Shown: positions 1 through 44,653 of the stretch, piece by piece
Layout of the letters: each line of letters begins with the position of its first letter
Numbering within the stretch: the first letter of the stretch is position 1
From: SAR202 cluster bacterium AC-409-J13_OGT_754m
GTDB taxonomy: Bacteria > Chloroflexota > Dehalococcoidia > Lucifugimonadales > GCA-2712585
Assembly: GCA_009391235.1 (NCBI GenBank)
Contig: VEXD01000005.1
Location: 1 to 44,653 of the forward strand
DNA: 44,653 bases
Reading direction: 5' to 3'
The notes under the pieces: model-generated
Told to the model about the DNA's origin: nothing
The model's input: only the letters and a program-made list of their open reading frames with translations
Databases searched by the model: none
Translations under genes and position numbers: made by a program

Positions 1-1
1 T

Positions 2-1639
2 GGGTACGATGCAGATTCTGCTGCTCATGGTGGTGGAAATGCTTCTGTTATAGGTAATGATGGAGGCAATGAACAGGAAGAATACGATGGTGGTATAGGT
101 GATCAGTTTATGGATGTGACACGAAGTGCAGGAGTGACACTGCAGCATCAATTAATAACTACCGATATTCTGGACTTTGGAGCGGGCGTTGTTGTTTTTG
201 ATTATGATAATGATGGATATGATGATTTTTATGTTACAAATTCTAAGGGGCCTAATGCTCTTTACCGGAATTTAAGTGATGCAACATTTGAGGATGTTGC
301 AGATATTTCTGGCGTCGCTGATCCTTTAGGTGTGGCTAATGGAGGATGTGCGGCAGATTACGATAATGATGGCAATAAAGACTTATTTGTGACTAACTAT
401 GGAGTCAGCAAATTGTTCCGCAATGTTGGCGGAGGACAGTTTGAAGATGTCACAGATCATAGATTTAGTGGTTCTCATGGTTCTCATAGATCCATGGGAT
501 GTGCATGGGGTGATTTTGATCTAGACGGATTTGTTGACCTAGTAATAGTAAGGCATATGAACACAGAAGGGGCTATAGACTGGGGCCCGCATGTGTTTGG
601 AGATTTAGTGGACCATTTGGTTTTGTACCACAACAATGGAGATGGATATTTCGAGGATGTGACAAGACTGTTGGGAGATCCGTTAACTAAGCGGGAAAAG
701 ATGCCAGTGGGCAATATATGGGGAGCTGGTTTTCAACCTGCATGGATTGATTTTGATAACGATGGTGATCTTGATCTCTATGTTGTGAATGATTTCGGAT
801 ATCAGTTACAACCCAATGTGTTATGGAGAAATGATGGGCCTTTAGTTGATGGCTCATGGGAATTTACTGATGTATCAGCAAAAACAAAAGCAGATGTAGG
901 ATTAAATGGGATGGGCTTAGCAGTTGGTGACTACGACCTTGATGGATTCCTTGATTTTTATATGACCAATATTGATGTCAATTATCTCTTAAAATACGAT
1001 AGTGGAAGAAGCTTGTTTAACGATGTAACTGTTTCTTCTAACACCGATTTGAGCGGAGGAAGTACGTCGCAAGTGTTTTGGGGCACTATGTTTTTAGACT
1101 ACGATAATGATGGGGATGAGGATCTCTATGTTGTTTCCGGTTATCTGAAACAAGAAAACTTTGATAATCCTAGAGAACAACGTAATGTTTTATTGAGAAA
1201 TGACGGAAATGGCAAATTTAGTGATGTTTCTAAAAACAGTGGCGCAGATGACTTAGGAATTGGAAGAGGAGCCGCTTTTTTGGATTTTAATAACGATGGA
1301 TGTGTAGATATTCTTGTTCATAATTTGTCTCAGAAGCCAAGGCTTTTGCAAAACCTATGTACTTCGGGCAATGGTTGGCTTAAGGTTAAATTACGTGGCT
1401 CAGAATCCAATATGGATGGTATTGGAGCCAGGATTGAAATTGTTGTCGATAATATAAGGCAAATAAGAGAAATATCAGCAGGTTCGAGTCAGATGAGTCA
1501 AAATATGGTAGAAGCTCATTTCGGGGTTGGCAGTGTAAGGAGAATAAACTCTGTAATAGTCCGGTGGCCTAGCGGAAATGTCGATGTAATTGAGGATGTA
1601 GATGCCAACCAGAGTTTAGTTATCGTTGAATCTGACTAG
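2..1639 (+). CDS. FG-GAP/VCBS repeat protein with C-terminal ASPIC/UnbV domain (5' partial)
   Basis: This is a CRTAC1-like secreted or surface beta-propeller protein, probably with a calcium-dependent adhesive or binding role. The frame is open from base 2, well upstream of the first ATG at 110, so the gene starts outside the window. The first ~35 visible residues are a Gly/Asp/Glu/Asn-rich low-complexity linker. Then follow about seven FG-GAP blades, each with a DxDxDG-type calcium loop (FDYDNDGYDD, ADYDNDGNKD, GDFDLDGFVD, IDFDNDGDLD, GDYDLDGFLD, LDYDNDGDED, LDFNNDGCVD). The last ~85 residues match an ASPIC/UnbV domain, with GIGARIEI, EISAGSSQMSQN and VIVRWPSGNVD. Localisation cannot be read because the N-terminus is missing. 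The family call is secure; the substrate or partner is unknown. Confidence 0.88.
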   Translation, partial: GYDADSAAHGGGNASVIGNDGGNEQEEYDGGIGDQFMDVTRSAGVTLQHQLITTDILDFGAGVVVFDYDNDGYDDFYVTNSKGPNALYRNLSDATFEDVADISGVADPLGVANGGCAADYDNDGNKDLFVTNYGVSKLFRNVGGGQFEDVTDHRFSGSHGSHRSMGCAWGDFDLDGFVDLVIVRHMNTEGAIDWGPHVFGDLVDHLVLYHNNGDGYFEDVTRLLGDPLTKREKMPVGNIWGAGFQPAWIDFDNDGDLDLYVVNDFGYQLQPNVLWRNDGPLVDGSWEFTDVSAKTKADVGLNGMGLAVGDYDLDGFLDFYMTNIDVNYLLKYDSGRSLFNDVTVSSNTDLSGGSTSQVFWGTMFLDYDNDGDEDLYVVSGYLKQENFDNPREQRNVLLRNDGNGKFSDVSKNSGADDLGIGRGAAFLDFNNDGCVDILVHNLSQKPRLLQNLCTSGNGWLKVKLRGSESNMDGIGARIEIVVDNIRQIREISAGSSQMSQNMVEAHFGVGSVRRINSVIVRWPSGNVDVIEDVDANQSLVIVESD

Positions 1640-1641
1640 TT

Positions 1642-1678
1642 TGCCACTTATTGGCACCTTGAGTAAGGATTTTTGTTT
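1642..1678 (+). terminator. Possible intrinsic terminator after the FG-GAP gene
   Basis: Directly after the stop codon there is a 5-bp hairpin (TGCCA, loop CTTAT, TGGCA). A second short stem follows (CCTT, loop GAGT, AAGG), then the T-rich tract ATTTTTGTTT. The stems are short, so this is a modest candidate. Confidence 0.35.
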
Positions 1679-1795
1679 AAAAAGACTAGCGTGTATGTTT
1701 TAAGCAATAAACAATATGCCTTTGCCGAATTCCACTTTTAACATATTGCTAACTAATTGCAATTGTCTTGGTATGAATATTTAACCTGCCATCAT

Positions 1796-2386
1796 TTAAG
1801 CTAGATGAAGTATTCTTAAAATTCGTATTAATAGGTCTGGGATGGGTGTAAGTTTAAGCAAAATTAAACTGCTGATATATGATGCTACAATGCCTATGCT
1901 GGCACCTGCTGCTATATCCGAAAGATAGGATACTCCAGCGACCATCCTTGACATGCTCCAAAGCAAAGCAAGTATTAGAGTTATTGTTCCCACCATTTTC
2001 TTTTCTCGTAAGATTGAGAAAGCTATAGCGATAGACGCAGCAGTTGGATTAGCCGGAAAAGATGAATCAGTAGGTAAATAAAATAGTAGGGTTAATTCAA
2101 TTTCATCAAATGGGCGAGCTCTGAAGTAGAAGTCGTTTATTATTAATACGGTAAGATTGGCTATACCTAACGCGGTTACGGCAGTAAGGATGATGGTTTG
2201 ATTACGTTTTCTGGCATATCTATTATCACCGGAAAACCATAAGGCAAGTAATATTAATCCAAGAATCAGAGGTATCAAATAATCGCTTGTGATAAGTTTG
2301 AGGATTGTATCAGTGGCAACATATTGTCCTGACAATATGTTGGCCCATTCCACTAATTGTAGGTCTAAAAGCTTTAGCGGTTCCAT
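1796..2386 (-). CDS. PAP2-superfamily membrane protein, probably catalytically inactive
   Basis: A 196-aa protein with about five to six hydrophobic segments that follows the PAP2 phosphatase layout (KX6RP ... PSGH ... SRX5HX3D). The skeleton is readable: FRARP with R91-P92, SFPANP at the second motif, and SRMVAGVSYLSD with S146, R147 and D157. The key residues are changed: motif-1 Lys is N84, the PSGH His is P114, and the nucleophilic His of motif 3 is S153. Active PAP2 enzymes (undecaprenyl-diphosphatase, phosphatidate phosphatase) need these, so this one probably does not hydrolyse phosphate. It is last in a run ilvE, small membrane protein, this gene, and overlaps its upstream neighbour by 13 nt. 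It could be a lipid-binding pseudoenzyme or a diverged family with other chemistry. Confidence 0.7.
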   Translation of the reverse strand: MEPLKLLDLQLVEWANILSGQYVATDTILKLITSDYLIPLILGLILLALWFSGDNRYARKRNQTIILTAVTALGIANLTVLIINDFYFRARPFDEIELTLLFYLPTDSSFPANPTAASIAIAFSILREKKMVGTITLILALLWSMSRMVAGVSYLSDIAAGASIGIVASYISSLILLKLTPIPDLLIRILRILHLA

Positions 2387-2778
2387 AAGAGGTTTAAATA
2401 TTTCCGAGTCGATGAGTAAAACGAGTGAGAATTCAAAGACTCAAGACCAGGCTCCGAAAGCAAAAAAATTCTATTGTTTGAATTATTGTGTAAGGACGAA
2501 ATCAGAACAGTGAATATAGTGGCCATGCAAGCTCCAAAAATAAAAAAGAGAGCCTGCTGGTTTCCATTTAGTCCATCAGATGAATCAGGTATGTTCCGTG
2601 GTTCAGAAATAAAGAACCACGTAAAAGATATAGAGATTAACAATAATCCGAATACCTTGTTTGGGAATGGGGATTTGATAAACCTCAAGCCGTATAAAGG
2701 TCCTTGGCTTACGGCTAATTGGATAGAGCCACACGAAGAAAAAAAGACCAACAGAAGGTAGTCTAATTCAAACGACAT
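2374..2778 (-). CDS. Hypothetical small membrane protein
   Basis: A 134-aa protein I do not recognise. It has three hydrophobic stretches, around residues 6-30 (YLLLVFFSSCGSIQLAV), 42-58 (VFGLLLISISFTWFFIS) and 75-95 (ALFFIFGACMATIFTVLIS), so it is probably an integral membrane protein with a polar C-terminal tail. It lies 6 nt after ilvE and overlaps the PAP2-like gene by 13 nt on the same strand, which suggests co-transcription and translational coupling. Open frames on the opposite strand here look like shadows. No functional motif is visible. Confidence 0.6.
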   Translation of the reverse strand: MSFELDYLLLVFFSSCGSIQLAVSQGPLYGLRFIKSPFPNKVFGLLLISISFTWFFISEPRNIPDSSDGLNGNQQALFFIFGACMATIFTVLISSLHNNSNNRIFLLSEPGLESLNSHSFYSSTRKYLNLLWNR

Positions 2779-2784
2779 TTGTCT

Positions 2785-3714
2785 TTATTTTATTGGATCT
2801 GCTGGTGTGCACCAGTCTATGTATTTAGAGTGGTTGCCTTTTACTATTTCGAAGTACAGTTCTCTAATTGATTTAGAGATTGGGCCTACTAGGCCTTTAC
2901 CTATTTTGCGATTATCTAATTCGACGACAGCGGTAACGTGAGCAGCTGTTCCAGTTAGTAGACATTCATCGGCTGTATATAATTCTGTTCGATTTATATG
3001 AGCTTCCTCTACTTCTAGTCCTAATTCCTCTTTTGCGATTTGGATAACGGTGCCTCTCGTTATGCCTGGCAAAAGATTATCAATCAGGGGTGGTGTAAAT
3101 AACTTGCCTTTTTTAACCATAAATAAATTCTCACCCGCACCTTCTGATACATTGCCATCCTTATTCAAAAGTATTGCCTCGTCGAAACCGGCAAGGATTG
3201 CTTCGGTTTTTGCTAGAACACTATTAATATACCCTCCAGTGAATTTGAAACGAGGAGGTATTGTGGTGTCGGTCGTACGTTGCCATGAAGATGTACAGCA
3301 CCTTAGAGAATCACTTTCGAGATAGTTTCCGAATGGTACTATGATAATACAGAGGTCACTAGAAAGTTCATGTAATTTAAGATTAGCTACTTGATTGGCA
3401 CTTTTGTATGCGAGTGGTCTTATATAAATATCGGACCTATAGCCGCACTTTTCCACTAGGTCTACAGTGATTGCACAAAGCTCATCCACGGAGTAAGGGA
3501 TATCCAACATCAACAATTTGCATCCGTTAATTAGTCTTTCATAATGGTCTCTTAATTTGAATATATATGTAATTGCCCTTTCTTCATTCCAGTTCCCCCT
3601 TATGCCTTCAAAAGCACCAGTACCGTAGTGAAGAGCGTGAGTGGTAATATTGATATTAGCTTCTTCTAAAGGAACGATGTGTCCTTGAAAAAAGGCATAT
3701 GCATTGGGTTTCAA
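2785..3714 (-). CDS. ilvE: Branched-chain amino acid aminotransferase
   Basis: A class IV PLP aminotransferase that interconverts Leu, Ile and Val with their 2-keto acids, using glutamate/2-oxoglutarate. Its 309 aa match the family length. Visible signatures are YGTGAFEGIRG near residue 30, the PLP lysine K157 in RFKFTGGYINS, and NVSEGAGENLF near 188-198, followed by the C-terminal TGTAAHVTAV loop. The start is TTG at 3714; no in-frame ATG or GTG fits better, because the nearby ATG upstream runs into a stop. It is first in an operon-like run with two membrane protein genes, and a promoter embraced by an inverted repeat lies just upstream. D-amino acid or aminodeoxychorismate lyase members share the fold, but the BCAT motifs favour ilvE. 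Confidence 0.93.
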   Translation of the reverse strand: MKPNAYAFFQGHIVPLEEANINITTHALHYGTGAFEGIRGNWNEERAITYIFKLRDHYERLINGCKLLMLDIPYSVDELCAITVDLVEKCGYRSDIYIRPLAYKSANQVANLKLHELSSDLCIIIVPFGNYLESDSLRCCTSSWQRTTDTTIPPRFKFTGGYINSVLAKTEAILAGFDEAILLNKDGNVSEGAGENLFMVKKGKLFTPPLIDNLLPGITRGTVIQIAKEELGLEVEEAHINRTELYTADECLLTGTAAHVTAVVELDNRKIGKGLVGPISKSIRELYFEIVKGNHSKYIDWCTPADPIK

Positions 3715-3737
3715 TGTCTTATCTCTTCATATTAGGA

Positions 3738-3778
3738 TGTGTTAAATTAATTATAGAGATCCTGTTCGTTTAACACAA
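3738..3778 (-). promoter_or_regulatory. ilvE promoter embraced by a 9-bp inverted repeat
   Basis: On the minus strand the -35 candidate TTGTGT (3773-3778), a 17-nt spacer and the -10 TATAAT (3750-3755) lie upstream of ilvE. A perfect 9-bp inverted repeat, TGTGTTAAA at 3738-3746 and TTTAACACA at 3769-3777, has one arm over the -35 and the other near the expected start of transcription. This layout suggests an operator but no regulator is identified. The rest of the 315-nt gap to rph is AT-rich, with TATAAT-like boxes near 3980 and 3994 that lack good -35 partners. Confidence 0.5.
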
Positions 3779-4029
3779 CGCCGGTGGGTTTTCTAAATCT
3801 TGATTCGTCTGACCTTAACTTTGACTCGGTAAAACTTAAGGTAATTAATACACTAATTGATTTTAAGTGTAAGTCTAAGCTAATGAAATTTTAGTGAATC
3901 TTCACCAATTCCACAGTTTTCCCTTATTATATTCTGATAATCTAATTTGGGAATCTAAAGGTTTCTAGATGGACGTATATATAATAATCTTAATATAATG
4001 ACGAGCAGCTTTTGTAATTTGGAGGGTTT

Positions 4030-4758
4030 TTGAAAAGAATTGATGGAAGGTCCAATTTAGACATTCGAGATACTAAATTCAGTGTAGGATATCAGTCATT
4101 TGCTGAAGGGTCCGTATTGGTTGAAATGGGTGATACCAAGGTTATATGTGCGGCGAGTATTGAGGAAAAAGTACCTGGTTGGTTAAGAGGTGAGGATAAA
4201 GGGTGGGTTACTGCTGAATATTCTATGTTGCCTAGATCTACCATTTCCCGAACTAATCGTGAAAGCAGGGGGGGGTCTGTTAAGGGCAGATATCAAGAAA
4301 TACAACGTTTAATTGGTCGTTCTATGAGGGCTATAACGGATCTAAAAGGATTAGGATCCAGGACAGTAGTAATTGATTGCGATGTTTTGCAAGCGGATGG
4401 TGGAACAAGGACTGCTGCCATTAATGGTTCTTTTGTGGCTTTGTATCAAGCTGTTTGGAGTTTAGTTAGCAAAGGAGTTTTGCCACGAGTTCCAATAATT
4501 GGTGCTGTAGGTGCTGTAAGCGTGGGTTTGATAAATAATGAACTATTGTTGGATATTTGTTATGAAGAAGATTTTAGAGCCCAAGTAGATTTTAACATCG
4601 CAATGACTGATGAAGGTAAAATGGTGGAATTGCAAGCCTCTGCGGAAGGCAAAGCATTCGACAAAAATCTGATTAGTGAAGCTGTGGATTTGGCTCAATC
4701 TGGGATAGAAGAAATAATTAGAATTCAGCAGGCATCTATAGAGTCAATTACAAATTAA
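4030..4758 (+). CDS. rph: Ribonuclease PH
   Basis: A phosphorolytic 3'-5' exoribonuclease that trims the 3' tails of tRNA precursors. Its 242 aa match the family. It shows the RNase PH signature RSTISRTNRESR around residues 74-85, GRYQEIQRLIGRSMRA, and the CDVLQADGGTRTAAING block with the catalytic acidic residues. The start is TTG at 4030 with a clear GGAGGG ribosome binding site 4 nt upstream. The htrA gene follows after 19 nt, so the two are probably co-transcribed. It is divergent from ilvE. Confidence 0.96.
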   Translation: MKRIDGRSNLDIRDTKFSVGYQSFAEGSVLVEMGDTKVICAASIEEKVPGWLRGEDKGWVTAEYSMLPRSTISRTNRESRGGSVKGRYQEIQRLIGRSMRAITDLKGLGSRTVVIDCDVLQADGGTRTAAINGSFVALYQAVWSLVSKGVLPRVPIIGAVGAVSVGLINNELLLDICYEEDFRAQVDFNIAMTDEGKMVELQASAEGKAFDKNLISEAVDLAQSGIEEIIRIQQASIESITN

Positions 4759-4777
4759 GATTGGAGGGTTTCTAGTA

Positions 4778-5905
4778 GTGGTCAGGTTAATCACCGTGAT
4801 TATTTGTTTGTGCATAGCTTTGGTTTCAATCGGGTGTAGTTCTTCAACATCCTCTGTTCCATGGGTTGAAGAAAACGGATTGGAGAATGATTATTCGACT
4901 GATGATGACAGTGTTATTCATAAGACTGAGACTAATAAATTGGAATATACTGCTGAGGTTAGCATTTTAAATTTGCCTTTGGTGATAGAAAACGTCAGAG
5001 AAGCTGTCGTGTCTGTAGTTGCTGAGAAAATGACTGTGGGGATATGGGGGGAGGAACAAGGATCAAATAGTGGTTCCGGAGTGTTCTTTCGGAACGATGG
5101 GTATATCTTAACTAATAACCATGTTATAGAGGGAGCGACTAAGGTTCTTGTCACGGTTGGTGAAGGGGATCCTTTGGAAGCCGCCGTCGTGGGTGTGGAC
5201 TATGATACAGATTTAGCAGTGTTGAAAATTGATGAATGGGGCAACCAAATTACGTATCTGGACTTTGCCGATCCGGAGACTATAAAGGTTGGTCAATGGG
5301 TTATAGCAATAGGTAACGCATTGGCTTTACCTGGAGGACCTTCAGTCACATTGGGTATTGTAAGTGCATTGGATCGTTCTTTGGAGATGAGTCACAATCG
5401 TACTCTTTATGATCTTATACAGACAGATACTATTATTAACCCTGGTAACAGTGGAGGACCCCTTTTAAATATGGCGGGGCAAATCGTGGGGATCAATACG
5501 GCTGGGATTAGAGGAGAACGTGTGGAGGGTATTGGATTTGCCGTAAGTGGAGAGACCGCTTTGCTTGTCGCTAAGGAGTTAATAGACTTTGGGAAAGTAA
5601 GATGGCCTTGGTTGGGTATTGGAATTAAGGAAATGGATGCTCAACAAATAGCTGATATGGATCGCGTTCTGAAACGTGGTGTTTTTATCGTTAACGTAAT
5701 GAGAAGCAGTCCGGCTTCGGATGCTGGGCTTAGGCCCCAAGATGTGATTTTGGCTTTAGATGGTGAGCAAGTGTCAGCTATAAAAGATCTTACTCGGGTT
5801 CTGAGGTCCAAGTTCGGATCTACTGATAAGATTGGAATTGAGATTTGGCGTGACGGCAAGGTCATGCAATTGGATGTCATTCTTGGTGAAAGGCCGTCCG
5901 ATTAA
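4778..5905 (+). CDS. htrA: HtrA/DegP-family serine protease, predicted lipoprotein, one PDZ domain
   Basis: An envelope quality-control serine protease. The N-terminus is a lipoprotein signal with lipobox VSIGC (Cys20), followed by a Ser/Thr/Asp-rich linker to about residue 60. The trypsin-like domain has the full triad: H115 in LTNNHVIEG, D145 in YDTDLAVLK and S225 in NPGNSGGPLLN. One C-terminal PDZ domain spans about residues 275-370 (SSPASDAGLRPQDVILALDG). It starts with GTG behind GGAGGG at longer than ideal spacing. Membrane anchoring by a lipid rather than a transmembrane helix is the notable variation. Its position behind rph probably reflects co-transcription, not a shared pathway. 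It is convergent with ileS. Confidence 0.93.
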   Translation: MVRLITVIICLCIALVSIGCSSSTSSVPWVEENGLENDYSTDDDSVIHKTETNKLEYTAEVSILNLPLVIENVREAVVSVVAEKMTVGIWGEEQGSNSGSGVFFRNDGYILTNNHVIEGATKVLVTVGEGDPLEAAVVGVDYDTDLAVLKIDEWGNQITYLDFADPETIKVGQWVIAIGNALALPGGPSVTLGIVSALDRSLEMSHNRTLYDLIQTDTIINPGNSGGPLLNMAGQIVGINTAGIRGERVEGIGFAVSGETALLVAKELIDFGKVRWPWLGIGIKEMDAQQIADMDRVLKRGVFIVNVMRSSPASDAGLRPQDVILALDGEQVSAIKDLTRVLRSKFGSTDKIGIEIWRDGKVMQLDVILGERPSD

Positions 5906-5952
5906 GTTATAAGGTTGGAATATCAAACGATTGGCATTCTTTTGCGGTTACA

Positions 5953-8900
5953 TTAACTCGACAGTTCTACCCCAAGCGTTATTTCCATGTTGTCTAGATT
6001 CTGAGTTTCGTAGATAGCAAGATCATCAGCAATTTTTTCAATTATATTGTTGGATAATGTTTCTATTTTAATAGCGTCTCCGAATTTACCAATCACATCA
6101 GAAATAACTTTAGGCCCTTGCAGATAGCAATTAATTCTATCGGTTACTTGGAAATCAGCATTTCGGCGCATATTTTGTATCCGGTGGATCAATTCTCTTG
6201 CCAATCCTTCTTCGGCTAGTTCGTCCGTAATATTTGTATCTATTGCTACCATGTATCCGCTATCAAATACTACCTGATAGTTATTAGTTAATATACTTGT
6301 AGCACCTGCAGCAGTTTGATGTGCATCCTGGTAGAAAGAATCTTTTTCGTATATCAAGATTAGTTGTTTAATGTTCAATTCTTCTAAAACTTGTGTTTTG
6401 ATGTCATTTAGATATTGTTCTTCATCTGCACTACTGGTTTTAACCATTAAGGTATTTAACGGCAATCGTACTTTTTTGCCAGCTCTTGAGCGAGCATCAC
6501 GACCCATGCTGCATAATTTCATTGCTAATCGCGTAGCTCGCATTAGTGGTTCGTCTACAAGCAAATTGTTGTAGTCAGGGAAAGTAGTAAGGTGGACACT
6601 TGTTTCTGCACTATTATCAGATGATACCACTAGATTTTGGTAGAGTTCTTCAGAAAGAAATGGTGTATATGGAGCCATTAACTTTGCTAAGGTAACTAGA
6701 CATGAGTAGAGGGTAGAATAGGCGGAAAGTTTGTCAGTATCGTTCTCGCTTTTCCAAAATCTCCGTCGACTTCGACGTACGTACCAATTAGAAAGCAAAT
6801 CTACGAATTCTTGTATTTTTCTTCCTCCATTTGTAGGGTCGTAGGAGTTTAGGCATTGATCTACTTGCTGAATTAAAGTATTTAGTTCGGATATGATCCA
6901 TCGGTCTAATTCAGATGTTGGCTTTATTCCTTTTGTGGAGGTTATTGGATCAAACTTGTCGATATTAGCGTAGGTGACAAAGAAGGAATATACGTTCCAA
7001 AGAGTTAGCACGAATTTTCTGACAACTTCACCAACCAATTTTTGTGAAAACCTTCGTGATTCCCCTGGCTGTGTTGCTGTAAACAAGTACCATCGTGTTG
7101 CATCAGCTCCGTGGATGTCTAGTATCTCCCAAGGGTTAACCACATTACCAATAGATTTACTCATTTTGCGGCCCTTTTCATCCAATATTAGACCAAGGCA
7201 TATGACGTTCTTGTAACTTGATTTTCCGGTAAGGAGCGTTGAGATGGCCAATAGACTGTAGAACCATCCTCTGGTTTGATCCACCGCTTCGCATATATAT
7301 TCTGCCGGAAATGGGCCGGTTTTTAGTAAACTTTGTAGTTCTGTATCAGATTTAATATTCCATTGGGCGAACGGCATAGCTCCAGAGTCAAACCATGCGT
7401 CCATTACCTCAGGGATACGGTACATTTTATTGGCACAATGTGTACAATTGATGGATATTTGGTCTATATAAGGCCTATGTAAGTCGAGCTTATTGATATC
7501 GCCTATTTGATTGGATCCGGATTTACTTTTCAGGTCACTGATGTTTCCTATGCATGTATAGTTGGCACAAACGGTACATTGCCAAATGGGTATGGGTGTA
7601 CCCCAATAGCGTTCTCTTGATATTGCCCAATCCACTCCGTTTCGTAACCATTCGCCAAATCTTCCTTCTTTTATATATTCAGGGTACCAATTAATTTTCT
7701 GATTTTCTGATAGTAATTGTTCTTTTAGAGCTGTAGTCTGAATGTACCACGATTCTTTGGTGTAATAGAGCAAGGGAGTTTTGCAACGCCAGCAGAAAGG
7801 ATATGTGTGATAGTAGGTTGAATGAGACAATAAAAGATTGCGTTGTTCTAAATCGTTGATAATGTCCGTATCAGCCTGTTTAACAAATTTCCCTTTAAAT
7901 GGAAAATCTCCTACGAAACATCCCTGCATATCCACAGGCTGCAGATAATTAAGTTGGTTTTGTTTTCCTACAGACAAGTCTTCATCACCGAAAGCAGGAG
8001 CTATATGGACTATTCCAGTTCCATCATCTAGGGAGACAAAATCTCCTAGAATAACTTTTGTTTCGAACGTAGACGTAGAATGTATGATAGATGGAGTACC
8101 GTTAGGTTCCTTTGAAGAAATCCCAAACTTTTTGATTTCCAGGCCAAATTCTTGGGGATGATACAAGGGTTTGTAAAGGCATCCTTTTAAATCGGATCCT
8201 TTTATTAATCCTACTACTGTATGTGGTTCAGGGATTACTTTGCTCACTAATTGTTCAGCTAATATTAGTCTTTCTATGGTATTTGCATCATCAGAAATTT
8301 CTACGATCGCGTAGCTCGCATCTGCATTTACGGCTAGTCCAGTATTAGAAGGCAGAGTCCATGGAGTAGTTGTCCATGATAGGAAATAAGTGGTCATTTT
8401 TGATTGCGTTGAAGTAGTTAAGTCGTCCCATTTATTAAGGAAGGCCAAATTATCTTTCGTATCTAATAGGGGGAATTTTACGTATACGGATGGGTCAGGA
8501 GTATTCTCTTGATAACCTAGAGCTAGTTCATGTGAACTGAGTGATGTGACACATCTTGGGCAATGGGGAGTTGCTTTCAAACCCTTGTAAACTAAACCGT
8601 TATCCCAAAGATTCTTAAATATCCACCATCCGGTTTCAATATATGAGTTTTCCATGGTTACATAGGGCTTTTCCATATCGACCCAGAATCCGATGCGATC
8701 TGTTAAACGTTCCCATTCCTTAACATAACGAAAAACACTTTCTTGGCATTTTTGATTGAACTTTTCTATACCATACTGTTCAATATCTCGTTTTGACTTC
8801 AACCCCAACTCTCGTTCTATCTCTAATTCGACTGGAAGACCATGTGTATCCCAACCACCTTTACGCAAAGGTCTAAATCCCTTCATGGTTTTGTATCGAC

Positions 8901-9102
8901 ATATAATGTCTTTGAATACTCTTGCGAGGACGTGATGTATCCCGGGGCTACCATTGGCAGTAGGGGGGCCTTCGTAGAGTATGAATGGAGGCTTAGTTTG
9001 ATCATTCCCAGTTTTGGAAAAAATATCTGCTTCCTTCCAAAACTTTAAGATTTCCTCTTCCATTGTTGGGAAATTGACTCGATTAATGACCTTTTTGAAC
9101 AT
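5953..9102 (-). CDS. ileS: Isoleucyl-tRNA synthetase, type 2 with GXHH signature
   Basis: Charges tRNA-Ile. The 1049 aa and the motif set fit the type 2 (eukaryote-like) IleRS. The catalytic signature 1 reads PGIHH, with G54-I55-H56-H57 where the usual motif is HxGH, so positions 1 and 3 are swapped. KMSKS is intact at residues 646-650 (7153-7167). The CP1 editing domain is recognisable from TTPWTLPSNTG, and the WDTHGLPVE block is present. It starts with ATG behind TAGGAG. It is last in the run tlyA, pfkB, ileS. Published work on type 2 IleRS links GXHH to very strong mupirocin resistance; whether that holds here is an inference. No second ileS is visible in the window. Confidence 0.96.
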   Translation of the reverse strand: MFKKVINRVNFPTMEEEILKFWKEADIFSKTGNDQTKPPFILYEGPPTANGSPGIHHVLARVFKDIICRYKTMKGFRPLRKGGWDTHGLPVELEIERELGLKSKRDIEQYGIEKFNQKCQESVFRYVKEWERLTDRIGFWVDMEKPYVTMENSYIETGWWIFKNLWDNGLVYKGLKATPHCPRCVTSLSSHELALGYQENTPDPSVYVKFPLLDTKDNLAFLNKWDDLTTSTQSKMTTYFLSWTTTPWTLPSNTGLAVNADASYAIVEISDDANTIERLILAEQLVSKVIPEPHTVVGLIKGSDLKGCLYKPLYHPQEFGLEIKKFGISSKEPNGTPSIIHSTSTFETKVILGDFVSLDDGTGIVHIAPAFGDEDLSVGKQNQLNYLQPVDMQGCFVGDFPFKGKFVKQADTDIINDLEQRNLLLSHSTYYHTYPFCWRCKTPLLYYTKESWYIQTTALKEQLLSENQKINWYPEYIKEGRFGEWLRNGVDWAISRERYWGTPIPIWQCTVCANYTCIGNISDLKSKSGSNQIGDINKLDLHRPYIDQISINCTHCANKMYRIPEVMDAWFDSGAMPFAQWNIKSDTELQSLLKTGPFPAEYICEAVDQTRGWFYSLLAISTLLTGKSSYKNVICLGLILDEKGRKMSKSIGNVVNPWEILDIHGADATRWYLFTATQPGESRRFSQKLVGEVVRKFVLTLWNVYSFFVTYANIDKFDPITSTKGIKPTSELDRWIISELNTLIQQVDQCLNSYDPTNGGRKIQEFVDLLSNWYVRRSRRRFWKSENDTDKLSAYSTLYSCLVTLAKLMAPYTPFLSEELYQNLVVSSDNSAETSVHLTTFPDYNNLLVDEPLMRATRLAMKLCSMGRDARSRAGKKVRLPLNTLMVKTSSADEEQYLNDIKTQVLEELNIKQLILIYEKDSFYQDAHQTAAGATSILTNNYQVVFDSGYMVAIDTNITDELAEEGLARELIHRIQNMRRNADFQVTDRINCYLQGPKVISDVIGKFGDAIKIETLSNNIIEKIADDLAIYETQNLDNMEITLGVELSS

Positions 9103-9132
9103 ATACTGATACTACTCCTATTAGGGTAGGAC

Positions 9133-9996
9133 TTAATTTAATAGATCCACTGGCTCAACTGCCATGTTGGGGAATTGATTCATACGGTTTATAACATCTG
9201 CTCTGTTTGGAATGGATATATGTCCAGACCCTTCTGCGCATAAGCTACCGGCGCAACTAGCAAATAATGCAGCTTGTAACGGGTCGTTGGTTTCATTGTA
9301 TCGTATCAGATAGGCAGCCATGAATACATCCCCGCATCCGGTTGGGTCAACTTCAATTGTAGGATACGGTGGAATATGAAACCAATTGTTTTCCCATCGC
9401 AGATAAGCTCCTTCACTTCCTAGTGTTATGATTAAAACTGAACAGTTAAAATTATCTGAATATCCAGTCTCATATTTGGGAATATCCATATTCGAAAATA
9501 CTACGACTTGGGTATTATCTAAAAAAGAAATTCTAGTGCCCCATTTGGATTGCTGTATTATCCCATCATTTTTCCATTTTCGCATCCAGCCTTGGGGGCT
9601 AATAGCAAGTGAAGAATTGTAGAACAAATCCATGATTTCTGGTCTTATTTCATTCGCTACAGGTGATAATAATACTGTAGGTATGTCACGCCATGTATGT
9701 GGCACATCTAGTTTTGTTATTTCTGAGGCGACTGAATGTATTTTTTGCAGCCTCGTTCCGTCCGAATTCCAATTCTCAAATGTGGTTGTGGCTTGTGATG
9801 GCACATTAACTACTTCCAGTTGGTCTAAGTGCATATTGAATTCAGAAGTGATACCCGACGTCAAAAGGGCCACTCTACGACCCATTTTGGATAGAGTTAG
9901 CGATGAATAGAACCCCGGTCCGCCCAGGGATATCCCGTCAGGAGTTAGGTCAAATGTCACGTGACCTATAACAAGGTATTCAGGGGTAGAAGTCAC
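9133..9996 (-). CDS. PfkB/ribokinase-family sugar or nucleoside kinase
   Basis: A 287-aa PfkB-family kinase. The C-terminal signature DPTGCGDVFMAAYL contains the anion-hole and catalytic Asp motif (usually GAGD, here GCGD), and an early LGGPGFYSSLTLSKMG motif binds the substrate hydroxyls. The segment between is diverged and I cannot name the substrate. It starts with GTG only 4 nt after the tlyA stop without its own strong ribosome site, which points to translational coupling. ileS follows after 30 nt. Adenosine, ribose or fructose kinase activities are all possible. Confidence 0.8.
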   Translation of the reverse strand: MTSTPEYLVIGHVTFDLTPDGISLGGPGFYSSLTLSKMGRRVALLTSGITSEFNMHLDQLEVVNVPSQATTTFENWNSDGTRLQKIHSVASEITKLDVPHTWRDIPTVLLSPVANEIRPEIMDLFYNSSLAISPQGWMRKWKNDGIIQQSKWGTRISFLDNTQVVVFSNMDIPKYETGYSDNFNCSVLIITLGSEGAYLRWENNWFHIPPYPTIEVDPTGCGDVFMAAYLIRYNETNDPLQAALFASCAGSLCAEGSGHISIPNRADVINRMNQFPNMAVEPVDLLN

Positions 9997-10000
9997 AATC

Positions 10001-10741
10001 TTAGTGTTCTAGAACTAAGAAAAATTCCCTATTTCCTTTGGCACCAGTTATTGGGGACGGAATTAGGTTTTGTATTGTCAGTTTAGATAAAGCGGCCCAG
10101 CGAATTATATCACCTAGAACTTTTGCGTGAATCTTAGGGTCCTTAATGATGCCTTTCTTTCCAACGTCACTCTGCATGGCTTCAAACTGTGGTTTAACTA
10201 AGACTAGCATAATACTTGGTCTTTCTAAGTGAGCAAGAACGTTTGGTATGATTTTGGTAATGGAAATAAAAGAGACATCAATGGTCACGATATTGACTTT
10301 TGCTGGCAACTTGAATGGGTAGTGTGCATTCACTCGATCGAGAACTACTACTCTGGAGTCCTCCCGCAATTTATTGGCTATCTGCCCATACCCTACATCC
10401 AGTGCAAAAATTTGTTTAGCGCCTTTCTGCAACATGCAGTCCGTGAACCCTCCAGTTGAGGCTCCAACGTCAAGGATCCTCATTCCACTTAGATCTAGCC
10501 CCAAATATTCGATTACATGTTCTAGCTTTATTCCTCCCCTGCTTACGAAAGGATCTTGAGACATTAACTCGATGGGTATGTCATTAGGGACCGATGTTCC
10601 TGCTTTTGTTAACTTTTGACCATTGGATATTATATGGCCCGCCATTATAAGGGATTTAGCCTTTTCTCTTGTTTCTGCTAACCCTCTTTCTACCAATAAG
10701 TTGTCCAATCGTATTTTATGTATTGTTTTGTTTTTAATCAT
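10001..10741 (-). CDS. tlyA: TlyA-family rRNA 2'-O-methyltransferase / hemolysin A homologue
   Basis: A 246-aa protein with an N-terminal S4 RNA-binding domain (LDNLLVERGLAETREKAKSL, with MAGHIISNGQ) and an FtsJ-like methyltransferase domain (RILDVGASTGGFTDCML as the SAM loop, then IDVSFIS and VKPQFEA). Family members methylate 16S C1409 and/or 23S C1920. I chose ATG at 10741: a longer frame reaches 10834, but it would overlap the divergent rpmH and adds no family sequence. It heads a run with pfkB and ileS, and is divergent from rpmH. Confidence 0.9.
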   Translation of the reverse strand: MIKNKTIHKIRLDNLLVERGLAETREKAKSLIMAGHIISNGQKLTKAGTSVPNDIPIELMSQDPFVSRGGIKLEHVIEYLGLDLSGMRILDVGASTGGFTDCMLQKGAKQIFALDVGYGQIANKLREDSRVVVLDRVNAHYPFKLPAKVNIVTIDVSFISITKIIPNVLAHLERPSIMLVLVKPQFEAMQSDVGKKGIIKDPKIHAKVLGDIIRWAALSKLTIQNLIPSPITGAKGNREFFLVLEH

Positions 10742-10809
10742 AGCCCTACTAAATTGACACTGAATTTCTAAATAAATTATAATACGCATCTCATGGAGAC
10801 TTAAAGGGT

Positions 10810-10947
10810 ATGCCAAAACGCACTTATCAACCAAATGTACGTCGCAGAAAAAGAGTCCACGGATTCTTCCGTAGGATGCTTTCTAAGGGTGGACGTCTAG
10901 TATTAAGACGGAGACGCCTCAAGGGTCGCCATCGCTTGACAGTCTAA
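10810..10947 (+). CDS. rpmH: Large ribosomal subunit protein bL34
   Basis: A 45-aa, very basic protein with the bL34 pattern [19 protein letters not shown] at the N-terminus, then [12 protein letters not shown] and a final [13 protein letters not shown]. An AAAGGG ribosome site overlaps the start closely. It is followed after 16 nt by rnpA, the classical rpmH-rnpA-yidD-yidC-jag order. In many bacteria dnaA and oriC lie just upstream; here the upstream neighbour is tlyA on the other strand. Confidence 0.97.
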
Positions 10948-10963
10948 TATACTGTCGAATTAT

Positions 10964-11323
10964 ATGCGGCGAGATCTACGGTTAAGAAGAAATAAGGAAT
11001 TCCAAAATGTATTTGATGAAGGCCGAGGCTGGGCGAATCGACTTCTCGTTTTGAAGGCCGTACATAATGGATGTGCAAATACACGGGTTGGCTTAATTAC
11101 GTCACGTAGAATTGGAAATGCTGTAGTTAGGAATAAAGCCAGGCGACGACTACGGGAAATATTGAAAAGTATACATATTGAAGACGGCTGGGACCTAGTT
11201 TTAATTGTACGTAAGAATAGATTGACTTCTGAATATAATCAACTGAAATTGGCTGTACAGGATCTCTTGTCTAGAAGTAATCTTATCGAGAGGGCTCTGT
11301 TTACTGGGAGTGGCAATATTTGA
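10964..11323 (+). CDS. rnpA: Ribonuclease P protein component
   Basis: The protein subunit of RNase P, which aids the RNA subunit in tRNA 5' maturation. Its 119 aa are normal for the family. The RNR motif that contacts the RNA is visible as GNAVVRNKARRRLREIL around residues 50-66. The N-terminus begins RRDLRLRRNKEFQNVF as usual. Its stop overlaps the TTG start of yidD (TTGA), implying coupling. The RNase P RNA gene is not in the window. Confidence 0.96.
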   Translation: MRRDLRLRRNKEFQNVFDEGRGWANRLLVLKAVHNGCANTRVGLITSRRIGNAVVRNKARRRLREILKSIHIEDGWDLVLIVRKNRLTSEYNQLKLAVQDLLSRSNLIERALFTGSGNI

Positions 11324-11529
11324 AAACTGGAAGTCTCTTTCTAATAATAGTTTATCAGAAAGTAATTGCCCGATGGCTACCTACTACCTGTAGGTTCCAA
11401 CCGAGTTGTTCTCAATATTGCTACCAGGCCATAGCTAAATATGGATTTGTGAAGGGTATGTTCTTTTTTGGGCGTAGGATTGTTCGCTGTCATCCATTTG
11501 GAAATATGGGATACGATCCGGTTCCGTAA
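11320..11529 (+). CDS. yidD: Membrane protein insertion efficiency factor YidD
   Basis: A 69-aa protein of the YidD family, thought to help insertase-dependent membrane protein insertion. It has the Cys-rich signature CRFQPSCSQYCYQAI and a GRRIVRCHPFGNMGYDPVP ending, both diagnostic. It starts at TTG overlapping the rnpA stop; no other start keeps the hydrophobic N-terminus (SLFLIIVYQKVIARWLPTTC). The 108-nt gap to the next gene has no clear feature. Confidence 0.95.
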   Translation: MKTGSLFLIIVYQKVIARWLPTTCRFQPSCSQYCYQAIAKYGFVKGMFFFGRRIVRCHPFGNMGYDPVP

Positions 11530-11637
11530 TTGAACATTGTTAAACTTAAATTTAGCACCAATCACTGTCTACTCATTGCTAGCATCGTTAGATGTTAGGG
11601 ATAACTTGAATCGTTTGATGATAAACAGGCAAGCAAA

Positions 11638-12837
11638 ATGAAAATGACATTATTTTTTACCAGCGCATTGTTGTCATTATTGGTGTTGTCTGGATGTACA
11701 GGACGTGATGTTATTGGAAGAGCGCAGGGGTGGACTCCCGTAGCTATCTCTGAATCAACTATTTATGTTGCTTCAAGTGATGGAAGTGTTGTGGCACTTG
11801 ATTCTAGCGCCCTAGATAGAGATGAACGTGCTATTCCAGTATGGGAATATAAACCACCAGTAGAAAGAGGTTTGGGTGGAGTATTCAATCCTCCAGCAAT
11901 TGGAAAACGTTTTGTCTTCATTGGGGGGTCGGTAAATAATGATGATAATGGCAGATTAGTTGCACTTAGAAAAGATAGAAGAAATAGTGGCAGATTAGAA
12001 GAGGACGAATGGGAGGAAAATCTACCTGGGGCTATTATTGGAAGTCCTGTAGTTGCAAATGGAATGGTTATTGTGGGATCGGAGGATGGCAATCTGTATG
12101 CATTTAACGAGGATGATGGATCTCGCCTTTGGATATTTCCTACAGATGGGTTAAGACAAGGTAAAGAAAAAGATAAAAGGATTTGGTCTACCCCAGTTGT
12201 TGAAGATGGAGTTGCGTATTTTGGTGCGATGGATGATTACCTCTATGCTATAGCAATTGATGAAGGACTTACTGCTGATGAGAGAACGCTGTGGAAATTT
12301 AAAACCAGTGGAGCAATTGTTACGAAGCCAATTGTTATAGATGAAACAGTTATATTTGGTTCGTTTGATCGGAAAGTCTACGCCCTAGATATTAGTGAAC
12401 CTAATAGTAATGGGAAGGAAAGACTATTGTGGTCATATCAAGGGGATAATTGGTATTGGGCTGGTGTTGTCACTGATGGGTCAAACGTGTATGTTGCGTC
12501 TATGGATGGAAAAGTAAATGCTTTGCCAATAGACAGAAGAGAAGAAGATTTACCCTTGTGGCAAATACAATTAAACGATTCCATATCGTCTACTCCATTC
12601 TTAGCGGGTAATGATTTAATTGTAGCAACTGATCAGGGAAACATTTCTTTGATTGATTCAGATAGTGGTACAGTAGTTGAGGTGCCAATTGATATTGATA
12701 GTGAAATTAGGGCTCCCTTGGTTGGTACAGGTATAGGAGAGACTGCAATAGTGTATGTGGGAGATAAAAACGGTGTGGTGCGGGCTATTGATGTGGATAG
12801 ATGGCGAGTTCGATGGGATTTTGAGACTAAGGAATAG
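11638..12837 (+). CDS. PQQ-type beta-propeller repeat lipoprotein (BamB-like fold)
   Basis: A 399-aa protein with a lipoprotein signal (hydrophobic core, lipobox LSGC at about residue 19) and about seven PQQ-like beta-propeller blades. Repeats such as VYVASSDGSVVALD, VIVGSEDGNLYAFN, AYFGAMDDYLYAIA, VIFGSFDRKVYALD, VYVASMDGKVNALP and VYVGDKNGVVRAID recur at 40-60 residues. No alcohol dehydrogenase catalytic domain is present, so it is a scaffold or binding propeller. It lies between yidD and yidC with only 3 nt before yidC, so it is probably expressed with the membrane insertase. A role in membrane protein folding or surveillance is an inference from position. Confidence 0.85.
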   Translation: MKMTLFFTSALLSLLVLSGCTGRDVIGRAQGWTPVAISESTIYVASSDGSVVALDSSALDRDERAIPVWEYKPPVERGLGGVFNPPAIGKRFVFIGGSVNNDDNGRLVALRKDRRNSGRLEEDEWEENLPGAIIGSPVVANGMVIVGSEDGNLYAFNEDDGSRLWIFPTDGLRQGKEKDKRIWSTPVVEDGVAYFGAMDDYLYAIAIDEGLTADERTLWKFKTSGAIVTKPIVIDETVIFGSFDRKVYALDISEPNSNGKERLLWSYQGDNWYWAGVVTDGSNVYVASMDGKVNALPIDRREEDLPLWQIQLNDSISSTPFLAGNDLIVATDQGNISLIDSDSGTVVEVPIDIDSEIRAPLVGTGIGETAIVYVGDKNGVVRAIDVDRWRVRWDFETKE

Positions 12838-12840
12838 GCT

Positions 12841-13758
12841 GTGCTGGATGGAATAATATTTATTTGGAACCAAGGCATATTGAGGCCTATGATCAACAGC
12901 CTGGTCTTATTGTACTCTTTGTTGTTCAACAATATGGGATTATCAATTATTGCCTTTACTATTTTCGTTAGGGTTGCTACGACACCATTGACGCTTAGAC
13001 AAGTCCGGCAGATGAGGTCTATGACGAAGTTGCAACCGCAAATGCAGGCTATAAGAGATAAATATAAGGCTGATTCAAAGAGGGTTTCACAGGAAACCAT
13101 GAAACTCTACAAAGAGGCTGGAGTAAGCCCATTAGGTTGCTTGGGGCCTCTAGCCATTCAATTCCCTATTTGGATAGGTCTTTTCCAAGCTTTAATTCGT
13201 ACTTTGCCAACGAATCCTGATCGATTAGTATCCTTGTCCGGAAATTTGTATTCATGGGTGCCTTTTGTTCATGAAGCTATACCACTCAGTAGTTCATTCT
13301 TATGGTTGAATCTAGCTGAGCCAGATCCAACTAAACTTATTATGCCTATTTTGGTTGGAGCCTCAACTTGGGTGCAGCAAAAGATGACTAGTGCACCATC
13401 CACTGATCCGAAGCAACAATCGACTAATACGATGATGCTTTGGATGATGCCCATAATGCTTGGATTCCTCACTATGACATTCCCGAGCGGCCTCGCTTTG
13501 TATTGGGTAGTGTCTAATGTTGTCGGAGTATTTACGCAATATTTTATTACTGGATGGAGTCCATTATTTACCAGAGCAGCACCTAATACCCCTAAGGTGC
13601 CTGAGGTACCTGAGGCGTCTGAAGTGTCTGAAGACGATTCTAAGGAGGAAACGTCAGTCAATGGAGAACCAATTAATACGCGAAATAACAGCCAAGAGCG
13701 TCGAAGAAGCCATCGAGGTCGCAATGCACGAACTCGACGTAGGCAGAGACGAAATTGA
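12841..13758 (+). CDS. yidC: Membrane protein insertase YidC/Oxa1 family
   Basis: Inserts and folds inner-membrane proteins. At 305 aa it is the short form without the large periplasmic domain of proteobacterial YidC. The conserved groove arginine is R44 in IFVRVATTPLTL. The cytoplasmic hairpin (QVRQMRSMTKLQPQMQAI) and the transmembrane segments around LGPLAIQFPIWIGLFQALI and FPSGLALYWVVSNVVGVFTQ are typical. The C-terminus carries a PxVPE-rich, acidic linker, then an Arg-rich tail with 12 Arg in the last 32 residues, likely to bind ribosomes. This tail is encoded in a 98-nt overlap with jag. The start is GTG, 3 nt after the propeller gene. Confidence 0.95.
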   Translation: MLDGIIFIWNQGILRPMINSLVLLYSLLFNNMGLSIIAFTIFVRVATTPLTLRQVRQMRSMTKLQPQMQAIRDKYKADSKRVSQETMKLYKEAGVSPLGCLGPLAIQFPIWIGLFQALIRTLPTNPDRLVSLSGNLYSWVPFVHEAIPLSSSFLWLNLAEPDPTKLIMPILVGASTWVQQKMTSAPSTDPKQQSTNTMMLWMMPIMLGFLTMTFPSGLALYWVVSNVVGVFTQYFITGWSPLFTRAAPNTPKVPEVPEASEVSEDDSKEETSVNGEPINTRNNSQERRRSHRGRNARTRRRQRRN

Positions 13759-14311
13759 AATAGAAATTCTAAATTCGGGACGGACGGGTTTTCTGGGAAT
13801 TGGTTCTGAATTAGCGAAAATTCGCGCGCGTAAGCTTTCAGCCCATGAGGACGCTGGAGCTCGGGCGATGGAGGTCGTATCAAGAATCTTGGGCTTTCTA
13901 AGCACGTCTGCTACATGTACTCTAAAAAGCGCACACAATGAGGAAAGTGGAGGGCCATTGATAGATATTGATGGGGAAGATTCGGCACTCCTTATAGGTC
14001 GTAGAGGAGAAACATTACGTGCTCTCCAGATGTTTGTTAACATAATAGTAAATAAGCAACGTGATAAATTGGTGCGGATACAACTTGACGTTCAAGATTA
14101 CAGGAAGCGAAAGGACACTGCCTTGAGCGAAATGGCACGCAGGGTAGCTGATAAAGTAACAGCAACAGGTAGGTCTATAACTTTAGAGCCTATGGGGGCA
14201 GCAGAGAGGCGAATAGTTCATGTGACGTTGGCAGATGATCCTAAGATTACTACTCTCAGTGATGGCTCTGGAAATGATAGGAGAGTAGCAATAAACCCAA
14301 AGCGAGATTGA
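13661..14311 (+). CDS. jag: Jag/KhpB-family RNA-binding protein
   Basis: A 216-aa protein with a Jag-N domain (EAIEVAMHELDVGRDEIEIE, GRTGFLGIGSELAKIRAR), a KH domain (ALLIGRRGETLRALQMFVN) and a C-terminal R3H domain (ending in ERRIVHVTLADD). In firmicutes the homologue KhpB acts with KhpA in RNA binding and cell-division control. The ATG at 13661 is supported by AAGGAGG at 13642-13648 and by the family start; the frame is open upstream to 13517 but only as a shadow of yidC. It overlaps the yidC 3' end by 98 nt in a different frame, and its stop overlaps a TTG codon that may start purF. Confidence 0.93.
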   Translation: MENQLIREITAKSVEEAIEVAMHELDVGRDEIEIEILNSGRTGFLGIGSELAKIRARKLSAHEDAGARAMEVVSRILGFLSTSATCTLKSAHNEESGGPLIDIDGEDSALLIGRRGETLRALQMFVNIIVNKQRDKLVRIQLDVQDYRKRKDTALSEMARRVADKVTATGRSITLEPMGAAERRIVHVTLADDPKITTLSDGSGNDRRVAINPKRD

Positions 14312-15813
14312 TAGGAATTGATTGCCTATACTGCAACCGATATAATGCCGGAGTGAATGAATTGGATGCTAACATAGATAGCCATCTGATTGACGATAAA
14401 CCTCATGATGAGTGTGGGGTAGTTGGGGTATTTAAGAAAGAATCTAAAGCCGCTCAAATAGCGGCATTCGCATTATATGCACTACAGCATAGAGGTCAAG
14501 AATCGGCAGGAATAGCTTCGTCTGATGGTGAGTCACTGTATATACAGACAGGGATGGGATTGGTATCAAATGTTTTCACACCTGAAAGTCTGTCCGGCTT
14601 GCTTGGCGAGATGGCTGTAGGCCACACACGTTATTCTACCACGGGTTCTAGCAGACTAATTAACGCCCAACCATTTTGGGTAACCGGTGCTAATGGTGAT
14701 TTGGCTCTGGCTCACAATGGCAATTTGATTAATGCAGTTGAATTGCGCGACAACTTGGAAAACAATTGGGATACTTCCTTTTCCTCTAGCACAGACTCCG
14801 AAGTTCTTGCGTACACATTGGCTAATGCGCCAGGCAAAAACTGGGAAGAGCGAATGTCACATTGTATGCGTAATCTAAAGGGGGCGTTCTCTGTAGTTGT
14901 GCAAACGAAAGACGCCTTACTAGCATTCAAAGATCCATTGGGAATTCGCCCGCTGTGTTTAGGGAAATTAGACGAAGGATGGATGGTAGCTTCGGAAAGT
15001 GCGGCTATAGATCTTGTGGGTGGTGAGTTTATCAGAGAATTGAAAGCCGGAGAGACCGTTATCATAGACGATCATGGAGTCCATTCATTTATATGGCCCG
15101 GTAGAGATGATAGAGAAGCCCTGTGTGTCTTTGAACTGATATATTTTTCAAGGCCTGACAGTATTCTAGCTGGCTCCCGCATTTATTTGCAAAGACGATC
15201 TATGGGGGCACGCCTAGCTAGAGAATACCCCGTAGAGGCTGATTTGGTTATAGGTATCCCGGATTCTGCTACCGCCGCCGCCATGGGGTACTCAGAAGAA
15301 TCTGGCATTCCTTATAGTGATGGACTGATAAGGAATCGCTACGTAGGGCGTACTTTTATAGAACCGGATCAAAAGACTCGAGAAGCGGATGTAAAAATTA
15401 AATTTAATACTTTGCCTGAAATGATAAAAGGCAAGCGACTTGTAGTTGTGGATGATAGCATTGTTAGGGCTACGACTACGCCATTGGTTATAGATATGCT
15501 AAGGAGGGCTGGAGCAAAGGAAATTCACATGCGAGTATGTGCTCCACCTATCAGGTGGCCGTGCCACTTTGGTGTGGATATGGCTACGCGCAAGGAACTT
15601 GTGGCTGCAAATCATTCTGAGGAATCAATATGTGAATTAATAGGTGCTGATAGTTTGGGATACCTTAGTATAAAGGGTTTGCTAGAAGTGAATGCGGATA
15701 AAGGGGAGGGGTTTTGCCACGCATGTTTTTCGGGTGATTATCCTATCCCGATTCAACTTGAATTAGACAAGATGACCTTGGAGGATCGTAAACCTAGAGG
15801 TGGCCATTTCTGA
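14308..15813 (+). CDS. purF: Amidophosphoribosyltransferase
   Basis: The first committed step of purine synthesis: PRPP plus glutamine to phosphoribosylamine. The N-terminal nucleophile glutaminase starts at Cys36 (HDECGVVGVF), so the ~35 residues before it are a propeptide. The phosphoribosyltransferase PRPP loop is VVVDDSIVRATT. FCHACFSGDYPIPI near the C-terminus supplies the Cys ligands of a Bacillus-type [4Fe-4S] cluster. The start is uncertain: TTG at 14308 overlaps the jag stop (TTGA), and GTG at 14353 is a plausible alternative that still leaves a short propeptide. It is followed by purM and purH. Confidence 0.95.
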   Translation: MIGIDCLYCNRYNAGVNELDANIDSHLIDDKPHDECGVVGVFKKESKAAQIAAFALYALQHRGQESAGIASSDGESLYIQTGMGLVSNVFTPESLSGLLGEMAVGHTRYSTTGSSRLINAQPFWVTGANGDLALAHNGNLINAVELRDNLENNWDTSFSSSTDSEVLAYTLANAPGKNWEERMSHCMRNLKGAFSVVVQTKDALLAFKDPLGIRPLCLGKLDEGWMVASESAAIDLVGGEFIRELKAGETVIIDDHGVHSFIWPGRDDREALCVFELIYFSRPDSILAGSRIYLQRRSMGARLAREYPVEADLVIGIPDSATAAAMGYSEESGIPYSDGLIRNRYVGRTFIEPDQKTREADVKIKFNTLPEMIKGKRLVVVDDSIVRATTTPLVIDMLRRAGAKEIHMRVCAPPIRWPCHFGVDMATRKELVAANHSEESICELIGADSLGYLSIKGLLEVNADKGEGFCHACFSGDYPIPIQLELDKMTLEDRKPRGGHF

Positions 15814-15896
15814 TTCGTGTTTTTAATATAGTGACGCAATCAAAACTGTATTAGTTTATTAGTTTGTAGGTTAACCCTATTTATGTGGAGGTAAAG

Positions 15897-16922
15897 GTGA
15901 TTCCTTACTCGTACAAATCTGCTGGCATAGATCGTATTGAGACAGAAGACCTTAAGGATAAGATAGCGAGCTTTGCTTCTATAACGCATGATAATAATGT
16001 GGTTAAGAGCGGCAGCTCGTTTGCGGGGATTTACCGTTTAAGTGGATACACCAAGCCAATGTTAATTTCCAGCACTGATGGCGTAGGAAGCAAGTTGAAC
16101 ATTGCTACCCTTTTAGATCATTATGAATCGATAGGAGTGGACTTGGTGAATCTTAACGTCAACGACATAATCACATGTGGTGCAAAACCTCTGTTTCTCC
16201 TTGATTACATATCGATTGGGAAACTAGATCATCAGGTTATTGAGCCATTAATGCGAGGCATGGCTTGGGCTTGTAGAGCGGTTGAATGTTCGATAATCGG
16301 AGGTGAGACGGCTCAGGCACCAGATTTATATAGAGGTAATAATTTCGATATAGCGGGAACGATTGTTGGTGTAGTTGAGGAAGACGCTATTATAGACTTC
16401 AACGAAGTGAATAAAGGAGATGTGTTGCTAGGAATTCCATCTAGCGGGGTTCATACTAATGGCTTTACGTTGATACGTAGCGTTTTTGATATTGATAATA
16501 AACCGTCCGCACTCTTTGATCATTACATGGAATTAGGCCACACGTTAGGGGAAGAACTGCTTGTTCCCCATCGCAACTATTATTTGTTATTAGAACCACA
16601 CTTCAATAATCTTAAGGCGATTGCACATATTACTGGTGGCGGCCTGATTGGTAATTTGCCTAGAGTATTACCTCCAGGGCTTGCTGCTGTAATTAACACC
16701 GATTCTTGGGATTCTCAACCTATTTTTTCGATGATACAAGCAAAAGGAGTAGATATAGTAGAAATGTATCATGTATTTAATATGGGACTAGGAATGGTTT
16801 TAATATGTGAACCTAGCAAAGCAGATGAATTGCAGGGTGCTATGCAGAGTGCGAGGATTATTGGAGAAGTCGTTTCTCAAATTGATGATCGACGAGTTAT
16901 GTTTAATCCGGCGATAGATTGA
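15897..16922 (+). CDS. purM: Phosphoribosylaminoimidazole synthetase (AIR synthase)
   Basis: Converts FGAM to AIR using ATP. The family core is clear: YKSAGIDRIETEDLK at the start, LISSTDGVGSKLNIA, NLNVNDIITCGAKPLF and SIIGGETAQAP. I prefer GTG at 15897 (341 aa), because TGGAGG lies 6 nt before it; the frame also opens at 15885, but that would place the ribosome site inside the gene. The next gene, purH, begins near the stop. purN, often found between purM and purH, is absent here. Confidence 0.94.
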   Translation: MIPYSYKSAGIDRIETEDLKDKIASFASITHDNNVVKSGSSFAGIYRLSGYTKPMLISSTDGVGSKLNIATLLDHYESIGVDLVNLNVNDIITCGAKPLFLLDYISIGKLDHQVIEPLMRGMAWACRAVECSIIGGETAQAPDLYRGNNFDIAGTIVGVVEEDAIIDFNEVNKGDVLLGIPSSGVHTNGFTLIRSVFDIDNKPSALFDHYMELGHTLGEELLVPHRNYYLLLEPHFNNLKAIAHITGGGLIGNLPRVLPPGLAAVINTDSWDSQPIFSMIQAKGVDIVEMYHVFNMGLGMVLICEPSKADELQGAMQSARIIGEVVSQIDDRRVMFNPAID

Positions 16923-16949
16923 GTGTGTATTCAGAAAAGGTATAAGGAT

Positions 16950-18476
16950 ATGAGAGCTCTTTTAAGTGTTTCAGATAAAACGGGACTATTAGATTTTGCT
17001 AAGAAGTTGGTTGCAAATGGCGTATCTTTGGTCAGCACAGGCGGCACATACCAAATGCTTACAACTCATTCCCAACTACCGGTGCAAAAAATTTCAGATA
17101 TGACTGGATATCCTGAAATATTGGAAGGCCGAGTTAAAACATTACATCCTAAAGTCCATGGTGGGCTATTAGCTCGTAGAGACAAACCCGACCACATGGA
17201 TCAACTTAATAGAGCGGGAATCGAAACGATAGATCTAGTTGTCTGCAATTTATATCCATTCGCTGAAACCATATCACGGGCAACAGTTACTCTGGACGAA
17301 GCTTTGGAGAATATTGATATAGGTGGGCCTACTTTGTTAAGGGCAGGTGCAAAGAATTTTCCATTTGTCATTGTGGTTACTGATCCAGACGATTATGTCT
17401 GGGTTGGCCAGGAATTGTCTAACAATAATGTAACGCAGGAAATGCGGCAGATGTTAGCTCACAAGGCTTTTAAGCATGTCTCTCAATATGATTCTAACGT
17501 TGCCTCCTATCTTTCTAGCAAGAAGGATCTGAAATTAGATTCAATGATAAGCGTTAATTATAAAAAGATTTTTGATTTGAGATATGGGGAAAACCCTCAT
17601 CAGAACGGAGCGGCATATGGTTTTGACGCAGATTCAAAAGGGGTTTTACAGGCTGATCTACTACATGGTAAAGAACTATCTTTTAACAACTTACTAGATG
17701 CTGATGCGGCTTGGCGTATCGTGACTGAATTTGATGAACAGACCGTTGCAGTCATAAAGCATTCTAATCCTTGTGGGCTTGCGAGTCATAAAGATCAACG
17801 AGAGGCTTACAATCGTGCCTTTGAAGGAGATTCAGTGTCTGCTTATGGAGGAATTCTCGGGTTTAATCGTCCTGTTACTCTTGAAACTGTAAAAGCAATG
17901 AAAGGTGTATTTTATGAGGTAATAGTTGCTCCAGATTATATTCCGGATGCCTTAGATCTATTGAAGAAGCGTCGAAACCTCCGGATTATTCGTATGCCAT
18001 CACTAAATTACCAAGTGGGTGGATATGACATTAGGTCTGTGAGTGGAGGTGTTTTGATTCAAAATCCAGATCTGATAATGGATAACTCGCAAGAATGGGA
18101 AACGGTTACCGAGATTCAACCAGATGATAGACAATTTAAAGACCTCGAATTTGCTTGGAAGGCAGTAAAACATATCAAATCTAATGCGATTGTATTGGTT
18201 AAAGATTTATGTTTAATTGGTATGGGAGCGGGTCAACCTAACCGTGTGACTAGTGTTGATCTTGCTGCTCGGGTTGCCAAGAACAAGTGTGAAGGTTCTG
18301 TACTGGCCTCTGATGCATTGCTACCTTTTTCTGATAATGTAGATTTGGCTGCCAAGATCGGCGTGGCCGCTATCATTCAACCAGGGGGTTCTATTAGAGA
18401 TCAAGAATGCATAGATGCTGCTAATGCACACAAAGTCTCTATGGTTATGACAGGGAAGAGACATTTTAGGCACTAA
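16950..18476 (+). CDS. purH: Bifunctional AICAR transformylase / IMP cyclohydrolase
   Basis: Carries out the last two steps to IMP. The N-terminal cyclohydrolase (MGS-like) begins MRALLSVSDKTGLLDFAK, with VSTGGT and GRVKTLHPKVHGG. The C-terminal transformylase shows LRYGENPHQNGAAYG, VIKHSNPCGLA and GMGAGQPNRV, and ends FRH as many PurH proteins do. I place the start at ATG 16950 (508 aa) because it matches the family start; a GTG at 16923, directly after the purM stop, would add nine residues. It is third in the purF-purM-purH run, with pyrF 16 nt downstream. Confidence 0.96.
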   Translation: MRALLSVSDKTGLLDFAKKLVANGVSLVSTGGTYQMLTTHSQLPVQKISDMTGYPEILEGRVKTLHPKVHGGLLARRDKPDHMDQLNRAGIETIDLVVCNLYPFAETISRATVTLDEALENIDIGGPTLLRAGAKNFPFVIVVTDPDDYVWVGQELSNNNVTQEMRQMLAHKAFKHVSQYDSNVASYLSSKKDLKLDSMISVNYKKIFDLRYGENPHQNGAAYGFDADSKGVLQADLLHGKELSFNNLLDADAAWRIVTEFDEQTVAVIKHSNPCGLASHKDQREAYNRAFEGDSVSAYGGILGFNRPVTLETVKAMKGVFYEVIVAPDYIPDALDLLKKRRNLRIIRMPSLNYQVGGYDIRSVSGGVLIQNPDLIMDNSQEWETVTEIQPDDRQFKDLEFAWKAVKHIKSNAIVLVKDLCLIGMGAGQPNRVTSVDLAARVAKNKCEGSVLASDALLPFSDNVDLAAKIGVAAIIQPGGSIRDQECIDAANAHKVSMVMTGKRHFRH

Positions 18477-18492
18477 TAGTAGGCTTTTTAAT

Positions 18493-19335
18493 ATGGAGAC
18501 GTTTGCTGAAAAATTAGATAGGATCACAAATAAGAAACGAAGTTTTCTTTGTGTAGGACTTGACCCCGATCCGAAAAGGATGCCTATATCGGATTTATTA
18601 GAATTTAATAAATCCATCGTTGATTCTACAATAGATCTGGTCGCAGCTTACAAACCAAACTTGGCATTTTACGAGGCCCTTGGGTTGAAGGGATTGGATG
18701 AACTAAGACGCACCATAGATTACATAAGAACACTATCTAGCGAAGTGTTAATTATTGGTGATGGCAAGCGAGGAGATATAGGGCATACGAGTGAAGCGTA
18801 CGCTAAGGCACTGTTCTCTGAGTGGCAGTTTGATGCAGCTACTGTTAATGCCTATGCCGGATTAGATTCTATCGATCCATTCCTTTCGTATAAAGATAAG
18901 GGAGTCTTTATTTGGTGCAGGTCTTCTAATCCAGGTGCAGTTGAATTACAGGACTTAAAGATTGCAAATGGTGAACAGGAAAAACCTTTATATGAGTATA
19001 TGGCTTCTCATTACTATCGCTATAACCTTAATGGGAATATGGGATTAGTTGTAGGTGCTACTTATGGGGATGAGATAAAAATTGTGCGGACGGCATGCCC
19101 GGATGTCCCATTCCTTTTGCCTGGTGTGGGAGCCCAAAAAGGTGATATGGAAGAAGCTTTACGTTCCGGTATAGACCAATACGGACGGGGACTCCTTATT
19201 AATTCTTCTAGAAGCATAATTTATGCTTCTAGTGGTCTTGATTTTGCAGAAGAGGCTCGCATACAAGCTTTAGATTTCAACAAGACGATAGATTTTAACC
19301 TGGGTCTTTTGGGTAAGGAATGGAGTCATATTTGA
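18493..19335 (+). CDS. pyrF: Orotidine 5'-phosphate decarboxylase (PyrF type 2)
   Basis: Makes UMP from OMP. Its 280 aa and motif set fit the longer type 2 family: FLCVGLDPDPKRMP at the start, YKPNLAFYEALG, and the catalytic loop IGDGKRGDIGHTSEAYAKA with the Lys/Asp pair. It is the only pyrimidine gene here, sitting behind the purine genes. Its end overlaps the glpX start by 16 nt, so translation is probably coupled. Confidence 0.94.
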   Translation: METFAEKLDRITNKKRSFLCVGLDPDPKRMPISDLLEFNKSIVDSTIDLVAAYKPNLAFYEALGLKGLDELRRTIDYIRTLSSEVLIIGDGKRGDIGHTSEAYAKALFSEWQFDAATVNAYAGLDSIDPFLSYKDKGVFIWCRSSNPGAVELQDLKIANGEQEKPLYEYMASHYYRYNLNGNMGLVVGATYGDEIKIVRTACPDVPFLLPGVGAQKGDMEEALRSGIDQYGRGLLINSSRSIIYASSGLDFAEEARIQALDFNKTIDFNLGLLGKEWSHI

Positions 19336-20312
19336 GAAATAGTAACATTAATTCTGTACTTGGAAATGAGTTGCTTAAAGTAACACAGGCAGCGGCTATT
19401 TCTGCTGTCAGATATAAGGGAATGGGTGATAAGGAATTGGTAGATCAAGCGGCTGTTGATGCTATGAGATCTACTTTAGCTAATGTAGATATGGATGGGA
19501 TAGTTGTTATAGGAGAGGGAGAGAAAGATGAGGCTCCCATGTTGTATATAGGCGAAAGACTTGGTAATGGTTTTGGACCTGTGGTGGATGTAGCTGTAGA
19601 TCCTATAGACGGAACCACCTTATTATCGAAGGGTTTGCCAGGTGCTATATCGGTTATGGCTGTTTGCAGTAGAGGTGAGATGAACTGCCCAAAGTCACAT
19701 GCTTATATGTATAAAATTATAGTAGGAAAGAAAGCAAAGAGCGCCATAGACATCGACGACCCGGTGGCTGTTAACCTTAGTAATATTGCAGAGGCACTAA
19801 ATAAAGATATAACAGATCTTACAGTAGTTGTATTAGATAGACCAAGGCATAAAGATTTACTTTTAGATATTAAGAATGCGGGAGCTAAAATCAAGTTGAT
19901 TTTTGATGGTGACGTTATGGCAGGCTTGCAAGCTGCTTTACCAAACTCTGGAGTGGATGTTTTAATGGGCATAGGTGGTACTCCTGAGGGTGTGCTTACG
20001 GCAGCCGCTTTAAGGTGTATAGGTGGAGAAATTATATGTAGAGCTTGGTCTAAAAATGACGAAGAGAAACAACTTGCAGTACAAAATGGAATAGATCTAG
20101 ACATTGTCTACTCAACTGAAGATCTAGTAGGGAAAGGTGATGTAGTCTTTGTATGCACTGGTGCAAGCAATGGAGATCTGGTGAGCGGTGTAGAATTAGA
20201 TAATGGTGGTGCTTTAACCCATTCGGTTTACATGGGCACTGATGTAGGGGGAATAAACCGAGTTGAAATGTACTATGATAAGCTCCAAATAGATAAGCTT
20301 CTCTATGCTTAA
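19320..20312 (+). CDS. glpX: Class II fructose-1,6-bisphosphatase (GlpX)
   Basis: Hydrolyses fructose-1,6-bisphosphate to fructose-6-phosphate in gluconeogenesis. Its 330 aa are usual. Metal and substrate motifs are present: VVIGEGEKDEAPMLYIGE, DVAVDPIDGTTLLSKG and the GIGGTPEGVLTAAAL loop. In some lineages GlpX also acts on sedoheptulose bisphosphate. It starts at ATG 19320 inside pyrF and is followed after 34 nt by an aldolase gene that supplies its substrate, so the two form a functional pair. Confidence 0.95.
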   Translation: MESYLRNSNINSVLGNELLKVTQAAAISAVRYKGMGDKELVDQAAVDAMRSTLANVDMDGIVVIGEGEKDEAPMLYIGERLGNGFGPVVDVAVDPIDGTTLLSKGLPGAISVMAVCSRGEMNCPKSHAYMYKIIVGKKAKSAIDIDDPVAVNLSNIAEALNKDITDLTVVVLDRPRHKDLLLDIKNAGAKIKLIFDGDVMAGLQAALPNSGVDVLMGIGGTPEGVLTAAALRCIGGEIICRAWSKNDEEKQLAVQNGIDLDIVYSTEDLVGKGDVVFVCTGASNGDLVSGVELDNGGALTHSVYMGTDVGGINRVEMYYDKLQIDKLLYA

Positions 20313-20346
20313 GATAATTGCCTGAGTTGAATGAAAGGGGTATTAA

Positions 20347-21384
20347 ATGGATAGTTATGTTCTTAATCATATTGCGAAAGCCTTAGTTGGTCCATCAGTT
20401 GGAATATTGGCTGCGGATGAAAGTACCGGTACGATTGGGAAGAGATTTCAAGCTATTGGCGTTCAATCGACAGAGGAAAACAGACGCAACTATAGGGAGA
20501 TGCTAGTTGCTACGGAGGGCATTTCACAATATATTAGTGGAGTGATTCTTTATGATGAGACCATAAAGCAAAGTTCCTCAGAAGGACTTCGTCTAGTTGA
20601 TGTGATCATTTCAAAAGGTTTGATTCCAGGTATAAAAGTGGATACAGGGGCAAAACCACTAGCTGGAACTAAAGATGAGTTGGTTACAGAGGGATTAGAT
20701 GGGCTACGACAGAGACTTGCGGAATATAGGGAGCTAGGCGCTCGATTTACCAAATGGCGAGCTGTAATTACGATAGGGAATGATATTCCAAGCTCTTATT
20801 GTATCCATGTAAACGCTCATGCTTTAGGGCGTTTCGCGGCTCTGACTCAGGAGGCTGGAATGGTGCCAATTGTAGAGCCAGAGGTATTAATGGATGGAAC
20901 TCACAGCATAGATGTATGTCATGATGTAACCAGGACAACCCTTAAGCAGGTATTTTACGAATTGAATTCTCAGGGAGTGGATCTGACAGGAATGCTACTC
21001 AAACCCAATATGATACTTCCTGGCAAAGCTGGCTCTATAAAAGCGGAACCTTCAGAGATAGCTGAAAGAACTATTGATTGTTTTCAAGATTCGATTCCTG
21101 AAAGCGTTCCTGGGATTGTTTTTTTATCTGGTGGGCAGAGTGATGACGAAGCTACAGCTAATTTAGATGCTATTAATAGGAAAGCACAAGAAATTGGAGT
21201 ATCATGGGAGTTGAGTTTTTCGTATGGTAGGGGCTTACAATCGGCTCCCCTCGAGATCTGGAAGGGTGATAATGTTAATAGAAGTAGAGCCCAACAGGCA
21301 TTTTATAATAGAGCATATTTAACCAGCGCAGCTCGACAAGGAAAATATGATAAGGTAATGGAGACTAATCTTCTAGAAATCTGA
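20347..21384 (+). CDS. fba: Class I (Schiff-base) fructose-bisphosphate aldolase, eukaryote-like
   Basis: Reversibly joins DHAP and glyceraldehyde-3-phosphate. The 345-aa protein has the animal/plant-like class I sequence, not the archaeal-type class I or the zinc class II: GILAADESTGTIGKRF near residue 20, FTKWRAVI with a catalytic Lys, VEPEVLMDG with the catalytic Glu, and GMLLKPNMILPG with the Schiff-base Lys. The C-terminus is typical (ALQSAPLEIWKGD). It follows glpX with an AAAGGGG ribosome site. Together they make fructose-6-phosphate from triose phosphates. Confidence 0.94.
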   Translation: MDSYVLNHIAKALVGPSVGILAADESTGTIGKRFQAIGVQSTEENRRNYREMLVATEGISQYISGVILYDETIKQSSSEGLRLVDVIISKGLIPGIKVDTGAKPLAGTKDELVTEGLDGLRQRLAEYRELGARFTKWRAVITIGNDIPSSYCIHVNAHALGRFAALTQEAGMVPIVEPEVLMDGTHSIDVCHDVTRTTLKQVFYELNSQGVDLTGMLLKPNMILPGKAGSIKAEPSEIAERTIDCFQDSIPESVPGIVFLSGGQSDDEATANLDAINRKAQEIGVSWELSFSYGRGLQSAPLEIWKGDNVNRSRAQQAFYNRAYLTSAARQGKYDKVMETNLLEI

Positions 21385-21432
21385 AGGAAAAGATTTGGTC
21401 TGAACCGTCCTGGTTCATAATAGCTCACCTGT

Positions 21433-22017
21433 ATGAAGAAACTATTAGTTGCGACAAAAAATCAGGGAAAACTTAATGAATTTGTGACTCTTTTAGCTGA
21501 GCTTCCTTATAAATTGGTGTCTTTGAATACGTTGGGTATTACAGAAGTAGTAGAGGAAACTGGGTCTACGTTTTATGAAAATGCCTTAATTAAAGCTAAA
21601 ACTTATTCTCGGTTAAGCAAAATGGATTCACTGGCAGATGATTCAGGGCTAGAAGTTGATGCTTTAGATGGCAGACCAGGAGTTTGGTCTTCCAGATATG
21701 GTTCTGAGAGCATGTCGGATGAAGATCGGGTTCAACTGCTGTTAAGTGAATTACAGGGAGTACCCTGGGATAAAAGAACTGCTAGGTTTAAATGTGTTAT
21801 TGTTTTGGCTACTACCCTTGGTTGTATTACTACGGTAGAATCATCAATTGAAGGGTTCATACAGTGCAAGGCACAGGGTTCTAATGGGTTTGGATATGAC
21901 CCCATTTTTTATTTGCCTGAAAGCGATTGCACAAGTGCCGAGTTGGCTACTAGAGATAAGAATGATATAAGTCACAGGGGTAAAGCAGCTAAACAGTTAA
22001 TTAAAGTTTTCAAATGA
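21433..22017 (+). CDS. rdgB: XTP/dITP diphosphatase (HAM1/RdgB)
   Basis: Removes non-canonical purine nucleotides (ITP, XTP, dITP) from the pool. Its 194 aa match. Diagnostic motifs: KKLLVATKNQGKLNEF at the start (SxNxxK-type binding loop), SLADDSGLEVDALDGRPG, and GSNGFGYDPIF followed by DKNDISHRGKAAKQL. The stop overlaps the moaA start by 4 nt (ATGA). Confidence 0.95.
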   Translation: MKKLLVATKNQGKLNEFVTLLAELPYKLVSLNTLGITEVVEETGSTFYENALIKAKTYSRLSKMDSLADDSGLEVDALDGRPGVWSSRYGSESMSDEDRVQLLLSELQGVPWDKRTARFKCVIVLATTLGCITTVESSIEGFIQCKAQGSNGFGYDPIFYLPESDCTSAELATRDKNDISHRGKAAKQLIKVFK

Positions 22018-23033
22018 ACATGATTTCAATTGTTGATAAATATAGAAGGCCTATAAAGGACTTAAGGATTTCAGTTACCGACCGGTGTAATTTCCGTTGT
22101 CCTTATTGTATGCCTGCCGAAATATTCGGTGAGAGCTATTCGTTTTTGGATAAGGCAACAATCTTATCGTTTGAGGAAATAGTAAGATTAGCTAAGATAT
22201 TTGTTTCGCTTGGAGTGAAGAAAATTTGTTTGACTGGCGGAGAACCTTTGATCAGGCGTGATTTGCAAGATTTGATATCTATGCTATCTGAAATTCCAGG
22301 TATAGAGGATTTAACACTTACTACCAACGGTTATTTTTTGGCCCAAAAAGCTGAAGCTTTGAAGGAAGCTGGGTTACATAGAGTAACTGTTAGTCTTGAT
22401 AGTATTGACGATGAAGTGTTTCAACAAATGAATGGCCGCGGTTATAAGATAAAACGTGTATTGGAGGGCATCGAAAAAGCCGCTTCTGTTGGATTGAGTC
22501 CTATTAAGATAAATGTAGTAGTCCAAAAGGGAATAAACGATTCTACTATTGTAGATATGGCTCGCCATTTCAAAGAATCTGGCTATATTGTGCGATTCAT
22601 AGAATATATGGACGTAGGTAATATTAATGGTTGGCAATTGGATGATGTAGTAACTGCTCGACAGATTTTAGATATGATTCATTCTGAAATGCCTCTTCAA
22701 CCCTTGGATAAGAATCACCCAGGGGAGGTTGCTGAACGATATATGTACAAAGATGGTATAGGGGAAATTGGCATTATAGCATCAGTGTCTAAACCGTTTT
22801 GCAGGGATTGTTCCAGAACGCGTATATCAAGTGATGGGAAATTCTACACATGCTTATATGCAGGATTGGGGCATAATTTACGAGATCTGATGCGTTCTGG
22901 CATATCTGATGATGAGTTGAGAAATGTGATATCAGGTGTCTGGACAGGAAGAGTGGATCGGTATTCTGAAGATAGAAATGTTGGACTTGGATCTACCTCT
23001 AAGAAAATAGAGATGTATCAAATAGGTGGGTAG
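22014..23033 (+). CDS. moaA: GTP 3',8-cyclase MoaA (radical SAM)
   Basis: The first step of molybdenum cofactor synthesis: GTP to 3',8-cyclo-7,8-dihydro-GTP. The 339-aa radical SAM protein has the N-terminal CX3CX2C cluster (CNFRCPYC), the GGEPLIRRD loop, the C-terminal CX2CX13C second cluster (CRDC ... C) that binds GTP, and the conserved C-terminal Gly-Gly (QIGG). It is coupled to rdgB by an ATGA overlap. The next gene carries MoaC, the enzyme that uses the MoaA product. Confidence 0.97.
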   Translation: MNMISIVDKYRRPIKDLRISVTDRCNFRCPYCMPAEIFGESYSFLDKATILSFEEIVRLAKIFVSLGVKKICLTGGEPLIRRDLQDLISMLSEIPGIEDLTLTTNGYFLAQKAEALKEAGLHRVTVSLDSIDDEVFQQMNGRGYKIKRVLEGIEKAASVGLSPIKINVVVQKGINDSTIVDMARHFKESGYIVRFIEYMDVGNINGWQLDDVVTARQILDMIHSEMPLQPLDKNHPGEVAERYMYKDGIGEIGIIASVSKPFCRDCSRTRISSDGKFYTCLYAGLGHNLRDLMRSGISDDELRNVISGVWTGRVDRYSEDRNVGLGSTSKKIEMYQIGG

Positions 23034-23063
23034 AGCTTTTTTACAGGAATATTTAGATTTTAT

Positions 23064-23954
23064 ATGATAAATATTTATACGGATGGTTCATGTGATGGAA
23101 ATCCTGGAAGAGGTGGATGGGCAGCTATAATAATAAAGGGTGATAAGAGGGCTGTCATTTCCGGGGAAGAAGGTCACACTACGAATAATAGAATGGAGCT
23201 CACGGCAGCTATAAAGGGATTGGAATCTTCTCCCAAAGGGTCTGAGGTTACTGTTTTTAGCGATAGCCTATATGTGGTCAATACGATGAATAAAAATTGG
23301 AAACGCAAAGTGAACAATGACCTATGGGAACAATTAGACATGCTCGCAACGGCTCGTAATATAAAATGGAAATGGATCAAAGGTCATTCTGGTCACCCAG
23401 AAAATGAGGAAGCTAACAGAATTGCAGGACTTCAGTCTGGGGTCATAGGACGTGCGGACTATTCAGATTTAACAATTGAAGGCTTAACTCATTTGGATGA
23501 ACATGGACAAGTGAGAATGGTCGATGTTGGGAACAAAAGCATTTCTAGTCGTTCGGCAATTGCAAAAGCATTTGTCAGGATGGAATCTGGAATTATAAGG
23601 ATGATATTGGATGGTGAGATTCCAAAAGGAGATGTTTTAGCTTGTGCAAGACTAGCGGGAATAATGGCCGCTAAACAAACTTCTAGCTTGATTCCTCTTT
23701 GTCATCCTATAGAGTTAAATCAAGTGAAGATTGATTTAGATTGTGATGAATTACGGCATGGTATAGTAGTCAGAGCTACGGTAAGTACTAATGCTCGTAC
23801 AGGAGTGGAGATGGAAGCTCTGACTGCTGTAACTATCTCCTCGTTGACCATATACGATATGTGTAAGTCATTAGATAAAAGCATTTCCATTGAGGAAATA
23901 ATATTGATTAGCAAACGTGGCGGCAAAAGTGGTGATTATCAACGAGATGAGTAA
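23064..23954 (+). CDS. RNase HI-MoaC fusion protein (ribonuclease HI / cyclic pyranopterin monophosphate synthase)
   Basis: One uninterrupted 296-aa frame encodes two unrelated enzymes. Residues 1 to about 125 are RNase HI: D7 in YTDGSCDGNPG, E45 in NNRMELTAA, D67 in FSDSLYV, and H108 in KGHSGHPENE. The fourth carboxylate (Asp134 in E. coli) is N118 (NEEANRIA), and the basic protrusion is about 13 residues shorter than in E. coli. After a short linker, MoaC runs from about 141 to 296, with MVDV, IPKGDVLACARLAGIMAAK, SLIPLCHP, TGVEMEALTA, YDMCKS and KRGGKSGD, including the catalytic Lys residues. MoaC makes cPMP from the MoaA product, and moaA is 30 nt upstream. Both halves look folded and mostly intact; the MoaC half is the more confidently active. 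Confidence 0.95.
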   Translation: MINIYTDGSCDGNPGRGGWAAIIIKGDKRAVISGEEGHTTNNRMELTAAIKGLESSPKGSEVTVFSDSLYVVNTMNKNWKRKVNNDLWEQLDMLATARNIKWKWIKGHSGHPENEEANRIAGLQSGVIGRADYSDLTIEGLTHLDEHGQVRMVDVGNKSISSRSAIAKAFVRMESGIIRMILDGEIPKGDVLACARLAGIMAAKQTSSLIPLCHPIELNQVKIDLDCDELRHGIVVRATVSTNARTGVEMEALTAVTISSLTIYDMCKSLDKSISIEEIILISKRGGKSGDYQRDE

Positions 23955-24035
23955 TTCATTCGTCAAAAGTTGGTTAAAAAATGGTCCAGATTAAGTCCTA
24001 ATACGAATGGTTTGGTTTGCAGTTACCTCAAATAA

Positions 24036-24065
24036 TTGACATGATTAGCTGACCGTGACTATATT
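24036..24065 (+). promoter_or_regulatory. Sigma-70-type promoter for the tRNA gene
   Basis: A perfect -35 TTGACA at 24036-24041, an 18-nt spacer and -10 TATATT at 24060-24065. Transcription would start about 40 nt before the tRNA at 24111. This is one of the two clearest promoters in the window. Confidence 0.7.
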
Positions 24066-24110
24066 AGCCTTTGGATCTTATTAGGCGACTGGCTTATAGG
24101 TCCAATAGGT

Positions 24111-24186
24111 GGCAACGTAGCTCAGTGGTTAGAGCGGGCGCTTCATAAGCGCTAGGTCACTGGTTCGAACCCAGTCGTTGCCACCA
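24111..24186 (+). tRNA. tRNA with CAT anticodon, probably elongator tRNA-Met
   Basis: A full cloverleaf can be folded: acceptor GGCAACG/CGTTGCC, D-arm GCTC/GAGC, anticodon stem GGCGC/GCGCT around loop TTCATAA, T-arm ACTGG-TTCGAAC-CCAGT, and an encoded CCA end. The anticodon is CAT. G1-C72 pairing rules out initiator tRNA-fMet. Pairs 4-69 and 5-68 are A-T, resembling elongator Met more than the C-G pairs that TilS reads in E. coli tRNA-Ile2, but the anticodon arm and 8-nt D-loop look somewhat Ile2-like. Elongator Met is preferred. The other bases of the 312-nt gap (23955-24266) show only the promoter. Confidence 0.93.
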
Positions 24187-24266
24187 ATTACCTTAGCTTT
24201 TGATATGTTGCGGGTATTTGTAAAACGCGGATCTCTGAATCACGGCTTTGGGATAAACTTTCCTTT

Positions 24267-26213
24267 TCAGAATTGCAATCGTTCAGAAAACCAATTAATT
24301 AATCTAGTATCATAGTCGACTCGATTTGAAGGTCTGCCGTTCTGTCTAAACCCATGATGTTCCCCAGGATATCGAACTAGTTCGGTTTCATTGCCCATGT
24401 ATTTCAAAGCTGTGAAGAATTCATCGGCTTGGGCTGGGTTACATCTAAGGTCGGCTTCACCATGCAGCATTAAAAGAGGTGTATTAACATTTTGCACATA
24501 GCTAATAGGAGATAGTTCAACGTAGCGTTTTCTATTTTCCCAAGGGGATCCCCCCATTTCTGGATACCGTGGTGATGTATTATCAGTGTAGGCATAATGT
24601 GTGTATAAATTGGCTACCCCTGCTCCCCAAACAGCTGCCTTAAACATATTGGTTTGAGTTATAGCCCAAGCAGTCATGAATCCTCCATATGAATATCCAG
24701 TTATTCCCAATCTATTAGTATCTATCCATCCTTCCGTAGATACATATTCGATTGCTTGAAGTAATTCTGGAAAATCTCTTTTTCCACGACCATCTCCTAG
24801 ATATCTGGAAAACTGTTCTCCCCAGCCGGTGCTACCCCTTGGGTTCATTTGTAGAACCGCACATCCCATGCTTGCCAATGTCATCGGATAGGATCCGCGA
24901 AAGGCATTCATGAAAGCAGCGTGAGGTCCGCCATGGACGTCGAGGACCAAGGGGTATTTCTTGTTAGGGTTAAAATTCAGTGGTTTAATAATCCATCCAA
25001 AAATGTGGATATCTCTAGTCAATTCTACTTTTACATCATGAATCTGTGGTGATTTGATCTTGCTAAACAATTTATCATTCAGATGACTTACCTGTAGCAA
25101 TTTATTATTTTCCCATAAAAATACTTCGGGTGGTTTGTTCTGATTTGTTATCAAACATGCAATAGTTTCGATATTAGATAGTGAAAATGCTTCAATACAT
25201 TGTTTTGCTTCTATAATTGGGGACTCTAAATCCCCGTTTATAGGGAATCGGTAAAGGTGGAGATTTGGGCCGTCCTGGACTCGCGCGATTAGTGCTTTTC
25301 CATCAGGTGTCCAAGAAAACCTGGAAGGGACGGCCCCGGGCATAGCTGAGCCAGACGCTACACTTCTATCAAGTGTTGGCGATAGGGCCTTTGGTTTTCC
25401 TTCTGTACTTGGTAAAACCCATAATTTAGATATTCTACCGGCTGAATCATCCGGGTGATCGTGCCCACTAAATGCTATAGATTGTCCATCAGGTGAAAAA
25501 ATAGGAGCTTCAACTACTCCAAATCGTTTGGTTAGGCAAGTTGGATTTCCACCTTTGGTGGGTATTATCCAGAGATCTTGTGCAATATCTACGTCTCTAG
25601 TTTCATGTCTTGAGGATACGAAACATATCATTTTCCCGTCTGGAGAACAGTCTATTTGACTATTATCCCAGTTTCCTTCTGTAATTTGTTTCGGCTTTTT
25701 ACCATCGGTTGGAACGACAAAAATCTGGACATGACTTCCATCAAAGAAACCTTGACCATTATGTTTATGCTTTAGGTGCCTTATAACTATTGGATCATTA
25801 TTAGACTTGTTTTGGCCTTTGTTTATCCTGGAAGTTGCCATTATTGCTTTTCCTGATGGGGACCAAATTATTTCTAGAGCACCTTTTTGGAAAGTGGAAA
25901 GCTTTCTGATCTTGTTGCTTCCCATAGATATGACATGGATTTGTGCAGAGTCTCCGTCTCGGTCGGAGAGAAAAGCTATGGAATTTCCATCTGAAGACCA
26001 GCGAGGTTGAGTTTCCTTAGCGGAATCTGCGGTAATTCTAGAAGGTCGACCGTGTTTGTTTTTTAACCAAATTGCGGAATTGTAATTATTTGCCCTACGA
26101 TTGATGGTAGTTACAACATAGGCTATTGCATCTCCATCAGGACTAATTTGCGGGTCAGAAACAGTTTTAATGGAATATACATCATTGGTTTGGTATCCAC
26201 GTAAGTTACCCAT
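24267..26213 (-). CDS. S9 family prolyl oligopeptidase-like serine peptidase
   Basis: A 648-aa enzyme with an N-terminal WD40-like/TolB-like beta-propeller (repeats such as SPDGDAIAYVVTT, SPDGKMICFVSSR, SPDGQSIAFSGHD) and a C-terminal alpha/beta hydrolase from about residue 400. The triad is S508 in GYSYGGF, D588 in HGEADLRC and H620 in GEHHGF. It resembles acylaminoacyl peptidases and dipeptidyl peptidase IV-like enzymes that cleave short peptides. No signal peptide is seen, so it is probably cytoplasmic. It starts with ATG behind AGGAG and stands alone, convergent with the tRNA gene. Confidence 0.93.
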   Translation of the reverse strand: MGNLRGYQTNDVYSIKTVSDPQISPDGDAIAYVVTTINRRANNYNSAIWLKNKHGRPSRITADSAKETQPRWSSDGNSIAFLSDRDGDSAQIHVISMGSNKIRKLSTFQKGALEIIWSPSGKAIMATSRINKGQNKSNNDPIVIRHLKHKHNGQGFFDGSHVQIFVVPTDGKKPKQITEGNWDNSQIDCSPDGKMICFVSSRHETRDVDIAQDLWIIPTKGGNPTCLTKRFGVVEAPIFSPDGQSIAFSGHDHPDDSAGRISKLWVLPSTEGKPKALSPTLDRSVASGSAMPGAVPSRFSWTPDGKALIARVQDGPNLHLYRFPINGDLESPIIEAKQCIEAFSLSNIETIACLITNQNKPPEVFLWENNKLLQVSHLNDKLFSKIKSPQIHDVKVELTRDIHIFGWIIKPLNFNPNKKYPLVLDVHGGPHAAFMNAFRGSYPMTLASMGCAVLQMNPRGSTGWGEQFSRYLGDGRGKRDFPELLQAIEYVSTEGWIDTNRLGITGYSYGGFMTAWAITQTNMFKAAVWGAGVANLYTHYAYTDNTSPRYPEMGGSPWENRKRYVELSPISYVQNVNTPLLMLHGEADLRCNPAQADEFFTALKYMGNETELVRYPGEHHGFRQNGRPSNRVDYDTRLINWFSERLQF

Positions 26214-26295
26214 TATTTTAACTCCTGTTTTTGGATTATATTAATATAGGGACGGCTACTTTACATAAACCTGTTTGCCATTTGTCCGTATTGGT

Positions 26296-27108
26296 TTAGC
26301 CTAAAAGCTTTAATTCAATGATTCCTAAGTTGCCAAAATCCGATTCTATTATGTCTCCGGCTTCGACTGGGATTGGTTTAGTGCATGTACCTGTTGTAAT
26401 TATTTCACCATTGATAATGGGAGTATTCATTTTCGAAAGGTGGTTCACCGTCCATTCTAGAACAGATAACGGGCCTCCTATAACATTCGAACCCTGGCCT
26501 GAAGTCATTAAGACCCCGTTCTTATATAAAGAGACTCTATGATTGTTTAGGTTTAAGTGAGTCCATTCAGTTGTTGGGGTTCCCGCAACGAATGCTATAT
26601 TTCCGACCATATCACTTATTAACCGAAGCGCTCCGACATGAGAGAGCCCTCCGGCAAACCTAGAACCAACCAGTTCTAGAGCTGGGCACACTGCATCTAC
26701 AGCGTCAATTATCTCATCTAAATGGTAGGATTGTTTTCTTGGCAGCAAATCATGTTTCATTCGGAAGGAGAATTCGCTTTCAACCAGTGGATTGTGTTCT
26801 GGGAATATGATTAAGTCCGCCGGGTTTTCAAAGGAATAGGATTGAAGAATTGGTGCAGACGCAGGCTCATCAATTTGTAGCATCACTTGGATGTCCTTGT
26901 TGGTGGCTCCTACTTTCCATCCAGCCCTTGGAATGTTTGATAATTGTTCTATTTTACTCTGAACCATATATGATTCATTAATATTTTGTAACCAGGAACC
27001 TTCTGAATATGGGATGGAATGACCGTAAATACGAGCATTCCAAAGTAGGCGGCTCAAAGTATCTATTTGAGTTTCACGGTTATTTGAAAACGATTCTAGT
27101 TTTGACAT
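26296..27108 (-). CDS. 2-keto-4-pentenoate hydratase / fumarylacetoacetate hydrolase-family protein
   Basis: A 270-aa protein of the MhpD/HpcG type: GWKVGATNKDIQ early, ALELVGSRFAG in the middle, and the C-terminal metal-site region GEIITTGTCTKPIPVEAGD followed by ESDFGNLG. Members hydrate 2-hydroxypenta-2,4-dienoate in aromatic catabolism or act as decarboxylases. No other meta-cleavage genes lie nearby, so the substrate is open. It starts at ATG 27108 with AAAGGTAGGG just upstream, and sits 82 nt upstream of the S9 peptidase on the same strand, possibly co-transcribed. Confidence 0.87.
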   Translation of the reverse strand: MSKLESFSNNRETQIDTLSRLLWNARIYGHSIPYSEGSWLQNINESYMVQSKIEQLSNIPRAGWKVGATNKDIQVMLQIDEPASAPILQSYSFENPADLIIFPEHNPLVESEFSFRMKHDLLPRKQSYHLDEIIDAVDAVCPALELVGSRFAGGLSHVGALRLISDMVGNIAFVAGTPTTEWTHLNLNNHRVSLYKNGVLMTSGQGSNVIGGPLSVLEWTVNHLSKMNTPIINGEIITTGTCTKPIPVEAGDIIESDFGNLGIIELKLLG

Positions 27109-27290
27109 GTTTCCCTACCTTTAGGTTGTTATATATTAACATAATCGCAATAATTGATTTATCCAAGCTGCATAACCGAATTGTTTAAGATAGAACAGAT
27201 GAAAGCAAAGAAGTTAGTAATTGTTGTTATACTTCTGACTAATTGATTACAATCATAATTATGCAAATTCATAAAATTGGAATAGAGATA

Positions 27291-27330
27291 AAATAGATTT
27301 AGTATATTTATAAATATATTAAATCTATTT
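27291..27330. repeat. 40-nt near-perfect AT-rich palindrome
   Basis: The two 20-nt halves are reverse complements except for one position (bases 12 and 29, G opposite T). A plus-strand transcript would form a 20-bp hairpin with a single G-U wobble; on the minus strand the same pair is C-A. It lies in the 497-nt gap between the hydratase and HExxH genes, which otherwise contains only AT-rich sequence and a possible small ORF. It is not followed by a T-run, so it is not a standard terminator. Confidence 0.8.
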
Positions 27331-27393
27331 GCCCGCAGTAATTGAGTTGCTATTATCCGATTGGGTGCAGTTTGTTAATTGGACGGGGGTTTG

Positions 27394-27558
27394 ATGATAT
27401 TTGGATACTTGAGGAAAGTTTTGCGTACCACCAAGTCTTTACTGCCAGGTCTTATCCTAGGCGAACTTAATTATTTCGTGGGTTTGATTGTAATGAGCGC
27501 TGGTATAGTTGCACTTGCAGTTATGATTTTAAAATTGCTCGTAGGTGTGGGTAGATGA
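27394..27558 (+). CDS. Possible 54-aa single-pass membrane miniprotein
   Basis: An ATG frame with a basic N-terminus (FGYLRKVLRTTKSLLPGL) and a single hydrophobic helix at about residues 29-50 (FVGLIVMSAGIVALAVMILK). A GGGGG tract lies just before the start. It fits the inside-positive pattern of a small membrane protein. I do not recognise a family, and the weak ribosome site and lack of neighbours keep confidence low. Confidence 0.4.
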   Translation: MIFGYLRKVLRTTKSLLPGLILGELNYFVGLIVMSAGIVALAVMILKLLVGVGR

Positions 27559-27605
27559 CAAACCAATAAGCTTCTCTAGACCTTAGGGGAGAGAGCAATT
27601 CGGTT

Positions 27606-28310
27606 TCAATGAAGTGTTTTTGTTGAGGGGTCCAGAATAAAACATTGGTTATTATTTTGAAGCCCTAAAAGATTTCTAGCAGATATCATCGAACGTATTG
27701 CCTGAGGAGCTGTTGAGAATCCATGTTCTGTCATAAGGGCAATTAAATTATTGCCCATCGCAGCTATATCTGGGCATCTACCTTCGTATACAACTTCCAG
27801 TCTTAGCCACTGTTCTCGAGTTAATAAATAGTATAATTCTGCAAATCTGCAGGACCATGTGATCCACCAAAGAGTTCCCATCTGAGGGATCGGACTTTCT
27901 TCAAGACCTTTTCGTGCTCCTTCAAATAAGTGTTGCCTTATATGTGTTTGATCAAAAGCATAGGGTAAAAGTATATCTTCTAGTCCGGGATGAAGTATCA
28001 TTTCTTGAAGATCACTACCTACCCTAGCTTGTGGTGAATCGATATTATAATGAGGACCCCTAACTGTTGAAGGAAATCCTCTTTTGGTCATTATTTTGTG
28101 GGTTAATTCGTGTGCAACATGGTAGCTCAATGCACCGTCTGGCAAGTTCATCCAATATGGAGTTAGCTCCTTACCTCTATGAGTTTGTTTTGGACCGAAT
28201 ATAGAGGAGTCCGCTTTGTTGATCATCTCCAAACATAAATCTAATTCCGCTGAATGATTTGCCCAAAAGCTAGGGAATGGAGTGATTAGATTTCTGCCTA
28301 ATATGTGCAT
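27606..28310 (-). CDS. Unrecognised protein with HExxH zinc-peptidase-like motif
   Basis: A 234-aa protein I cannot assign. It carries AHELTHKIM with H67-E68-L69-T70-H71, the zincin motif, in a helix-like setting. Acidic residues downstream (D100, E103 and E111 in SDLQEMILHPGLEDIL) could supply the third zinc ligand. There is no signal peptide or membrane helix, so the protein looks cytoplasmic. A C-terminal half rich in Leu/Trp helices (LWWITWSCRFAELYYLL) may form a helical domain. It is divergent from the 105-aa gene, and the hydratase gene is 497 nt away on the same strand. A metallopeptidase is possible but unproven. Confidence 0.7.
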   Translation of the reverse strand: MHILGRNLITPFPSFWANHSAELDLCLEMINKADSSIFGPKQTHRGKELTPYWMNLPDGALSYHVAHELTHKIMTKRGFPSTVRGPHYNIDSPQARVGSDLQEMILHPGLEDILLPYAFDQTHIRQHLFEGARKGLEESPIPQMGTLWWITWSCRFAELYYLLTREQWLRLEVVYEGRCPDIAAMGNNLIALMTEHGFSTAPQAIRSMISARNLLGLQNNNQCFILDPSTKTLH

Positions 28311-28518
28311 TGATTAGTTGGTAATCCATAATTGGCTCATTGATGGATAATAATATATTTTGTTATAACATGCCAAAAAGAAAACCTGAATTGTATTCAT
28401 ATGGATGTTTTTATGTATTTTCCATCAAAATGATTTCTTATGACCGTTGAATGTAACTTTACTTTTGGTTGATTACATCCAATATAAGAATATGGCATAT
28501 GGAGAAATACAGGAGCAG

Positions 28519-28547
28519 TTGACTGATTGTATCCTAGCCAGTATAAA
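28519..28547 (+). promoter_or_regulatory. Sigma-70-type promoter upstream of the 105-aa gene
   Basis: TTGACT (28519-28524), a 17-nt spacer, TATAAA (28542-28547). Transcription would begin about 40-45 nt before the ATG at 28598. The remaining divergent gap (28311-28597) shows nothing else I can name. Confidence 0.65.
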
Positions 28548-28597
28548 ATCTAGTTGTAGTTATAAAGAAAAAGTTATTGTTTAACCAAGGAGGACGG

Positions 28598-28915
28598 ATG
28601 TATCTAGTTAGAAGAATTTTTAAGATGAAGCCGGGTATGGCTAGGAAAGGGGCAGAGATAATTTATAAGATGGGCAAACAATATGAGAACGCTGGACAAA
28701 GGACTCCATGCAGAACATATATAACTGGGAATACCGTTCCTGGTCCGCTACATACTGTATATATGGATTGGATTGAAGAGGCATTAAAGAATCCATATAG
28801 AAAAGATAATCCTAAAATACCTTCTGTAAAAGGAGAAGTGTCTTTGTGGGGTCAGCTTTCGCCTATGCTGGAAGAAACCTGGATCGAGTTTTATGAAATG
28901 TATGTACCTGATTAG
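28598..28915 (+). CDS. Hypothetical 105-aa protein, possibly dimeric alpha/beta barrel
   Basis: I do not recognise a specific family. The ATG at 28598 has a strong AAGGAGG at 28587-28593; the frame extends upstream to 28577 only by a non-supported start. The pattern YLVRRIFKMKPGMARKG, then a helix ending KQYENAG, then a strand and the C-terminal WIEFYEMYV, resembles small ferredoxin-like dimeric barrels such as NIPSNAP or antibiotic monooxygenase-like proteins. That is a weak structural guess. The good promoter and ribosome site argue that it is a real, expressed gene, followed by the 59-aa zinc ribbon gene after 28 nt. Confidence 0.75.
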   Translation: MYLVRRIFKMKPGMARKGAEIIYKMGKQYENAGQRTPCRTYITGNTVPGPLHTVYMDWIEEALKNPYRKDNPKIPSVKGEVSLWGQLSPMLEETWIEFYEMYVPD

Positions 28916-28943
28916 AAAAAACTAGTCGGTTGAGGAGGGAAAG

Positions 28944-29123
28944 GTGTCTGTTACTGAAGAGCAAATAGATAAAGCAATGAGATTTATGGCGCAAGTCGTA
29001 GTTTGCTTTCATTGCGCAACTAGAATCAGGTTTGGTGATTATGAATGTCCGCACTGTGGCGCAGACCTTGAAGAAGATCTAAGGGCATGGGCGATGGGCC
29101 TATTACAAACGATAAAGCAATGA
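28944..29123 (+). CDS. Small zinc-ribbon protein (59 aa)
   Basis: A short GTG frame preceded by GAGGAGG at about 28932-28938. It has two CxxC knuckles, CFHC at residues 21-24 and CPHC at 35-38, separated by ten residues, as in rubredoxin-like or zinc-ribbon domains. The C-terminal tail is helical and charged (LEEDLRAWAMGLLQTIKQ). It would bind one zinc and probably a protein or nucleic acid partner. It is likely co-transcribed with the 105-aa gene. Confidence 0.65.
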   Translation: MSVTEEQIDKAMRFMAQVVVCFHCATRIRFGDYECPHCGADLEEDLRAWAMGLLQTIKQ

Positions 29124-29176
29124 AAAACTACAGAATTGCTTAAGTCTACATAAAGTTAAGGTAGTAGAGATACTGA

Positions 29177-29206
29177 TTGACATGATACAAGCCACACATG
29201 CAAAAT
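29177..29206 (+). promoter_or_regulatory. Candidate promoter for the 251-aa gene
   Basis: A perfect -35 TTGACA at 29177-29182, an 18-nt spacer and a weaker -10 CAAAAT at 29201-29206, about 105 nt before the ATG at 29312. Confidence 0.4.
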
Positions 29207-29311
29207 AACCAATGGGTATGAGACGATAAGGTAAGTGAAGTAGTTCAGATAGAGAGTTTTGTTTATTCGTTCAATTCGGTGAGTAAAGGAAAATAAATCA
29301 AGGTACAGCAA

Positions 29312-30067
29312 ATGAGTAGATTATTAACCGCGCTTGAAAAGTTAAGTAAAGAATCGAGAACTAGTATTGGATTTAGTGCCAGTTCTAAGACTTCTAAAAC
29401 CCCCGCTATGGCTTTAGTGGGATTGATTGAAAATAACCATGTCCAGGCAGCTACTCGGTTATCTCGTATCAATCCAGATGGAGTTTTTTTAGGGGGCACA
29501 TACACTAAGGATCAGTTAAGTGTTATTGCGAAAACACTCAACGGTGTTCCATTTGGTGTGATTTTCGGGGAAACCTATCCTTTTGAGGATAAGCCGGTGG
29601 GTAAAGATTATGATTTTTACTTAGTACGACTTGGGACTATGCCTGTTCAATCCATGAATGATGATAATGCAGCCTATGTTTTAAATATACCTTTGGATAC
29701 TGAAGATAGAGTACTTAGAACAATCGGTGCCCTGCCGGTGGATGCAGTATTCGTCTGTTTAGAAATTAAAGACGCCCCCATGACTTTGGGGCATTTGTCC
29801 TGCATAGGTTCTATTCGAACTATGATTGATAAATATTTGATGGTAAGAGTTCCTGTTACCATTTCACCTAAAGAAGTGGAATGTTTGCGAGATATTGGGG
29901 TAGATGTTTTGGTGTTGGATGTAGGACGTTCCTCGATTAAGATATTGGATGATTTTAAAGAAATGCTGAATAATATTCCTCGACAACGTAAATCTAGAAA
30001 AGAGAGCACTGTTGGAACCTCATTACGCCAAGGACCACATCCATTGACTACAGCTTTATTAGACTAA
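29312..30067 (+). CDS. Hypothetical 251-aa protein, possible TIM-barrel fold
   Basis: No confident family. The alternation of short hydrophobic strands and helices (GVFLGG, PFGVIFGETYPF, DFYLVRLG, AAYVLNIP, DAVFVCLEI, MVRVPVT, VDVLVLDVG) suggests an alpha/beta barrel, with a Gly/Pro-rich early loop (SIGFSASSKTSKTPAMALVG). The C-terminus is basic and polar (RQRKSRKES). The start is ATG 29312 with AAGG about 8 nt upstream. It precedes tyrA by 96 nt on the same strand. I briefly considered TrpF but the motifs do not fit. Confidence 0.75.
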   Translation: MSRLLTALEKLSKESRTSIGFSASSKTSKTPAMALVGLIENNHVQAATRLSRINPDGVFLGGTYTKDQLSVIAKTLNGVPFGVIFGETYPFEDKPVGKDYDFYLVRLGTMPVQSMNDDNAAYVLNIPLDTEDRVLRTIGALPVDAVFVCLEIKDAPMTLGHLSCIGSIRTMIDKYLMVRVPVTISPKEVECLRDIGVDVLVLDVGRSSIKILDDFKEMLNNIPRQRKSRKESTVGTSLRQGPHPLTTALLD

Positions 30068-30163
30068 GGTAAAGCATGTTTATTAATCCATACCTGTTTA
30101 CCCAGATCTTATAAAACAGTTAAGTTTCAAGGGGATAATTTATTAATATAAAAGAGGTGTAGT

Positions 30164-31156
30164 GTGGACCGTATAACAATTATCGGTACTGGACTAATAG
30201 GTAGCTCAATTGGATTGGCGTTAAAAGGGTTAAGGTTGAAAAATACGGAAGTCGTAGGCGTTGATTTAGAACGTTCTGTGGTGAACAAATCCAAAAAAAT
30301 TGGTGCCATAGATAAAATAGAAAAAAACCTTATTAATGCAGTCGCTGATGCCAGTATTGTTTTTATATCAACTCCGGTGATGGCTGTAAAAGAGATCATG
30401 GAGATTATTGGGCCTAGATTAAACCAGGGCGCCTTAGTAACGGATACAGGGAGCACTAAGCGAGAGGTCATGAATTGGGCCAGGGAATTTATTACTCCGT
30501 ATGCAGATTTTATTGGTGGTCATCCAATGGCTGGGAAAGAAAGTTCAGGACCTGAAGAAGCTGGCGCGGACCTTTTTGAAGGTAAACCTTATTGCCTGGT
30601 CCCAGATGGAAAAGCTAGCACTTCCAATGTTGAAATATTGGTGGGTTTAATAACTGCTATGGGTGCCAACCCATATTTTATTGACGAAAGTGAACATGAT
30701 AGTTTCGTTGCTGCAGTTAGTCATGTGCCATTCGTGTTATCTGCTGCTCTTGTAAGTTGTGTAGCTAGAAGCCCTCAATGGAATGACATAAGTAGATTAG
30801 CTTCTAGTGGCTTCAGGGATGTTTCCAGATTAGCTTCTGGGAATCCTATTATGCATCGGGATATATGTGTTACCAATAGGGATTACATTGGTTATTGGAT
30901 GGACGCATTTATCGCTGAATTACTACTTATAAAAAATACAATCATGGATAAAGATGCATCCGATAGCCTAACAGAATTATTTGCTGACTCTCTTTTGAAT
31001 AGAGAAAATTGGCTTTCTGGTTCTGTAGCTCCTTCCGGAAGAACTGACTATAAACGTCCAAATGTTCCCTCATTGGCCGGAATAATGTTTGGGGAAAAAA
31101 TGACGGAACTGGTGTTTGGCTCTGAAAATGATAAAAATAAAAAACAAATCCGATAA
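30164..31156 (+). CDS. tyrA: Prephenate dehydrogenase
   Basis: Oxidatively decarboxylates prephenate to 4-hydroxyphenylpyruvate for tyrosine. The 330-aa protein has a Rossmann NAD(P) loop (IIGTGLIGSSIGLALK) and the prephenate-binding GGHPMAGKESSGPE, followed by a helical dimerisation domain. There is no chorismate mutase fusion and no clear ACT domain. The start is GTG 30164, behind AAAGAGG. aroA follows after 14 nt, so the two aromatic genes are probably co-transcribed. An arogenate-specific enzyme cannot be excluded. Confidence 0.92.
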   Translation: MDRITIIGTGLIGSSIGLALKGLRLKNTEVVGVDLERSVVNKSKKIGAIDKIEKNLINAVADASIVFISTPVMAVKEIMEIIGPRLNQGALVTDTGSTKREVMNWAREFITPYADFIGGHPMAGKESSGPEEAGADLFEGKPYCLVPDGKASTSNVEILVGLITAMGANPYFIDESEHDSFVAAVSHVPFVLSAALVSCVARSPQWNDISRLASSGFRDVSRLASGNPIMHRDICVTNRDYIGYWMDAFIAELLLIKNTIMDKDASDSLTELFADSLLNRENWLSGSVAPSGRTDYKRPNVPSLAGIMFGEKMTELVFGSENDKNKKQIR

Positions 31157-31170
31157 TAATCTGTTCTGTC

Positions 31171-32457
31171 GTGCATCAATTAGTTAATAGACCCAAAAGC
31201 TTAATAGGGAAAGTAGATGTTCCTGGAGATAAATCTATTGCCCACCGGGCGCTGATTCTGAATTCCTTAGCAAAGGGCATATCCATTGTAAGAGGCCTTC
31301 CTGTTGGTGAGGACGTCAAAGCTACTGAGCTATGTTTGAAGGATTTAGGAGTTCGTATAGAGAAGGTTAACTCTAGCGGTGATCTGCGAATTTATGGCAG
31401 TGAAGGGGCATTAAGAAAAAGCCTTGGTAATTTAGATGCTCGTAACAGTGGCACTACTATGAGACTTCTTTCTGGTGCATTAGCTAGTCAATCATTTACT
31501 TCTGTGATTACAGGGGATTACTCTTTGCTTTCAAGGCCTATGGATAGAATTATTAAACCTTTGAATTTGATGGGAGCTTGTGTTTCTGGAGCTATGGAGG
31601 ACAGCCTCCCTCCCATAACCATAAAGGGGGGGGATCTTCATGGTATTGAATATACGTTACCTGTAGCTAGTGCTCAGGTTAAATCATGTATTATGTTAGC
31701 TGCTCTTAGGGCTAGCACTCCTACGATCATTCATCAACCTGCTTTGTCCCGTGATCATACTGAACGGATGTTGGATAGCATGGGAGCCAAAGTAATTCGT
31801 CGAGGTTTCCAATTGGAAATATTTCCTGGTGTTTTAAAGAGTTTTGATTTAAGTATACCTGGTGATATTAGTGCCGCATCATTCTGGATGGTTGCGGGCA
31901 TATGTCATGCTAATGCACAACTTAAAATAAACAATATAGGTATAAATCCAGGTCGAATTGGAATTATAGAAGCCTTGAAATCTATGGGGGCTAACTTATT
32001 TTTGGAAAAACAGCATGTTGAAGCTGGGGAGCCGTGCGCTGATATATTGATAGAGTCGAGTTCTCTTGTTGGAGTGGAGATAGGGGGTGACCTGATTCCC
32101 AGGTTAATAGATGAAATTCCTGTTCTTGCTGTAGCAGCCTGTTTTGCCAAAGGTACTACAGTTATAAAGGATGCTTCTGAATTACGGGTAAAAGAGTCTG
32201 ACAGAATTAGCACTATAGTCAGAGAGCTGACCAAGATGGGTGCCTCCATAGAAGAGCGTTCAGATGGCATGGTGATTCATGGGAAAGGCAAACTTGAAGG
32301 AGCTGAAGTAGGAAGTTACGGTGATCACAGATTAGCTATGGCCCTTGGGGTGGCAGGTTTAGTGGCTGATAACGATACGATTATAGATGGGTCTGATGCT
32401 GTAGGCGTATCTTATCCGCAATTTTGGGATCAAATTGATTTATTTACAAAAGAATAG
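31171..32457 (+). CDS. aroA: 3-phosphoshikimate 1-carboxyvinyltransferase (EPSP synthase)
   Basis: Joins PEP to shikimate-3-phosphate in the shikimate pathway. Its 428 aa match. Recognisable blocks are GDKSIAHRALIL near the start, ARNSGTTMRLLSG, YSLLSRPMDRIIKPL, VASAQVKSCIMLAAL and the C-terminal KESDRISTIVREL and GDHRLAMALGVAGLVA. The start is GTG 31171. It lies between tyrA and gmk (2-nt gap), which fits one transcript. Confidence 0.96.
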   Translation: MHQLVNRPKSLIGKVDVPGDKSIAHRALILNSLAKGISIVRGLPVGEDVKATELCLKDLGVRIEKVNSSGDLRIYGSEGALRKSLGNLDARNSGTTMRLLSGALASQSFTSVITGDYSLLSRPMDRIIKPLNLMGACVSGAMEDSLPPITIKGGDLHGIEYTLPVASAQVKSCIMLAALRASTPTIIHQPALSRDHTERMLDSMGAKVIRRGFQLEIFPGVLKSFDLSIPGDISAASFWMVAGICHANAQLKINNIGINPGRIGIIEALKSMGANLFLEKQHVEAGEPCADILIESSSLVGVEIGGDLIPRLIDEIPVLAVAACFAKGTTVIKDASELRVKESDRISTIVRELTKMGASIEERSDGMVIHGKGKLEGAEVGSYGDHRLAMALGVAGLVADNDTIIDGSDAVGVSYPQFWDQIDLFTKE

Positions 32458-32459
32458 AT

Positions 32460-33077
32460 ATGATTGAATTAGCTAAATACCGTAAAACAGATGGTCCTTT
32501 ATTGGTAGTTGTTTCCGGGCCTTCGGGAGTTGGAAAGGATTCAGTTTTCCGTTATTTAAAAACTCTGGGAAAGAATTGGTATTTCGTGATTACTGTGACG
32601 ACACGGACTCGCCGTGAAGATGAAACCAATGGAGTTGATTATGTTTTCGTTGATAAAAAAGAATTTAGTAAATTGAAAGAAAGTGGGCAATTATTGGAAT
32701 TTGCACGTGTATATGGTAATTGGTATGGTACCCCTAAAGAACCTATAGAAGTAGCTTTATCAAAAGGCATGGATGTTTTGATGAAAACTGATGTTCAAGG
32801 AGCTTCGACTATAAAAAGATTGATCCCTGAGTCGGTATTGATATTCTTGACGCCACCGTCTGTTAGTGAATTGAGTCGTCGTTTGCTTTTACGCCAAAGT
32901 GAGTCTAAGGAGACTCTTCGCATAAGAATTGAGGCCGCAGAAAATGAAATGGCTTGCGCGGATAATTTTAATTATAGTGTTGTTAATGAAACCGGGAGGC
33001 TTGATTTGGCGGGGCAACATATAGAATCAATTATCATTGCTGAAAAGAATTGCATCTCGTTGGATAAAAATAGTTAA
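32460..33077 (+). CDS. gmk: Guanylate kinase
   Basis: Phosphorylates GMP to GDP. The 205-aa protein has the P-loop VVSGPSGVGKDSVF, the GMP-binding TVTTRTRREDETNGVDYVFV block and the later DVQGASTIK. Length and order match the family. It starts 2 nt after the aroA stop, implying translational coupling although the pathways differ. lipA follows after 58 nt. Confidence 0.95.
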   Translation: MIELAKYRKTDGPLLVVVSGPSGVGKDSVFRYLKTLGKNWYFVITVTTRTRREDETNGVDYVFVDKKEFSKLKESGQLLEFARVYGNWYGTPKEPIEVALSKGMDVLMKTDVQGASTIKRLIPESVLIFLTPPSVSELSRRLLLRQSESKETLRIRIEAAENEMACADNFNYSVVNETGRLDLAGQHIESIIIAEKNCISLDKNS

Positions 33078-33135
33078 ATTGTTGATTGAATGGTATGCAA
33101 GAAAGGTTATAAAGAGTTTAATTGTATAAGGACCT

Positions 33136-34014
33136 ATGAGTGAATTGAATAAAAATAGACTTCCTGCTTGGCTAAAAGTTCCTATGCCCGGAGGCAAGAA
33201 TTACCTAGAGCTAAAAAAGTTGATGCGTAGCTCTGCGTTGCATACAGTATGTGAAGAAGCCATGTGCCCGAATATAGGAGACTGCTGGGAACGTAGGAGT
33301 GCGACTTTCATGATATTAGGTGATATTTGTACAAGGAGCTGTCGTTATTGTGCTGTAACTACAGGTAAGCCCGTGGGGTTAGATATAGGAGAACCGTATA
33401 GGCTTGCTCGTACGGTTAGTGAAATGAGGCTAAAATATTGCGTTATCACATCTGTAAATCGGGATGACCTAGCTGATGGCGGTGCTTTTATATTTTCTCA
33501 ATGTATTAAACGTATAAGGCAACTTGTTCCTGACTGCAAGGTGGAAGTTTTAATACCTGATTTCCAAGGGTCTGAAGTAGGTATAAATACCGTAATAGAA
33601 GCTAGGCCAGACGTGTTAAATCATAACATAGAATCTAGTAAACGGATCTTTCGTAAAGTGCGACCTAAAGGGGATTACACGCGATCCTTGGAATTGCTTG
33701 CTTACGTAAAACAGGTTAATCCTGCAATTCCTACCAAGTCTGGGATTATTGTAGGAATGGGAGAGGAATGGGATGAGATAATAGAGACGATGCGTGACTT
33801 GCGGTCCGTAGGCTGTGATTTGCTAACCATCGGACAATATCTAAGACCCTCAGAGAAACATCTACCTATCTCAAGATTTTTCAAACCAAGTGAGTTTGAA
33901 ATGTTAAAGGTTATTGGTATGGAACTTGGTTTTAAACACGTAGCTTCGGGTCCATTGGTTAGAAGCTCTTATCATGCTGATGAACAACTTTTAGCTACTC
34001 AAGGAAGAGTATAA
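33136..34014 (+). CDS. lipA: Lipoyl synthase (radical SAM)
   Basis: Inserts two sulfurs into protein-bound octanoyl groups to make lipoate for 2-oxoacid dehydrogenases and the glycine cleavage system. It has the auxiliary cluster CX4CX5C (CEEAMCPNIGDC) and the radical SAM CX3CX2C (CTRSCRYC). The LipA C-terminal VRSSYHADE region is present. The length, 292 aa, is normal. lipB is not in the window. It ends at a hairpin between convergent genes. Confidence 0.96.
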   Translation: MSELNKNRLPAWLKVPMPGGKNYLELKKLMRSSALHTVCEEAMCPNIGDCWERRSATFMILGDICTRSCRYCAVTTGKPVGLDIGEPYRLARTVSEMRLKYCVITSVNRDDLADGGAFIFSQCIKRIRQLVPDCKVEVLIPDFQGSEVGINTVIEARPDVLNHNIESSKRIFRKVRPKGDYTRSLELLAYVKQVNPAIPTKSGIIVGMGEEWDEIIETMRDLRSVGCDLLTIGQYLRPSEKHLPISRFFKPSEFEMLKVIGMELGFKHVASGPLVRSSYHADEQLLATQGRV

Positions 34015-34039
34015 GATTCGGTTGTAGAGGATAATTGCA

Positions 34040-34070
34040 CCTAACATAGGGATCTCAATTCCTAGTTAGG
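34040..34070. terminator. Hairpin between convergent lipA and polyprenyl synthase genes
   Basis: Two stacked stems: CCTAAC/GTTAGG (6 bp), a single bulged A, then TAGGGA/TTCCTA (6 bp with one G-T), around loop TCTCAA. It sits in a 155-nt convergent gap, where a bidirectional terminator is expected. No strong T-run follows on either strand, so strength is uncertain. The rest of the gap shows nothing I can name. Confidence 0.45.
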
Positions 34071-34169
34071 CGATTTCGTATGTTCCTAGTCGGAAAGTTA
34101 AAAATTGAAGATGATTTTATTGTCATCAATGGGAACGAGATTTTGAGAGTTGGCAGGACTGATATGGTT

Positions 34170-35180
34170 TTATCTTCGTCTTTCCATAACAAATTCTACT
34201 AGTTTTTCAAGTGATGTAAGGGCATCAGATTTGGGAAAGTTACGTAGTGACGTTTTAGCTTTATAGCAATATCTTTGCGCCTCTGAGTAACACCGCTCAA
34301 TTATGTCTGACGATTGTATTCGACTAATTATTTGCTTTAGGTGTTCTGGGTTTCCTTTTGAACCAAAGAATTTGGCTATTGAATCGTCGTTTGGATTTTC
34401 TTCCAGGAAAATAATTGTTGGCAAAGTCAGCACTCCTTGGAGTAAATCATTGCCGACAGATTTTCCCATCTCTTTTTCAGTTGCTTCTACATCTAAAATA
34501 TCGTCAACGATTTGGAAGGCCATTCCAAGGTTATATCCGTAATCTACTAAATGTTTGAGAGCACTTTCGGGTGCCTCAGATAACAAAGCTCCAGTTTCGA
34601 GTGCAGTACGAAACAAGGACGCGGTTTTCAAGTATATACGGGTTAGATATTCTTCGCGATTTGGAGTTGGATCATGTGATTTAAGATATTCCATAAGTTG
34701 ACCACTTGATAGTTCCATTATTGTCTCTGAGAATCTGTGTACAACTCGTAGATTTCCTGTAGTGCAAACAATGGTGGCAGAAGTTGCAAATACGTAGTCT
34801 CCAACTAGTATTGCTATGTTTGAGTCCCAGCGTTTGCTTATAGTTTGTTTGCCACGTCTTATGGACGAATCGTCAATTGTGTCGTCATGCACCAATGTGG
34901 CTATGTGAAGCAATTCAACAGCAGTGGCCATCGTAACAGCATTATGATTTACTTTATTATTGAACAATTTTGATGACAGTAGTGTTAACGCTGGGCGTAA
35001 CCCCTTTCCCCCTCTGTCAAACAAATAACCTAAAAGATGCTTAATATGTTGGCTTTCGGACCCTCCCAAATTCCTGAGGCTTTGATCAACCTGACCCAAT
35101 TCACTCTGAATTGGTTGATAAATTATGTCTATTTTGGATCTAGTTGTTGGCAATTGGCTTAACCTCGTTGGATTTTGCAT
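34170..35180 (-). CDS. Trans-polyprenyl diphosphate synthase
   Basis: Chain elongation of isoprenoids (for quinone side chains or other C30-C50 chains). The 336-aa protein has both Asp-rich motifs, FARM LVHDDTIDDSSIRRG and SARM FQIVDDILDVEA, plus GGKGLRPALTLL. The product length cannot be read. The ATG start at 35180 overlaps the metG 3' end by 41 nt; a TTG ten codons in would shorten the overlap. It is third in the run rsmI, metG, synthase. Confidence 0.92.
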   Translation of the reverse strand: MQNPTRLSQLPTTRSKIDIIYQPIQSELGQVDQSLRNLGGSESQHIKHLLGYLFDRGGKGLRPALTLLSSKLFNNKVNHNAVTMATAVELLHIATLVHDDTIDDSSIRRGKQTISKRWDSNIAILVGDYVFATSATIVCTTGNLRVVHRFSETIMELSSGQLMEYLKSHDPTPNREEYLTRIYLKTASLFRTALETGALLSEAPESALKHLVDYGYNLGMAFQIVDDILDVEATEKEMGKSVGNDLLQGVLTLPTIIFLEENPNDDSIAKFFGSKGNPEHLKQIISRIQSSDIIERCYSEAQRYCYKAKTSLRNFPKSDALTSLEKLVEFVMERRR

Positions 35181-36846
35181 CTAAAAGGTCCAGTTCTTCA
35201 GTGGCAATAGAATCATCCAATTTAGAGAAAAGAGGTTTTGGTTGCGGAAAAGGCTTATTGGGGATTATTTCTTTAATTGACCAGCCGGCATCTTTGACGC
35301 TTCCTGTGTCACCGAGCATTTCATGGAGTTTTTGAGCACTAAATGGGAGGAAGGGATAGGATATTGTACGTAAGCATGAAATTATACTTAAACATACCCA
35401 AAGGGTAGTTGCCGTTCGTGACACATCAGTTTTGGCGGTTTTCCAGGGGGCTTTTGCGTCAATATAACGGTTCCCTTCTTGAGCCAATGACATTATCAAA
35501 TTTAACGCCTGGCGAAATTTACACTGAGATATTTCCTTGCCAGTATTGTTAACAACTTTGGGTATTAATTGTAGTATTTCCTGGTCTGATTCATCAAAGG
35601 ATCCAGGCGTTGGAAACGATCCATTAAATATGCGATGGGTTAGGGTAAGTGTTCGATGAACTAGATTTCCATAGGTTGCAACGAGCTCCTGATTGTTACG
35701 TCTAATGTAATCATTCCATGAAAAATGCGAATCGCTAGTCTCAGGCATAGTAGCGGATAACACATATCTAAGAGGGTCTGGGTCATATTTGGAAAGATAA
35801 TCTGGAAGCCAGACAGCCCAATTGCGACTAGTCGAAATCTTTGAATCTTCTAAATTCAGGAACTCATTTGCCGGAACGTCGTATGGCAATATCATGGAAC
35901 CTTCACCCATCAACATAGCAGGCCATATGATAGTATGAAATGGAATGTTGTCTTTCCCCAGGAAGTGATATGCTTTAGTTTGTTTATCTTTATAGAATCC
36001 TTCCCAAGCTTGAGGTTTATTTTGCGCCTTTGCCCATTCTATAGCCGCAGAAAGATAACCAGTTACTGCTTCGAACCAAACGTATATGCGTTTACTAGAG
36101 TATCCTTTTAATGGTATTGTGACTCCCCAATTAATGTCACGGGTTATAGCGCGATCTTTAAGTCCATCCTGAATATATCTTAGGGTAAAATTTAATACGT
36201 TAGGTTTCCAATGCCTTTGCTTTTTCACCCATTCTAGAAGAGGCTTTTGGAAAGCCGAAAGGCGTAGAAAAAAATGATTTGATTCTAGGAATTCTGGAGA
36301 TGATAGACATACTCGGCATTTAGGTTCCAGCATTTCTTCTGGATGTGATGTTCTCCCACAATTATCGCATTGGTCTCCTCTTGCTCCGTCATATTTACAG
36401 TAATTGCAAATGCCCTCTATGTAGCGGTCTGGGCGGAATCGTTTGCAGTTGGAGCAATAGGGTAGTTTCATTGAATCCTCATATATGTACCCTTTCTTCA
36501 ACAACTTGAGGAACAATTCATGAACCACCTTTTTATGATTTTCGGTAGTTGTATTAGTGAATAGATCGAAATCAATTCCCATTCTGCTCCATGAATCTAG
36601 GAATTCTAAATGATATTTGTCAACAACTTGTTGAGGTGATATTGATTCTTGTTCTGCGCGTATGGTTATGGGTGTCCCATGCTGGTCACTTCCAGAAACC
36701 ATCAAGACTTGGTTTCCTATCATACGGTGGTATTTGGCAAAAATGTCGGCAGGCAGATAACATCCAGCTATATGGCCTAAATGCAAAGATCCATTGGCAT
36801 AAGGCCAGGCTACTCCAATAAATATTCGTTCTGACAGGTTTTTCAT
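35140..36846 (-). CDS. metG: Methionyl-tRNA synthetase
   Basis: Charges tRNA-Met. The 568-aa protein has WPYANGSLHLGHIAG (HLGH variant of HIGH), SKISTSRNWAVW as the KMSKS-like loop, and an insertion with four CxxC knuckles (CSNC, CNYC, CDNC, CRVC) that bind zinc. The C-terminal EMAPII-like tRNA-binding domain is absent, so this is the short form. Its 3' end overlaps the polyprenyl synthase start. rsmI lies 104 nt upstream. Confidence 0.97.
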   Translation of the reverse strand: MKNLSERIFIGVAWPYANGSLHLGHIAGCYLPADIFAKYHRMIGNQVLMVSGSDQHGTPITIRAEQESISPQQVVDKYHLEFLDSWSRMGIDFDLFTNTTTENHKKVVHELFLKLLKKGYIYEDSMKLPYCSNCKRFRPDRYIEGICNYCKYDGARGDQCDNCGRTSHPEEMLEPKCRVCLSSPEFLESNHFFLRLSAFQKPLLEWVKKQRHWKPNVLNFTLRYIQDGLKDRAITRDINWGVTIPLKGYSSKRIYVWFEAVTGYLSAAIEWAKAQNKPQAWEGFYKDKQTKAYHFLGKDNIPFHTIIWPAMLMGEGSMILPYDVPANEFLNLEDSKISTSRNWAVWLPDYLSKYDPDPLRYVLSATMPETSDSHFSWNDYIRRNNQELVATYGNLVHRTLTLTHRIFNGSFPTPGSFDESDQEILQLIPKVVNNTGKEISQCKFRQALNLIMSLAQEGNRYIDAKAPWKTAKTDVSRTATTLWVCLSIISCLRTISYPFLPFSAQKLHEMLGDTGSVKDAGWSIKEIIPNKPFPQPKPLFSKLDDSIATEELDLLDAKSNEVKPIANN

Positions 36847-36950
36847 CTTTAGTAGTTATTGGTATATGTTCGGCTTAATTACAAGTGAATATCAAATATA
36901 GCATAAATCGTTATTAGCCAATATAGGAATAGATGATTCCTATATTGTAA

Positions 36951-37772
36951 TCAGTCTGCATGATTTGAGAGCCACATCTCATAAATAAATCGTTTGGAAT
37001 GTCCTGATAGGCTTGCAAGTAATTCGACTGCTTCTTTCGCTCTATATTCTTGGGTTTTGAGTTTAAGTAATTCTGTTTGTAGTTCAACTTTACTCCACGT
37101 TTCTTTTTCGCCTTTATTACCCTCGACCACTAAAGTGAATTCCCCGCGAGGGTTTGCAAAATGCGAAATCGCTTCAATTAAGCTTCCTCTATATATCTCC
37201 TCGTATAATTTGGTCAGTTCTCTACATATCGATATATTTCTTTCTCCCCAGAATAGTGTGAGCTCATTCAAAGTTTTGAGTAGCCTATGTGGTGCTTCAA
37301 ATAGGATTATTGTTCTATGATAAGATATTAATGAACTCAGCAGGTTATGTCGTTCTTTTTTGCGACGTGGTAAGAAACCAAGAAACAAGAAACTGCCGCC
37401 GTCAAATCCGGAAGCAGAGAGTGCGGCAGCTAGCGCAGTCGGTCCGGGTATAGGTATTACACGGATGCCAAGCGAATGAATCTCAGCAATCAATCTTTGG
37501 CCTGGGTCACTGATTGTTGGTACCCCAGCATCGCTAACAAGCGCTACATCACCTTTCATCAAAGCGTCTATAGCGAATGGGGTCCTTTTTCTTTGATTGT
37601 GTTCGTTGAAACTTATAAGAGATTTCTTGATCCCGTAGTGATTAAGAAGTTTTCTAGTGGTTCTTGTGTCTTCGGCTAATATTAAATCCACTTTCTGTAA
37701 AGTGACCAAAGCTCTGGCACTAATGTCATCTAAGTTACCAATAGGTGTAGCGACTATGTATAAATTAGACAC
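36951..37772 (-). CDS. rsmI: 16S rRNA (cytidine-1402-2'-O)-methyltransferase
   Basis: Methylates C1402 of 16S rRNA. A tetrapyrrole methylase-fold protein of 273 aa with NLYIVATPIGNLDDIS, the conserved ILAEDTRTTRKLL, ALVSDAGVPTISDPG, and IPIPGPTALAAALSASG. It is first in the run rsmI, metG, polyprenyl synthase and is divergent from rpsO. Confidence 0.96.
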   Translation of the reverse strand: MSNLYIVATPIGNLDDISARALVTLQKVDLILAEDTRTTRKLLNHYGIKKSLISFNEHNQRKRTPFAIDALMKGDVALVSDAGVPTISDPGQRLIAEIHSLGIRVIPIPGPTALAAALSASGFDGGSFLFLGFLPRRKKERHNLLSSLISYHRTIILFEAPHRLLKTLNELTLFWGERNISICRELTKLYEEIYRGSLIEAISHFANPRGEFTLVVEGNKGEKETWSKVELQTELLKLKTQEYRAKEAVELLASLSGHSKRFIYEMWLSNHAD

Positions 37773-37896
37773 AGGAGCCTCAACAATTATACTTTTAACA
37801 ACAGCTTAGCCTTAGAGTAGTTACTGTTGCAACAAAATGACATATCAAAATATTTGATGAGTTGGCAATTACCTATTCTAATTTTTCGAGAAAATA

Positions 37897-37905
37897 TGAT
37901 ATAAT
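37897..37905 (+). promoter_or_regulatory. Extended -10 promoter for rpsO
   Basis: TGATATAAT at 37897-37905 is an extended -10 element (TGn plus TATAAT). No good -35 lies at 17 nt, which is common for extended -10 promoters. Transcription would start about 32 nt before the TTG of rpsO. Confidence 0.5.
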
Positions 37906-37943
37906 TCAATCCGAAAAGAGAAAAAAGGAAAGAAAATAGATAA

Positions 37944-38207
37944 TTGGACACGCAACAGAAATCGGCGGTAGTTAAAGAGTATGGTCAGAATTCAGTTGAT
38001 ACTGGCTCAGTAGAGGTCCAGGTCGCTCTTCTTACTGCAAGAATAAGTGAGCTGACAGGCCACCTTCAAGTACACAAAAAAGACACTCATACCCGTGTTG
38101 GTCTGCTTAAACTAGTAGGACGCCGAAGAAGACTACTAAACTACGTATCCAAAAAAAGCGTAGACAGATATAAGTCTCTTATTGGGCGGCTCGGTCTCCG
38201 AAGATAA
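37944..38207 (+). CDS. rpsO: Small ribosomal subunit protein uS15
   Basis: An 87-aa 16S rRNA-binding protein with the diagnostic [19 protein letters not shown] and the basic [19 protein letters not shown] and [15 protein letters not shown] segments. It starts at TTG 37944 behind AAGGAAAG at long spacing. S15 often represses its own translation through its leader; the 40-nt leader here is too short to show a known fold. pnp follows after 80 nt, the usual order. Confidence 0.96.
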
Positions 38208-38287
38208 TTTCCCCTTAAGACATTTGCGCTTTCGTTATTCCGAACCTTCTTCCTCTTTATTATTTTTAGGATGTGTTTGTTTGTTAG

Positions 38288-40450
38288 ATGGAATATAAAT
38301 TAGAAAAATTAATTGGAAATCAAAAACTTGTTTTTGAAGTAGGGAAGTTAGCTGGTCAGTCAAGTGGTGCTGTTTTAGTGACATATGGAGACACTGTTGT
38401 ATTAGTTACTGCTGTAATGTCTAGTGAGCCCAGGTCTGACATCGATTTTCTACCTCTGACCGTTGAATTTGAGGAGAAACTTTATGCTATAGGTAAGGTG
38501 CCGGGTAGCTTTTTCAGGAGAGAAGGAAGACCTAGCTCTGAAGCAATTCTTAGTGCTCGATTAATAGATCGACCTCTAAGACCACAATTCCCGAAAGGAT
38601 TACATAACAGTATTCAGATTGTAGCTATGGTTTTGTCTGCTGATAGAGAAAACCCACCAGACATCCTGGGTATTATTGGGGCATCTGCTGCTGTTTCGAT
38701 ATCAGAAATCCCCTTTAATGGACCGGTTGGGGCTACGAGGGTAGCTTTTAAGGATGGCAACTATATCATTAATCCTACCTTTGAAGAAATTGAAGAAAGT
38801 CAATTGAATGTAGCGGTAGCCGGCGTAAGAGGTGCTATTGTAATGGTTGAAGCCGGCTCGGAAGAAGTCTCTGAGGCAATTGTGCTAGAAGCTATAAGAA
38901 AAGCTCAGGATGTCAATGACGAGATAATAGATATGATTGAAGAAATGGTAAGAGAGATAGGCAAAACCAAGGTGGAGTTTGTCCCAACTTCTGCTGGTGA
39001 TGAAGTTGCAGTTCGCATAGAAGACATGGTCAAAGGACGATTAGCTCAAGCAATGGAACTAAGTTCGGATAACCCAGGGAAAGCAGAAGCTATAAAGACT
39101 TTGGAAGATGAAACGATTAAGAGTCTATCTGGTGACTATGATGCTAAACTTGTAGCCGACGGGTTCCATTCCTTGCAAAAGCGATTGATTAGACAACGTA
39201 TATTAGATGATGGAATTCGGCCAGATGGTAGAGGGTTAACAGATATACGCAAAGTATCGTCGGAAGTAGGGGTATTGCCTAGGGCTCATGGAACTGGTTT
39301 GTTTAATAGAGGGCAGACACAAGTATTGAGTGTGACTACATTGGCCTCTCTTGGCATGAAACAAAGAATGGATACGTTAGGTCTGGAAGAAGCAAAGAGA
39401 TTCATGCATCATTACAACTTTCCTCCTTTTTCTGTTGGGGAAACAGGTAGAATGTTTACCGGGAGAAGGGAAATTGGGCATGGAGCTTTGGCTGAAAGGG
39501 CTATTATTCCGGCTCTTCCAAATGAAGAGGAATTCCCATATGCCATAAGAGTTGTTTCAGAGGTTCTTAGTTCTAATGGTAGTACATCAATGGCTAGTGT
39601 TTGTGGAGCCAGCCTTTCACTGATGGATGCTGGTGTTCCAATAAAGTCTCCTGTAGCTGGAGTGGCAATGGGATTGATCATGGGTGATGATGGGAATTAT
39701 TCTGTTTTAACAGATATACAGGGCATGGAAGACTTCTTAGGGGATATGGATTTCAAAGTAGCTGGAACAGAAAAGGGAATAAATGCCTTGCAAATGGATA
39801 TCAAGATCGAAGGTCTTACATACGAGATTTTGCAAATAGCGTTAGAACAGGCACGTGTAGGTCGTTTATATATATTAGATAAAATGTCTGAAACAATTCG
39901 TGCTTCTCGGGAAACATTGAGCCCGTTCGCACCTAAGATGCTGCGCATAATGATTCCGGTGGAGAAAATTGGCATGGTAATCGGGCCTGGAGGCCGCAAC
40001 ATTCGTGCCATTATTGAGGAAACAGGGGCTACTGTAGATATAGACGATAAGGGTGTTGTCATGCTTGGGGCTAATGAGGATGAGAAGATAGAGAATGCCA
40101 GACAATGGATAGAAGGAATGACTCGGGATTTGGTTGTGGGTGACATTCTCACTGGAAAAGTCTCTCGATTGACTTCATTCGGATCATTTGTCCAATTATT
40201 GGGTGGAAAAGAAGGACTTTTAAGAAATGACGAGAAAGCTTCTATGGATGGGGAATTCAGTATGGGGGAAGAACTTACAGTATCAGTTCATGAAATTGAT
40301 TCTATGGGTAGACTTAACTTGTCAAGAAGACCTTTATTTGGAGAAGAGAGCCCTCCGAAAAGACAGTTTGATTCTAGACGGAGCAATGGTCCTCGAGATG
40401 GAGGGTTTAGGAGAGATAGGCAAGGACCTGATAGAGGGCGATATCGTTAA
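38288..40450 (+). CDS. pnp: Polyribonucleotide nucleotidyltransferase
   Basis: A phosphorolytic 3'-5' exoribonuclease of mRNA decay. The 720-aa protein has two RNase PH-like cores, a linking helical domain, a KH domain (EKIGMVIGPGGRNIRAI) and an S1 domain (GDILTGKVSRLTSFGSFV). The GRREIGHGALAERAI block in the second core is typical. The last ~30 residues form an Arg/Gly-rich tail (RDGGFRRDRQGPDRGRYR). It lies between rpsO and dapB. Confidence 0.97.
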   Translation: MEYKLEKLIGNQKLVFEVGKLAGQSSGAVLVTYGDTVVLVTAVMSSEPRSDIDFLPLTVEFEEKLYAIGKVPGSFFRREGRPSSEAILSARLIDRPLRPQFPKGLHNSIQIVAMVLSADRENPPDILGIIGASAAVSISEIPFNGPVGATRVAFKDGNYIINPTFEEIEESQLNVAVAGVRGAIVMVEAGSEEVSEAIVLEAIRKAQDVNDEIIDMIEEMVREIGKTKVEFVPTSAGDEVAVRIEDMVKGRLAQAMELSSDNPGKAEAIKTLEDETIKSLSGDYDAKLVADGFHSLQKRLIRQRILDDGIRPDGRGLTDIRKVSSEVGVLPRAHGTGLFNRGQTQVLSVTTLASLGMKQRMDTLGLEEAKRFMHHYNFPPFSVGETGRMFTGRREIGHGALAERAIIPALPNEEEFPYAIRVVSEVLSSNGSTSMASVCGASLSLMDAGVPIKSPVAGVAMGLIMGDDGNYSVLTDIQGMEDFLGDMDFKVAGTEKGINALQMDIKIEGLTYEILQIALEQARVGRLYILDKMSETIRASRETLSPFAPKMLRIMIPVEKIGMVIGPGGRNIRAIIEETGATVDIDDKGVVMLGANEDEKIENARQWIEGMTRDLVVGDILTGKVSRLTSFGSFVQLLGGKEGLLRNDEKASMDGEFSMGEELTVSVHEIDSMGRLNLSRRPLFGEESPPKRQFDSRRSNGPRDGGFRRDRQGPDRGRYR

Positions 40451-40586
40451 ATCTGTCATTAGACTTAGTTGAACACGACTAAATAAGTCGGAAGCTGCGG
40501 CGATTCCAGGGCGCAAATATTTCTTTAGTGGATAATTCTATGTCTCCGCGTTAAACTGTAACTATTCTTATAGAGGCAAAGTTTTA

Positions 40587-41378
40587 GTGAAAACCATAAG
40601 AGTTATAGTGCATGGTGCTACTGGTAAAATGGGGCGGGAAGTTGTTGCTGCGGTATCTAAAGCTTCAGACATGTCTCTCGTAGGTGCGGTTTGCAATAGA
40701 CCTAGAAGTGGAACCCTAGACTTACCAGGAGATCTGGGCTCCATACCAATGTCTACCGATCTTTCACAAGTTATTAATGATACACATCCAGATGTTGTGG
40801 TAGATTTTACGAATTCAGACGCCTGCATTCAGGCAGCCAACAAAACTTTATTTTCTAAGGTCCATTTTGTTACTGGCAGTACTGGTTTAACTGAAAATTG
40901 CCTGAAGTTATTACATGATTCTGCAACAGAGAATAACGTGGGGGTCATAGTGGCGTCCAATTTCGCTATGGGGGCTGTTCTGCTTATGGACCTAGCAAAG
41001 AGAGCAGCAGCGTTTTTTGATTACGTTGATATAATTGAGAGCCATCATGAAGAGAAACTAGATGCACCATCAGGTACTTCGTTATCCTTAGCTAGGACAA
41101 TTTCTGAGAACAAGCTATTTAAAAGAAATACATCTCGTACGATAGCACTTAAGGGTACTACAGGAGGTGATTTCAATGGAATCGGAGTTCATAGTCTGCG
41201 GCAGCCTGGACGACTTGCACATCATGAGGTTATATTTGGCTCTTCTGGCGAAACTCTCACTATGAGACATGATACATTGGACCGTGGCTGTTGTATGCCA
41301 GGAGTGATATTAGCGATTCGTAAAGTCCAGGATACTCATGGACTTCTAATAGGTTTGGATAAAATTATGGAGCTTTAA
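40587..41378 (+). CDS. dapB: 4-hydroxy-tetrahydrodipicolinate reductase
   Basis: Reduces the DapA product in the lysine/diaminopimelate pathway. The 263-aa protein has the nucleotide loop VHGATGKMGREVV, VTGSTGL, and the active-site SHHEEKLDAPSGTSL with the catalytic His and Lys. The start is GTG 40587. asd follows after 5 nt, and dapA is the next gene. The 136-nt gap from pnp holds a small hairpin (CGACT, loop AAATA, AGTCG) without a T-run. Confidence 0.96.
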   Translation: MKTIRVIVHGATGKMGREVVAAVSKASDMSLVGAVCNRPRSGTLDLPGDLGSIPMSTDLSQVINDTHPDVVVDFTNSDACIQAANKTLFSKVHFVTGSTGLTENCLKLLHDSATENNVGVIVASNFAMGAVLLMDLAKRAAAFFDYVDIIESHHEEKLDAPSGTSLSLARTISENKLFKRNTSRTIALKGTTGGDFNGIGVHSLRQPGRLAHHEVIFGSSGETLTMRHDTLDRGCCMPGVILAIRKVQDTHGLLIGLDKIMEL

Positions 41379-41383
41379 TAAGG

Positions 41384-42406
41384 GTGGCCAATAAATTTAA
41401 TGTAGCCGTTGTTGGAGCCACAGGTGCCGTAGGACGAGTTTTTTTAACTATGCTCGAAGAACGCTCGTTTCCGGTAGGGAAATTGAAATTACTTGCGTCT
41501 AAAAGGTCTGAAGGGAAGCATATTTCATTCTTGGGACAACAAGTTGAAGTACATGAGACGACCGCAAGTTCATTTGATGATATTGATTTCGCATTTATTT
41601 CTGTGAGTGCGGATATTAGTAGACAATTTGCTCCAATCGCCGTTGAGAGCGGTGCATTGGTGATCGATGATAGTTCTGCTTTCCGAATGCTTCCGAACGT
41701 TCCGTTAGTAGTGCCAGAAATCAATGGAAGTGATGTTGAATGGCATGATGGAATTATATCTATACCTAATTGTTCTACGATTCAAATGGTTATGGTTTTA
41801 TATCCATTGCATAAGGTTAACCCTATTAAGAGGGTCGTAGTAGACACTTTTCAAGCTGTCTCAGGGGCTGGAACATCGGCAGCTATGGAACTCACCCAAC
41901 AAACGGCAGATTGGTACGAAGAAAAGCCAATAAAGCATGAGGCATTTAGCGAGCAAATAGCGTTTAATGTCTTACCATTTATAGGTGAACTACTTTCATC
42001 CGGTTATACGGAGGAAGAAGAGAAAATGATATTCGAGACTCAAAAAATATTACATGATAAATCCATATCTGTATCTGCCACCTGTGTTAGAGTGCCGGTC
42101 CATTCTGCGCACAGTGAAGCTATACATATTGAAATGGAAAACCCTATGGATCTGAGAGAGGTTAGGCAAATTCTTGCTGCTGCACCAGGAGTAGAGATTC
42201 TGGACGAATATAAAGATGGTTCATATAAATTGCCTACTCCCCTTAGAATTGAAGGAACTGATGAAGTATACGTGGGTCGTATTAGAAGAGACTCATCTGT
42301 TCCTAATGGAATAGCCATGTGGACTGTGGCTGATAATCTTAGGAAGGGGGCGGCATTAAATGCTTTGCAAATCGCGGAAGAAGTAATACGGAGAGACTGC
42401 AGATAG
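41384..42406 (+). CDS. asd: Aspartate-semialdehyde dehydrogenase
   Basis: Makes aspartate semialdehyde, the branch point to lysine, threonine and methionine. Its 340 aa show VAVVGATGAVGRVFL (NADP loop), the catalytic Cys in SIPNCSTIQMV, and the TCVRVPVHSAHSEAIH block with the general-base His. The start is GTG 41384, 5 nt after dapB. It belongs to the dapB-asd-dapA run. Confidence 0.96.
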   Translation: MANKFNVAVVGATGAVGRVFLTMLEERSFPVGKLKLLASKRSEGKHISFLGQQVEVHETTASSFDDIDFAFISVSADISRQFAPIAVESGALVIDDSSAFRMLPNVPLVVPEINGSDVEWHDGIISIPNCSTIQMVMVLYPLHKVNPIKRVVVDTFQAVSGAGTSAAMELTQQTADWYEEKPIKHEAFSEQIAFNVLPFIGELLSSGYTEEEEKMIFETQKILHDKSISVSATCVRVPVHSAHSEAIHIEMENPMDLREVRQILAAAPGVEILDEYKDGSYKLPTPLRIEGTDEVYVGRIRRDSSVPNGIAMWTVADNLRKGAALNALQIAEEVIRRDCR

Positions 42407-42484
42407 GTTTGTTTGTCTCTGTTAACACATTCGTTATGGAGCAGGATGATATAAGCGAGCGGTTCCTAGGCACTATATGGCATG

Positions 42485-42517
42485 GCGTGGTAGTATGTGC
42501 TACCCAATTAGTCACGC
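42485..42517 (+). promoter_or_regulatory. Structured leader upstream of dapA
   Basis: A two-part hairpin, GCGTG/CACGC (42485-42489 with 42513-42517) enclosing GTAG/CTAC, lies 25 nt before the dapA start in a 135-nt gap. It does not match the lysine riboswitch as I know it. It may be a regulatory or processing stem, and the function is unknown. Confidence 0.35.
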
Positions 42518-42541
42518 ACCGATTATGTAGGAGGCACTGAT

Positions 42542-43435
42542 TTGGTTGACATAGGAAGGATGCTTACAGCAATGGTAACCCCGTTTGATGATGATGGTAG
42601 AGTAGATTGGGTTCAGACAAGGCGACTTGCGGAAGCTTTAATTGAAAGTGGTAGCGATGGTTTAGTTGTAGGTGCAACTACAGGCGAAGGTCCTACACTC
42701 AGTATGGATGAGAAAGTGCAATTATGGACTGAAACAAAGTCTGCTATAGGAACAACTGGACTAATATTTGCTAATACCGGGAACTATTCGACTCATGAAA
42801 GCATCGAAATGACAAAACTAGCAGAGGAATCTGGAGTTGATGGTTTGCTTCTGACGGTACCCTACTATAACAAACCTCCACAGGAAGGCATATACGAACA
42901 TTTCAAAGCAATTTCTGGAGCAACTGATTTGCCTTGTATTTTGTACAATATTCCTGGGCGCACAGGGGTTAAAATGTCAGCTGAAACGACAATTCGGTTA
43001 AGTCAAATAGATAACATTGTGGGTGTTAAGGATGCAACAGAAGATTTCGAGCTCATAACAAAAACTGTTAGTTCATCTAGAGATGGATTTCATATATGGA
43101 GCGGGAATGATGGAGATACATTTCCAATTATGTGTCTCGGAGGGTATGGTGTAATCTGCGTCATATCTAATCTTTTTGGTAAGCAAATGCGTCGGCTTAT
43201 AGATTTAATAGTTGATAATCAATTTGACGCTGCTAATTTGGAACATATGAGACTTTTACCATTGGCTAAAGGCATGACCGGGATTGCTTCTAACCCTATA
43301 CCAATTAAGTACGCGATGAATAAAGTTGGTTTTAGAGTTGGTAAGCCTAGATTACCATTGATAGAGGCGGACAGTGAAATGATGGGGATGGTGGATAGTT
43401 TGCTTGATCAATACTCTATTGATCTGTTGGTCTAA
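42542..43435 (+). CDS. dapA: 4-hydroxy-tetrahydrodipicolinate synthase
   Basis: Condenses pyruvate with aspartate semialdehyde, the first lysine-specific step. The 297-aa TIM-barrel protein has GATTGEGPTLS, the conserved Tyr in CILYNIPGRTG and the Schiff-base Lys in IVGVKDATEDFE. It starts at TTG 42542 with AGGAGG about 8 nt upstream. It is last in the dapB-asd-dapA run and convergent with purA (26-nt gap). Confidence 0.96.
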   Translation: MVDIGRMLTAMVTPFDDDGRVDWVQTRRLAEALIESGSDGLVVGATTGEGPTLSMDEKVQLWTETKSAIGTTGLIFANTGNYSTHESIEMTKLAEESGVDGLLLTVPYYNKPPQEGIYEHFKAISGATDLPCILYNIPGRTGVKMSAETTIRLSQIDNIVGVKDATEDFELITKTVSSSRDGFHIWSGNDGDTFPIMCLGGYGVICVISNLFGKQMRRLIDLIVDNQFDAANLEHMRLLPLAKGMTGIASNPIPIKYAMNKVGFRVGKPRLPLIEADSEMMGMVDSLLDQYSIDLLV

Positions 43436-43461
43436 GCCATAAAACGGGTTAGTCCACTAAT

Positions 43462-44653
43462 CTAGTATAGGGGCTCTATATGAATAGTTTCTTCTCTATT
43501 CGGCCCTGTGGAAATTAGCCGGATTGGGCATTCTATTAGTTCTTCTAATCTGTTGACATAACGCATCGCTTCTTTAGGCAATTGAGAAAGTTTCGTTGCC
43601 CCGGCTGTAGGGTCATTCCACCCATCCATATCTTCATATATAGGTTCACATTGCTCAAAAAGTGTAGTATTGGAAGGGAAGTGATTAACTATTTCACCGT
43701 TGATCTTGTAACCAACACAGATTCTAACTTTAGGTATACCGTCTAATACGTCTAAGCGTGTTAATACTGCAGAATTAAAACCATTGATTTTGGAACTATA
43801 CTTACCAACAACAGCGTCAAACCATCCGATTCGCCTTGCCCTTCCCGTAGTTGTTCCATATTCCCACGCTCTTTCCCTTATGTCCACTCCAATATCAGTA
43901 GGCATTTCGGTTGGTATTGGGCCACTACCTACCCTGGTACAGTAAGCCTTGAATACGCCGATTACAGCAGCAACGTCACGTGGGGGTATTCCCAATCCGC
44001 CTGATATTCCTGCTACAGATGAAGATGATGAAGTAACATAAGGATAGGTTCCGTGGTCCAAGTCTAATAGAGTGCCTTGGGCTCCTTCTATAAGTATATT
44101 TTCACCACGGGCTATGGCTTGCTGTAATAACAATTCGGTTGGTCTTAGAAACTCCTTAAGTTGTTTGCCCCATTCGACACACTGGGCGAAGACAGACTCG
44201 ATATCAAAGGGTTCAGAGTTATATATTTTGGTCAATATGGAATTTTTGTATTGAAGAACTTGTTGTAGTCTTGGTCTTAGGGATGTAGGGTCGAGAAGTT
44301 CGCCAGCTCTGATGCCAACCCTAGCTGTTTTGTCCATGTATGCCGGGCCTACTCCCTTGCCAGTAGTGCCTATAGCAAGACCACCTTTTGCAGACTCTTC
44401 TAGTTGGTCTAACAAAATATGGTATGGCATGATCACATGCGCGCGGTCACTGATGAACAGACGACTTATATCGACACCACGGGATCTTAGGTCAGAAATT
44501 TCGGCAAGGAATACTGCCGGATCAAGTACTACCCCGTTGCCAATCATACAGGTTGTTTCAGGATGAAATATTCCAGAGGGTACTAAATGGAGAGAAAAGG
44601 TTCCCATTTGGTTAATAACGGTGTGCCCTGCATTGTTTCCGCCAGCGTACCGT
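43462..44653 (-). CDS. purA: Adenylosuccinate synthetase (5' partial)
   Basis: Converts IMP and aspartate, with GTP, to adenylosuccinate toward AMP. The frame is open to the window edge, where GGNNAGHTVIN is readable upstream of the first internal ATG at 44607, so the N-terminal P-loop part lies outside. Inside are GTTGKGVGPAYMDK, ILIEGAQGTLLDLDHGTYP, and GTTTGRARRIGWFDAV, then the C-terminal RPIRL-like stretch. It is convergent with dapA. Confidence 0.97.
   Translation of the reverse strand, partial: RYAGGNNAGHTVINQMGTFSLHLVPSGIFHPETTCMIGNGVVLDPAVFLAEISDLRSRGVDISRLFISDRAHVIMPYHILLDQLEESAKGGLAIGTTGKGVGPAYMDKTARVGIRAGELLDPTSLRPRLQQVLQYKNSILTKIYNSEPFDIESVFAQCVEWGKQLKEFLRPTELLLQQAIARGENILIEGAQGTLLDLDHGTYPYVTSSSSSVAGISGGLGIPPRDVAAVIGVFKAYCTRVGSGPIPTEMPTDIGVDIRERAWEYGTTTGRARRIGWFDAVVGKYSSKINGFNSAVLTRLDVLDGIPKVRICVGYKINGEIVNHFPSNTTLFEQCEPIYEDMDGWNDPTAGATKLSQLPKEAMRYVNRLEELIECPIRLISTGPNREETIHIEPLY

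Follow-up and report, generated by a model that had tools for sequence, protein, structure and literature searches.

RNase HI and the molybdenum-cofactor enzyme MoaC are fused in frame within a conserved operon of one Chloroflexota class

Introduction

The closest precedent for a fusion of RNase HI to an enzyme of cofactor biosynthesis is provided by the actinobacterial RNase HI-CobC proteins (MSMEG_4305, Rv2228c and SCO2299; NCBIfam PRK07238, 'bifunctional RNase H/acid phosphatase'), which were judged by their investigators to have probably been fixed by drift (PMC7466739). The RNase HI part of these proteins lacks the basic protrusion found in the Escherichia coli enzyme, and other RNases HI likewise lack it (PMC7466739, PMC1950709, PMC9719913). 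Here we describe a second, separate case in which a protrusion-less RNase HI is fused to a cofactor-biosynthesis enzyme, the partner in this case being MoaC. The DNA analyzed, referred to throughout as the window, is a stretch of 44,653 nucleotides from a SAR202 cluster bacterium. From its letters, it had originally been predicted that a true in-frame RNase HI-MoaC fusion lies directly after moaA, and this was borne out by the 296-aa frame itself, by its Pfam and NCBIfam domains, and by 97 related loci. To that prediction the present analysis adds that the fusion is found clade-wide, that the same operon exists in an unfused form in relatives, and that the RNase HI involved is of the protrusion-less kind. 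No account of an RNase HI-MoaC architecture was found in the published literature, domain-architecture databases such as InterPro being outside the search, and the earlier statement that the fusion has no standard description therefore stands. The prediction had also missed that a fusion of RNase HI to another cofactor enzyme, CobC, was already known (PMC7466739).

Results

A single reading frame joins RNase HI to MoaC

The rnhA::moaC fusion gene occupies positions 23064..23954 of the forward strand and consists of a single open frame running from ATG to TAA. Its RNase HI domain (residues 2-122; 23067..23429, forward strand) was delimited by Pfam and NCBIfam profiles, alignment to E. coli RNase HI, Foldseek, and an AlphaFold model in which this part has a pLDDT of ~97; the Pfam RNase_H profile alone matched residues 3-122 with an E-value of 6.1e-34 (117.6 bits). 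The MoaC domain (residues 139-295; 23478..23948, forward strand) is full length according to Pfam, NCBIfam, alignment, and Foldseek. The whole Pfam MoaC profile (1-136 of 136) was aligned to residues 152-287 (E 4.5e-54), the NCBIfam MoaC model NF006870 matched residues 139-295 over its positions 4-160 of 161 with 220.7 bits (cut-off 162), and TIGR00581 scored 193.7 bits (cut-off 141.5). The NCBIfam RNase HI equivalog matched residues 2-122 with 130.7 bits, which is below its cut-off of 160. Because the RNase HI domain scores under the naming cut-off, an automatic annotation pipeline would probably name the protein MoaC alone. Fusions of this kind are thus likely to be annotated only as MoaC, and in many genomes the single RNase HI may escape notice.

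The two domains are separated by a linker of 16 residues (residues 123-138; 23430..23477, forward strand), which is partly disordered in the AlphaFold model (pLDDT < 50 at residues 136-140). The model of the whole fusion (58 fused homologues) has a mean pLDDT of 93.9 and a pTM of 0.58. When this monomer model was searched with Foldseek, the MoaC part matched the MoaC crystal structures 4pyd and 1ekr with TM-scores (target) of 0.94-0.96, the RNase HI part was matched separately to RNase HI structures, and no solved chain covering both was present among the matches listed. The protein is thus predicted to be composed of two well-defined domains on a flexible linker with no fixed mutual orientation.

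The genome from which the window comes is 1.03 Mb in 53 contigs and 70% complete. Within it, the fusion is the only RNase HI and the only MoaC found, both at one matching place. MoaE, MOSC, and RNase HII were not found in this genome, absences that mean little given its incompleteness; among relatives, MOSC proteins were present in 17 of 20 and RNase HII in 39 of 40. Four large MoCoBD_2 genes of the xanthine dehydrogenase family were also noted in the window's genome (G000 C2, C11, C12, and C23), and the molybdenum cofactor therefore has users there.

The fusion is spread over one class of Chloroflexota

To determine the distribution of the fusion, all 250 genomes of the order were searched, together with evenly drawn subsets of the class (393) and the phylum (400). 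From the order and class, 141 moaC loci were collected and classified by whether both domains share one stop-to-stop frame: 97 were fused, 30 had RNase HI encoded by the gene immediately upstream, and 14 had no RNase HI nearby, although 97 of 141 is not a prevalence because the loci were mainly picked from best matches. At least 69 of the 250 genomes in the order carry the fusion, and the 97 fused loci fall into at least 49 family codes and at least 81 genus codes. The original prediction had proposed mapping the architecture over the Chloroflexota; all 97 loci were found to lie in one class, probably Dehalococcoidia, with no match spanning both domains in ~345 sampled Chloroflexota genomes outside of it. 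Similarly, RNase HI was not found near moaC at any of 19 outgroup moaC loci (one more region held no moaC). The fusion, present in a large set of uncultured Chloroflexota, is real and old, and it has been repeatedly made or broken.

The fused gene lies in an operon whose unfused neighbors nearly touch

Upstream of the fusion gene in the window are moaA (GTP 3',8-cyclase; 22014..23033, forward strand), which ends 30 bases before it, and rdgB (dITP/XTP pyrophosphatase; 21433..22017, forward strand), the TGA stop of which overlaps the moaA ATG (ATGA, 22014-22017) in a manner that suggests coupled expression. The order rdgB-moaA-rnhA-moaC was observed at 68 fused loci and at 25 unfused loci with either of the two RNase HI types described below, and rdgB-moaA-moaC without RNase HI was observed at 8 loci. 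The four-gene operon is class-specific and is conserved in fused and unfused loci. RdgB and molybdenum-cofactor-dependent enzymes each protect E. coli from N-hydroxylated purines (PMC1173102, PMC3831636), and a shared role in the detoxification of these compounds is a possible reason for the operon, which we offer only as an idea. Two variants of the arrangement were noted. In a member of the window's own family (L092, genome G037), RdgB and MoaA are encoded in one 718-aa frame, so that with RNase HI-MoaC the operon contains two gene fusions. At L228 (genome G400), the fused gene is immediately preceded by a second RNase H copy that ends in TAG, an apparent tandem duplication, and a third RNase H is encoded elsewhere in the genome.

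Where RNase HI and MoaC are unfused, the junctions are tight. The stop and start overlap as ATGA in L188, L169, L171, and L163 and as TAATG in L110, while in L160 and L155 a TAG or TAA is followed directly by ATG. For example, fused L129 and its unfused sister L188, which share a genus code, have near-identical junctions: where L129 has ten A before TGA, L188 has AAAAAACAA, and this difference in length of about one base decides between one frame and two. The old MoaC ATG is still in frame at the junction of L129 (genome G227), and slippage at its ten-A run could yield both fused and separate products. Linkers across the 97 fused genes range from 0 to 69 residues with a median charge of -1.

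On a tree of concatenated RNase HI, MoaC, and MoaA sequences, the fusion state switches at least 8 times, counted without the direction of each change (fusion or split), and most unfused states lie within groups of fused loci. All trees were quick reconstructions under LG+G4, and this one mixes two histories, for which reason it is superseded for the protrusion trait by the trees described below. At least 8 switches together with near-contact junctions are what small insertions or deletions between coupled neighbors would give. Unfused close relatives were found in the family of fused genomes that includes the window's (G036) and in the genus of the fused genome G227 (G228); the fusion is therefore not required. 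A chance operon fusion was among the options raised by the original prediction, and it has become the better supported one, given the unfused neighbors in the same order, their ATGA junctions, and the difference of about one base between L129 and L188.

Based on these results, we think it probable that the protein is a bifunctional RNase HI and MoaC derived from an operon gene fusion, with both enzymes working and coupled mainly in their production. The spread of the 97 fused loci over at least 49 family codes, the conserved operon order, and the near-contact unfused junctions all argue for this interpretation. Minor shifts of frame where two translationally coupled genes meet would have generated one chain that begins with RNase HI, continues through a flexible linker, and ends with MoaC (cyclic pyranopterin monophosphate synthase). 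The two halves would act independently, and the main effect of the fusion would be to tie their production together.

The strongest competing explanation is the same one minus any benefit from joint production. It is purely neutral: a stop was lost between overlapping genes, MoaC tolerates N-terminal additions, and the resulting fusions were fixed or lost by drift. This may well be what happened, and we lean only slightly against it. The at least 8 gains or losses on the tree, the single-base route illustrated by L129 and L188, the very variable linker length, and the lack of predicted domain packing are all consistent with drift, and the RNase HI-CobC authors viewed their own fusion in the same way (PMC7466739). 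On the other hand, the fusion has persisted over at least 49 family codes with most unfused states nested among fused ones, and the protrusion-less lineage is mostly fused (97 versus 13 unfused in what is a biased sample of loci).

Two RNase HI lineages have occupied the same operon slot

The RNase HI domain of the window lacks the basic protrusion, or handle, of the E. coli enzyme. At this site (23298..23315, forward strand; WKRKVN) E. coli has ~13 residues more, the flanking conserved positions being separated by 12 residues in the window and 25 in E. coli. The E. coli reference sequences used for numbering were checked by known catalytic positions. The protrusion is missing from the RNase HI domain of all 97 fused proteins. 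Among the 30 unfused adjacent RNases HI, it is absent from 13 and present in 17, such that every protrusion-bearing copy (17 of 17) is unfused. The two types are split on the RNase HI tree by a branch with support of 99.9. On the tree of MoaA and MoaC, the loci group by family and the protrusion type changes 7 times, and a single clade of protrusion-bearing loci is rejected by the MoaA and MoaC data (lnL 340 lower, p-AU ~1e-81). Horizontal transfer of the whole operon was therefore rejected as the source of the pattern, since MoaA and MoaC refuse the one clade that RNase HI alone gives. The most economical interpretation is that the slot between moaA and moaC was kept while its RNase HI gene was exchanged, on several occasions, for one of the other lineage.

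MoaC is known to form hexamers, and in the fused protein each hexamer would bear as many as six flexibly linked RNase HI domains. This raises the possibility that MoaC replaces the missing protrusion, with six weakly binding RNase HI domains gripping hybrids by avidity. If so, the protrusion-less RNase HI would now rely on hexameric MoaC for substrate affinity, in a slot kept for RNase HI of either lineage, and a hybrid-clearing housekeeping nuclease would depend on a cofactor enzyme as its scaffold. We consider both the tethering itself and such a dependence doubtful. The perfect split of fused and protrusion-bearing copies fits the idea, as does the fact that the slot was swapped between lineages several times without a protrusion-bearing copy ever being found fused. 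Similar arrangements have also been considered elsewhere: the RNase domain of protrusion-less Rv2228c is slower on its own than as part of the whole protein, and CobC was suspected of taking over the role of the protrusion, as has been proposed for an additional binding domain in B. halodurans RNase HI (PMC7466739, PMC1950709). Against it, 13 of the protrusion-less copies occur unfused, and M. smegmatis without CobC (MSMEG_4305) is hardly affected in vivo (PMC7466739). In addition, a basic MoaC surface or linker was rejected as a stand-in for the protrusion because the linkers are neutral to acidic and MoaC is no more positively charged in its fused than in its unfused form (mean net charge of -0.6 versus -0.2). 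Finally, 5 independent contrasts are supported on the tree of MoaA and MoaC; a difference is seen in 3-4 of them, always with the protrusion-bearing member unfused, and the sign test gives p ~0.125. The association between protrusion and fusion is thus suggestive but not significant. As far as the bifunctional interpretation is concerned, the restriction of fusions to the protrusion-less lineage is a hint, though no demonstration, that tethering also compensates for weak substrate binding.

Both domains are conserved in most fused proteins

In an alignment to E. coli RNase HI, the window domain retains the catalytic residues D7, E45, D67, and H108, and N118 (AAC, 23415-23417) aligns with E. 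coli D134. The corresponding D10, E48, D70, and H124 are retained in nearly all fused RNase HI domains. With D134 included, the five-residue combination is DEDHD in 55 fused proteins and DEDHN in 31, while 8 proteins have His and 2 have Trp in the last position. Foldseek identified E. coli RNase HI variants D134N and D134H in the PDB (1kvc and 1kvb), and these are reportedly the two substitutions that keep much of the RNase HI activity (Haruki et al., 1994). H124 is lost in seven fused proteins (L003, L229, L230, L232, and L234, and also L173 and L174). The RNase HI of Halobacterium still cleaves without this histidine and without a protrusion (PMC9719913). The domains of L173 and L174 (genomes G160 and G163) read AEDPW, having lost D10, H124, and D134, and from their sequence should be catalytically dead. 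With these losses in some lineages, RNase function is not universal among the fused proteins. All five genomes of the genus in question (g64, G160-G164) carry a separate canonical RNase HI, and in one of them (G161) no RNase HI adjoins moaC. The dead domain is constrained (dN 0.073, dS 1.37, dN/dS 0.053), a hint that it may have some non-catalytic role.

The MoaC domain of the window retains R163, K188, K204, H214, E249, E251, D265, K268, and K284 (E. coli MoaC R26, K51, K67, H77, E112, E114, D128, K131, and K147), and these active-site residues are near-invariant across the 97 fused proteins. For closer pairs, dN/dS (NG86; several pairs were saturated) is mostly ~0.05-0.3 in both domains, and both are under purifying selection. 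Most of the fused genomes examined have no RNase HI apart from the fused one, which is accompanied by RNase HII. The near-invariant MoaC active site, the mostly kept RNase HI residues, and the low dN/dS thus further favor a bifunctional protein, as does the natural experiment in g64, where a separate canonical RNase HI accompanies a dead or absent fused one. Counted against it are the catalytic losses in some lineages, the constraint on the dead domain, and the unfused close relatives.

It had also been predicted that the fusion could give MoaC an RNA- or nucleotide-linked function, and one form of this idea is that the RNase H domain is a pseudo-enzyme serving as an RNA-binding regulator of cofactor synthesis. 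The conserved but dead domain of L173 and L174 points in this direction. Nevertheless, we find the idea hard to credit: the catalytic residues are retained in most fused copies, each the sole RNase HI found in its genome, and fused MoaC is no more basic than unfused MoaC and has a normal, unchanged active site. Lastly, for all that the window's genome is fragmented and 58 of the 97 fused genes have an ATG or GTG somewhere in the linker region, we give almost no credence to an assembly or sequencing error, a frameshift at 23430-23530, or two products made via an internal MoaC start, all foreseen as ways in which the original prediction might fail: the same frame occurs in 97 loci, including single-contig assemblies (G035, G025, and G414), an in-frame ATG, GTG, or TTG was looked for in the window linker and none was found (close to where MoaC begins, a start-type codon first appears as the TTG at 23494, within the conserved LTHL motif), and an internal start is not conserved across the 97 fused genes, 32 of which have no in-frame start in the linker and only 11 of which have an ATG or GTG with a good ribosome-binding match.

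Discussion

The slot between moaA and moaC offers a set of natural variants, namely fused and unfused genes, both RNase HI lineages, and a catalytically dead version. These variants provide a direct test of whether odd gene fusions are selected or neutral.

With respect to its nuclease half, the fusion shares the RNase H fold and most catalytic residues with E. coli RNase HI (rnhA), in which alone of the two the protrusion is present, and with the protrusion-less enzymes of B. subtilis, Halobacterium, and B. halodurans. It differs from these enzymes in that D134 is often Asn or His and in that its partner is MoaC rather than a hybrid-binding domain. With respect to the other half, a full-length MoaC with a conserved active site is common to the MoaC/MoaB, MoaC/MOSC, and MoaC/MobA fusions in NCBIfam, and animal MOCS1A-MOCS1B is another MoaC-type fusion. 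The partners in these other fusions belong to or touch the cofactor pathway, whereas RNase HI does not.

The RNase HI-CobC proteins are built in the same way as RNase HI-MoaC, with an N-terminal protrusion-less RNase HI followed by a linker and a cofactor-biosynthesis enzyme, the cofactor being cobalamin in one case and the molybdenum cofactor in the other. Each fusion is restricted to a clade, and in neither is there an obvious shared chemistry between the halves. Beyond this, the phyla differ, the partner in the actinobacterial proteins is the histidine phosphatase CobC (phosphoglycerate-mutase type) rather than MoaC, and the window RNase HI matches PRK07238 only weakly (37.8 bits; cut-off 326). 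Unlike RNase HI-CobC, RNase HI-MoaC shares its operon slot with unfused neighbor genes and with RNases HI of a second lineage. RNase HI-MoaC is therefore not a member of the RNase HI-CobC family, but a protein that resembles it in architecture.
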